44,894 nucleotides of DNA, taken from Herpetosiphonaceae bacterium (GTDB taxonomy: Bacteria; Chloroflexota; Chloroflexia; Chloroflexales; Kallotenuaceae). The notes under the pieces are model-generated. The model saw only the letters and a program-made list of their open reading frames with translations, searched no databases and had not been told where the DNA came from. Numbering within the stretch: the first letter of the stretch is position 1; each line of letters opens with the position of its first letter. This document shows positions 1 through 44,894 of this stretch, piece by piece. The DNA is taken from NCBI GenBank assembly GCA_013821605.1, contig JACDGP010000036.1, forward strand, positions 1 to 44,894, written 5' to 3'. The translations under genes and the position numbers were made by a program.

Positions 1-1256
1 CTATTAAGGAGCGCGTACTGCGCCATCTAGACGATCACCTCATCCAGCTTGAAGCGGCGGTGCAAGGCAGTGGTGGTCATGTCCATTGGGCACGTGACGC
101 TGCTGAGGCGAACCGGATTGTGACCGAGATTGTGCAGGCCCACGGGGTACGCGAGGTGGTGAAAGTCAAGTCGATGACGACGGATGAGATCCGGCTAAAT
201 GCGGCGTTGCAGGCAGCAGGGATCGAGGCAACGGAGACCGATCTGGCGGAATTGATTATTCAGTTGGCCGGAGAACATTCCTCGCATATTTTGGTGCCAG
301 CGATTCACAAGAATCGGTCGGAGATCCGCGAACTGTTCATGCGTACACTCGGCATTGAGCAGCTATCTGACGACCCGCGCGAACTGGCCGGGGTGGCGCG
401 GCAGTACCTGCGCCGCAAGTTCCTCGCAGCACCGATTGCGATCAGCGGTGCGAATTTCGCCGTCGCTGAAACCGGTACGGTTTGTGTGGTCGAGTCGGAG
501 GGCAACGGTCGCATGTGTTTAACGTTGCCGCCGGTACTGATCTCGATCATGGGCGTCGAGAAAGTAATCCCCACCTGGCGGGACTTCGAGGTGTATCTGC
601 AACTGTTACCGCGTTCGTCGACCGGCGAACGCATGAATCCTTATACGTCGTTGTGGACAGGCGTGTCGCCGGGTGATGGACCGCAAGAATTTCATCTGGT
701 TTTGCTCGACAACGGCCGCACCCAGGTACTGTCCGATGTACTGGCTCGCCAAACCTTGAACTGTATCCGTTGCAGCGCCTGCCTTAACATTTGTCCGGTG
801 TACGAGCGCACGGGTGGTCATGCTTATAACTCGGTCTATCCCGGTCCAATCGGCGCGATCTTAACGCCACAGTTGGTCGGCGTGGAGCACGCGGCTTCCT
901 TGCCGTATGCATCGTCGCTGTGTGGTGCTTGCTACGATGTGTGTCCGGTCAAGATCAACATTCCCCAAATCTTGCTCCATTTACGTGGGCGTGTGGTACG
1001 CGAGAAGCAAGATCATGGGGGGCTGCGTGGCAAGGCCGACCCCGAAAGTGTGGCGATGAAACTGCTGGCCCGAGCTTTTGCGCGGCGGGAACGTTATGAG
1101 CAATTACAACGGCTGGCCGTGATCGGGCAATGGCCCTTTCGTCACGAAGACACAATTTCGGCGTTACCACCGCCGCTTGCGGCCTGGACGAGCACGCGTG
1201 ACCTTCCAGCAGTACCGCAGCAGAGTTTTCGTGATTGGTGGAGACTACGTTCATGA
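1..1256 (+). CDS. lutB: LutB-type iron-sulfur lactate utilisation protein, 5' truncated by window edge
   Basis: This is the iron-sulfur subunit of the LutABC/YkgEFG lactate oxidation complex, which oxidises L-lactate to pyruvate in the cytoplasm. The reading frame is open from the first bases of the window (the codons before position 60 continue the same protein), so the true start lies upstream; the GTG at 60 is internal. The visible part has a LUD domain followed by two 4Fe-4S cysteine clusters, CIRCSACLNICP (about positions 762-797) and CGACYDVCP (about 930-958). The C-terminal tail extends past the clusters as is usual for LutB. The stop overlaps the start of lutC in an ATGA arrangement, which points to one operon; lutA would be expected upstream. 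Function follows from family knowledge plus the lutC neighbour. Confidence 0.93.
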   Translation, partial: IKERVLRHLDDHLIQLEAAVQGSGGHVHWARDAAEANRIVTEIVQAHGVREVVKVKSMTTDEIRLNAALQAAGIEATETDLAELIIQLAGEHSSHILVPAIHKNRSEIRELFMRTLGIEQLSDDPRELAGVARQYLRRKFLAAPIAISGANFAVAETGTVCVVESEGNGRMCLTLPPVLISIMGVEKVIPTWRDFEVYLQLLPRSSTGERMNPYTSLWTGVSPGDGPQEFHLVLLDNGRTQVLSDVLARQTLNCIRCSACLNICPVYERTGGHAYNSVYPGPIGAILTPQLVGVEHAASLPYASSLCGACYDVCPVKINIPQILLHLRGRVVREKQDHGGLRGKADPESVAMKLLARAFARRERYEQLQRLAVIGQWPFRHEDTISALPPPLAAWTSTRDLPAVPQQSFRDWWRLRS

Positions 1257-1921
1257 GCTTAGCACGCCAAACGATCCTGCGACGAATCCGTGCGGGGCTC
1301 CGAGATGTGCCCGATGGGGAGCAACCGGCGGACGTCGTGGTAGCCCATGTATACCGGCAGATGGATGAGCGGCCCCACGCCGAGATCGTGGCTCAATTCG
1401 CAGAGCGAGTAGCAGAGTACCGGGCGACGGTGCGACGGATTACGGATAGGGAGCTACCAGAGGCGATTGCTGCAGCCTGTACGGGTCGTGGGGTTCGGCA
1501 GCTAGTCGTGCCAGCCGATATCCCCGCCAGTTGGCTACCTGCAGAGCTCGTGGTGCAGCCGGATGATGGACTAACGGCTGAGCAGTTGGATACAAGTGAG
1601 GGCGTGCTGACCGGCTGCGCACTCGGCATTGCCCAGACCGGCACGATTGTGCTAGATGCCGGGCCGCATCAGGGCCGCCGGCTGCTCACGCTACTGCCGG
1701 ACTACCATCTCTGTGTTGTGTATGCGGACCAGATCGTGGGCGTAGTGCCCGAGGCGATCAGGCACCTTGAAGCAGCAGTGCGGGACGAACGGCGACCCAT
1801 CACGCTAATATCCGGTCCATCGGCCACCTCCGACATCGAGCTTAATCGTGTCGAAGGTGTCCATGGGCCGCGCACGCTCCATGTGCTGATCGTGGATACG
1901 GGTGAGCAGGGTCATTTGTAG
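1253..1921 (+). CDS. lutC: LutC-type LUD domain protein
   Basis: A LUD-domain protein of 222 residues, the third component of the lactate utilisation system. I chose the ATG at 1253 because it overlaps the lutB stop (ATGA) and gives MSLARQTILRRIRAGL, a typical LutC beginning; an in-frame start at 1235 would add six residues inside lutB. Late in the protein the segment GCALGIAQTGTIVLD matches the conserved core of the LUD fold (the same motif occurs in lutB as FAVAETGTVCVVE). The last 10 bases overlap the 3' end of the convergent proline dehydrogenase gene. No separate promoter is visible, consistent with co-transcription with lutB. Confidence 0.92.
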   Translation: MSLARQTILRRIRAGLRDVPDGEQPADVVVAHVYRQMDERPHAEIVAQFAERVAEYRATVRRITDRELPEAIAAACTGRGVRQLVVPADIPASWLPAELVVQPDDGLTAEQLDTSEGVLTGCALGIAQTGTIVLDAGPHQGRRLLTLLPDYHLCVVYADQIVGVVPEAIRHLEAAVRDERRPITLISGPSATSDIELNRVEGVHGPRTLHVLIVDTGEQGHL

Positions 1922-2832
1922 CGCAAAGACTTCAAAATAAACAGCATGTTGGCCGGGCGTTCGGCCATGCGCCGCATCAGATACGGATACCAAGCTTCGC
2001 CAAACGGGACGTACACACGCACGTTGTAACCTTCCCTCACCAGCTGCTGCTGGAGGTCACGTCGCACACCATAGAGCATCTGGAACTCGAAGCAGTCATA
2101 GGGGATTTTTTGTTCGCGGATGAATTGCTTGATCTGGTCGATCAGTTGGCTGTCGTGAGTGGCAAGGCCAGGATAGGTACCATTCCTAAGGAGGCTGCAC
2201 GCGAGGCGGAAGTAGTTTTGATCGACATCAGCTTTCTGGGGATACGCGACGTTGGCCGGTTCTTGATAGGCACCTTTACACAGCCGGACTCGTGCACCAA
2301 GCTCATTCATACGTGCCACATCCTGGGCCGTACGGTAAAGATAGGCTTGTAACACCGTGCCGACGTTTTTGAAGCCTTCCTTGCCATACATTTGCTCGAA
2401 GACGTCGAGCGTGATCTGAGTATAACTCGAACCTTCCATATCGATGCGTACAAAGGTATCATGGGTGCGCGCTAGCTCGAGAATGCTACACAGATTTGCT
2501 TCCGCAGCAGCACGACTGATATCGAGTCCAAGGGCCGTTAGTTTGAGGGAGATGTTGCAGTCGAGGCTGCGCTTGCTGATTTCATCGAGTAGTCGAGTAT
2601 CCATTTGCTTGACTGCCGTTGCCTCAGCGGCAGAGGTGACATTTTCCCCCAGGTAGTCGAGTGTGACGTGTGCGCCCTCACGGTTAAGCTGCGTAACCAC
2701 GCCCAACGCATCGGCTACCGTCTCCCCGGCCACAAACCGCCGTGCGACCGGACGTGCCAGTGGACTCTTAACCACCTGGCGATGTACCCAATGATTACCC
2801 GCCAGCCACAGTAAGCTATTCCGCATCAACAT
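1912..2832 (-). CDS. Proline dehydrogenase (single-domain, flavin-dependent)
   Basis: A 306-residue monofunctional proline dehydrogenase, which oxidises L-proline to pyrroline-5-carboxylate using FAD and passes electrons to the quinone pool. The beta/alpha-barrel is recognisable: HVTLDYLGE near residue 60, an RIDMEGSSYTQ strand, RLCKGAYQEP near residue 180, and the C-terminal substrate-binding signature YVPFGEAWYPYLMRRMAERP. Length matches the short bacterial PutB/FadM-like enzymes rather than bifunctional PutA. The ATG at 2832 has a GGGAG ribosome site 8 bases upstream. It is divergent from the hydroxyproline epimerase gene across 113 bp, so the two may share control. No P5C dehydrogenase lies in the window. 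Confidence 0.93.
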   Translation of the reverse strand: MLMRNSLLWLAGNHWVHRQVVKSPLARPVARRFVAGETVADALGVVTQLNREGAHVTLDYLGENVTSAAEATAVKQMDTRLLDEISKRSLDCNISLKLTALGLDISRAAAEANLCSILELARTHDTFVRIDMEGSSYTQITLDVFEQMYGKEGFKNVGTVLQAYLYRTAQDVARMNELGARVRLCKGAYQEPANVAYPQKADVDQNYFRLACSLLRNGTYPGLATHDSQLIDQIKQFIREQKIPYDCFEFQMLYGVRRDLQQQLVREGYNVRVYVPFGEAWYPYLMRRMAERPANMLFILKSLRYK

Positions 2833-2945
2833 GTGTCAACTCCCTCGTTGCTCAGTGCCTATGGTGCTTGTTGCTTGTCATTGTAACCAATGTTGCGCCG
2901 ACCTGTGATGACACACAGTGTTGGTTGATGATTTAGAATACAGGG

Positions 2946-3884
2946 ATGCAGCATATTAAGATTATTGACTCGCATACTGCAGGTGAACCGACCCGCGTTG
3001 TGCTCGCCAGTGGCCCGGAACTGGGCGGTGGTAGCCTTAGGGAGCGGTTGACCGTCTTCCGTCAGGAGTATGACGCATTTCGTTCGGCGGTCGTTAATGA
3101 GCCGCGGGGCTCGGATGTGGTCGTTGGGGCGCTGTTGTGCCCGCCTACCGATCCGAGCTGCATCACCGGGGTTATCTTCTTCAATAATGTGTCGTATCTG
3201 GGGATGTGTGGGCATGGCACGATGGGTGTGGTCACCACACTGGCCTATCTAGGGACCATTGATGTGGGCGAGCACCGCATTGAAACACCGGTGGGCGTGG
3301 TTACAGCGCGGCTGCATGCCGACGGTCGGGTCACGGTTCATAACGTGCCGAGCTACCGCTATGCAAAGGACGTGTGCGTGGATGTGGTTGGGCATGGTCG
3401 GGTGAGCGGCGATATCGCGTGGGGTGGCAACTGGTTTTTCCTGGTGGAGGAGCATGGCCAGGCGCTTGAATTTGAACGGGTTGACGAGCTCACGGATTTT
3501 ACATGGCATATACGACAGGGTCTGGAGCAGGCCGGTGTGACAGGTGCGGCGGGCGCACCAGTGGACCACATTGAACTGTTTGGGCTGGGGACGGGAGGAG
3601 CCCATAACCGGAACTTTGTGCTGTGCCCCGGTAAAGCGTATGATCGCTCGCCGTGTGGTACCGGCACAAGTGCGAAGCTGGCGTGTCTGGCGGCGGATGG
3701 TAAGCTCAAGCCGGGCGAGGTCTGGGTGCAGGAAAGCATTATTGGAAGTCGCTTTGAGGCGAGTTACCAGTGGGATGGGGATCGGGTTGTGCCAGCTATC
3801 ACCGGCACGGCCTTCATTACACTGGAAGGTAACCTCATATTAGACGAGCGTGATCCGTTATGCTGGGGCATCCGGGGCGCGTGA
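2946..3884 (+). CDS. 4-hydroxyproline 2-epimerase / proline racemase family enzyme
   Basis: A 312-residue member of the proline racemase superfamily. Both catalytic cysteines are present: Cys88 in MCGHGTMG and Cys237 in DRSPCGTGTSAKLA. Two cysteines mark the racemase/epimerase class; trans-3-hydroxyproline dehydratases replace the first with Ser or Thr. The next gene is a DapA-family protein, the family that contains the hydroxyproline pathway deaminase, so epimerisation of trans-4-L-hydroxyproline to the cis-D form is more likely than plain proline racemisation. This choice is inference from context. A TAGAAT box ends six bases before the ATG and there is no clear Shine-Dalgarno sequence, so a leaderless transcript is possible. 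Confidence 0.88.
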   Translation: MQHIKIIDSHTAGEPTRVVLASGPELGGGSLRERLTVFRQEYDAFRSAVVNEPRGSDVVVGALLCPPTDPSCITGVIFFNNVSYLGMCGHGTMGVVTTLAYLGTIDVGEHRIETPVGVVTARLHADGRVTVHNVPSYRYAKDVCVDVVGHGRVSGDIAWGGNWFFLVEEHGQALEFERVDELTDFTWHIRQGLEQAGVTGAAGAPVDHIELFGLGTGGAHNRNFVLCPGKAYDRSPCGTGTSAKLACLAADGKLKPGEVWVQESIIGSRFEASYQWDGDRVVPAITGTAFITLEGNLILDERDPLCWGIRGA

Positions 3885-3924
3885 TGTTTACGTGTCACTA
3901 CACGGCTATCATGAAGGAGTAAAT

Positions 3925-4836
3925 ATGAACGTCACTTGGCAGGGGGTCATGCCCGCGATCACGACGCCCTTTAATCGAGATGGAAGCGTCGATTACGATT
4001 TCTTTGCGCATCACTGCACAAACCTGGTTGAGGCGGGCTGTACCGGACTCGTGCCGCTGGGATCGCTGGGGGAGAGTGCGACCTTAGCCTTCGACGAGAA
4101 GGTCAACCTGCTGGAGACGGCGATTAAGGCTGTTGGCCAGCGGGTGCCGATTATCCCCGGCATCGCTGCGCTCTCGACTACCGAAGCCTTGCGCCTCGCC
4201 AAGGCAGCGGGCGACGTTGGGTGTAGCGGGCTTATGGCCTTGCCGCCGTACGTTTACTCGACCGACTGGCGCGAAATGAAGGCCCATGTCGCGGCGGTGA
4301 TGGCCGGGACCGAGCTCCCAGTGATGCTTTACAATAACCCGATCGCTTACCGGACAGATTTTCTGCCAGAGCAGATTGCCGAACTTGCTCATGAACACGA
4401 AAACCTCCTAGCGGTCAAGGAGTCGAGTGCTGATGTGCGGCGGATTACCGCCATACGCGCATTATTGAGTGATCGGCTCCATATTCTGGTCGGTGTCGAT
4501 GATGGCTTGGTTGAGGCGGTGCAAGCCGGGGCGACTGGCTGGATCGCCGGTTTGGTGAACGCCTTGCCCCAGGAGTCGGTGGACTTATTCAACTTGGCAC
4601 TAGCGGTCTATCACGGCAGTGGCGATGATGCGAGGCTAGCTGAGTTGTATCACTGGTTTCTGCCCCTGCTGCGTCTAGATACGGTGCCGAAGTTCGTGCA
4701 ATTGATTAAGCTCACGCAGGAACTGGTCGGCTTGGGGAGTGCACGCGTGCGGCCCCCACGATTGGAGTTGGCAAGTAGTGAGCTTGAAGAGGCGCGCCAG
4801 ATTATCCAGCAGGCACTAGCCGACCGGCCAAGCTAA
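3925..4836 (+). CDS. DapA/NAL-family aldolase, probable pyrroline-4-hydroxy-2-carboxylate deaminase
   Basis: A 303-residue class I aldolase-fold protein of the dihydrodipicolinate synthase/N-acetylneuraminate lyase family. The Schiff-base lysine is Lys165 in LLAVKESS, the catalytic tyrosine is Tyr136 in VMLYNNP, and the GSLGES loop sits near residues 46-51 where DHDPS has GTTGE. I chose the ATG at 3925 because AAGGAG lies just upstream; an in-frame ATG at 3850 would run through the end of the epimerase gene. Genomic pairing with a hydroxyproline epimerase points to the deaminase that converts pyrroline-4-hydroxy-2-carboxylate to 2-oxoglutarate semialdehyde. Lysine biosynthetic DHDPS or another keto-acid aldolase is the alternative. 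Confidence 0.85.
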   Translation: MNVTWQGVMPAITTPFNRDGSVDYDFFAHHCTNLVEAGCTGLVPLGSLGESATLAFDEKVNLLETAIKAVGQRVPIIPGIAALSTTEALRLAKAAGDVGCSGLMALPPYVYSTDWREMKAHVAAVMAGTELPVMLYNNPIAYRTDFLPEQIAELAHEHENLLAVKESSADVRRITAIRALLSDRLHILVGVDDGLVEAVQAGATGWIAGLVNALPQESVDLFNLALAVYHGSGDDARLAELYHWFLPLLRLDTVPKFVQLIKLTQELVGLGSARVRPPRLELASSELEEARQIIQQALADRPS

Positions 4837-4841
4837 CATCC

Positions 4842-4988
4842 TCATGCGGCGGCTGAGGAGCCGACAGTCGTTCCATCGACGGTGGCATTTTTAAGATGGT
4901 GCAGGAAATAATCGCGGACTTGTTCCTCCATGTCATGGTTTATTGGCAAATGCTTACGCAAAGGAAGCTGTCTCGTTAATCGATGAAC
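4842..4988 (-). pseudogene. Possible C-terminal remnant of an alpha/beta-hydrolase or S9-like peptidase gene
   Basis: In the 183 bp between the DapA-family gene and the HicB-like gene, a minus-strand frame is open for 48 codons, from just after a stop at 4989 to a TGA at 4842. It contains LPINHDMEEQVRDYFLHHLK. Tails of prolyl-oligopeptidase-type alpha/beta hydrolases often end in a similar aromatic-rich helix, and there is no convincing start or body, so I read it as a leftover 3' end. The opposite strand has a competing tail (KEAVSLIDELNKRKLREE, stop at 5015-5017) that ends two bases before the hicB ATG. At most one of the two is real. Confidence 0.28.
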
Positions 4989-5019
4989 TTAACAAGCGGA
5001 AGCTGAGAGAGGAATAAAG

Positions 5020-5346
5020 ATGAATGATCTTGCACAGCAAATCGAATATTACGTGCGCCTGCCGTATCGGGTTACCATTGAGCGTGATGAATGTGATGGA
5101 GCAGTTTGTTACATCGCTCGTCATCCTGAACTGCGTGGCTGCATGGCTCAGGGAAAGACGCCAGACGAAGCTGTGGCAGATCTAGATGATGCACTCTATG
5201 ATTACATTACTGCGCTTTTGGAAGAAGGTATTCCTATTCCACTCCCGATTGTGCGGCAGATACATGCTCATAAGGCAGTGACCTCGACTAAACGATGGCC
5301 AAGCTTCTCTATCGGACGAACAATTCTACTGAGTCAAGTCGGCTGA
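5020..5346 (+). CDS. hicB: HicB-family antitoxin-like protein, no HicA partner nearby
   Basis: A 108-residue protein with the HicB RNase H-like core: a first strand YRVTIERDE, then YIARHPELRGCMAQGKTPDEAVADLDDAL, the classic HicB pattern, and a helix ending in EEGIPIPLP. In complete systems HicB neutralises the HicA mRNA interferase. No HicA-like frame (60-80 residues with a double-stranded-RNA-binding fold and a GSH motif) is present on either side, so the gene is an orphan or a solitary regulator. A GAGAGG ribosome site lies seven bases upstream of the ATG. The 25 or so residues at the end (after VRQIHAHK) do not look like HicB and may be an unrelated fused tail produced by a junction. Confidence 0.75.
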   Translation: MNDLAQQIEYYVRLPYRVTIERDECDGAVCYIARHPELRGCMAQGKTPDEAVADLDDALYDYITALLEEGIPIPLPIVRQIHAHKAVTSTKRWPSFSIGRTILLSQVG

Positions 5347-5367
5347 TAGATAAAACTTGCTATCCTT
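5344..5367. repeat. Flanking motif, copy 1: TGATAGAT-8-CTATCCTT
   Basis: This short two-box element overlaps the hicB stop codon. The same two boxes recur at 5719-5737 with a 3-base spacer, so the pair brackets the truncated methyltransferase frame. Within each copy GATAG and CTATC are complementary and can form a small hairpin. The role is unknown; a recombination scar or insertion footprint is possible. Confidence 0.45.
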
Positions 5368-5403
5368 TGAAAATAGAATAGGCAAGAGTGTCCTGCCTAC
5401 TTT

Positions 5404-5697
5404 ATGGCGCACTTGTATTCAATCATTCACCTGCCACGAACCGAGCAGCCCGCGCTGATACGTCGCATCTTCAACTGGCTAAGACCAGGAGGGAGGTTCC
5501 TGGCGACCTGGGCTATCCACGCCTGGGAGGGCGAGGAGGAGAATTGGGAGGGCTGGGGCGCACCGATGTGGTGGAGCCACTTTGGTGCGGACGAAAACCT
5601 CGCGTTGTTGCGAGACGCAGGCTTCCAGATCCTATCTGCGGAAGCATGCACAAGTAGTGATGAGACATGGCTATGGGTGCTGGCCAGCAAGAGTTGA
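5404..5697 (+). pseudogene. Truncated SAM-dependent methyltransferase (C-terminal part only)
   Basis: The 97-residue frame starts in the middle of a class I methyltransferase: SIIHLPRTEQPALIRRIFNW is the post-motif-II segment, WLRPGGRFL is motif III, and LLRDAGFQILSAE precedes the last strands. The N-terminal half, with the SAM-binding GxGxG motif, is missing, and the frame upstream is closed by a TAG at 5374-5376. A full enzyme of this type is usually 190-220 residues. The fragment sits between a HicB-like gene and a lone tyrosine recombinase and is bracketed by a repeated two-box motif, so deletion or recombination is the likely cause. It is probably non-functional. Confidence 0.7.
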
Positions 5698-5718
5698 TGA
5701 TTGCGAGAGCTCTTGTGA

Positions 5719-5737
5719 TGATAGATCTTCTATCCTT
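5719..5737. repeat. Flanking motif, copy 2: TGATAGAT-3-CTATCCTT
   Basis: This is the second copy of the two-box element, between the methyltransferase fragment and the recombinase gene. Both 8-base boxes are identical to copy 1; only the spacer differs (CTT here, AAAACTTG in copy 1). Confidence 0.45.
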
Positions 5738-5786
5738 CGTGCTACACTACGCAGGCTTCTTGGGGAACGTATAGGGGAGCAGATCG

Positions 5787-6776
5787 ATGTGGGATGGCGA
5801 TCAGGACGAGGGTGATGCGACCATTGTCCAGGGCAGTATTGGCACAGCACTGGACCTTGCCGTTGCCGCTTGGCTTGATGCGAAAGGGGGACGCAGTGGG
5901 AGTGCGAAGACGCTGCGCGCCTACCACGACACGCTCCAGCGCTTCCGGCAGTGGCTACACACCCATCATGCTGACCTCGACAGCCCGCCGCAAGCCTTAG
6001 GCCTGCTGGCACAGCGCTGGGCCGGTCTGGATCAGCCAGCACCGGCCACCTATAACCAGCGTTTGGCGATCCTGTCCTCCTTTTACCGCTACGCTATTCG
6101 CCACGGGCTACTGACGACGACGAACCCGATCGATCAGGTGGAGCGACGCACGGTGGATAGCTACGGAGGCGCCGTACCGCTTGACCGTGATCGGCTGCGC
6201 GTGCTGCTCCAGGCCATTGATCGAACGACGCTCGCCGGGCAGCGCGACTATGCGCTCCTCGTGGTTGCCTTGCAGACTGGCCGGCGGCTAGGCGAGTTGG
6301 CGGGCATGCGGCTGGGTGACCTGCAGGTACGGGGTTCGACGATCACCGTAACTTGGCAGCGCACTAAGGGTGGCAAGACAATGCGTGATCGACTGGTATC
6401 CACGACGACGACGGCCGTGACTGCTTGGCTTCAAGCAATGCAAGCGGCGGTTCCTGGACCTTTTAGCGGGCGATCGCCAGTATGGTGCTCGCTGGCGATC
6501 AATAATCGCACACTGGGCCATCCACTAACGACACGTGCGATCAGTGACATTTGCCGGCTGCGGTTGGGAACGGGCAAGGTACACACCTTACGACATACCT
6601 TTGCGCGGGCAATGGAGGAGACGGGGGCCAAGGTATCGGAGATTCAGGCGCGACTAGGTCATACCTCGCTGGCGGTGACCGGTCGCTACCTGCAGGCACT
6701 ACGGGGTGACGATAACCAGCATGCAGCGGCAGTGTTACGCCTGTTAGGTGTCGAAGAGGTGGCTGGGGAGGAATGA
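5787..6776 (+). CDS. Tyrosine recombinase / phage-type integrase
   Basis: A 329-residue site-specific recombinase with an N-terminal SAM-like core-binding domain (about residues 20-115) and a C-terminal catalytic domain. The active-site set is complete: Arg167 in TGRRLGEL, a Lys in TKGGK (193-197), His266 and Arg269 in HTLRHTFAR, His292 in LGHTS, and the nucleophile Tyr301. It resembles XerC/D and phage integrases; I see no integron-specific insert I can point to. A GGGGAG ribosome site precedes the ATG by seven bases. No excisionase, phage or transposon genes lie beside it. The 40 bases after the stop contain a strong hairpin shared with the convergent gene. It may be the surviving recombinase of a decayed element. 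Confidence 0.92.
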   Translation: MWDGDQDEGDATIVQGSIGTALDLAVAAWLDAKGGRSGSAKTLRAYHDTLQRFRQWLHTHHADLDSPPQALGLLAQRWAGLDQPAPATYNQRLAILSSFYRYAIRHGLLTTTNPIDQVERRTVDSYGGAVPLDRDRLRVLLQAIDRTTLAGQRDYALLVVALQTGRRLGELAGMRLGDLQVRGSTITVTWQRTKGGKTMRDRLVSTTTTAVTAWLQAMQAAVPGPFSGRSPVWCSLAINNRTLGHPLTTRAISDICRLRLGTGKVHTLRHTFARAMEETGAKVSEIQARLGHTSLAVTGRYLQALRGDDNQHAAAVLRLLGVEEVAGEE

Positions 6777-6791
6777 GCTTCTTGAGATCAT

Positions 6792-6823
6792 GAAGAAGGC
6801 ATCCCGTGTAGGATGCCTTCTTC
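6792..6823. terminator. Bidirectional hairpin between convergent genes
   Basis: A perfect 13-bp stem, GAAGAAGGCATCC with its complement, closes a 6-base loop. It lies between the recombinase gene and the convergent glycine-rich protein gene. No long T-run follows on either strand, so it may pause or terminate in both directions less efficiently than a classical intrinsic terminator. Confidence 0.7.
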
Positions 6824-6864
6824 TGGTTGCTCAGCTGCGTTAGCTTCGCCTCAAGACCGGAAAA

Positions 6865-7410
6865 CTATTGTCCTGAGGTTGCCGTTGCACTAGTGCTGGT
6901 TGCGCCACCTTGACGACCACCAAAGCCACCAAGACCACCGACTTGCACTGCAGAAGCCTGGAAAACACCTGCGACGCTGGTGCCAAAGGCCGTCAGGCGA
7001 TCCCCAACATGCACATCAGCGACTTGTGCATCGATCTGCTTACGAATGGTAGCATCCGCATTCAACTGCACCTGGGTGGTTGTATTATCATTTTTTTTGA
7101 CCGTGATGGTGGTTCCATTGATCTGAGTCACCGTTCCGTTCACGTTCTGACCGCCAGCTGCACCACGATTAGCCCGGCCCGCGCCCTGACCACCCGCTCC
7201 ACCGCCTCCGCCACCCGCACCGGTGGCTGCACCGCCGCTAGCACCACCGGCTCCGCCGGCACCACTGCCACCCCGGGCGTTCGTAAAGCTGTTAGCAGCC
7301 TGCTGAACCTGTGCCTGACCAACGGCTATGCCATTTTGGCGGCCCCCGTAAAAACCGCCAGCTGCCGCTACAACCAGCAGCACAACCCAAATGATTCGCT
7401 CTCGTAACAC
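6865..7410 (-). CDS. Membrane-anchored glycine-rich protein with DUF5666-like domain
   Basis: This 181-residue protein has one N-terminal membrane segment (about residues 6-22, IIWVVLLVVAAAGGFYGG), a roughly 40-residue stretch made almost only of Gly, Ala and a few Arg, and a small beta-rich domain (VNGTVTQINGTTITVKK ... VHVGDRLTAFG ... FQASAVQVG) that matches the DUF5666 pattern of short OB-like strands. A second Gly-rich tail ends the protein. It starts at a GTG with AGGAG about 10 bases upstream and follows the MacB-like permease by 28 bp, so it belongs to the export operon. It may sit on the outer face of the membrane beside the transporter; its function is unknown. Confidence 0.72.
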   Translation of the reverse strand: MLRERIIWVVLLVVAAAGGFYGGRQNGIAVGQAQVQQAANSFTNARGGSGAGGAGGASGGAATGAGGGGGGAGGQGAGRANRGAAGGQNVNGTVTQINGTTITVKKNDNTTTQVQLNADATIRKQIDAQVADVHVGDRLTAFGTSVAGVFQASAVQVGGLGGFGGRQGGATSTSATATSGQ

Positions 7411-7438
7411 TGCTTAGATACTCCTATAGACTATGGAA

Positions 7439-8785
7439 CTAATCGTAGCGCAAGGCTACGATAGGGCTTAGAGCTGCGGCGCGGCGCGCCGGCTCGATGC
7501 CAAAAAATAGACCGACGGCCATCGCGAAACCGATGGACATGACGACAGAAAGTGGTGCGACCGAAGCCTGCACAATCCCGCTTAGGTTTACACCGAAGGC
7601 GATCAACATCCCTAGGATACAGCCAATCAGCCCGCCAGCGGTACTTAACGATAGTGCCTCGATCAAGAATTGGGTCAGAATGTCTTTCTCGCGTGCCCCC
7701 AGCGCTTTGCGGAGCCCGATCTCACGCGTCCGTTCACGGACCGAGACGAGCATAATATTCATGATGCCAATGCCACCGACGAGCAGCGAGATTGCGGCAA
7801 TCGCGCCGAGAAACAATGTTAACACCTTGGTCGATTGGACGGCTGTGTTCAGAATATCCTGCTGATTGATGATGCTGAAGTCGTCGGCTGTGCCATTCGC
7901 TGGCAGTTGATGACGATCACGGAGGACCGTGCTAATCTGGTCGAGTGCCGCGTTGATACTATTTGCGTCACGGGCCTGGACCACGATGCTCGACACTAGC
8001 AAGCCACCCCCACCGGTAATAGCGCGATCACCGAAGAGTTTGCGCTGAGCCGTACTGATGGGAACAATCACGCCATCATCGGTGGAACCAAAGCCGCTGC
8101 CGCCCTGCGCGTTCAATACGCCCACTACACGGAACGTCTGCCCGCGAATGCGCAACGACTGGCCCACCGGACTACCGCCAGGATAGAGTGTTTGAGCCAC
8201 ATTGGCACCCAGGACGACCACGTTGTCGATGCTGGTCACTTCGGCATCCGTGACAAACTCGCCATCGGCGAGCGACAGATTATGAATCTGTTGATAGCTC
8301 GGTTGCGCCCCGGTGATGCGGGCACCAAGGTTCTGGGAGCCGGCCACAAGTTGGGCACCACCACCACCGGACTCAGGCGATACGAGCAGGGCGGCCGGAA
8401 CGTTGTTGGGGTCGGCGATCGCTTGGGCATCCTGGATCGTTAAGGTCTGACCCGAGCCGAACTGACCCCGCGCACCACCCGCGTTGGCGGCCCCACCACG
8501 AACTGTGAGCATATTACTCCCATTCGCGGTGATTGAGGCGGCGATGGCATCTTGGGAACCCTTGCCGATAGCGAGCAAGGCGATGACCGCCATCACGCCG
8601 ATGATCACGCCCAACGATGTCAAAATCGTCCGTAGCTTATTGGCCATGAGGCTGGTGAAGGCCAGGCGTATGCTCTCGCCCAAGCTAATACCTTGCTCTT
8701 CGAGCACGATATCAACAGGCTCGTCCTCCGTCCTGATCGGGGTATTTTCCGCCGGTACTGCAATTTTTCGATCAGCTGTGAGCAT
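7439..8785 (-). CDS. MacB-like ABC transporter permease (FtsX family)
   Basis: A 448-residue permease of the MacB/LolC type. After a cytoplasmic N-terminus there is a first membrane helix ([22 protein letters not shown]), a long extracytoplasmic MacB_PCD domain of about 220 residues, and three C-terminal helices of the FtsX domain. The signature [27 protein letters not shown] lies before the third helix. Its start overlaps the end of the ATPase gene by 14 bp, so translation is likely coupled. Together with the ATPase and the adaptor it forms a tripartite-like efflux or mechanotransmission system. The substrate cannot be read from the sequence. Confidence 0.92.
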
Positions 8786-9488
8786 GCGCTACCTCCTCCT
8801 GACCTTTCCGAATGTCGCTGGCTAGCTGCCCGTCGCGGATCACCAACTGCCGCTCGGCATGGTCCGCAATATCAGGCTCGTGCGTCACGAGCACAACGGT
8901 AATGCCTTGGTCGTTCAGGTTTTTGAACAAGGCCATAATTTCCTCGCTGGCATGCGAGTCCAGATTGCCGGTCGGCTCGTCGGCCAGCAGCAGTGCCGGC
9001 CGAGTCACGAGACCGCGGGCGATGGCGACCCGTTGTTGCTGGCCGCCTGATAGCTCGCGTGGATGGTGGTCCATGCGGTCCCCCAGACCGACCGAATCGA
9101 GAGCCTCGGCGGCGCGCTGCTGGCGTTCTTCGGTACTGATGCCACCACGATAGACTAATGGTAGCTCGACATTCTCACGAGCAGTGCTGCGCGGGAGCAG
9201 ATTGAACTGCTGAAAGACGAAGCCGATCTTCCGATTACGGGCTACGGCCAGTTGGTTCTTGTCGAGCCGTTCGACGGGTACACCATCCAGCAGATAGCGG
9301 CCCGAGGTCGGCGTGTCAAGACAGCCGAGTAGGTTCATCAAGGTCGATTTGCCGGAGCCCGAGGGTCCCATGATCGCCACGAATTCCCCGGGGTGGATGG
9401 TGAAATCCACCCCACGTAAGGCTTGCACTTCGACATCGCCCATTTGATAGAATTTCTTCAGATCTTCGACCTGGATGATCGCAGCCAT
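8772..9488 (-). CDS. ABC transporter ATP-binding protein, MacB/LolD type
   Basis: This 238-residue ATPase energises the MacB-like permease next to it. Walker A is GPSGSGKST, the Q-loop lies in [22 protein letters not shown], the signature is LSGGQQQR, Walker B is [12 protein letters not shown], and the H-loop is in [10 protein letters not shown] chose the ATG at 9488 ([14 protein letters not shown]) because GGAGAG precedes it by a few bases; a longer frame would run 45 residues into the adaptor gene. The gap to the adaptor gene is 13 bp. The C-terminus overlaps the permease start. Confidence 0.94.
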
Positions 9489-9501
9489 GAAGCATCTCTC
9501 C

Positions 9502-12048
9502 TTAGCCGCCAGGTCGCCCGCCGCCAAGCAGCGGGTTCGTGGGTGTCGTTCCACCTCGGTTACCGCCGGTGGTACCACTACGTGGTGCTGCGGAACTGGG
9601 TAGGACCAACTGGTCACCAGCACGCAGGCATTGGTTGCCGGTATCGGTACAACCTGTCACCTCGGTTAGTGAGCCGTTGGTCGCGCCTGTGTCGATTGGA
9701 ACTGTCAGCGGTAGTTTGCGGTCGCCGTACTGGACCTGCACCGAGTGATTGGTGCCCTGGGTCGTGATCGCCCGGTTCGGGACGAGGATGGCATTCTTGA
9801 CCTGCTGGACCACAATACTGGCCGTCGAACTCATGCCCAGCTTGACCGGGGTTGCACCGGGATCGAACTTGACCTGCACCAGATAGGTCACGACGTTTTG
9901 CGTCACGACCGAGGTCGGCGCAACGTTCTCAACGGTACCGGCGAGGATGGCACCAGCCAGGGCATCAAAGGTTAGGCGTGCTGTCTGGCCCGCCTGGACG
10001 CGTGCTACGTCGCTCTCACTCATTGCGATATCGATGTGTAACGACGAGCGATCCTGGATCGAGACCGCCGTCGCGCTCGCAGCTACAATGCTCCCAGGGA
10101 CGATCGGGACTGATCCGACGATGCCGTCAAAAGGTGCGAAGAGGGTGGCACGATCAAGATTCAGGTGAGCTACCGCGAGTGCAGACTGGGCTTGAGCAAC
10201 ACCGGCCTCGGCTGTTGCAATGTCCGGTTCGGAGGCGGGTGCGGTTAACTTGTCTAAAGCGGAATGGGCTTGGTCAACCTGCGACTGCGCAGCTGCAACG
10301 TCGGCCGGTGTGCCACCTTGTTGTGCTTTGGCGAGCCCTGCTTGCGATTGGGTCAACGCGTCCTTGGCAATTGCGACATCGGAAGCCGTACCGCCCTGGG
10401 TCAGCTTAGCTAGCCCGGCATTCGCCTGATCGACCTGTGCCTGCGCCGCTGCAATGTCAGAAGCCGATGGGGGCTGTGAGAGCTTGGCCAACTGGGCATT
10501 CGCTTGGTCAACCTGCGACTGCGCAGCAGCAAGATCGGCAGCGGTGGGTCCTTGTCGCAACTTGGTCAACGCGGCGTTAGCTTGATCGACCTGCGACTGC
10601 GCTGCTGCGATATCTGCAGGTGTACCGCCCTGGGTAAGTTTAGCTAACGAAGCCTTGGCCTGATCAACGGCTGCCTGCAGCGGCACCAGATCAAGCGCCT
10701 TAGGTCCTTGCACGAGCGCGTTGAGCTGGTTCTGGGCGTCGGTGACTGCAGACTGTGCCGACGCATCATCGGTCACCTCTTGCTTCTGGGCCGTATCGTA
10801 GCTCACCTTGGCCTGCTCCAGCTTCGACTGCGCCTGCGACAGGACGAGCGTCGCCGTCTGCAACGCATTGGCATATTGCTGCTGCTGTGTGGCAGTGTCG
10901 AGCTTTTCTGAGGTAAAGCTCTTGCCGGTCTTGGGGTCGGTGCCGTTCTGGGCATTCTGGTTATCGTAGTAGGCGCTGGTATAACTGGTCTGAGCTGCAC
11001 GCACGGAGTCAGCCGCCTGATACATAGCCTGCTGTGCTGAGGTCTTGGCGGCGGAGTCGGTCGCGGCAGTACGATTAGCGCTTTGCTGCGCCTGCGTTAG
11101 CTTAGCCTGGGCTGCACTGACCTGCTCGGGGAGCGCGCCCTGCTGGGCCTGCGTCAGCTTGGCCTCGGCGCTCGTGACTGCAGCCTGGGCATTCGCGACA
11201 TCAGCAGGTGTAAAATTGCCGGTCTTGACCTTCTGGAGGTTGGCCTGGGCATTACGAATGCTGGCCTGAGCACTGGCGATATCGGCCGGTGTAGTGCTGC
11301 CGGTCTTGACCTTCTGAAGATTGGCCAGGGCACCGCGAACACTAGCCTGAGCACTGGCGATATCGGCCGGTGTAACCGTGCCGGTCCGGACCTTCTGGAG
11401 ATTAGCTTGGGCGTTGCGGACACTAGCCTGCGCGCTGGCGATATCGGCCGGTGTGGTGTTGCCCGTCTGCACCTGCTTCAGCTTGTCCGCAGACGCAGCA
11501 ACGGCGGCCTGCGCGTTCTGCACGTCCGCAGGCGTTAGATTGCCGGTGCGTGCCTTTTCGAGGCCAGCCTCGGCTGCGGCAACCTGTGCTTTGCTCGCAT
11601 TCAAATCATTTGGTGTCGCCGAGCCGTGCTGGGCCGTATCGAGCTTGGCCTGTGCGGCTTTCACTCCCGCCTCGGCCTGTCCGACTGCCAACTCTAAGTC
11701 GCGACTATCAAGGTGGGCCAGAACCTGTCCACTCTTGACTTGAGCGCCGACCTTGACCAGCACGTCTTTCACCTGACCACCCGTCTGGAAAGGCATATCA
11801 ACACTTCTGGCCGGTTGAACAGAGCCACTGCCGGAGACCGTAATCGAAAGATCTCCCTGGGTGACCGCTGCCGTCGGCGCCTTACTGGCCGTCGTCGTGG
11901 TTTGGGCCTGCGCGCGCCAGATGGCGAACAAGCCCAGCCCGATCCCGACCACGCCCAGCAGTGCCCAATACAGGGTACGCCGGCGTCCGCGCGTGGCCTG
12001 CGGTTGCTTCTCACTTTGATTCCGGTTGCCCGGCAATTGAACCTTCAT
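9502..12048 (-). CDS. Membrane fusion protein (MacA/HlyD family) with two long periodic helical arms
   Basis: An 848-residue adaptor, about twice the usual MacA length. Residues 27-45 form a membrane anchor; the lipoyl half-motifs are near 85-112 and 634-655, followed by a beta-barrel domain (660-800) and a Gly/Thr-rich tail. Between the lipoyl halves lie two repeat arrays. In the first arm a TPxD cap recurs at residues 145, 172, 199, 226, 253 and 280, exactly every 27 residues. In the second arm the matching Asp recurs at 453, 479, 505, 531, 557, 583 and 609, exactly every 26. The two arms presumably pack antiparallel as a very long hairpin. The ATG at 12048 has GGAGG nine bases upstream. 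It heads the operon adaptor-ATPase-permease-DUF5666-like. Confidence 0.92.
11212..11454 (-). repeat. Three near-identical 81-bp tandem repeats inside the adaptor gene
   Basis: These encode residues 199-279, three consecutive 27-residue units of the form [23 protein letters not shown]. The DNA copies are closer to one another than to the flanking units, which suggests recent internal duplication. The period is an exact multiple of three, so the frame is kept. Confidence 0.85.
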
Positions 12049-12355
12049 TCCCTCTAGCCTCCGGCCTGTATCAATTTCTCTATAGACATGGTGGCGTTAT
12101 TTTGGTCCAAAGATGTACCGTCGCAACAGCCTTGGACAGCACACCTCTAGCAATATTCATGATCTCGTTAAAAGTTTCACCGTTTCTTTATACTATACAT
12201 GTATGCCTGTGCATTAGCATAGCTGGGCTCGCTAAGGTTTTCGTGAGACAATGATAAGAAGATGCTGAGGCACGAGGACGGCCTATCACGTGGATAGGCC
12301 GTCCTGCGGCGACTGGGTCGCCAATGGTTGTGTGGGCAGTTCAGTATTTAACCCG
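12049..12355. other. Intergenic region: leader of export operon and end of sugar-acid operon
   Basis: In 307 bp without a gene I see the ribosome site of the adaptor gene, an AT-rich patch near 12188-12199 (TATAGT/TATAAA on the minus strand) that could be part of a promoter but lacks a convincing -35, and the hairpin at 12275-12305. No RNA gene or small coding frame with family resemblance is visible. Confidence 0.5.
12275..12305 (-). terminator. Terminator-like hairpin after the ManD-like gene
   Basis: A perfect 13-bp stem (AGGACGGCCTATC and its complement) has a 5-base loop ACGTG and sits about 50 bases past the stop of the minus-strand dehydratase gene. No T-run follows, but position and symmetry suggest it ends the operon that begins at uxuA. 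Confidence 0.6.
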
Positions 12356-13612
12356 CTAGGGCGTCCATAGCGTACCATCGGGCCAGCGGCTCTGGGTCCA
12401 TTCGATGGGCTTAAAGGTAAACGGATATTTGGCTGCTTTGGCTTCATCAATATCTACGCCGAAGCCAGGCTTGTCGTTGGCCCAGACGTAGCCGCCCCGT
12501 AGCTCCGGCGTGCCCGGAAACACCTCGTAGATCGCCTCGCTGAAGTTAATGACTTCCTGAATACCAAAGTTGTGACACGCTAAATCGAGATGTAGATTGG
12601 CCGCGTGACCGATGGGTGAAACGTCGCCCGGACCGTGCCAGGCAGTGCGTACGCCGAAGGCTTCGCAGAGCGTAGCAAGCTTACGCGCCGGGGTTAAGCC
12701 GCCGAGCTGCGAGATATGAGCGCGAATAAAATCAATCAGCTGCTCGGCAATCAGCGGGCGCCACTCTAGTGGATTATTATGGAGTTCGCCCATTGAGATC
12801 GGTGTGGCGCATTGCTGCCGGAGCCGGCGGAACCACTCGATCTGATCCGGTGCGAATGGGTCTTCAAGGAAGAAGAGGCGGTAAGGCTCCAACGCCTTGG
12901 CCATCCGTATCGCATCGATAGGAGCAAGTCGTTCGTGAATATCGTGTAGCAAGAAGAGCTCAAAGCCAATCTGTGAGCGGATGTGGTCAAAGAGCGGCGG
13001 GATCGAGCGAGCGTACAGGTCGGGGTCGTAGTATGCGCCCGGAAAGTTGCTGTTGAGCCGGTCCATCATTTGCATCCGGTGCGTCGCTTGAGGAGCGTCT
13101 TTGCTCGGGACTGCCGTCGCTGCGGTAATGTCCTTAACACGGCCACCGTAGCCGCCCATCTGGCAGCGGACCGCCAGATAGCCCTCATCGCGGTACTTGA
13201 GGACGTTGTGGAGCACTTCCTCTTTGTCGCGTCCATCGGCGTGACGATAGACCATGGCTGCCTCGCGACACTTGCCGCCCAGCAGGTCGTAGACCGGCAT
13301 GTTGGCCAGCTTGCCTTTGATATCCCAGAGCGCCATGTCCACGCCGCTGACGGCATTGTTCAACACGGGTCCATTACGCCAGTAGGAATTGACCATCATC
13401 ATGTGCCACAGATCTTCGATGTTGGCCGGATCGCGCCCTTGGAGGAGTGGGTCAAGGTAGTCGTCGACAGCCTTGGCTACCAGGGTTGGACGTTGTGTAA
13501 AGGTGGCACAACCCAGGCCATAGAGGCCCGGCTGATCGGTCTCGACTTTCACCACGATGAGGGCGATACCATCGGGTGCCGTGATGATGGATCTTACTTT
13601 GGTAATCTTCAT
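12356..13612 (-). CDS. Enolase-superfamily sugar-acid dehydratase, ManD/RspA type
   Basis: A 418-residue member of the D-mannonate dehydratase (ManD) subgroup of the enolase superfamily. The Mg ligands are Asp224, Glu250 and Glu276; His226 and His326 and an Arg at 149 line up with the catalytic set of characterised ManD enzymes, and the C-terminus carries the typical GVDIDEAKAAKYPF...DGTLW ending. The loop around residues 152-200, where ManD proteins carry an active-site Tyr, looks rearranged, so the exact substrate (mannonate, gluconate or none) is open; many ManD homologues have low or no mannonate activity. It is the last gene of the five-gene minus operon, 9 bp after the preceding enolase gene, with AGGA about eight bases before its ATG. 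Confidence 0.88.
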   Translation of the reverse strand: MKITKVRSIITAPDGIALIVVKVETDQPGLYGLGCATFTQRPTLVAKAVDDYLDPLLQGRDPANIEDLWHMMMVNSYWRNGPVLNNAVSGVDMALWDIKGKLANMPVYDLLGGKCREAAMVYRHADGRDKEEVLHNVLKYRDEGYLAVRCQMGGYGGRVKDITAATAVPSKDAPQATHRMQMMDRLNSNFPGAYYDPDLYARSIPPLFDHIRSQIGFELFLLHDIHERLAPIDAIRMAKALEPYRLFFLEDPFAPDQIEWFRRLRQQCATPISMGELHNNPLEWRPLIAEQLIDFIRAHISQLGGLTPARKLATLCEAFGVRTAWHGPGDVSPIGHAANLHLDLACHNFGIQEVINFSEAIYEVFPGTPELRGGYVWANDKPGFGVDIDEAKAAKYPFTFKPIEWTQSRWPDGTLWTP

Positions 13613-13621
13613 ACATGTATC

Positions 13622-14932
13622 CTATGACCACAAGCGATCCCAGCTGCGCTGGGTGTCCCACTCGGGTGTTGGCTCGAAGAAACCAGGATCTTCCGTTATA
13701 AGGTGGGCTTTGATCACTTCCAAATTCGGCTCGAAGCCCAAGCCTGGTCCCTCCGGCACTGCGATATAGCCGTTCTGAATGATCGGCTTGGGCACTCCGT
13801 CGATAAAGTCGTTCCAGTACGGCACTTCGTTGAAATGATGCTCCAGGGCAATGAAGTTCTCGGTGGCTGCAGCACAATGAACGCTAGCCATCGTGCTGAT
13901 TGGCGTGCCAGCCATGTGCATCGCCATGCTAATGCCGTACTCCTGAGCCATGTCGCCGATGCGCTTTGTTTCGAGGATGCCGCCACTCGTAGCGAGGTCG
14001 GGATGAATGATGTTGACGGCGCGTGCTTGGAGCAACGGACGGAAGCCTTCTTTGCCGAAGATATCTTCGCCGGTACATACGGGTGTATTCAGCGCCCGTT
14101 CGATCTGGACCCATTTGTCGGTGAACTGCCACGGCACCAGATCTTCGAGCCAGGCGAGATTGTAGGGTTCCAAGGCCTGACCGAGGCGGATGCAGTCATC
14201 GACGCCAATATGACCGAAGTGGTCGGCAGCGATCGGCACCTCATCGCCCACGACTGCGCGTACTTGGTCAACATACTCGCAGATCATGTCGATGCCCTTG
14301 GGAGTCAGGCGCACATGTGTAAAGGGGTGCATGATCTGCTGTGTGCGTAACATCTGCTCCATCTTGTCATCGGCGTCGCCGGGCAGCATGCCTTGGGGCC
14401 AGGATAAGGCACCCTTCACGCCGATCAGCGGCTGCACCCCGAGATCCATCTTCAGCATGGTGAAGCCACGTTCGATCCGTTGATTGAGCCGCTGCCCCAT
14501 TTCGGTGCCGGTAGGCTCGTTCGGCGTATCGCAGTACATGCGAATGCGGTCGCGGAACTTGCCACCAGCCAGCGCGTATGCTGGCACACCATAGGCCTTG
14601 CCAGCGAGGTCCATGAGCGCCATCTCGACACCACAAACGCCACCACCCTGGCGACCGTGATGGCCGAACTGCTTGATCTTGCGGAAGAGTTTGTCGAGGT
14701 TGCAGGGGTTTTCGCCCACGATGCGGCTTTTGAGCATCAAGGCGTAGGTTTTGCTGGCGAGATCGCGTACTTCACCATAGCCGCTGAGTCCTTGATTGGT
14801 ATCGATGCGGACGAGGGTAAAGTGCCAATGGTCCCAGCCGACGGTTGCTGTGCGCAGGTCGGTGATCCTGAGTTCACTTGGTCGTGAGGTGGTGCTCACG
14901 TGGTCTTCGGGTTTCGTCGTAGCTTGCTGCAT
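13622..14932 (-). CDS. Enolase-superfamily enzyme, mandelate racemase-like acid-sugar dehydratase
   Basis: A 436-residue protein with the mandelate racemase fold: an N-terminal capping domain (about residues 20-135) and a modified barrel. The general base motif is Lys161-x-Asp163; metal ligands are Asp237 (followed by His238), Glu263 and Glu289, and the second base is His339. It is distinct from the ManD-like protein beside it, since it has the KxD motif that ManD lacks. An acid-sugar dehydration fits the neighbourhood, but the substrate cannot be assigned. I chose the ATG at 14932, 10 bp after the RraA-family gene; a longer frame would overlap that gene by 125 bp. Confidence 0.85.
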   Translation of the reverse strand: MQQATTKPEDHVSTTSRPSELRITDLRTATVGWDHWHFTLVRIDTNQGLSGYGEVRDLASKTYALMLKSRIVGENPCNLDKLFRKIKQFGHHGRQGGGVCGVEMALMDLAGKAYGVPAYALAGGKFRDRIRMYCDTPNEPTGTEMGQRLNQRIERGFTMLKMDLGVQPLIGVKGALSWPQGMLPGDADDKMEQMLRTQQIMHPFTHVRLTPKGIDMICEYVDQVRAVVGDEVPIAADHFGHIGVDDCIRLGQALEPYNLAWLEDLVPWQFTDKWVQIERALNTPVCTGEDIFGKEGFRPLLQARAVNIIHPDLATSGGILETKRIGDMAQEYGISMAMHMAGTPISTMASVHCAAATENFIALEHHFNEVPYWNDFIDGVPKPIIQNGYIAVPEGPGLGFEPNLEVIKAHLITEDPGFFEPTPEWDTQRSWDRLWS

Positions 14933-14942
14933 GTATGCTGCC

Positions 14943-15764
14943 CTATTTTTTGTTTGTCTGGGTCCATGCCTGGAAATCTGCTTCGATGTCTGCACGCCAG
15001 GTTGGCACGTCGATCTCGCCGCTGGTGTACGTGCCCTCACTGAGGCGCAGCTTGCCAAATTCATCACGCACGCGAATGGCCTCGCTTCTCTCGACGACCT
15101 CTTGGACGAGGTGTGGTGGAATGACGATCACGCCCGTTGGTGTACCGAGCACAATATCACCCGGCAAGACAGTGATGCCGCCAATGCGAATCGGAATGTT
15201 GATACCCGCCAATGTTACATCGGCAATCGCCGTGGGGTCGACACCGCGCACATAGAAGTTCACATCTTCCAGTGTCACGAGCCCCTGGTAGTCACGGATG
15301 CCACCATCGATCACAGCGCCAGCGCGGGTGCGACTACGCACGGAGGTTCCCAAATTGTCACCGATAACTGTTCCGTCCTTGACCTTGCCGAAGATGTCGA
15401 TCACCATTACATCATTCGTTTGCAGCGTCTCGATCACCCACGAATTCTGACCACCGATACTGCCACGACCCTCGCTGAGCCCGGCCTGTTGAATCGCTTC
15501 GTGGTAATCGGGACGATGCGGGAGGAACTGCGCCGTCACCGCCCGCCCCACGGTGATCTTGCCCGGATGGGTTTCCAGCCAGTTGCCCTCGAACTGGCGG
15601 TGATAGCCGTGACCGCGCATGACGCCCCAGGCTTCCTCAGTCGTTACAGCCTGCATACGTTCGATCAGATCATCGGGCACACGCGGTCGTCCATCTGGAA
15701 AGCGGTCAAACGGATTGAGTTTGGTCAGTTCGATCAAATCTTCACGCGTAGGTTGAATATGCAT
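14943..15764 (-). CDS. RraA-family aldolase/decarboxylase-like protein
   Basis: A 273-residue protein of the RraA / HMG aldolase family (formerly labelled demethylmenaquinone methyltransferase). The core motif GDNLGTSVRSRTRAGAVIDG leads into IRD (Arg157-Asp158), the residues that bind Mg-pyruvate in the class II aldolase members. It is longer than RraA itself (about 160) because of N- and C-terminal extensions. In a sugar-acid operon a retro-aldol cleavage of a keto-deoxy acid, or an oxaloacetate-type decarboxylation, is more plausible than RNase E inhibition. The ATG at 15764 has GGTGGAG about ten bases upstream and lies 16 bp after the SDR gene. Confidence 0.85.
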   Translation of the reverse strand: MHIQPTREDLIELTKLNPFDRFPDGRPRVPDDLIERMQAVTTEEAWGVMRGHGYHRQFEGNWLETHPGKITVGRAVTAQFLPHRPDYHEAIQQAGLSEGRGSIGGQNSWVIETLQTNDVMVIDIFGKVKDGTVIGDNLGTSVRSRTRAGAVIDGGIRDYQGLVTLEDVNFYVRGVDPTAIADVTLAGINIPIRIGGITVLPGDIVLGTPTGVIVIPPHLVQEVVERSEAIRVRDEFGKLRLSEGTYTSGEIDVPTWRADIEADFQAWTQTNKK

Positions 15765-15780
15765 GCTGGTTCGCTCCACC

Positions 15781-16608
15781 TTATTGTTCGTCGTGTTTCC
15801 AACCGAGCAGCCGCTCAGCTTTCGTTGAGTCGAAAAAGCTGCGATGGTCGCTGAGATCACCGGTTACCGGCACATCCGGGAAGAAACGCTGTTGCAGCTC
15901 AAGGGATGGTGTGTCGCTTGCCGTATCGGGTGCAACAATATAAAAGACCTCGTGACCCTCAAATTTCGGCGTCAGCGAGAGCAGGCAAGCCCGGGCGGCA
16001 GCATCAAAGGTTGTGTAGCCCCACAAATGCTTGGCCGCACCACCTGAGAGATTGGCCCGTGAGTTTAGCACCATGGCTCGCTCCGGTACGACCCAATGAA
16101 AGCGTAGGCTCGCAATGGTCATGTTCGCATAGCGGCGCGCAAAGGAATTACCCTGCTCCTCGCAGATCCACTTCGACAGGCTGTAGGGGTCTTCGTTATA
16201 GGTAGGATGGTGCTCGTCGAGCGGGAAATAATCATAGCGTGGCGAACGGCTATAAGCAGCACCTGTTGCGTTCACGCTGGAGGCCTGGCAAATCCGGTTG
16301 ATGCCGACCTGAGCGGCAGCGCGCAGCGCGTTATAGCTACCGACCACATTATTATTGTGAACAACATGGTCAGGATGGTGACCGGGTGCAGGAATAGCTC
16401 CCATATGCACTAGGGCGTCACACCCGCGTAATGCCTGCTCAAACGCTTCGTAATCTGTGAGTTCTGCTTGAATATACACCACGTTGGGCTGTGCCGCTTG
16501 AGGAGGAGCCACCCGGTCAATGCTTACAACGTGATGCGCCTGCTCTAAGGCTAAAGTGGTGACAGCACGACCAATCCCACCGCTGCCACCGGTCACTGCA
16601 ATTCGCAT
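15781..16608 (-). CDS. NAD-dependent epimerase/dehydratase family sugar dehydrogenase-like SDR (copy A)
   Basis: A 275-residue extended-SDR protein with the nucleotide loop TGGSGGIG (7-14), an acidic Asp31 after the second strand that favours NAD over NADP, and the catalytic pair Tyr142 and Lys146 in DPYSLSKW. The overall size and single compact domain resemble uronate dehydrogenases, which oxidise the C1 of a sugar acid to a lactone; a nucleotide-sugar epimerase is the alternative. A close paralogue lies in the plus-strand arm (29886-30719), sharing RYDYFPLDE and EDPYSLSKW. It stands between uxuA and the RraA-family gene with gaps of about 15 bp. Confidence 0.85.
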   Translation of the reverse strand: MRIAVTGGSGGIGRAVTTLALEQAHHVVSIDRVAPPQAAQPNVVYIQAELTDYEAFEQALRGCDALVHMGAIPAPGHHPDHVVHNNNVVGSYNALRAAAQVGINRICQASSVNATGAAYSRSPRYDYFPLDEHHPTYNEDPYSLSKWICEEQGNSFARRYANMTIASLRFHWVVPERAMVLNSRANLSGGAAKHLWGYTTFDAAARACLLSLTPKFEGHEVFYIVAPDTASDTPSLELQQRFFPDVPVTGDLSDHRSFFDSTKAERLLGWKHDEQ

Positions 16609-16623
16609 AGTACGAACCTATAA

Positions 16624-17601
16624 CTAAGACGCGATGTACAGCGCCTGCCGCAAGCCGCGGATATAGCCAATAGCATACAGCCGACCGAATGACGAGTAAC
16701 CGGCATTCTGATTGCTGTCGCCTTCCACTGTTGGCACGTGGTCGGGGCGTAGCACGCCTTCGAAGCCAATATCACGGTAGGCTTTCATGCACGCGACCAT
16801 GTCCGTTTTCCCGTCATCATGCCATGTTTCTTCGAACTTTTCGGGAGTGCCGCGTACGTCGCGAAAGTGGACAAAGAAGATCTTGCCTTGTTGTCCAAAA
16901 TGGCGAATCACCCCCGGCAGATCGTCGGTCATGAGCGTAAAATTGCCCTGACATAACGTGATGCCGTTCATCGGGCTTGGTACCAAATCAAGCAACTTCT
17001 GGTAGTTCTCTATGCTGCGCATGATGCGGCTAATGCCACGGATGGGCGAAAGCGGTGGATCATCAGGGTGCATCGCGAGCTTGACATTCCATTTTTCAGC
17101 AACAGGCAGCACTTTGTGCAGAAAGTATTCAAGGTTCTGCCATAACTCGTCTTCACTGATCGGATCGAGAATGTTGAGGGGCACCGTCTCCACCTGCGTT
17201 TTGTCAAAGCTTGTTACGACCGACCCGCCGCGGGATGGCGTACTCGTGTTGGTCCGCAGCCAGTTGAAGTCGGTCATCCACTCGTAGCACCACACCGGAA
17301 TTTCGAGCTTGCCCATATTCTCCAGCAGCGCACACACCGTTGCAATCTCTTCGTCGCGGCCTGGCAAGCCGCGCTTCGCCTTATTCAACGGTGGTCGCGC
17401 TTCGATCACGGCTACGTTGAAGCCAGCGCTTTCATAGCCCTGCTTCATGCGTAACAAGGGCTGGTAATCCCATGGCCCATCCATGCCGTTCCGAGCATCA
17501 TCAAACGGTAAACCTCCAACCGCCCAATCCACACCGGCTTGCTTGGCCAACTTCCACAGCGGCGATGGCGTCGGCGGGAGAAACTCTGCAATTTGAATCA
17601 T
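16624..17601 (-). CDS. uxuA: UxuA-type mannonate dehydratase
   Basis: A 325-residue TIM-barrel enzyme of the UxuA family, which dehydrates D-mannonate to 2-keto-3-deoxy-D-gluconate with a divalent metal. Conserved segments are MHPDDPP (177-183), LCQGN (216-220), FVHFRDVRG (243-251), HDDGKTDM (261-268) and RPDHVP (285-290). I prefer the ATG at 17601 ([10 protein letters not shown]), which has AAAGGG about 12 bases upstream; an ATG at 17631 would add ten residues with no ribosome site. It is somewhat shorter than the E. coli enzyme (394), as in many non-enteric homologues. It heads the five-gene minus operon and feeds the KDG kinase and aldolase encoded in the plus arm. Confidence 0.9.
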
Positions 17602-17636
17602 CTGTGATCTATTCCCTTTAATGAAACTCATGGAAA

Positions 17637-17670
17637 TGCCGCCTCATGTGATAAGCCACATATGGCGGCA
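17637..17670 (-). terminator. Hairpin between ABC importer operon and uxuA operon
   Basis: TGCCGCCTCATGTG pairs with CACATATGGCGGCA across a 6-base loop, with two mismatched positions. It lies about 100 bases past the end of the DppF-like gene on the minus strand and ahead of uxuA, so it could reduce read-through from the importer genes into the catabolic operon. Confidence 0.5.
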
Positions 17671-17767
17671 CGTGGTCTACCCTTACCACTTTGATGTGAA
17701 CACCCGCCGCCTCCGTACGTTCTTGGGTGCAGCGGCTGCGGTCTTGACGAGATGCTATTTCCCGACC

Positions 17768-18778
17768 CTAGGCCGGTAATAACTCCGATAACCGCTCCGG
17801 TTCAATTTCCGGACTTTTGGCGTGCAGGAAACAAGATGCTGCCTGATGCGCGCTGAGTTGGAACAACGGCGGTGGGGTCTGGCAAATCTCCATAGCAAAT
17901 GGGCAGCGTCCCAAGAACTTGCAACCCGTCCCTTTACTGGTTAATTCGGACTCGCGTGCCTTAATTTCGGTCTCGCCCCAACGCCGGTTAAGATCGGGCC
18001 AGGGGATCGAGTCAATCAACAGGCGGGTGTATGGATGCTGCGGATTCTTGATGACCGTGTCGACATCCCCTGCCTCCATCACGCCACCGCGATACAACAC
18101 TATGATTGACTTGGAGATATGAAACGCCGTGGTCAGATCGTGCGTGATATAGATGATCGAGACACCGTAGTTTCTTTGCAGGGTGCGCAGCGTTTCCAGG
18201 ATGTTGGCGCGGAGTGAAGCATCAACCATCGATACCGGCTCATCGGCAATCAAGAGCCTGGGTCGGAGCAGCAGCGCACGCGCTACATTGATACGCTGAC
18301 GCTGTCCGCCGGACAGTTGATGGGGAAAGCGGCCCAGCGTGTCTTCTGGCCGAAGACCGACGGCCGTGAGCGCTTCTTCCATTTTTTCGCGCGCTTCGTT
18401 CTTGGACTTTGCCATTTTAAAGCGTTCGATCGGAACTGATAATAAGTGATCCACGGTATAGAACGGGTTGAAGACCGCGAACGGGTCCTGGAACACCGCC
18501 TGGACTTCGCGACGAAATGTCAAACGGTCTTCGCCGCGCAGCTGGTTGATGTCCTGGCCTTTGTAGCGGATCTGGCCAGACGTTGGATTAATGAAGCCCA
18601 GTAACAGCATCGCTAACGTGGTCTTGCCGCTGCCGCTCTCGCCAGCGACCGTAAGGATCGTTGGCTCGCTTTCATCAAGATTGAGCGATACGTTGCTCAG
18701 GGCCGTTGTCGAACTCCTCGAAACGAGACCACGCGAGTAGGTCTTCGTGACGTTGTTCAGTTCTAGTAATGCTGCCAT
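17768..18778 (-). CDS. ABC importer ATPase, DppF/OppF type
   Basis: A 336-residue ATP-binding subunit of the peptide/oligosaccharide (family 5) importer. Walker A is GESGSGKTT, the signature LSGGQRQR and Walker B LLIADEP. The C-terminal extension carries the oligopeptide-transporter cysteine set (GCKFLGRCPF...C...C), which in DppD/F-type ATPases can bind an iron-sulfur cluster or zinc. The ATG at 18778 lies 2 bp after the DppD-like stop; a longer frame would overlap that gene by over 120 bp. It is the last gene of the importer operon. Confidence 0.9.
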   Translation of the reverse strand: MAALLELNNVTKTYSRGLVSRSSTTALSNVSLNLDESEPTILTVAGESGSGKTTLAMLLLGFINPTSGQIRYKGQDINQLRGEDRLTFRREVQAVFQDPFAVFNPFYTVDHLLSVPIERFKMAKSKNEAREKMEEALTAVGLRPEDTLGRFPHQLSGGQRQRINVARALLLRPRLLIADEPVSMVDASLRANILETLRTLQRNYGVSIIYITHDLTTAFHISKSIIVLYRGGVMEAGDVDTVIKNPQHPYTRLLIDSIPWPDLNRRWGETEIKARESELTSKGTGCKFLGRCPFAMEICQTPPPLFQLSAHQAASCFLHAKSPEIEPERLSELLPA

Positions 18779-18780
18779 GG

Positions 18781-19746
18781 TTACGCCTTTTCTGGATAAA
18801 GATGACACGCAACCTGTGCTCCGCCGGGCACGGTCCTCAGCGCGGGCACGGTTGTCTTGCACACTTCCATGACGTGCGGGCAACGGGGATGAAAGGTGCA
18901 ACCGCTGGGTAAGCGTAACAATGACGGCGCGAGGCCAGGAATGCCGTGAAACACGCCCTTGTTCTCCAGACTTGGTAAGCTGCTGATCAGGGCCTGGGCA
19001 TAGGGATGCTTGGGGTCGCTAAACATCTGGCGCACGGTGCTTACTTCGGCCAGCCGTCCGGCATACATCACGGCCACCTTGTCAACGAACTGGCACATGA
19101 GGCCCATATCGTGGCCAATTAGAATAACCGCGCAGCCGATGTCCTTTTGGACGCGATCGATCGTCTCCATGACCTGGCGCTGAGTCACGACGTCAAGGGC
19201 ACTGGTCGGTTCATCGGCGATGATGACGCTGGGCTTGAGCAGAATGCCGATTGCAATACATACACGCTGCTTCATGCCGCCGCTGAGCTCATGCGCAAAC
19301 ATTCTGAAGACGTTGCGCCCGAGATCAACTGATTCCAGTGCTTCCATGCAGCGCTCTTCGATGGCTGACTTGGACGACTTAGAATCATGGGCTTTGATGG
19401 CGTCAACCATCTGTGCGCCAATCCGCATAACCGGGTTGAGCGAGTTCATGGCCCCTTGAGGAATGTAGGTGATCTCACTGAGACGAGCGTTAAGCATCTC
19501 CTCCTCGGAGAGTGCCATAAGGTCGTTGCCGTCAACAATGACTTGACCACCTTCGATGCGGCCCGGCAGCTTGATCATACGCATCATAGCGAGCGCCATC
19601 GTGCTCTTGCCTGAGCCCGACTCACCGACCAGCCCCAGCTTTTCGCCGGAGTTCAACGTCAGGTTGACACCATCCAGCGCACGTGCACGGCCCGAGTCGG
19701 TGTAGTACGTGACCTGTAAGTTATTGACCTGCAGAACGGTGGTCAT
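18781..19746 (-). CDS. ABC importer ATPase, DppD/OppD type
   Basis: The 321-residue partner ATPase of the heterodimeric importer. It shows Walker A GESGSGKST, the signature ELSGGMKQR, Walker B VIIADEPTSALD and the four-cysteine C-terminal motif (GCTFHPRCPHVMEVC...C). The GMKQR form of the signature, against GQRQR in the partner, is the usual DppD/DppF difference. GAAAGG precedes the ATG at 19746, and the gene follows the second permease by 9 bp. Confidence 0.91.
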   Translation of the reverse strand: MTTVLQVNNLQVTYYTDSGRARALDGVNLTLNSGEKLGLVGESGSGKSTMALAMMRMIKLPGRIEGGQVIVDGNDLMALSEEEMLNARLSEITYIPQGAMNSLNPVMRIGAQMVDAIKAHDSKSSKSAIEERCMEALESVDLGRNVFRMFAHELSGGMKQRVCIAIGILLKPSVIIADEPTSALDVVTQRQVMETIDRVQKDIGCAVILIGHDMGLMCQFVDKVAVMYAGRLAEVSTVRQMFSDPKHPYAQALISSLPSLENKGVFHGIPGLAPSLLRLPSGCTFHPRCPHVMEVCKTTVPALRTVPGGAQVACHLYPEKA

Positions 19747-19755
19747 AAATACCTT

Positions 19756-20655
19756 TCACTCCGCCTTGCGGACGCGCGGATTAGCTACCTCGTCGAGCCC
19801 GATGTTGATGAGCGCCAACGAACCGAGAATGAGAATCATCGCCACCGCCGGCTCAATCGGCCACCACCACCAGCCATTGAAGAATGCGCCTTGACCATTG
19901 GCCGACCAGATAATATTGCCCAAGAGCGGTTCGCGTAAGGGACCGAGACCAAGCACTGCCAGATAGAACGAGGCGAAGATGGAATAAAAGACCTGGCCCA
20001 CGAATGCCGCCGCAATGAAGGGCAGCAAGTTCGGCATAATCTCCCCAAAAATGATGCCCATGGGGCCCACCCCGGATAGTTTGGCCACCGAGACGAACTG
20101 GCGCTCTTTCATCGTGAGCACCTGTGAGCGGATCACGAGCGTCGGTCCCATCCACGCTAATAACACAACAATAAAGGCCATCGTGTAGATAGTCACGGAG
20201 CGTTTGTCAATCGACCCGGCAATAATAACTTGTATTAAGAAGCCAGGGATCGGTGTCAAAATTTGACAAATGCCTTTGATGGCCGCGTCAAGGGGTCCAC
20301 CGAAATAGGCCGAGGTAAAACCAAGAACGACGCCGATCATGGTGCCGATTGCACCGGCCAGTACGCCGATCAGCGCGGTTTGCCACATGCCGACGGCCAT
20401 AGCAGCATACAGGTTACGCCCGAAGAAATCGGTGCCGAGCGGATATTTTAAGCTCGGTGGTTTCTTCGACGCCGCCTGCAGAGGGTAGGCCTTCGACGGG
20501 CTAATCGTGAGCAAGCCGATCACGGTGAAGGCGATAAGCAAAAAAATGATGAATATGCCGACTGCTAGGCTCTTATTCCGGCGTAGATAGCGGAAGATCT
20601 GGCCCATGCGGCTTCGCTGCTGGACTCGGGGTTGAGAAATGGCAATCGTGGTCAT
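19756..20655 (-). CDS. ABC importer permease, DppC/OppC type
   Basis: A 299-residue permease with about six membrane segments. After a first helix (SLAVGIFIIFLLIAFTVIGLL) there is the short outer loop YPLGTDFFGRNLYAA, the conserved DppC sequence that precedes the transport core. The EAA-type cytoplasmic loop (MKERQFVSVAKLSGVGPMGIIFGEIMPNLLP) couples to the ATPases. It follows the DppB-like gene by 24 bp. Confidence 0.92.
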   Translation of the reverse strand: MTTIAISQPRVQQRSRMGQIFRYLRRNKSLAVGIFIIFLLIAFTVIGLLTISPSKAYPLQAASKKPPSLKYPLGTDFFGRNLYAAMAVGMWQTALIGVLAGAIGTMIGVVLGFTSAYFGGPLDAAIKGICQILTPIPGFLIQVIIAGSIDKRSVTIYTMAFIVVLLAWMGPTLVIRSQVLTMKERQFVSVAKLSGVGPMGIIFGEIMPNLLPFIAAAFVGQVFYSIFASFYLAVLGLGPLREPLLGNIIWSANGQGAFFNGWWWWPIEPAVAMILILGSLALINIGLDEVANPRVRKAE

Positions 20656-20679
20656 CGCAACTCTCTCTTGTTAAACTTG

Positions 20680-21678
20680 TTAAACGCGAATGCGTGGGTC
20701 AAGGAGCGGGTAAAGTAACTCGACGATGACCATCATCGTCGCCACACTAACGGTAATAAAGAGCACAATTCCGTAGATCACCAGGAAGTCGTTGGACTGA
20801 ATCGCGGCCCCCAACACAGAGCCGAGGCCCGGCAGACCAAATACGCCCTCAACGAGAATACCCGAGGTTATCACGCTACCCAGCGCTAATGCCAAGCCGG
20901 TGACCTGTGGTAACAGTGCGTTGCGCAGAAAGTAGTCCCGGAAGATCGTAAAACCATGCAAGCCTTTGTGTTCGGCAAAGATGACGTAGTCTTCACCCTG
21001 AATGGTTACGCCCATGCCACGCATCGATAACACCCAGCCGCCGACCGAACCAAAAATAAGCGAGAGGGCCGGCAGGATCTGGTGCTTGAACAGGTCCCAG
21101 ACAAACGTGGCTGAAAAGTGGGGGATAACTCCGATGGAATAGGCACCACCCAGCGGGGCTAACTTCAGCTTAAAGCCGAGAAAGAAGAGGAGTAAAACGG
21201 CAAGAATGATAGGGGGTACGCCCTGGAGCAGCATAAAAGGTGTAGCAATGCTACGTAACCAGTTGGGTGCACGCGGCCAAGCAGCGACGGCGCCGAGCAG
21301 GTTGCCGATGATGAATGACAGAATCGTCGTCGTCAGCAGTAATGTAATGGTCCATGGTAGTGACTCTTGGATAAGCTGAATCACAGTTTTGGGATACTGG
21401 TTGGCCGACAGGCCCAAATCAAGGCGCGCGAGACTGCCTACATAGTCGGTATATTGGCGCCACAGGGGTTTATCGAAGCCAAACTTCGTGTTATATGCCG
21501 CGATGATTTTCTCAAGGTCAGTCGGCGAGAAGCCACCACTACGGGCCAGTGCAGCGAAGCGTTCACGCACCGGATTGCGTGGGGATAGTCGTGGAACGAA
21601 AAATGTGATAGTTGAGGCGGCCCAAATCACCACTAATAGAAAAAGTAGACGCCTTATGAGTAATCTTGCAAAGGCCAC
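20680..21678 (-). CDS. ABC importer permease, DppB/OppB type
   Basis: A 332-residue permease with the DppB order of an N-terminal helix (LIRRLLFLLVVIWAASTITFFV), a long outer segment with a FGFDKPLWRQY motif, and a core of five more helices. The EAA-like loop is IFAEHKGLHGFTIFRDYFLRNALLPQ. The N-terminal outer segment is somewhat longer than in E. coli DppB and contains SPRNPVRERFAALARSGG, a pattern seen in sugar-associated members. It starts 162 bp after the binding-protein gene, with a large palindrome in between. Confidence 0.91.
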   Translation of the reverse strand: MAFARLLIRRLLFLLVVIWAASTITFFVPRLSPRNPVRERFAALARSGGFSPTDLEKIIAAYNTKFGFDKPLWRQYTDYVGSLARLDLGLSANQYPKTVIQLIQESLPWTITLLLTTTILSFIIGNLLGAVAAWPRAPNWLRSIATPFMLLQGVPPIILAVLLLFFLGFKLKLAPLGGAYSIGVIPHFSATFVWDLFKHQILPALSLIFGSVGGWVLSMRGMGVTIQGEDYVIFAEHKGLHGFTIFRDYFLRNALLPQVTGLALALGSVITSGILVEGVFGLPGLGSVLGAAIQSNDFLVIYGIVLFITVSVATMMVIVELLYPLLDPRIRV

Positions 21679-21778
21679 ATTGACTCTCCTCTCTCAGCGC
21701 TCAGATACCTACGGCAGAGACAGCACGGTCATGCCACACACGGTGGTACCTAGCAATCGACCAAGTTGAGAAATATCT

Positions 21779-21810
21779 GGTTACGTGAGACCGTACGGTC
21801 TCACGTAACC
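21779..21810 (-). terminator. Perfect 32-bp palindrome between binding protein and permease genes
   Basis: The arms GGTTACGTGAGACC and its exact complement meet at a self-complementary GTAC. On the minus strand it lies 31 bases after the stop of the binding-protein gene and is followed by AGATATTTCTC. This fits an attenuating or mRNA-stabilising hairpin that lets the binding protein be made in excess over the permeases. The symmetry also allows an operator. Confidence 0.65.
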
Positions 21811-21840
21811 TCCGTTAATGATCGCGAGTCAGCCAGCGTA

Positions 21841-23913
21841 TTACTTTGCCGGCTTTAGATTGGTCACCACCAACATACCGGTGTGCGCCCAGAAGGCACC
21901 GTTCTCGCCATTTGCCACATTGGTGGCCAACGGCCAGTTCGTCCAATAGGTTTGGTTGTACGGGATGCGATGCAGCCACTGGATAACCGGCACATCAAGG
22001 GTATCGCGCCAGTAGATTTCCATGGCCTGTACAGCGAGGGCCTGGAACTTCGGATCATCTGCGGACAGCGGAGCCATCGCATCGACGATCTTGTCATATT
22101 CCGGGTTCTTGTAACGCGACCAGCGTCCGCCACCGGCTGCAACGCCATTGGGCTGGCTGAAGCGGCTTACATACAACTCGAAGGCGGCGTACGGGTCGAC
22201 CGTGCTCGCACCATGGCCAAACAGATAGAGGCCTGGCTTACCGTCGGCCATGTTCTGGCCAGAATCCGTACCGAAGTTGACACTGGCATCAAAGCCACCG
22301 GCCTTCAGCATTTCTACCAGCACCGGGGCGATGTCGCTGTGAATGCCTTCGAAGCCGTTGATCACGGCCGAGACGGTCTTGCCGTCCTTCTCCCAGAGGC
22401 CGTCGCCGTTCTTTGTGAAGCCTGCAGCAGTCATCAGCTTGCCGCTCTGGTCTAGATCAAAGGCACCCGGCTTGTATTTCGCCTCAAGTGCCTTGACCGC
22501 CGGCGAATCCGCAAACTTCTGCAAGTTGGGATACAGCGGGAAGGGATAGATCGAGGCGATCTTCGAGCCCTCATAAAGGACTTCGTTGATCTGGTCGCGA
22601 TTAATCGACAAGCTCATTGCCTTGCGAACGTTGGGATCGTTGTAGGGTGCCAATTGCGTGTTCATCCACAAGGAGTTCGGCCACCAGTCCAGATAGGCAT
22701 AGGGTGCCGCATTGCCGGTCCAACTCGTGATCTTCGGGTTCTGCTTGAGAATGTTCCCGATGACTGAGCTGCGCATGTCGAGCGACGAGTCCATCTCATT
22801 GTTGACTAAGCGCTGCGCAACGATGTCCATACCAGCACCGACCTGACCGCCGATGTTGACATACACGATGCGCTTGACGGCGGGTAGGGGCGCAATGCCG
22901 GCCTTGATGGCCCACCAGTCCGGCCGCACATCATAGATCTTCTGGTTCTTGTCCCATTGAACGAGATTATACGGGCCGGAGTGCGGCATTGCCAAGCCGC
23001 CCTGGTAGGCGTTCACATCCTTTTGCTTGCTGAGGTCATGCTCGGGGACGATCGCGATACCTGTATCGAACTTGAACGTGAGCACTTCGTATTTGAATCG
23101 TGGCGCGGGCACTTTGAAATTCACGGTAACGTTCTGGTCGTCATCAGCCTTGACGTCCTTGACGAACTGCACGAACTGCCCGTTATACCCCAGCTTGTTG
23201 TTCTTCATCTGCCCTTCGAAGGTATAGACGACGTCCTTGGAGGTCACGGGCTGGCCGTCACTCCACATCGCTTCCTTGCGGAGCTTGATCTTGAGCTGCG
23301 TAAAGTCTGCATTATAGGTCATGCTCTCGGCCAGCCAGGGGATATCTTTGCTGGCGAAGATGCCGTAGTAGGCCAACGCCTCCCACATCATGTTGTTGCC
23401 TTCTTGATGTGTATAGCCCGGCGAAGCCCATGGGTTGGTCACGCCGATTGGCGAACCAATGCTCCAGCCTAGAATGAGCTGTTGGTTGCGTGGAACATCC
23501 TTAAGAGGCCCTGCAGAAATAGGTGCCGGTGTGGGTGTTGCGGGTCCTGCGGTAGTTGCGCTGCCGGCAGCGGCAGCGGTGGTTGCGGCAGCGGCAGTCT
23601 CAGTTGTTGTAGCTGCCATGGTTGTGCCAGCTGCTTCGGTGGTTGCCGCCGCCATGGTCGCGGCTTCGGTGGTTGCTGCTGCCATGGTCGCGGCTTCGGT
23701 GGTTGCCGCCGCCATGGTTGCGGCTTCGGTGGTTGCTGCTGCCATGGTGGCGGCTGGCGCTTCGGTCGTTGCCGCGACAGCTACTGTTGCAGCTGGTGCC
23801 TGCGTTGCAGCTGGTGCCGTTGTGCTTTGCGCAACCGGTGCAGCCGTACCGCCACATGCTGCCAGAACCATCATCAAAATTGCGACTGCGGTGAGGGACT
23901 TTAGTCTGATCAT
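21841..23913 (-). CDS. Family 5 extracellular solute-binding lipoprotein
   Basis: A 690-residue binding protein that delivers its ligand to the adjacent DppBCDF-like importer. It begins with a lipoprotein signal ending in VLAAC (Cys20). Residues 21 to about 140 form a low-complexity Ala/Thr/Glu linker with four MAAATTEAAT-type repeats, followed by Pro-rich ATPTPAP. The folded part (about 150-690) has SBP_bac_5 features: WSDGQPVTSKDVVYTFEGQ near 240 and, later, LAPYNDPNVRKAMSLSINRDQINEVLYEG. Family 5 proteins carry peptides, nickel or oligosaccharides; the sugar-acid neighbours favour an oligosaccharide or sugar-acid ligand, which is inference. GAGGAG lies about 12 bases upstream of the ATG. 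Confidence 0.93.
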   Translation of the reverse strand: MIRLKSLTAVAILMMVLAACGGTAAPVAQSTTAPAATQAPAATVAVAATTEAPAATMAAATTEAATMAAATTEAATMAAATTEAATMAAATTEAAGTTMAATTTETAAAATTAAAAGSATTAGPATPTPAPISAGPLKDVPRNQQLILGWSIGSPIGVTNPWASPGYTHQEGNNMMWEALAYYGIFASKDIPWLAESMTYNADFTQLKIKLRKEAMWSDGQPVTSKDVVYTFEGQMKNNKLGYNGQFVQFVKDVKADDDQNVTVNFKVPAPRFKYEVLTFKFDTGIAIVPEHDLSKQKDVNAYQGGLAMPHSGPYNLVQWDKNQKIYDVRPDWWAIKAGIAPLPAVKRIVYVNIGGQVGAGMDIVAQRLVNNEMDSSLDMRSSVIGNILKQNPKITSWTGNAAPYAYLDWWPNSLWMNTQLAPYNDPNVRKAMSLSINRDQINEVLYEGSKIASIYPFPLYPNLQKFADSPAVKALEAKYKPGAFDLDQSGKLMTAAGFTKNGDGLWEKDGKTVSAVINGFEGIHSDIAPVLVEMLKAGGFDASVNFGTDSGQNMADGKPGLYLFGHGASTVDPYAAFELYVSRFSQPNGVAAGGGRWSRYKNPEYDKIVDAMAPLSADDPKFQALAVQAMEIYWRDTLDVPVIQWLHRIPYNQTYWTNWPLATNVANGENGAFWAHTGMLVVTNLKPAK
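23641..23760 (-). repeat. Four 30-bp in-frame tandem repeats in the lipoprotein linker
   Basis: Four copies of a 30-bp unit encode the MAAATTEAAT repeats. Copies 1 and 3 carry GCCGCCGCC where copies 2 and 4 carry GCTGCTGCC, so the array looks like a duplicated 60-bp dimer. Such repeats are prone to length changes that alter only the linker. Confidence 0.85.
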
Positions 23914-24021
23914 CGTCGATTACGTCTCCTCGGACGGATTAGGGGTTGTTTAGCCTGCCATCATTGCGACTAGACATCTGATGAGTGCTCGTGGGATCGC
24001 ACCTCCTTAGCTTGACTGCCG

Positions 24022-24050
24022 TTGCCTTTTTTTCCCTGCGGTGCTACAAT
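24022..24050 (+). promoter_or_regulatory. Predicted sigma-70-type promoter for the plus-strand sugar operon
   Basis: TTGCCT (24022-24027) and TACAAT (24045-24050) are separated by exactly 17 bases, giving an expected start near 24057 and a leader of about 77 bases before the ATG at 24134. A partly palindromic stretch at 24071-24085 (GTG...CAC ends) lies just downstream, where a GntR-type repressor could bind. The 220-bp region is divergent with the binding-protein gene; its promoter on the other strand was not convincing. Confidence 0.55.
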
Positions 24051-24133
24051 TCTAACTGACCTCCAGCCCTGTGTCAACTAGTCACCTGACGGCTTGCCGG
24101 TAAGTCATCATATGTCTTTAAGGAATTGTAGAC

Positions 24134-27100
24134 ATGGCAGCAACACCGGATAGTGTACCTGATACTGTCAATGCGTGGGCTGAAACTATTCATCTTCTAA
24201 CATACGGTGTCGGGCAACCTGATAAAAACCCGATGTTTCTGGAAAAGCGTGTCTATCAAGGGAGTAGTGGGGTTGTTTATCCCTATCCGGTGATTGACCG
24301 CGTCTTTGACGAAAAGACCGACCAACCCTATACCGCGCTATTCCTCGAAAACCGCTACCTCAAGATCATGATTCTGCCCGAACTCGGTGGTCGAGTCCAG
24401 ATGGCGCAGGATAAGACTAACGCTTATCACTTCATTTATTATAACCACGTTATCAAACCAGCGCTCGTGGGGTTGACCGGACCCTGGATCTCGGGCGGCA
24501 TCGAGTTCAACTGGCCGCAACACCACCGTCCTAGCACGTTCAGCCCCGTGGACTGGCGCATCGTTGAGAATAGTGACGGGAGCAAAACGGTGTGGTGCTC
24601 GGAAATCGAGCGCATGTTTTTCACGAAAGGTATGCACGGCTTCAGGCTCCACCCTGATCGTGCATATCTTGAGATCAACGTACAACTCTATAACCGCACG
24701 AGCGAACCACAGACGTTCCTGTGGTGGGCGAACCCGGCGGTCGCGGTTAATGACGACTACCAATCGGTGTTCCCGCCTGATGTGCATGCGGTGATGGACC
24801 ACGGCAAACGGGATGTCAGCGATTTCCCCTTAGCGATCGGCACCTACTACAAGGTGAACTACGCGCCGGGCACGGACATCTCGCGCTACAAGAACATTCC
24901 TGTGCCGACGTCTTATATGGCGTATCACTCCGATTTTGACTTCGTGGGCCATTATGACCACGGGCGGCAGGCCGGTATGTTGCACGTGGCGAATCATCAT
25001 ATCGTGCCTGGCAAGAAGCAATGGACCTGGGGTAACGGCGATTTTGGTCGGGCTTGGGATCGTCAACTCACCGATGAGGATGGTCCCTATATCGAATTAA
25101 TGTGTGGAGCATTCACGGATAATCAGCCTGATTTTTCATGGCTGATGCCCGGTGAAGAAAAGTGCTTCACACACATATTCATGCCTTATAAGCTGATCGG
25201 GCCGCCCCAAAACGCGAGTCAGGATGTATTGGTAAGGCTTGAAGTTCGTGCCGGTCGTGCCGCAGTTGGCGTCTACCTATCCCGACCATGCCAAGCCACT
25301 GTGGAGTTGTGGCATGAGCGGGCATTGCTTTGGACAACGACCAGGCTGCTTTCGCCGGAGCAGGCGCTGATCGAGGCGATTGCGGTGGCAGAAGATGTGC
25401 GACCGGAGCAGGTGACACTACGGGTAAGCGATGCACAGACCAAGCACGAGTTGATCACCTATACCCCTTTACCGCGTGAGCAAACCGTCATTCCTGCACC
25501 CGCTCAGGCCGCCAAATTACCAAGCGACATTGCCTCGAATGAAGAATTGTTTCTCCAGGGCTTGCATTTGGAGCAATACCGTCACGCTACCTATGCGCCG
25601 GAGCCATACTACCAAGAAGCGTTACGCCGTGATCCCTACGATAGCCGCTGTAATAACGCCCTGGGCTTGCTGCTTTACCGCCGAGGTGTGTTCAGTGAGG
25701 CCGAACAGTTTTTCCGGCAAGCGATCAGGAGCTTGACGCGGCGCAACCCAAATCCCTATGACGGCGAACCATTCTATAATCATGGGCTAGCGTTGAAGAT
25801 GCAAGGGCGGTACCGTGAAGCCTTTGATGCCTTCTATAAGGCAGTGTGGAATGCTGCCTGGCAGGATAGTGGGTACTTTGAGCTTGCACGGCTGGCAGCA
25901 CGTTTTGGCGATATGGAGCAAGCGCTGGAGCTGGCGAACAATGCCCTTCGCCGCAACGGGAGCCACCACCAGGCGTACCATCTCAAGATTGCTTTGTTAC
26001 GGTATGTAGGCCGAACGGATGAAGCTGTACAAGCAACGCTCCACGCCCTGGAACTCGATCTTTTCGATTGGGGTGCGCTGTGGGAGCGCAGATTGCTGAC
26101 TGATGATCCGACCTTCGTACGGCTGGCGCGTGGCAATAGTGATACCTATGTTGCCCTTGCACTTGATTACATGCATGCTGGCCTGCTTGCTGATGCGATC
26201 ATGCTGCTCGAAGCCATACCACAACTCGATCCGCTGGCAATGTATTTCCTGGGAGCGTGTTATCTGCAGCAAGGTGCTACGTCGCATGCGCAGGCCATTT
26301 TCCAGCAGGCCAACGCGCTGCCGCCCGATTATTGCTTCCCACATCGTTTGGAAAGTGTCCTGGCACTCCAAGATGCACAAGCCATTTGTCCAATGGATGC
26401 TCGTGCCCCGTATTACCTGGGCAATTTCTGGTATGCGCACCGGCGCTACGATGAGGCAATTAAGAGTTGGGAACGGGCGCGCGAACTTGACCGGGATTTC
26501 GCAACGACCCATCGTAATTTAGGCTTAGCCTATGTTAATAAGCTGCACGACTTTGAGCATGCTCGAGCAGCCTATGAGCGGGCTTTTGCGCTAAACCCGG
26601 ACGATGCACGTGTGTTCTTTGAGCTTGACCAGTTGGAGAAGAAATTTAACAGTTTACCGCAGGCACGCTTGGAGCGGCTCCACAAGCACCTCGATCTGGT
26701 TGAACGGCGCGACGACTTGACCATCGAATACATCACGCTGCTTAATATGCTGGGCCATTACGAGACGGCCTACACCATGTTAATACAGCGCCAGTTCCAC
26801 CCATGGGAAGGTGGTGAAGGTAAGACGACCGGGCAGTACGTCATCAACCTTGTGGCGCAAGCGCGGAAGTTGATGGCGGCCAGGGAGTACCTAGCGGCGG
26901 CAGAACGGCTTGAGCAGGCCCGGGTATATCCACATAATTTAGGTGAGGGCAAGCTGCCTAACGCACAGGAAAACAATATCCTGTACTACCTTGGTCTGGC
27001 GTATGAGGGCCAGGGTGACATCGCCCGCGCGCATACGTGCTATGAGCAGGCATCTGTGGGCTTAAGTGAACCGACCTCAGCAATATACTACAATGACCAG

Positions 27101-27460
27101 CCGCCAGATATGATCTTCTACCAAGGACTAGCCCTGCAGCAATTGGGGCGTGAGGCCGAGGCGCAGCATGTGTTTCGCAAGCTTGTGGCATATGGACAGA
27201 CGCATCTGAATGATGACGTGCATATGGATTACTTTGCAGTGTCGCTGCCCACCTTTCTCGTTTTCGACGAAGATCTGAACGAGCGCAACCATATCCATTG
27301 CCACTACATGCTAGGGTTGGGACAACTAGGTCTGGGAAACGTGGCCGAGGCTCAGTCCCACTTTGAGCGCGTCCTGGCACTCGACGCTCATCATCAAGGC
27401 GCCTGGATGCACCAGACGTTCCAAGCCGCTCAGGCCAGCTTTAGCACAATCAAGGAGTAA
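24134..27460 (+). CDS. DUF5107 domain protein with C-terminal TPR array
   Basis: This 1108-residue protein has no signal peptide and is likely cytoplasmic. Roughly the first 360 residues form the DUF5107 domain, a beta-rich, mutarotase-like fold (ENRYLKIMILPELGGRV is a typical early strand pair; GGIEFNWPQHHRPSTFSPVDW and the WTWGNGDFG segment are strongly conserved-looking). A linker of about 100 residues leads to a TPR superhelix (about 470-1100), with units such as NALGLLLYRRGVFSEAEQFFRQAI and NLGLAYVNKLHDFEHARAAYERAFALNPDDA. AAGGA lies nine bases before the ATG. It is the first gene of the plus operon, with the next gene 1 bp away. A carbohydrate-binding or carbohydrate-acting role is inferred from fold and context only. 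Confidence 0.85.
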   Translation: MAATPDSVPDTVNAWAETIHLLTYGVGQPDKNPMFLEKRVYQGSSGVVYPYPVIDRVFDEKTDQPYTALFLENRYLKIMILPELGGRVQMAQDKTNAYHFIYYNHVIKPALVGLTGPWISGGIEFNWPQHHRPSTFSPVDWRIVENSDGSKTVWCSEIERMFFTKGMHGFRLHPDRAYLEINVQLYNRTSEPQTFLWWANPAVAVNDDYQSVFPPDVHAVMDHGKRDVSDFPLAIGTYYKVNYAPGTDISRYKNIPVPTSYMAYHSDFDFVGHYDHGRQAGMLHVANHHIVPGKKQWTWGNGDFGRAWDRQLTDEDGPYIELMCGAFTDNQPDFSWLMPGEEKCFTHIFMPYKLIGPPQNASQDVLVRLEVRAGRAAVGVYLSRPCQATVELWHERALLWTTTRLLSPEQALIEAIAVAEDVRPEQVTLRVSDAQTKHELITYTPLPREQTVIPAPAQAAKLPSDIASNEELFLQGLHLEQYRHATYAPEPYYQEALRRDPYDSRCNNALGLLLYRRGVFSEAEQFFRQAIRSLTRRNPNPYDGEPFYNHGLALKMQGRYREAFDAFYKAVWNAAWQDSGYFELARLAARFGDMEQALELANNALRRNGSHHQAYHLKIALLRYVGRTDEAVQATLHALELDLFDWGALWERRLLTDDPTFVRLARGNSDTYVALALDYMHAGLLADAIMLLEAIPQLDPLAMYFLGACYLQQGATSHAQAIFQQANALPPDYCFPHRLESVLALQDAQAICPMDARAPYYLGNFWYAHRRYDEAIKSWERARELDRDFATTHRNLGLAYVNKLHDFEHARAAYERAFALNPDDARVFFELDQLEKKFNSLPQARLERLHKHLDLVERRDDLTIEYITLLNMLGHYETAYTMLIQRQFHPWEGGEGKTTGQYVINLVAQARKLMAAREYLAAAERLEQARVYPHNLGEGKLPNAQENNILYYLGLAYEGQGDIARAHTCYEQASVGLSEPTSAIYYNDQPPDMIFYQGLALQQLGREAEAQHVFRKLVAYGQTHLNDDVHMDYFAVSLPTFLVFDEDLNERNHIHCHYMLGLGQLGLGNVAEAQSHFERVLALDAHHQGAWMHQTFQAAQASFSTIKE

Positions 27461-27461
27461 C

Positions 27462-28994
27462 ATGTTTAAGCAGTGCTCATCCCGACGCCTGCACTATGGC
27501 CCAAGCTTGCGCGCCTTCGTCCTGGTCACCATAGGGGTGATGGTTGCTACGGGATGTCAAGGGGGAGCATCGACTCCTGCAGCCACAACTCCCACACAAA
27601 CAGCATCTGCTCAAATGACCGCTCCCGTCGTGGCAACCACATCTGCGCCAACCACAGGTGCAACAGCTGCCGCAGGGACAACAGCCGAACAGCAGCCAAT
27701 TGCAGGTGGGCCAGTTCTGTTGCGTACTGGTATCTCTTTGCGCAAAATTGTTGACGTCAATAGTGGCAGCGTCAAGCTCGCGCGAAACCCAGTCAATGGT
27801 CAGCTGTATTTCCTAAATCCGGGTGATGGTATCTCGCGCGTGGACATCGGTCCGTCTCCGACTGCGACACAGATTGTGCAGAAGACTGACGTCTTCACTG
27901 ATGGTGTTGCATCAGGCATGACATTTGGGCCGGATGGCACACTGTTTATCGTCGCGAACCGCAAGTTTGGGCGTTACCGAACGCAGGCTCTTATCCGGAA
28001 GGGTGTGACGACAGCTGCAGGTGGCTTTACATGGACAACCCTGGCGACGACGGAGCCATATCCTCTGAGTGCGACGCCCTTTGACCATCTGTGGAATGGT
28101 ATTGTCGCTAGTTCCGATGGTCAATGGATCTTCGTCAATGCGGGATCACGGACTGATCACGGTGAAGTGGAAAGTAATACGGGCTCTTTCCCAGACACCC
28201 GCGATGTAGCCCTTACAGCTAAAATATTTCGGCTGCCGGCTAAGGCGACCGACTTGGTATTGCCCAATGACGATGCGACCTTGACTGCCCAGGGCAGAAT
28301 TTTTGCGCGTGGGACACGTAATGCCTTTGATTTACAGTTCGCGCCAAATGGTGATTTATTCGCGATCGACAACGGTCCTGATGCAGATTTCCCCGACGAG
28401 CTAAACTGGCTACGGGAGGGCCACCATTATGGCTTTCCGTGGCGTTTCGGAAACCAGGATAACCCCCAGCAGTTCCCCGGCTATGATAGCAGCAAAGACC
28501 TGCGTCTGTCACAGGACTTTACGGCCGTCCGAACCGGAACTTACCGTAATGACACTGGGTTTCCAAAACCCCCCGGCCCATTTACAAACCCCGTCATTAA
28601 TCTTGGCCCGGATGGGGCGCAATTTCGAGCCGAAGATGGTACTCAACATGATGCTGGTGCCGAGCATATGCCCCTCTACACCTTCACGCCGCATCGTTCG
28701 CCGCTTGGACTCGTATTTGGCACTGATGCCAAGCTACCGGTCGACTTGCGCAGTACGTCCAATGCGCAGAGTGCGTTTGTCCTGAGCTATGGCGCGGCGG
28801 CCGGCACGTTGACCGATAAAGGCCAGGATTTGCTCCACCTTACGCTAACGAAACGAGGTGACAACTATGAAGCCGTTACGACGCAGCTAGCGCGCGAGTT
28901 CAAATATCCAATCAGTGAAGTCATGATCGAGAATCGACTCTATGTGCTCGAATACGGCTCGGGTAGTGCTATTTGGGAGCTTACATTCAAATAA
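27462..28994 (+). CDS. PQQ-type glucose/sorbosone dehydrogenase-like lipoprotein
   Basis: A 510-residue exported protein. The ATG at 27462 follows AAGGAG and the upstream stop; an earlier in-frame start would lie within the TPR gene. A hydrophobic signal ends at MVATGC, a lipobox, followed by an Ala/Thr-rich linker to about residue 85. The rest is a beta-propeller like soluble glucose dehydrogenase: SGMTFGPDGTLFIVANR, GTRNAFDLQFAPNGDLFAIDNGPD, then DELNWLREGHHYGFPWRFG. Enzymes of this family oxidise the anomeric carbon of aldoses to lactones with PQQ outside the cell. Whether PQQ and Ca ligands are intact was not checked residue by residue, so a catalytically silent binding propeller remains possible. 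Confidence 0.84.
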   Translation: MFKQCSSRRLHYGPSLRAFVLVTIGVMVATGCQGGASTPAATTPTQTASAQMTAPVVATTSAPTTGATAAAGTTAEQQPIAGGPVLLRTGISLRKIVDVNSGSVKLARNPVNGQLYFLNPGDGISRVDIGPSPTATQIVQKTDVFTDGVASGMTFGPDGTLFIVANRKFGRYRTQALIRKGVTTAAGGFTWTTLATTEPYPLSATPFDHLWNGIVASSDGQWIFVNAGSRTDHGEVESNTGSFPDTRDVALTAKIFRLPAKATDLVLPNDDATLTAQGRIFARGTRNAFDLQFAPNGDLFAIDNGPDADFPDELNWLREGHHYGFPWRFGNQDNPQQFPGYDSSKDLRLSQDFTAVRTGTYRNDTGFPKPPGPFTNPVINLGPDGAQFRAEDGTQHDAGAEHMPLYTFTPHRSPLGLVFGTDAKLPVDLRSTSNAQSAFVLSYGAAAGTLTDKGQDLLHLTLTKRGDNYEAVTTQLAREFKYPISEVMIENRLYVLEYGSGSAIWELTFK

Positions 28995-29063
28995 GACGCA
29001 GACCAGCTTGTTGTGGAAGTCGTACTGCTTCCGCCTAGACACAGTGTTGTGAACCGGACATAC

Positions 29064-29834
29064 ATGACATACGACATAACGCCACTTGCCGATCTGGGCC
29101 TCCCTTTGACGTCCACAACGCAACAGGACGTTGCCGTGGTGCATAGTAATCCCGTCTTTCAAGTCGTGTTCGAGGATCTTAAGCAACGCATCCGTAGGGG
29201 CGAGTGGCTGCCCGGTGGGCGCTTGCCAAGCATCACGCGGCTAGCTAAAGAGTTGTCAGTAAGTACGGCCTCGGTGCGCGAGGCGCTACGATCACTCCAG
29301 TCGATCGGACTGGTGAAGATCGAGCATGGACGTGGTGTTTTTGTCACCGGTTCGCGCCCCTCGACTTACTTGACCGACCACTTCCAGGATGTAAGCACGG
29401 GCATGATCGTGGCACTTGCCGAAACCCGGCGCATCCTGGAGCCCGAGCTGGCAGCATTAGCTGCTGAGCGGGGAACTGAGTTTGAATTGGATGAGATCGA
29501 AGACCTCGCTAAGCAGATGGACTACGAAGCTCGGCAAGGGCTTGATTTTGTCGAGCCGGATGTGCAGTTCCACCGCAACATCGTGACTGCGGCTCGTAAT
29601 CCAATCCTGTATCGTATGATGGAGAGTGTGCATGATCTGTTGCTGGCGAGCCGCAGGCTGACGGCGAGCGATCCGGGGATGGCCGCGCGCTCGGTGCGCT
29701 ACCATCTCTTGATTGCTGAGGCCCTACGTGATCGCAATGTCCCACAGGCACGCTTGCTGATGCTGGCCCACATGAATGATATGCTCAGTGGGGTGTTGGC
29801 AGGGGATGCCAGGGGTCAAGCAGGCGAAGGTTGA
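29064..29834 (+). CDS. GntR-family regulator, FadR subfamily
   Basis: A transcription factor of about 256 residues with an N-terminal winged helix-turn-helix (LPSITRLAKELSVSTASVREALRSLQSIGLVKIEHGRGVFV) and an all-helical FCD ligand domain, in which EPDVQFHRNIV and RYHLLIAEAL carry the Asp/His residues that bind metal in this class. FadR-type regulators of sugar-acid genes (UxuR, ExuR, GntR-like) usually respond to the pathway's acid. The start is uncertain: GTG at 29013 and ATG at 29064 are both in frame and neither has a clear ribosome site. It sits inside the plus operon, so it probably controls this locus and its divergent promoter. Confidence 0.88.
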   Translation: MTYDITPLADLGLPLTSTTQQDVAVVHSNPVFQVVFEDLKQRIRRGEWLPGGRLPSITRLAKELSVSTASVREALRSLQSIGLVKIEHGRGVFVTGSRPSTYLTDHFQDVSTGMIVALAETRRILEPELAALAAERGTEFELDEIEDLAKQMDYEARQGLDFVEPDVQFHRNIVTAARNPILYRMMESVHDLLLASRRLTASDPGMAARSVRYHLLIAEALRDRNVPQARLLMLAHMNDMLSGVLAGDARGQAGEG

Positions 29835-29885
29835 GTGTGTCCGTCAAACTCCACAGAGTGTGGAGTACATAATCGAGAAGGTATA

Positions 29886-30719
29886 ATGAGAATTGCAGTC
29901 ACCGGCGGGAATGGTCGTTTCGGACATACATTGGTCCCATACTTAATGGAGCAGGGTCATACCGTTGTGAGCATTGATCGTGCGCTGCCGCCCATGGCAA
30001 CGCCACCTCTTGCCCAGCGCGCTCAAGCAATGGTCGCGGACACGCGTGATTTTGGTGAGTTTGTAGCAAGCATACGTGGCTGTGATGCGCTGGTGCATTT
30101 GGCAGCTCATCCTTCACCAGGCGGGTATCCCGATGCAGTCATTTATGCTGACAACACTGTGAGTAGCTATAATGCCCTGAGTGCAGCGGCTACGCTCAAC
30201 ATCAAACGTGTCTGCTTGGCTTCCTCGATCAACGCTATTGGCGGTGCCTTTAGCCGTGCGCCGCGCTACGACTATTTTCCGCTTGATGAACAGCACCCAA
30301 CCTATGCGGAAGATCCGTACAGCTTGTCCAAATGGGTCTTGGAGCAGCAGGCCGATGCTTTTGCACGGCGCTATGAGGAGATGAGCGTTGCTAGTCTGCG
30401 CTTCCATGGACTGGTGGAGACCCGAGAGCGTGCGGAAGCGATGGCACGTCAAGTGGGCTTCATGACCATTCGGCATTTGTGGGCCTATACGTTGCTGTAT
30501 GAAGCGAGTCGGGCCTGCTTGCTGGCGCTCACGGCGGATTTTGTTGGGCACGAGGCCTTTTACATTGTTGCACCGCGCACAACTATGCTGGAGAACTCGC
30601 TCGATCTGGCGCGTGAGCATTTTCCCAATACACCGATTCAAGGAGATTTATCCGGCCAGACCGGCTTCTTTAATTGTGTCAAAGCTGCGCGAGTGCTCGG
30701 CTGGCACCATATGGATTAA
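29886..30719 (+). CDS. NAD-dependent epimerase/dehydratase family sugar dehydrogenase-like SDR (copy B)
   Basis: A 277-residue paralogue of the SDR in the minus arm. It has the loop TGGNGRFG, Asp31 for NAD, and Tyr145/Lys149 in EDPYSLSKW. Long identical stretches with copy A (MRIAVTGG, RGCDALVH, PRYDYFPLDE) show a common origin, while the region after FARRY (the substrate side, about 160-200) differs, so the two may act on different sugars. The ATG at 29886 has AGAAGG a few bases upstream. The stop is 5 bp before the DgoD-like ATG. Confidence 0.86.
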   Translation: MRIAVTGGNGRFGHTLVPYLMEQGHTVVSIDRALPPMATPPLAQRAQAMVADTRDFGEFVASIRGCDALVHLAAHPSPGGYPDAVIYADNTVSSYNALSAAATLNIKRVCLASSINAIGGAFSRAPRYDYFPLDEQHPTYAEDPYSLSKWVLEQQADAFARRYEEMSVASLRFHGLVETRERAEAMARQVGFMTIRHLWAYTLLYEASRACLLALTADFVGHEAFYIVAPRTTMLENSLDLAREHFPNTPIQGDLSGQTGFFNCVKAARVLGWHHMD

Positions 30720-30724
30720 TAAGC

Positions 30725-31903
30725 ATGCGTATCACCGATGTCAAACCCTATCCGATCTGGGTAGGTAACCGGAATCAGCTGGTCGTTAAGGTGGAGACCG
30801 ACGAAGGTGTGTATGGTCTGGGCGAAGCGGGCCTCAGCGGGCGGGAGCTCGCGGTGGTCGGTGCGCTCAAGCATTTTCGCGAATTCTTGATCGGGCAAGA
30901 TCCGATGCGACGTGGGCGCATTTGGCAGGAGTTATACCGCAGCCAGTACTTCGAAGGGGGGCGTGTGCTGCTGGCGGCGCAGAGTGCCATTGATATTGCG
31001 CTGCACGACATCGCGGGCAAGGCGCTCAGTGTCCCGGTCTATCAACTCTTAGGCGGCAAGCACCGCGATAGCATCCCTTGTTTTGCAACGGCACCGGGTG
31101 GTACAGGAGAAAAGATGCTGGAAGGGGCGCAGTTGCTATGGTCTCACGGCTGGCGGGTGATCCGGACCGGGCCGGTTTCAGCGCAGCCGAGCGAGGCTGC
31201 CGACGTTTTTGAGCCCCGTGAGACTATCGGCTATACCGCTGACTGGCTGGTAAAAGTACGCGATGCCCTCGGGAGCGACCTTACGCTCGGTATTGACTAT
31301 CACCATCGCTTATCGCTGGCTGAAACGGCCTCCTTTTGCCAGCGCATGCCGATGGGCACCCTTGATTTCATTGAGGAACCGATCCGTGACGAGGCACCCG
31401 AAGCCTATGCTGCCTTGCGAAAACTCACGAATGTGCCCTTCGCGGTCGGTGAAGAGTTTAGCAGCAAGTGGCAATTTCTGCCCTACATCGAGCGTCACCT
31501 GACCGATTATGCGCGCGTTGACATTTGCAACGTCGGGGGTTTTACCGAGGCGATGAAAGTGGCAGGCTGGGCCGAGGCACATTATATTGACCTGATGCCG
31601 CATAATCCGCTTGGGCCAATTTGTACGGCCGCTACTATTCACCTGGCTGCGGCTGTGCCGAACTTCGCTTGGCAGGAGGTACGTGTGACACAGACTGAGA
31701 ATTTGTACTATGGTAAATCCGGGGTCAATGATGCGGACCTCTTGTTCCCCGTTCAGCCCCGACTGGTCGGTACTACCTTGCCAGTGCCTGAGGCACCGGG
31801 TTTGGGGGTAGACTTCGACGAGAAGTTGGCGGAGGCACAAAGCTGGCAGTTCTGGGAAGCTCCACATCTACGGCGACGTGACGGTTCGGTGACTAACTGG
31901 TAA
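30725..31903 (+). CDS. Galactonate dehydratase-like enzyme (enolase superfamily)
   Basis: This 392-residue protein aligns along its length with D-galactonate dehydratase (DgoD). Mg ligands are Asp191, Glu217 and Glu243; the His general acid/base candidates are His193 and His293 in PHNPLGP, a DgoD signature, and the C-terminus ends in DGSVTNW, close to the DgoD ending. It would turn an aldonate such as galactonate (or gluconate) into the 2-keto-3-deoxy acid. The expected KxK-type motif in the second strand reads RVIRTGP, so the base there is atypical and substrate choice is open. It lies between SDR copy B and the lactonase. Confidence 0.86.
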   Translation: MRITDVKPYPIWVGNRNQLVVKVETDEGVYGLGEAGLSGRELAVVGALKHFREFLIGQDPMRRGRIWQELYRSQYFEGGRVLLAAQSAIDIALHDIAGKALSVPVYQLLGGKHRDSIPCFATAPGGTGEKMLEGAQLLWSHGWRVIRTGPVSAQPSEAADVFEPRETIGYTADWLVKVRDALGSDLTLGIDYHHRLSLAETASFCQRMPMGTLDFIEEPIRDEAPEAYAALRKLTNVPFAVGEEFSSKWQFLPYIERHLTDYARVDICNVGGFTEAMKVAGWAEAHYIDLMPHNPLGPICTAATIHLAAAVPNFAWQEVRVTQTENLYYGKSGVNDADLLFPVQPRLVGTTLPVPEAPGLGVDFDEKLAEAQSWQFWEAPHLRRRDGSVTNW

Positions 31904-31933
31904 TTCGTCAGAAGTGATTGGGTGAAAGTACAC

Positions 31934-33019
31934 ATGTCATCATCACAACAGCATCTGATCTTTGTCGGCAGGTATGCGACTGTGGATCAACCTGGCATTC
32001 TAGCCTTTGATTTTGACGAGACGAGCGGAACGCTCGCACCTTGTGGATCTGCGGCAGGCGTTGTTAATCCGTCGTTCCTGACGGTGCATCCCAACGGGCG
32101 CTGGCTGTATACGACCAGTGAAACAAACCAAGCTCAAGGCGGTATATCCGGTGGCGTATGGGCTTTGCGCTTTGAGAGGGATGCTGCAGCGGTGACGATC
32201 ACGCCGCTCAACCATCGATCAAGCAATGGCGATGATCCCTGTCATGTGCTGCTTGATGAACGTGGGCAGTGGCTGGTAACGACCAACTATACCTCCGGCT
32301 CCGTCGCTGTATTTCCCGTGCTGACTGATGGCTCACTGGGTGAGATGAGTGACTTTGATCAGCATGATGGCAGCAGTGTTGTTGCAGGGCGTCAGGAAGG
32401 TCCACACGCGCATTCGGCAACCTGGACACCCGACAACCAACGGATCATTGTTGCCGACCTAGGCACCGACCAACTCTTCGTGTACGACTTCGATCACAGC
32501 GGGGGCAAGCTGGGTACGCCGGTGCGTACAGCGACCCGACCGGGTTCAGGACCACGGCATATGGTGTTCCATCCAAACCGGCGGCTTGTGTATGTAGCGA
32601 ATGAACTGGATAGCACGGTCAGCGTTTATGATTATGATGCTGCTAGCGCTAGACTCAGGGAGCAGCAATTTGTGCCTACGATCCCATCCGGCACAGGCGA
32701 AAGCCTCGTAGCCGATATTCACCTCTCGCCTGCGGGCGAGCGGCTGTATGTCTCGAATCGCGGCCATAACAGCATCGCCGTCTTTGATGTGGGCGAGGAT
32801 GGCCAGTTGACAGGCGTTGCTACGCCGTCGTGTGGCGGCAATTGGCCACGGAATTTTGCGGTGTCACCGGACGACCGGTTCATCTTGGTGTCCAACCAAT
32901 ATAGCGGCGATCTTGCGGTGCTGCCGGTGGATGGAGGAGCGGAGGCACTCGGGGAGCCGGTTGGACACGCGGCGGTGCCTCAAGCCGCATGCATCCTGTT
33001 TGTGCATGCCCATGAGTAA
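31934..33019 (+). CDS. 6-phosphogluconolactonase-type lactonase (7-bladed propeller, YbhE/Pgl family)
   Basis: A 361-residue beta-propeller lactonase of the Lactonase_2 family. Recurrent blade motifs include FLTVHPNGRWLYTTSE, DPCHVLLDERGQWLVTTNY, GPHAHSATWTPDNQRIIVADLGTDQ and RHMVFHPNRRLVYVANE, the standard order of this family. It hydrolyses sugar lactones; in this operon the substrate would be the lactone made by the SDR or the PQQ-type enzyme rather than 6-phosphogluconolactone. I chose ATG at 31934; a GTG at 31922 would add four residues. Its stop overlaps the KDG kinase start. Confidence 0.88.
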   Translation: MSSSQQHLIFVGRYATVDQPGILAFDFDETSGTLAPCGSAAGVVNPSFLTVHPNGRWLYTTSETNQAQGGISGGVWALRFERDAAAVTITPLNHRSSNGDDPCHVLLDERGQWLVTTNYTSGSVAVFPVLTDGSLGEMSDFDQHDGSSVVAGRQEGPHAHSATWTPDNQRIIVADLGTDQLFVYDFDHSGGKLGTPVRTATRPGSGPRHMVFHPNRRLVYVANELDSTVSVYDYDAASARLREQQFVPTIPSGTGESLVADIHLSPAGERLYVSNRGHNSIAVFDVGEDGQLTGVATPSCGGNWPRNFAVSPDDRFILVSNQYSGDLAVLPVDGGAEALGEPVGHAAVPQAACILFVHAHE

Positions 33020-33989
33020 CGGACAGCCTAATCCGCAATTCGACGTGACGAGCTTGGGCGAAACCATGCTGCGGCTGAGTGTCCCACTTGGTATCCGGCT
33101 GGATGATGCTCGTGCTTTTGATGTTGAAGTGGGTGGCGCGGAAAGTAATGTGTGCTTGGCCTTGGCACGCTTGGGGCGGCGTTGCGGCTGGATCAGCCGC
33201 TTGCCTGACCACACCTTGGGTGGTGCCGTGTTGCGAGTCTTACGCGCCGATGGCGTGGATGTTTCGGCTGTGAAGCGTGTGCCAAACGAACGAGTTGGCA
33301 CGTATTTCATCGAGTATGCGACGCAACCACGCGCGATCCAGGTGATTTATGATCGCGCCGACTCGGCGGCGGCGCACATGAGCGTTGATGACGTGGACTG
33401 GGACTATCTGCTCAACACGCGTATGCTGCACTTGACGGGCATCACGGCGGCGCTGAGTGATAGCTGCTACGAGGTGTTGGTGCAGGTGATCAGGCGCGCT
33501 CGTACAGCCGGTGTGATGGTCAGCTTCGATGTGAATTATCGAGCCAAGCTATGGGATGCAGCAACGGCCGGTGCAAAACTTCGTCCGCTCGTGGCCAAAG
33601 CCGACATCTTGTTTTGCAAAAGTGCGGATGCCACGTTGCTGTTTGGCTGCGGAGGCGAGGCGCGCGAACTCATGTTGGGCTTGAAGGCACTCACGCGGGC
33701 GCACGCAATCTTTTGTACCTTTAGCGAGCGAGGTGCGGCGCTGTTGATCGGTGAGGAGTTCATTGCACAGCCTGCGCTGCCGGTGCAGATCGTGGATCGT
33801 ATTGGTAGCGGCGATGCGTTTGCTGCGGGCGCTTTAGATGGGGTGTTGGACGGTGACTTACGGGATGGCCTGCGGCGCGGGGTGGCATTGGCGGCGATCG
33901 CACTGGCACAACATGGTGATCGGGTGCTCACGTCACGTGCCGAGTTGAAGGCGGTCATGGCGCAAGAGCGGCATGATGTAGCAAGGTAA
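33012..33989 (+). CDS. kdgK: 2-keto-3-deoxygluconate kinase (PfkB family)
   Basis: A 325-residue sugar kinase of the PfkB/ribokinase family. VTSLGETMLRLSVP is the N-terminal strand, VGGAESNVCLALARLG the substrate-side motif, and DRIGSGDAFAAGAL the C-terminal PfkB signature with the catalytic Asp. The ALIR-type lid and length match KDG kinases; the aldolase gene that follows supports KDG as substrate, giving KDPG. The start is placed at the ATG at 33012, overlapping the lactonase by 8 bp; an ATG two codons earlier is equally possible. Confidence 0.88.
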   Translation: MSNGQPNPQFDVTSLGETMLRLSVPLGIRLDDARAFDVEVGGAESNVCLALARLGRRCGWISRLPDHTLGGAVLRVLRADGVDVSAVKRVPNERVGTYFIEYATQPRAIQVIYDRADSAAAHMSVDDVDWDYLLNTRMLHLTGITAALSDSCYEVLVQVIRRARTAGVMVSFDVNYRAKLWDAATAGAKLRPLVAKADILFCKSADATLLFGCGGEARELMLGLKALTRAHAIFCTFSERGAALLIGEEFIAQPALPVQIVDRIGSGDAFAAGALDGVLDGDLRDGLRRGVALAAIALAQHGDRVLTSRAELKAVMAQERHDVAR

Positions 33990-33996
33990 AGATTAT

Positions 33997-34632
33997 ATGT
34001 CAGCGATTCAGGAAGTCCTTACGCATAAGATTGTAGCGGTCGTACGCCTTGACGACTACCGGCGGGCGGTCGATGTCGCAAAAGCACTATGCAGCGGCGG
34101 CGTATCGGTGCTGGAGTTTACCCTCACGGGCAAGGGTGCGATCGACGCTGTGTCTACGGTGCGGCACGCTTTAGGTGATGCCGTCTGTGTGGGCGTGGGC
34201 ACGGTATTAAAGGTCGAAGACGCACAGGCGGCGATTGAGGCCGGCGCACAGTTTGTGGTGACGCCAGCCGTGCGCAAGCCGGTCATTGCGGCCTGTGTTA
34301 ATCGCAATACGTTGGTCTTGTCGGGCGGTTTTACGCCTACTGAACTGCTGGAAGCGTACGAGGCTGGCTCAGAGTTGGTGAAGTTGTTTCCGGCGCAACA
34401 AGGTGGTCCACGCTATCTTAAAGATGTGTTGGCACCCCTGCCTTTTCTGAAGCTTGTGCCGACCGGTGGTGTCAGTGCTGAGAACGCGCATGAGTACTTG
34501 GCGGCGGGGGCTGTCGCGGTGGGCATTGGTGGCAATCTCGTCTCGAATAAGCTGGTCGCAGCCGGTGCGTTTGATCAGATCACTGCAGTAGCACGCGCAT
34601 GTGTGGCAGCGGTGGAGGGATCAGCACGGTAG
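33997..34632 (+). CDS. eda: KDPG/KDPGal aldolase (Eda family)
   Basis: A 211-residue class I aldolase that splits 2-keto-3-deoxy-6-phosphogluconate (or the galacto form) into pyruvate and glyceraldehyde-3-phosphate. The catalytic Glu lies in [13 protein letters not shown], the Schiff-base Lys in [12 protein letters not shown], and the phosphate-binding stretch is PTGGVSAEN ... VGIGGNLV. It ends the eight-gene plus operon and starts 7 bp after the kinase stop. It is convergent with tyrA. Confidence 0.92.
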
Positions 34633-34644
34633 TAGTTCCTACCG
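34627..34644. terminator. Small hairpin spanning the eda and tyrA stop codons
   Basis: CGGTAG and CTACCG form a 6-bp stem with a 6-base loop, covering both stop codons of the convergent pair. It is short and lacks a T-run, so terminator activity is only a possibility. Confidence 0.3.
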
Positions 34645-35544
34645 CCCTGCGTCTGGGTCTGCCGTGCCAAAGTGATCATTCCAGGTCGTCGCGGCCTGCT
34701 CCAATTTCTGACGCAGCGCCACTTCATCGCCTGCTGCAATCTGTTGAGCCAGTTTATCTAGTTGTTCCTGCATCGCACGGAGCGCAGTGACAATGCCGTG
34801 AGGATTGGTGAGCAGCACGTCGAGCCACATCGGAACGTTATCGGTTGCCTTTTTGGTGCTTTCTCGAAAACCACCCGCAGCTACTGCCCAGGCAAGGCTA
34901 CCACCAGCAGCTTGAGCAGCATCGATCAATGCGAGCGGTAGCAGGCGCGGCAAGTGGCTGATCAGTGCAACCACCTGGTCATGCTGTACCGCGTCGAGAA
35001 CCAAGGGACGAGCGCCGATGGCCAGCACGAGATCTTCTACGAAAGCTTGGGTTGTGAACGAGGTATGTGCCGTCGGCGTCAGGATAAATATTTTGTCTCG
35101 GAACACCTGGGCATCGGCATGCTCAAGCCCCGAGGTGTTCTTGCCGCTCATTGGATGCCCGCCCATGGCCTGAACGTGGGTCGGGAGGGCATTCATCGCG
35201 CTGACGATCTGTTCTTTCGTCCCACCGACATCCAGCACAATGGCACCAGGCTTTATCGCCGGACCAATCTGCCGCAGGATAGCGACGATTTGGCGTACAG
35301 GAGTTGCAAGCACGATCAGGTCGGCATCGGCAACGACCGGGTGCAGCAAGGTGACACCTACGTCAATCAATCCGCGATCCAAAGCATCAGCAAGGATGCC
35401 GCGATCGGTATCGACACCTAGGACTTCGGCATATAATCCGTTGAGCTTAAGCGCAGCAGCCAATGAGCCGCCGATCAGTCCTAGGCCTACAATGATGGCC
35501 CGCTGGCCTAGCGGTCCGCGCAGTTGCGCTTCATTTTGGTTCAT
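34639..35544 (-). CDS. tyrA: Prephenate dehydrogenase
   Basis: A 301-residue TyrA that makes 4-hydroxyphenylpyruvate for tyrosine synthesis. The NAD loop is IVGLGLIGGSLAAALK, followed by VDTD (acidic, NAD-type); the catalytic-site segments are GGHPMSGKNTSGLEHA and SHLPRLLPLALIDAA, and the last helical domain has AAGGFRESTK. There is no chorismate mutase or ACT domain, so it is the monofunctional short form. It lies 45 bp after the pheA stop and is probably co-transcribed with it. Confidence 0.93.
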   Translation of the reverse strand: MNQNEAQLRGPLGQRAIIVGLGLIGGSLAAALKLNGLYAEVLGVDTDRGILADALDRGLIDVGVTLLHPVVADADLIVLATPVRQIVAILRQIGPAIKPGAIVLDVGGTKEQIVSAMNALPTHVQAMGGHPMSGKNTSGLEHADAQVFRDKIFILTPTAHTSFTTQAFVEDLVLAIGARPLVLDAVQHDQVVALISHLPRLLPLALIDAAQAAGGSLAWAVAAGGFRESTKKATDNVPMWLDVLLTNPHGIVTALRAMQEQLDKLAQQIAAGDEVALRQKLEQAATTWNDHFGTADPDAGR

Positions 35545-35589
35545 CGTCGTCGGCTGGGGATCGCGGTGGCGGAATGGGTGGGCATGTTA

Positions 35590-36411
35590 CTAGGATAGAT
35601 CTTGGGGATATGAGCCTAGTACGCGCAGAAACGTTGATAGTTCCGCTAATTCGTGCAGCGCGGCCCGCACTGTTGGGCTGGCTTGACTACCTGCAAAGTC
35701 GAGATAAAAGAAATATTCCCAGCGGCGTCCGCGTAATGGCCTACTCTCAATCTTCGTCAGATTAATACCCCGCCCAGCGAAGACTGAGACCGCTTGGTAG
35801 AGTGCACCGGGAAGGTGGGGCAGCGAACAAACAATCGATGTTTTCGCCTGCTGATCTGCGGCCGGAATTAAGGCTTCACGGCTTAATATGAGAAAACGCG
35901 TGTAGTTTTCAACGTCATCATCGATGCCTTCCGCCAAAATGTGGAGATCATAGACCTCGGCAGCGCGACGGCTTGCAAGAGCGCCTGCATCCCATAGGTT
36001 CTCAGCCCGTAGGCGCCGCGCTCCGACGGTTGTGTCTGAAGTGGCCTCCAGTTCAACACCGAGCTGTGTGAGATAGTTGCTGCACTGCGCCAAGGGCTGG
36101 GGATGGCTGAGGACACGTTTGATGTCAGCAACTCGTACTCCGGGCAGTGCCAGCAAGCTGTTCTGCACATGATAGTTGAGTTCGCCAATAATGTGGAGGT
36201 GATACTCTAGTAATAGATCATAATTACTGTGTATGCTGCCAGCGAGTGAGTTCTCAATCGGCAGCATAGCTCGTTCGGCGAGACCTTCCTGCACGGCAAT
36301 GAAGATCGCTTCGACCGATGCGCAATGGACCGGCTCCATGTCATGCTGCCGGTACTGGAGCGCAGACCCTTCGCTATGGGAGCCAGGCTGCCCGAGGAAA
36401 GCGATACGCAT
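35590..36411 (-). CDS. pheA: Prephenate dehydratase
   Basis: A 273-residue PheA that forms phenylpyruvate. The periplasmic-binding-like catalytic domain starts with FLGQPGSHSEGSA and contains MLPIENSLAGSIHSNYDLL and the catalytic NYTRFLIL (TRF) motif. A C-terminal ACT domain (about residues 195-270, with PGALYQAVSVFAGRGINLTKIESRP) should bind phenylalanine for feedback control. No chorismate mutase is fused. The ATG at 36411 follows a leader with inverted repeats upstream. Confidence 0.94.
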   Translation of the reverse strand: MRIAFLGQPGSHSEGSALQYRQHDMEPVHCASVEAIFIAVQEGLAERAMLPIENSLAGSIHSNYDLLLEYHLHIIGELNYHVQNSLLALPGVRVADIKRVLSHPQPLAQCSNYLTQLGVELEATSDTTVGARRLRAENLWDAGALASRRAAEVYDLHILAEGIDDDVENYTRFLILSREALIPAADQQAKTSIVCSLPHLPGALYQAVSVFAGRGINLTKIESRPLRGRRWEYFFYLDFAGSQASPTVRAALHELAELSTFLRVLGSYPQDLS

Positions 36412-36443
36412 CTACATGCTCTCAGTGCGTGGATGTTGGGAAG

Positions 36444-36473
36444 ATACACAATCCAACAGGGTAATTTGTGTAT
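36444..36473. promoter_or_regulatory. Operator-like inverted repeat upstream of pheA
   Basis: ATACACAA and TTGTGTAT are perfect complements separated by 14 bases, about 30 bases upstream of the pheA ATG. A second small inverted repeat, GTCGTA-CAA-TACGAC, lies at 36523-36537. Both are in the 188-bp divergent region between pheA and the membrane protein gene. They suit a dimeric regulator; no RNA leader resembling a T-box was recognised. Confidence 0.4.
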
Positions 36474-36599
36474 TGTAGCATGTGTAGACGTAATAGCTGC
36501 CGGCGCAGTGTATATCGTAATTGTCGTACAATACGACCAGCGAGTCACCGGCACAAGCCACTTAACAGTCGCGAGGCTACGATTGTGGATAAGGAGCGT

Positions 36600-37100
36600 A
36601 TGGAAGCAGATTACCGGCAGCCAAAGCGTTTGAACGAGATGGACGACCTACGAGATATGGGACGCTTCCCGGTGCCGATCTACGTCGGTGCTACCGGCAA
36701 TATCTTAGCGACACTCGTACTAACTTATATGGTTCAAGGGCGCTACAAAGAACACTACGCATTGCCGGTATGGGCGTTGACTATCATCTCTTGCAACCTC
36801 CTGCCGGTCGTTGCCCTCCGGTCGCAAATGGACGAAACGACCCACTATCCGTTGATCGAAGAAATGGACTTCGTGGCTGACCAGCACAAGTTCTCGACCT
36901 GGGTTTATGCGATTGCGTCGGCTAACATGCTTGTCTGGATTCTGTTGGCTTGGACAATCTGGAGCTATCGCCGCTCACCTGGGACTTTGGTGGGCATGCT
37001 AGGCGTTGCTTTTGTGTGCACCTTCTTTCCTGCGTGGATGCGCTTGTTCCGTTTTGAGGAGGCAGGAACGTCGGTTCCCAAACGTAGCGAGATCTGGTAG
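36600..37100 (+). CDS. Small integral membrane protein of unknown function
   Basis: A protein of about 166 residues with four predicted membrane segments: around VPIYVGATGNILATLVLTYMV, ALPVWALTIISCNLLPVVAL, VYAIASANMLVWILLAWTIW and LVGMLGVAFVCTFFPAW. The N-terminus is charged and probably cytoplasmic, as are the last 20 residues. I do not recognise the family. The start is unsure: the ATG at 36600 has AAGGAG only three bases away, while the GTG at 36585 has GAGG at a better distance and would add five residues. It stands alone between divergent pheA and the amidase gene. Confidence 0.6.
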   Translation: MEADYRQPKRLNEMDDLRDMGRFPVPIYVGATGNILATLVLTYMVQGRYKEHYALPVWALTIISCNLLPVVALRSQMDETTHYPLIEEMDFVADQHKFSTWVYAIASANMLVWILLAWTIWSYRRSPGTLVGMLGVAFVCTFFPAWMRLFRFEEAGTSVPKRSEIW

Positions 37101-37152
37101 CGCCTTGGTGCTAGTCGCACCACCCGCCTGACGCTCGCACGAGGATTTACCA

Positions 37153-38457
37153 TTGCCCACCTATCCCACACAGCTTGCTGAGATCACGACCGCCTTGTGC
37201 AGTGGCAGGTTGGAGCTTGATGTGTATGTTGATGCTCTATGTGATCGTATCGAAGCGCTTGAGCCCGATGTACAAGCGTTGCTGCCGGAGCCAGAGCGTC
37301 GTGCGCGCTTGCAGCGAGAGGCGGGATCTCTCCGCCAGCGCTACCCGGCGCCGGCGGAACGGCCTCCCCTCTATGGTATCCCGGTGGGCGTCAAAGATAT
37401 CTTTCGGGTTGATGGCTTTCCGACCCGGGCAGGTTCGCAACTACCTTCAGAACTGTTTATGGGTCCAGAAGCAGCGAGTGTGTCAACACTGCGTGCCGCA
37501 GGAGCACTCATTCTTGGTAAAACTGTTTCGACTGAGTTCGCCTACTTTGAACCGGGGCCGACGCGCAATCCTGTCAACCTTGACCATACACCGGGCGGAT
37601 CGAGTAGTGGGTCAGCTGCCGCAGTTGCGGCGGGTTTCTGTCCGCTGGCCGTGGGTACGCAGACGGTTGGCTCGGTAATCCGCCCAGCGGCGTATTGCGG
37701 AATCGTGGGCTATAAGCCGAGCTATGGGCGCATTCCGACCAGTGGGGTCATTCCTTTTTCGACATCGGCAGACCACATAGGCTTGTTTGCGCAAGATGTT
37801 GAGGGCCTTGATCTCGCTGCATCGTTGCTCTGCACGGGTTGGGAGCGACTAGCTTCGCACGGGACCGCACTGCCGGTCCTCGGGGTTCCCACAGGGCCAT
37901 ATCTTGCACAGGCGTCGGCTGAGGCGCTCGCGGCGTTCGAGACGCAACTAGCAAGGCTCGCTGCTGCCGGCTATATGATACGGCATATACCTGTCTTCGA
38001 TGATATTGCTGCGATCACGCTGCGCCATCAGCAGCTTATTTTTGCAGAGATGGCGGCCGTTCATGCGGACTGGTTCCCGCGCTACCAGGAGTTGTACCGG
38101 CCACGTACTGCGGGTGCGATCCATGATGGTCAGGCGGTGCGACCCGAAGAAGCGGCTGCCGGGCAGGCATCACAGCAACTGCTACGTCGTCAGTTAGAGG
38201 CGCAGATGGCTGAGACCGGTGTTGATCTCTGGATCACGCCAGCCGCGATCGGTCCTGCTCCGGTTGGTATCGAGCGTACTGGCGACCCGGCCATGAATCT
38301 GCCGTGGACGCACGCCGGCTTGCCGACGTTGACTCTTCCGGCCGGCTTTGCCGCAGACGGCCTGCCCCTCGGTCTCCAATGTAGTGCCAGGTTCATGGCC
38401 GACGAGCGATTGATCGCGTGGGCAGCGCCGTTGGCTGAGTCATTAGCTTTGGTTTGA
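37153..38457 (+). CDS. Amidase (amidase signature family)
   Basis: A 434-residue amidase with the Ser-cisSer-Lys triad: Lys81 in PVGVKDIF, the cis-Ser150 in TPGGSSSGSAAAVAAG and the nucleophile Ser174 in TQTVGSVIRPAAYCG. The VIRPAAYCG form differs from the GatA type (SIRxPA), so this is a general amidohydrolase rather than the glutamyl-tRNA amidotransferase subunit. It starts with TTG at 37153, supported by GAGG eight bases upstream. Its 3' end overlaps the convergent oxidoreductase gene by 15 bp. The substrate is unknown. Confidence 0.9.
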   Translation: MPTYPTQLAEITTALCSGRLELDVYVDALCDRIEALEPDVQALLPEPERRARLQREAGSLRQRYPAPAERPPLYGIPVGVKDIFRVDGFPTRAGSQLPSELFMGPEAASVSTLRAAGALILGKTVSTEFAYFEPGPTRNPVNLDHTPGGSSSGSAAAVAAGFCPLAVGTQTVGSVIRPAAYCGIVGYKPSYGRIPTSGVIPFSTSADHIGLFAQDVEGLDLAASLLCTGWERLASHGTALPVLGVPTGPYLAQASAEALAAFETQLARLAAAGYMIRHIPVFDDIAAITLRHQQLIFAEMAAVHADWFPRYQELYRPRTAGAIHDGQAVRPEEAAAGQASQQLLRRQLEAQMAETGVDLWITPAAIGPAPVGIERTGDPAMNLPWTHAGLPTLTLPAGFAADGLPLGLQCSARFMADERLIAWAAPLAESLALV

Positions 38458-39453
38458 GCCAGCGGCCAAAAAGCCGCGGGAATGGAGCCCAGCCGCCCGG
38501 TAGACGGCATCGATCACCTGCATGTTCTTGACTGCATCGGTCGCACTCGTCGGGACCGGCGTACCGATCCGGACGGCATCAGCGAAGGCGCGTAGCTGGT
38601 AGGCATAGCTCGGCAGACCTTCCACATGTTCGTGGCGATCACCATGGAGCCCCCGTACGATGATGTGGTTGTATAGGTGCGGCAAAAATGGAAAGGTGAC
38701 GTGCAGCTTCCCGACTGTCCCGTGCACTGTGGCCGACAAGCGCAAGAGCCGCGTGGAGAGCAGCGCACATACCATGTGAGCGGTCCGGCCATCCGCGAAC
38801 CGGAAATTGGCGGCCATGTATCTGTCAACGTTGGGTCGTATGAGTCGTGGCTGGGCCTGGATGACCTCCGGCTCCGAGTCCGCAAGGTAGCGTATAAGGT
38901 TGATGGCATAGCAGCCAACATCCATCGTCGCGCCACCGCCGAGCTCATAGCGGTACTGAATGCTATTTGGCCGGAGCAGCGGGACACCAAACTCTGCGTC
39001 GAGGTGCATGACGTGGCCAATCTCGCCGCTATCAATGATCGTCTTGAGCCGATGTGCGAGTGGGTGGTAACGGTAGTGGAAAGCCTCCATTACCACACGG
39101 CCGGTTGCATGTGCGACACGCGCTACTTCGGTGGCCTCCAGTGCATTCGCGGCCAGGGGTTTCTCGCATAACACATGCTTGCCAGCCTGTAATGCTTTGA
39201 TCGTCCAAGCGGCATGCAAGCTATTCGGGAGCGGCAGGTAGATCGCGTCGATCGCGGGATCGGCAATGAGGGCGGTGTAGGACGCATGCACGTGTGCAAT
39301 ACCATAGCGGCCAGCAAAGCGGCGGGCTCGTGCTGGGTCGCGCGCTGCTACAGCTGCTATCTCGACATCAGCCATGCGACGACTTGGCCGTACCAGCGCA
39401 ACCGCCGCGAGTGGAGCCGCACCGAGAACTCCGATCCGTAATGCCGAGCGCAT
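38443..39453 (-). CDS. Gfo/Idh/MocA family oxidoreductase
   Basis: A 336-residue NAD(P)-dependent oxidoreductase. The Rossmann start is LRIGVLGAAPLAAVALV, where the usual GxGxxG is relaxed, and the catalytic-site motif VLCEKPLAANALEA contains the conserved EKP. The substrate domain holds EAFHYRYHPL and GGATMDVGCYAINLIRYL. Such enzymes act on cyclic polyols or sugars. The ATG at 39453 has GGAGG eight bases upstream; a longer in-frame start at 39495 lacks one. Its stop lies inside the end of the amidase gene. Confidence 0.88.
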   Translation of the reverse strand: MRSALRIGVLGAAPLAAVALVRPSRRMADVEIAAVAARDPARARRFAGRYGIAHVHASYTALIADPAIDAIYLPLPNSLHAAWTIKALQAGKHVLCEKPLAANALEATEVARVAHATGRVVMEAFHYRYHPLAHRLKTIIDSGEIGHVMHLDAEFGVPLLRPNSIQYRYELGGGATMDVGCYAINLIRYLADSEPEVIQAQPRLIRPNVDRYMAANFRFADGRTAHMVCALLSTRLLRLSATVHGTVGKLHVTFPFLPHLYNHIIVRGLHGDRHEHVEGLPSYAYQLRAFADAVRIGTPVPTSATDAVKNMQVIDAVYRAAGLHSRGFLAAGSNQS

Positions 39454-39538
39454 GTTTTGCTTCCTCCTATGGTACACTCTCGCCAGGTGCCTCATACCAA
39501 ATTGGCACTACGATCCGTCACTGTTGAAAGGCACGGGT

Positions 39539-40030
39539 ATGCTTGCGCCCCAGCGACCGATGAATCGAGCCGAGCGCCTTGTCGCTCGTTTTCTGGTCTC
39601 CCGTTTTGGCCACTGGTTCGGTCTATACGTACTACCCCGAATTGATCGCCCACTCCTGCGTTTGTCTCGCGGGCGCTTTAGCATGTCGCCGGGCCAACCA
39701 ATTCTGCTGCTGATGAGCACCGGGGCGAAGAGCGGACGGCGCCGTGGCACGCCGCTCTTGTTCCTCCCGGATAGTGATCGCATTATCGTACTGGCCTCGA
39801 ATGGCGGGCTCGACCGTCATCCGGCATGGTACTACAATGTGCGGGCGCATCCGCAGGTCACGGTCTACCGGGCGGGCAGCATCAAGAGCTACGTGGCACG
39901 CGAAGCACATGATCCAGAGCGGGCGGAGTTGTGGCGCAAGGCCATGGATTACTACCTTGGCTTTGCGTTGTATGAGCAATGGACCAAGCGGCAGATCCCA
40001 GTGATCGTGCTAGAGCCGCATGAGGCATAA
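39539..40030 (+). CDS. Nitroreductase/deazaflavin-dependent oxidoreductase family protein (DUF385/Ddn-like)
   Basis: A 163-residue split-barrel protein of the family that includes Mycobacterium Ddn, which uses coenzyme F420. Recognisable parts are LLLMSTGAKSGRRRGTPLLFL, VLASNGGLDRHPAWYYNVRAHPQVTVY and EAHDPERAELWRKAM, the normal order of the family. The ATG at 39539 follows GAAAGG by eight bases. Use of F420 here is inferred from the family; other members bind FMN or haem-related cofactors. It is divergent from the Gfo-type gene and convergent with osmC. Confidence 0.87.
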   Translation: MLAPQRPMNRAERLVARFLVSRFGHWFGLYVLPRIDRPLLRLSRGRFSMSPGQPILLLMSTGAKSGRRRGTPLLFLPDSDRIIVLASNGGLDRHPAWYYNVRAHPQVTVYRAGSIKSYVAREAHDPERAELWRKAMDYYLGFALYEQWTKRQIPVIVLEPHEA

Positions 40031-40055
40031 GGCGAGCTGATCAACCAACCCCGGC

Positions 40056-40088
40056 GGACGTGGCAAGCTTAGCAAGCTTGCCATGTCC
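40056..40088. terminator. Bidirectional terminator-like hairpin
   Basis: GGACGTGGCAAGCTT pairs with AAGCTTGCCATGTCC over 15 positions with one mismatch (a G-U pair in one RNA), leaving a 3-base loop AGC. It lies between the convergent nitroreductase-family and osmC genes. Confidence 0.7.
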
Positions 40089-40095
40089 ATGCTGT

Positions 40096-40521
40096 CTACA
40101 TCAGTGTTGCGTCCAGAGTGATTGCAAGCCCGTTGCGGAGCAGGTTTGACACGGGACATTTCTTCTCAGCCTCTTCGGCAAAGCGTTTGAAGGCTGCCTC
40201 GTCCACGCCCGGTACACGGCCGCGTGTCACGAGATGCATTTTGTTGATCGAGCCATTATCCAGCGTGATAGTCGCTTGCGTCTCGATCTCGTCCGGTACA
40301 TGACCCTGCTGGCTGAGATAGTTGGAAAAGGCCATGCTATAACAAGCCGCGTGCGCCGCCGCGATCAGCTCTTCCGGATTGGTACCTTTGGCGTTTTCGA
40401 AGCGCGTTGCATACGTAAAGGGTGTTGTTTGTAGTACGCCGCTTGGGCTGTCAATCTCGCCTTTACCACCTTTAATATCGCCGCGCCACACGCCAGTGGC
40501 AGTTCGTTCAATAGGGGCCAT
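40096..40521 (-). CDS. osmC: OsmC-type organic hydroperoxide reductase
   Basis: A 141-residue thiol peroxidase of the OsmC family, reducing organic hydroperoxides in the cytoplasm. The two redox cysteines are Cys60 in AAHAACYSMAFS and Cys122 in KKCPVSNLL. The N-terminus (ATGVWRGDIKGGKGEIDSPSG) matches the OsmC subgroup more than Ohr. The ATG has AGGAGG upstream. It is divergent from the next oxidoreductase gene across 165 bp, in which I saw no clear regulator site. Confidence 0.93.
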   Translation of the reverse strand: MAPIERTATGVWRGDIKGGKGEIDSPSGVLQTTPFTYATRFENAKGTNPEELIAAAHAACYSMAFSNYLSQQGHVPDEIETQATITLDNGSINKMHLVTRGRVPGVDEAAFKRFAEEAEKKCPVSNLLRNGLAITLDATLM

Positions 40522-40686
40522 TGTTGGTTTCCTCCTGCTTACGGACGCTCATCACGTCACGGTTTTGCCTGATTTCATAGCAGGAACAGCGCCTTGAAGT
40601 GCAAGCATGCCAGTTGTGGCGTTGCTCGAATTGGCGGATAATCGAGTTGCGCCCAAGGGAGCGCAGCATGAGGCTCAGGAGGTATC

Positions 40687-41703
40687 ATGACACCACTACG
40701 AGCAGTGTTGGTAGGCGCGGGCGCCATGGGTCGCAATTGGGCCAAAAATCTTGATGCCTCGCCCGAGGTTGAGTTGGCCGGTTGGGTAGATATTCAGCCT
40801 GGACTGGCCGCTCGGTCTGCCCAGGAGCTTGGACTTACTGGTGGCTATACAGGCGAGGATCTCGCTGACGCGCTTCGTGTCGTCCAGCCGGACTTTGTGG
40901 TCGATGTATCGATACCGGAAGCACACCACGGGGTTACACTCCAGGCCCTGGCGGCCAGTCTGCCCGTCCTAGGCGAAAAGCCGATGGCCGACACGATGGA
41001 GCATGCGCGCGAGATGGTTGCGGCGGCTGAGCAGGCGGGTAAGCTGTATATGGTGAGTCAGAGCCGGCGCTACCAAGCGGAGTTACAAGCCTTCCGCCGC
41101 CTGATCAAAGATCAGCTTGGTCCGCTGGGCATCCTCAACTCCGACTTTTACATCGGCGCGCATTTCGGCGGCTTCCGCGATGCTATGGCTAGTCCGTTGC
41201 TGTTGGATATGGCGATCCATACCTTTGATGCAGCCCGCTATCTGAGCGGGAGCGATCCGGTTGCAGTCTATTGTGAGGAGTTTAACCCGACCTGGAGTTG
41301 GTATACCGGCAATGCGTGCGCGACCGCGATCTTTGAGATGAGCGGTGGACTGCGCTATACCTACCGTGGCAGTTGGTGTAGTGAGGGACGGTCTACCTCC
41401 TGGGAAGGTGAGTGGCGAGCGGTCGGACCGCAGGGTACCGCTGTTTGGGATGGGACTGAGCCGCCTATTGCGGAGGTTGTGACCGGTAGTGGGGGCTTTC
41501 AGGCGGAAACGGAAACGTGTACCACTGCGCTGGAACAGAATCTGGCGCTGGGCATTGCCGGCTCCTTGCAGGATTTTGTCCAGGCCCTACGGACCGGTGC
41601 GACACCGATGGGCGAGTGCCACGATAACATCAAGAGCTTGGCGATGGTCTTTGGGGCAATTGAGTCGGTGCAAACCGGGCAGCGGGTGAGTATTCTCCAT
41701 TAG
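40687..41703 (+). CDS. Gfo/Idh/MocA family oxidoreductase
   Basis: A 338-residue NAD(P)-dependent sugar/polyol oxidoreductase. AVLVGAGAMGRNWAKNL is the Rossmann loop, VLGEKPMADTMEHA carries the EKP motif, and SPLLLDMAIHTFDAARYLSG contains the Asp/His pair of the active site. The C-terminal sheet includes FEMSGGLRYTYRGSWCSEG, a form seen in myo-inositol dehydrogenase-like members. AGGAGG lies five bases before the ATG. It is unlike the other Gfo-type protein in the window beyond the family core, so they are not recent duplicates. Confidence 0.9.
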   Translation: MTPLRAVLVGAGAMGRNWAKNLDASPEVELAGWVDIQPGLAARSAQELGLTGGYTGEDLADALRVVQPDFVVDVSIPEAHHGVTLQALAASLPVLGEKPMADTMEHAREMVAAAEQAGKLYMVSQSRRYQAELQAFRRLIKDQLGPLGILNSDFYIGAHFGGFRDAMASPLLLDMAIHTFDAARYLSGSDPVAVYCEEFNPTWSWYTGNACATAIFEMSGGLRYTYRGSWCSEGRSTSWEGEWRAVGPQGTAVWDGTEPPIAEVVTGSGGFQAETETCTTALEQNLALGIAGSLQDFVQALRTGATPMGECHDNIKSLAMVFGAIESVQTGQRVSILH

Positions 41704-41774
41704 CAATGTTAATGACATGCTTAGGTGGCGGAGACACGAATCAATCTTGTGAACGAATACCCGTGGAGGTCTCC

Positions 41775-42242
41775 TTGATCCGATTGGCGACGCGCGACGA
41801 TTCGGCGGCGGTGATCGCGCTGGCCGTAGCGGCCGGGCTGTTTTCAGCGAACGAAACCGAGGTTCTGGACAACATGCTGGCGGACTACTTCGGCGGCAAC
41901 ATTGACGATGGCCATGTGTGCGTCATCGACGAGGAGGATGAGCCGCTTGGGGTCGCCTACTACGCACCGGCACTGGCGACGGATCGGACGTGGTACTTGA
42001 CCATGATCGCCGTGCGGCTTGATCGTCAGGGACAGGGGCGCGGAGCGGCGCTACTGCGGCATGTGGAACATGCGCTGCAGGCGAGTGGTCAGCGGGTGCT
42101 GCTGGTCGAGACGTCAGGGCTACAGACCTACGAGCGCACACGGACGTTCTACGCGAAGTGCGGCTACGAGGAGGAGGCGCGTATTCGCGACTTCTACGCG
42201 GCGGGCGATGATATGGTTGTGTTCCGCAAAGTTCTGATGTAA
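41775..42242 (+). CDS. GNAT family N-acetyltransferase
   Basis: A GNAT acyltransferase of about 155 residues that transfers an acetyl group from acetyl-CoA. The CoA-binding motif A is MIAVRLDRQGQGRGAALLRHVE, and motif B is YERTRTFYAKCGYEEEARIRDFY. I favour a TTG start at 41775 because GGAGG sits five bases before it; a GTG at 41763 or ATG at 41706 would extend the protein with residues that do not match the fold. The acceptor is unknown. Its stop is four bases from the end of the convergent UPF0175 gene. Confidence 0.85.
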   Translation: MIRLATRDDSAAVIALAVAAGLFSANETEVLDNMLADYFGGNIDDGHVCVIDEEDEPLGVAYYAPALATDRTWYLTMIAVRLDRQGQGRGAALLRHVEHALQASGQRVLLVETSGLQTYERTRTFYAKCGYEEEARIRDFYAAGDDMVVFRKVLM

Positions 42243-42246
42243 GCAA

Positions 42247-42570
42247 TTATTGGCGTATCCAGCGGTTGAGTTCGTCAGACGTAGAACCACTCTGGTGGCT
42301 GCTTGCTGCGTAGGCGAGGCGTGCTTCGGCGACAACGTTTAGATTATCGTCAAACTCAGATACGCCGTAGCGACCGGGCACATCAAGAAACTCACGGCGG
42401 CTGATTCCTAGCAAAGAGGCGGCACGGCTGGTTGATATCCGGCCTTGGTCGTAGAAGGTCACAAGCAAGGCTTCGCGGGCGCGTCGTGCAACCTGGGTTC
42501 GCAGGTCGTCCTCATCAGCCCTGCTGACCAAATCATCCGGTAACTCGATCTCGACTGCCCAAGTTGACAT
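42247..42570 (-). CDS. UPF0175 family protein (antitoxin-like, orphan)
   Basis: A 107-residue protein of the UPF0175 family: a short N-terminal strand (VEIELPDDLV), a helix (VARRAREALLVTFYDQGRIS), then a helix-turn-helix-like TSRAASLLGISRREFLDVPGRYGV. Family members usually pair with a PIN-domain toxin (DUF3368). No such gene lies on either side; the neighbours are a GNAT gene and cytochrome oxidase. It could be a solitary regulator or the remainder of a toxin-antitoxin pair. The C-terminal 35 residues are longer than in many members. Confidence 0.8.
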   Translation of the reverse strand: MSTWAVEIELPDDLVSRADEDDLRTQVARRAREALLVTFYDQGRISTSRAASLLGISRREFLDVPGRYGVSEFDDNLNVVAEARLAYAASSHQSGSTSDELNRWIRQ

Positions 42571-42649
42571 GGTCTGTGCTCCTGGTTATTGCCCTCTAGA
42601 AGCGTTCTTCGTACCACTGTTCGACGCTATACGCATTCTTCCACGCCGT

Positions 42650-42955
42650 CTACCAACCGGGAAAGCCGGCCAGGTTGCGTGTGAGGTAGTCGTTCATGGT
42701 CAGACCCAGCATGATGATCAGCCAAATGAAGCCGGCACCGGCAAAGATCCAGGTCAGGCGGCTGCTGTAGCGCACATGCATGAAGAATAAAATGATCAGC
42801 AGCGCTTTTACCAGGGCGATGACCAATGCAACGACGGTATTGAAGGGTCCCAGGTTGACGTAGGCCGTGCCAAAGGTCAAAAGCAGCAGAAGCATTAAGG
42901 TTGCCCAGACGGTGATATAGGTACGGGGGGAAGCGGAGCGGAGCTTTTCGTTCAT
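42650..42955 (-). CDS. ctaF: Cytochrome c oxidase subunit IV (CtaF-like)
   Basis: A 101-residue small membrane subunit with three helices (ITVWATLMLLLLLTFGTAYV, TVVALVIALVKALLIILFFMHV, WIFAGAGFIWLIIMLGLTM) and the typical KALLIILFFMHVRYS motif. It stabilises the oxidase complex in the membrane. Its ATG overlaps the subunit III stop by one base (TAATG), so translation is coupled. It ends the ctaDEF operon. Confidence 0.92.
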   Translation of the reverse strand: MNEKLRSASPRTYITVWATLMLLLLLTFGTAYVNLGPFNTVVALVIALVKALLIILFFMHVRYSSRLTWIFAGAGFIWLIIMLGLTMNDYLTRNLAGFPGW

Positions 42956-43602
42956 TAGTGTCGCCGATCTATCAAGTAGAGTAATGGATACACAAAGACC
43001 CAGACGATATCAACGAAGTGCCAGTATAAGCCGATTAGGTCGACCGGGATGTGATGCTCGTCCGTTAAGCGTCCACGCCATGCCAATATGAGCAGCAGGG
43101 TTACTAGACCGATCCCGATCGTTAGGTGCAGGGCGTGCAGGCCGGTCATGGTGAAGTACAGCACGAAGAAAAGCTGGATTTTGTCCGCATGGGGCTCGCC
43201 GGTCGTGAAGTTGAGGGCCGGGACGAGTTGCTCACGATATTCCTCATAATACTCCACCGCCTTGATCCCAAGAAACAGGAGGCCTAGCCCGGCTGTGAGC
43301 AGCAAACATTGCATAAGGCGGCGGCGGTGACCCTGCTCGGCTGCGTGGACTGCGAAGGCCATGGATAAGCTGGAGCACAGCAGGACGGCGGTATTGATGG
43401 TGCCGAGCGTGACGTTAAGGTGCCGGCTGGCAGCGGCGAAAGCATGGGGGCTCGTGGCGCGATACAGTGTATAGGCGGTGAACAGGACCCCAAAGAACAT
43501 GACCTCGGTGACCAGAAAGAGCCACATCCCAAGGTGATCCGCCTCGCGCTGTTGCGCCAGATCATCAAATTGGTGCGCGACAATGGGTTGTGGCTCAAGC
43601 AT
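42955..43602 (-). CDS. ctaE: Cytochrome c oxidase subunit III
   Basis: A 215-residue subunit III with about five membrane helices. The N-terminal signature [19 protein letters not shown] carries the conserved Glu, and the last part has [13 protein letters not shown] and [24 protein letters not shown], both diagnostic. It begins 8 bp inside the end of subunit I. The short form (five helices) is common in bacteria. Confidence 0.95.
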
Positions 43603-44894
43603 GCTCGGGCTCCTGCAACTCGTAGGCGTAGGCTTCCCAGGTGACGACGGGCGTCTGCTCGAAATTATCCTTGGGAGGGGGCGACGTGGTACGCCATTCT
43701 AGACCAATGGCATTCCATGGATTCGACGGAGCCAGCTTGCCCCAACGCAATGACCACAGCAGGTACGCCAATGGCAGCAGATAACCCACTGCCAGGATCG
43801 AGGCACCGGCTGTGGACAGCACGTTGAGGACCTGGAATTCTGGCGCATACGTATGGTAACGGCGCGGCATTCCAAGGTAACCAAGGATGAACTGCGGGAA
43901 GAAGGTCAGGTTGAAGCCAAAAAAGATGGAGACGGCGGAGAAGCGGGACCAGCGCTCAGGATACAGCCGGCCACTGATTTTGGGCCACCAGAAATGAATG
44001 CCGCCGAGATAGGCCATAACCATGCCGCCGACCATGATATAGTGGAAATGGGCGATCACAAAGTAGCTGTCGGTCAAATGGACGTCCATCGCGAGCGAGG
44101 CGAGGAACAGCCCGGTCAAGCCGCCGATGGTAAACAAACCGATGAAGCCGAGCACATACAACATGGGCGTGCTGAAGGTGATCGAGCCTTTATAGAGTGT
44201 CGCAGTCCAGTTGAAGACCTTGATTGCTGATGGGATCGCCACGATAAAGCTCAGCACCGAAAAGACGAGACTGGCGTAGACCGACTGGCCGGCCACGAAC
44301 ATATGGTGACCCCAGACCAGGAAACCAATCACGGCGATGCCAATGGTCGCAAAGGCCACAAATTTATAGCCAAAGATGCGGCGGCGGGCGAAGCAGGTAA
44401 TGACCTCACTCACGACACCCATGCCGGGTAGGATCATGATGTACACGGCCGGGTGAGAGTAAAACCAAAAGAGATGCTGGAACAACACGGGATCGCCGCC
44501 TAGTGCCGGGTCAAAGATGCCGATGTGGAAGATGCGTTCGAGGCCCGCCAGGATCAAGGTAATCGCCAGCACGGGGGTCGCCAGCATAGTGATGATGCTG
44601 GTCGCGTAGGTTGACCAGATAAAAAGCGGCAGCCTGAACCAGGTCATGCCGGGGGCGCGCATTTTGTGGATCTTGATAATGAAATTGAGGGCCGTGAAGA
44701 TCGACGAAAAGCCGACGATGCCGATGCCAAGCACGGTCAGGATGACATACGTATCGGTGTAGCTGGTACTGTACGGGGTGTAGAAGGTCCAGCCGGTATC
44801 GACGCCACCCATGATCACGACGGCGATGGTGAAAAGCCCGCCGACCATATAGGTATACCAGGAGATCAGATTCAGCCGGGGGAAAGCAAGATCA
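43595..44894 (-). CDS. ctaD: Cytochrome c oxidase subunit I, A2 type, 5' truncated by window edge
   Basis: About 432 C-terminal residues of the haem-copper oxidase catalytic subunit, which reduces oxygen to water and pumps protons. The frame stays open to the last bases of the window ([16 protein letters not shown]), so the start lies outside. The CuB His and cross-linked Tyr are in [16 protein letters not shown]; here the Glu found in A1 oxidases (GHPEVY) is replaced and a Tyr-Ser pair precedes the His, the signature of A2 oxidases such as those of Rhodothermus and Thermus. The other CuB histidines are in VWGHHMF and the haem histidines in [13 protein letters not shown]. It is followed, with overlap, by subunits III and IV. 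Confidence 0.95.

Follow-up and report, generated by a model that had tools for sequence, protein, structure and literature searches.

A repeat lattice in the long hairpin of a Chloroflexota periplasmic adaptor suggests a stalk of stacked paired rungs

Introduction

The hairpins of solved periplasmic adaptors span 27-127 Å (PMC4158417), and it is already known that adaptor hairpins lengthen and shorten by heptads in both helices (PMC4446572). The crystal structure of EmrA from Aquifex aeolicus contains a two-stranded hairpin of 127 Å in which both helices are disrupted near the middle by insertions, 4 residues outward and 3 inward, that leave the antiparallel hairpin intact (PMC4158417). In adaptors that lack a TolC-type partner the hairpin is retained and enlarged, for reasons that the literature has not settled (PMC4446572).

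Here we describe an adaptor, P0001, encoded in a window of 44,894 nucleotides (the whole stretch of DNA that was analysed) from a Herpetosiphonaceae bacterium of the phylum Chloroflexota. Among described systems, MacA is its best PDB match, namely over the lipoyl and barrel domains, and the P0001 gene adjoins genes for a MacB-type ATPase and permease. However, the 67 Å hairpin of MacA (length: PMC4158417) is without the repeat lattice found in P0001, and MacA binds TolC through an RLS motif, whereas both motif and TolC are absent for P0001 and its genome. YbhG of E. coli, the HlyD_D23 adaptor of the YbhFSR ABC exporter, has one G-x-x-x-x-[DE]-I break per arm. The outgoing break follows the LD of the first lipoyl half at a distance of 32 residues and the returning one precedes the AP of the second half by 29, and these are the distances of the basal breaks throughout the Chloroflexota set. 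YbhG thus has one break pair in a hairpin of 132 residues, while P0001 has seven pairs in 523 residues. EmrA resembles P0001 in having a paired break with a one-residue difference between the helices, but its disruption is a single one in 168 residues, in contrast to seven in a regular lattice. Gram-positive adaptors (YknX, MesE and others) likewise do without an outer-membrane factor, and some have very large hairpins of unexplained role (PMC4446572); tandem rungs or arms matched by whole rungs were not described for them in the literature searched. We consider it probable that the hairpin of P0001 is a stalk of stacked paired rungs on the adaptor of a MacB-type ABC exporter.

Results and Discussion

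The adaptor gene and its operon

The adaptor gene (9502..12048, minus strand) encodes a protein of 848 aa. In an NCBIfam profile search P0001 exceeded the cut-off of TIGR01730 RND_mfp (131.7 bits against 94.9), and it also scored above the Pfam cut-offs of HlyD_3 (53.1 vs 22.2) and HlyD_D23 (45.1 vs 30). Scores against the equivalog models of MacA (NF008606, 63.2 bits) and YbhG (NF002939, 115.8 bits) lay below the respective cut-offs of 342 and 393. Judged by its profiles and its best PDB match, P0001 is a MacA/YbhG-like periplasmic adaptor of the HlyD family, whose operon also contains genes for a MacB-type ATPase and permease.

The protein has a putative N-terminal membrane anchor at residues 24-44 (11917..11979, minus strand), which is hydrophobic and contains a predicted helix at 24-41; with this anchor and an adjoining inner-membrane pump P0001 has the arrangement characteristic of its family. 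Several paralogs carry a lipobox (LTACAA, LSACAG or LAACAG) in place of the anchor. The first lipoyl half (residues 62-114; 11707..11865, minus strand) was delimited by alignment of relatives and by a match to Biotin_lipoyl_2 at 88-114 that remained below the Pfam cut-off (24.6 vs 29.8). The second lipoyl half and the beta-barrel (residues 638-811; 9616..10137, minus strand) were placed by HlyD_3 (635-735), HlyD_D23 (630-712) and the alignment with MacA. The lipoyl domain is therefore split, with halves at 88-114 and from 635 onward and predicted helices of a hairpin between them.

Downstream of the adaptor gene and on the same strand lie genes for a MacB/LolD-type ATPase (8772..9488; likely start inside a longer ORF, 8772-9623; ABC_tran 2e-37; MacB as best NCBIfam match) and for a MacB-type permease (7439..8785; MacB_PCD PF12704 3e-44, FtsX PF02687 2.8e-19). 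A permease with MacB_PCD and FtsX domains and a MacB-class ATPase on a separate chain identify a MacB-type mechanotransmission ABC system. The last gene of the apparent operon is an ORF (6865..7410, minus strand) for a small, presumably exported protein whose N-terminus resembles a signal sequence and which contains a Gly-rich stretch and a short domain (NGTVTQINGTTITVKKNDN); Pfam gave no match for it.

A search for relatives of P0001 returned only distant proteobacterial adaptors from genome contigs and nothing from viral contigs, and no relative covering 80% of P0001 was found on plasmids, where cyanobacterial adaptors were the best matches. The proteobacterial adaptors were set aside from the P0001 alignment because they fell wrongly on the returning arm.

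A repeat lattice in two arms

The hairpin between the lipoyl halves of P0001 comprises 220 + 89 + 214 residues (523 in total), and the claim of the first-pass annotation that its arms are far longer than those of MacA was borne out by comparison with the MacA hairpin of 67 Å (PMC4158417). It consists of an outgoing arm A (residues 115-334; 11047..11706, minus strand) with TPxD breaks at period 27, a tip domain (residues 335-424; 10777..11046, minus strand) placed between invariant K335 and E424 in the alignment of relatives, and a returning arm B (residues 425-637; 10138..10776, minus strand) with an Asp series at period 26. The periods had been described as strict, and this is exactly what we found: the six TPxD motifs fall at residues 145, 172, 199, 226, 253 and 280 (five exact intervals of 27), and the seven Asp at residues 453, 479, 505, 531, 557, 583 and 609 (six exact intervals of 26). 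Self-identity was 0.48 at lag 27 in arm A and 0.53 at lag 26 in arm B. For shuffled sequences (500 shuffles), the maximum across lags had a mean of 0.16 (A) and 0.19 (B) and never exceeded 0.20 and 0.24, respectively. The further statement that each unit ends in Gly applies to most units, but two units of arm B end with Pro instead (SQPP and TAPA). A seventh, weaker break in arm A (GALPEQV, around residue 307, spacing 26) means that seven breaks face seven.

The repeats are also visible at the DNA level, with 81 bp in arm A and 78 bp in arm B. Identity between units reached up to 81% within arm A, and the best identity of an A unit to a B unit was 57%, which suggests that the arms were lengthened by separate duplications and kept equal afterwards. 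We rejected the possibility of an assembly artefact, given that the DNA of the units diverges by about 19% or more and that many genomes contain the lattice.

Unit anatomy and structure models

We sorted about 730 distinct units from about 140 proteins by length. In units of 25, 26 or 27 residues the helix ended with a Gly or Pro at position 22, counting from the Asp, and in the longer units (32 and 33 residues) this Gly or Pro lay at position 29. The helical core thus measures 22 residues (three heptads plus one) or 29 residues (four heptads plus one), and with cores equal, the period differences within a class lie only in the linker of 3, 4 or 5 residues. P0001 has a 22-residue core in both arms and a linker of 5 residues in the outgoing and 4 in the returning arm. 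The initial suggestion that a one-residue difference in period would make the arms slip against each other is not supported by this anatomy, because the difference sits in the linker (5 vs 4) and the helix of 22 residues is the same in both arms. Periods of 27|26 and 26|26 are used interchangeably among relatives, as seen from arm lengths of 112/110 and 110/110. A survey of homologues, which had been proposed as a check, found periods of 25, 26, 27, 32-33 and 39-40 that are regular and in step between the arms; irregular periods were not found among them. Two proteins from other Chloroflexota families (L142 and L061) have a period of 32-33 in both arms, one heptad above 26, and the units of L142 are near-identical (DPKDVKLREEQLASAQ). 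A core of 7k+1 residues, a linker of 3-5 residues and the same order in both arms represent a rule that would be a natural design for extensible two-helix stalks.

The idea that the arms are chains of short helices found support in this analysis, although the structural part of that support is of low confidence. An AF2 model of the whole of P0001, computed without an alignment (mean pLDDT 47), placed helix breaks at unit boundaries in both arms, with predicted helices at 146-167, 173-195, 200-221, 227-245 and 254-275 in arm A and at 455-472, 477-498, 503-520, 529-550, 555-576, 581-602 and 607-636 in arm B; the Gly or Pro at position 22 points the same way. A model of residues 250-510, covering the tip and two units per arm, gave a long helical hairpin (mean pLDDT 79.8) with helices at 281-367 and 385-446. 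A Foldseek search with this fragment returned generic antiparallel hairpins only, with E values above 0.1 and none significant.

If each arm were instead one continuous helix, the hairpin would be a single smooth coiled coil that absorbs the periods of 27 and 26 as stutters. Solved adaptors as a rule have antiparallel helical hairpins, the heptad a/d positions run through each unit, and the helix predicted at 281-367 spans the GALP site where a break would be expected. Yet almost all boundaries contain Gly or Pro together with T/S-P-x-D, the model places helix breaks at the units, and the heptad phase is reset in each unit. Moreover, 27 residues over 7 turns would amount to 3.86 residues per turn, which to our knowledge is outside the values of coiled coils. 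We regard continuous helices as improbable and favour a segmented stalk, in which a rung would consist of one outgoing helix of 22 residues antiparallel to one returning helix of 22 residues, and both chains would break at the same height between rungs, through 5 linker residues on the way out and 4 on the way back. As only the linkers differ, the mismatch of 27 and 26 would cause no slip.

For the reach of such a stalk we multiplied about 265 residues, taken as straight, by 1.5 Å per residue and obtained about 40 nm, an arithmetic upper bound given that the linkers could bend the chain. With its seven break pairs and conserved tip, the hairpin could extend from the lipoyl domain by up to this distance, and its reach may be several times that of any solved relative cited here.

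Pairing of the two arms

As landmarks for arm length we used only conserved features, namely the point where the first lipoyl half ends, the invariant residues K335 and E424, and the APFDG motif. Among about 100 relatives the outgoing and returning lengths closely followed each other, both in longer forms (220/214, 218/214, 193/188, 189/188 and 166/162) and in shorter ones (139/136, 124/124, 112/110, 110/110 and 91/90), and a single case of unequal arms (112/136) was found. Unit numbers, determined for 98 relatives, were four per arm in 76 proteins, five in 11, three in four, seven in three, eight in two and six in one, and only one protein combined four units with five. The protein with unequal arms (L058, G004:C293) is one unit short in the outgoing arm compared to its sister L010 (139/136), which could be the result of a recent deletion or, alternatively, of a collapsed repeat in a draft assembly. 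In a tree of the non-repeat domains, longer and shorter stalks occurred in several separate clades: P0001 (220/214) clustered with two proteins of 111/109, and its paralog L002 (218/214) with one protein of 166/162 and one of 139/136.

The heights of the breaks also corresponded between arms. Agreement was 0.825 for arms of the same protein, compared to 0.506 (sd 0.036, maximum 0.624 in 2000 permutations) when arms were exchanged between proteins, and it collapsed when one arm was slid by about 5 residues or more. Proteins with mixed units allowed a comparison of unit order, for which units of 26, 33 and 40 residues were coded as S, L and X and read from the base. The same order was present in both arms in SSSSLLL (L134), SSSLLLL (L128), SSSLXL (L139 and L146), SLLLX (L149) and SLLLLLL (L151), and by automatic reading 15 of 19 mixed proteins showed exact mirror order. 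Controls gave at most 11 of 19 with arms exchanged and at most 10 of 19 with order shuffled (5000 trials each). Some of the four proteins not scored as mirrored look like phase errors of one heptad. These three tests, on arm length, break height and unit order, depend on the same break model and landmarks, and the last two overlap in the proteins used; all three say that the outgoing and returning arms pair with each other.

The pairing bears on two other explanations. One is that there is no stalk and that the 22-residue helices of each arm pack against one another in a bundle or solenoid. The chain could turn back in the linkers of 3-5 residues, and CusB, whose hairpin folds back into a shorter bundle (PMC4446572), would be a precedent. 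Only pairing between the two arms would, however, lead one to expect matched unit numbers and a mirrored order, and where the core is longer, it is so by whole heptads and at the same level of each arm. We therefore think such a fold has little probability. The other is that the repeats are products of neutral slippage or unequal crossing-over in low-complexity DNA and that their length is without functional meaning. Tandem repeats of 81 and 78 bp, a variable number of units and an Ala/Gln-rich sequence would agree with this, but the two arms, although mutating separately in DNA, have remained equal in the number and order of their units throughout the phylum, unequal arms were found in only 1 of 98 relatives, and lengths are coherent within genomes at matched divergence (see below). 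Neutral origin of the lengths is therefore very improbable in our estimation. In the paired stalk that we prefer, growth would have proceeded by separate tandem duplications in each arm, and since the arms must pair, mismatched ones would be removed by selection. The stalk resembles a hairpin of YbhG type in which the basal rung was multiplied.

Pumps, tip and outer-membrane factor

Other lattice adaptors in this genome adjoin three kinds of pump, namely MacB-type ABC genes (three loci), an AcrB-type RND pump (C152) and an MFS pump (C9). The genes are located at L121:2775-4157, L122:5740-7896, L119:6477-8957, L120:2824-4923 and L123:6201-7295, and their neighbourhoods comprise TetR-MFS-adaptor, RND-adaptor-MarR and MacB-type arrangements.

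A search of the source genome for TolC-type outer-membrane efflux proteins (OEP, PF02321) and for Omp85 found neither, while both models matched in 7 of 14 control genomes. OEP matches in Chloroflexales were few and most of them weak; some were partial and one lay inside an adaptor frame (G012:C232). Strong matches were limited to G058:C131 and G061:C930, and as these two genomes are drafts of 72% and 86% completeness, contamination is possible.

MacA, AcrA and HlyD hold TolC by an RLS/RLT motif. The pattern R-x3-L-x6-[ST] is absent from the tip of P0001, and 4 of 96 tips contained the RLS motif where 3.6 would be expected from shuffles, which accords with the absence of TolC. The tip is nevertheless conserved, with K335, Q353 and E424 invariant across 16 diverse relatives, and it should therefore have a partner. 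The stalk might carry this tip, and perhaps also the exit of the pump, across a thick envelope to an envelope layer. We infer that a straight stalk, joined with others into an oligomeric tube, could cross the envelope in this way without an outer-membrane factor.

The same genome further encodes an M23 peptidase of 603 aa (L118:6680-8491, plus strand; G000:C108, about 24.7-26.5 kb) whose N-terminal coiled coil shows homology to the hairpin and tip of the adaptor (QNQQAQLGIDPQTSQRF; BLAST 1e-18). Relatives of this protein mostly share the M23 part only, so that here a cell-wall peptidase has apparently acquired a segment of the stalk.

Stalk length within genomes

Adaptors of the same genome with 30-50% identity outside the stalk differed in stalk length by a median of only 3-11 residues, whereas adaptors of different families at matched non-stalk identity (30-50%) differed by 83-118 residues. 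Clustering of lengths to this degree was reached by none of 20,000 permutations, for which one genome per family was used and close paralogs were thinned. This suggests that the organism and not the pump sets the length of the stalk. Stalk sequences within a genome are also somewhat more alike than their flanks predict, and exchange or recombination between paralogous stalks may therefore contribute to the coherence of length. Several genomes contained two or more length classes, such as G237 (about 319 and 379), G380 (about 393 and 529), G286 and G276.

The envelopes of Chloroflexales are layered and differ by species: C. aggregans has a diderm-like outer layer, which Roseiflexus lacks, and tomograms exist for several cultured members (PMC7332563). 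The stalk could be imagined as an adjustable ruler, in which paired rungs are gained or lost until the tip meets a fixed layer of the envelope, different pumps converge in their reach, and the role of exit duct passes from the outer-membrane factor to the adaptor oligomer. We offer this only as a tentative and rather doubtful proposal. Alternatively, the stalk might be a chaperone cage or a surface for handling exported proteins, with neither conduit nor tip carried across the wall; a role in folding was raised for the hairpins of Gram-positive adaptors in a 2015 review (PMC4446572). Taken alone, such a function leaves unexplained both the strict pairing of rungs and the coherence of length across ABC, RND and MFS pumps, whose substrates are mostly small molecules, and we consider it unlikely.

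Neither a tandem rung lattice nor the rule of 7k+1 plus linker nor length coherence within genomes was described in the part of the literature that we covered. Read as a stalk of paired rungs, the hairpin would represent a readable code in the number and length of rungs, matched between arms and with lengths that cluster by genome, and this code makes the question why hairpins were enlarged a testable one.

Other genes in the window

The exporter operon is adjoined by a gene for a tyrosine recombinase with Phage_integrase and SAM-like N domains (5787-6776, plus strand). Further along the window, a protein of 1108 aa (24134-27460, plus strand) combines a DUF5107 domain with many subsequent TPR repeats, and genes for a solute-binding protein (21841-23913) and GFO/IDH oxidoreductases are located near it.
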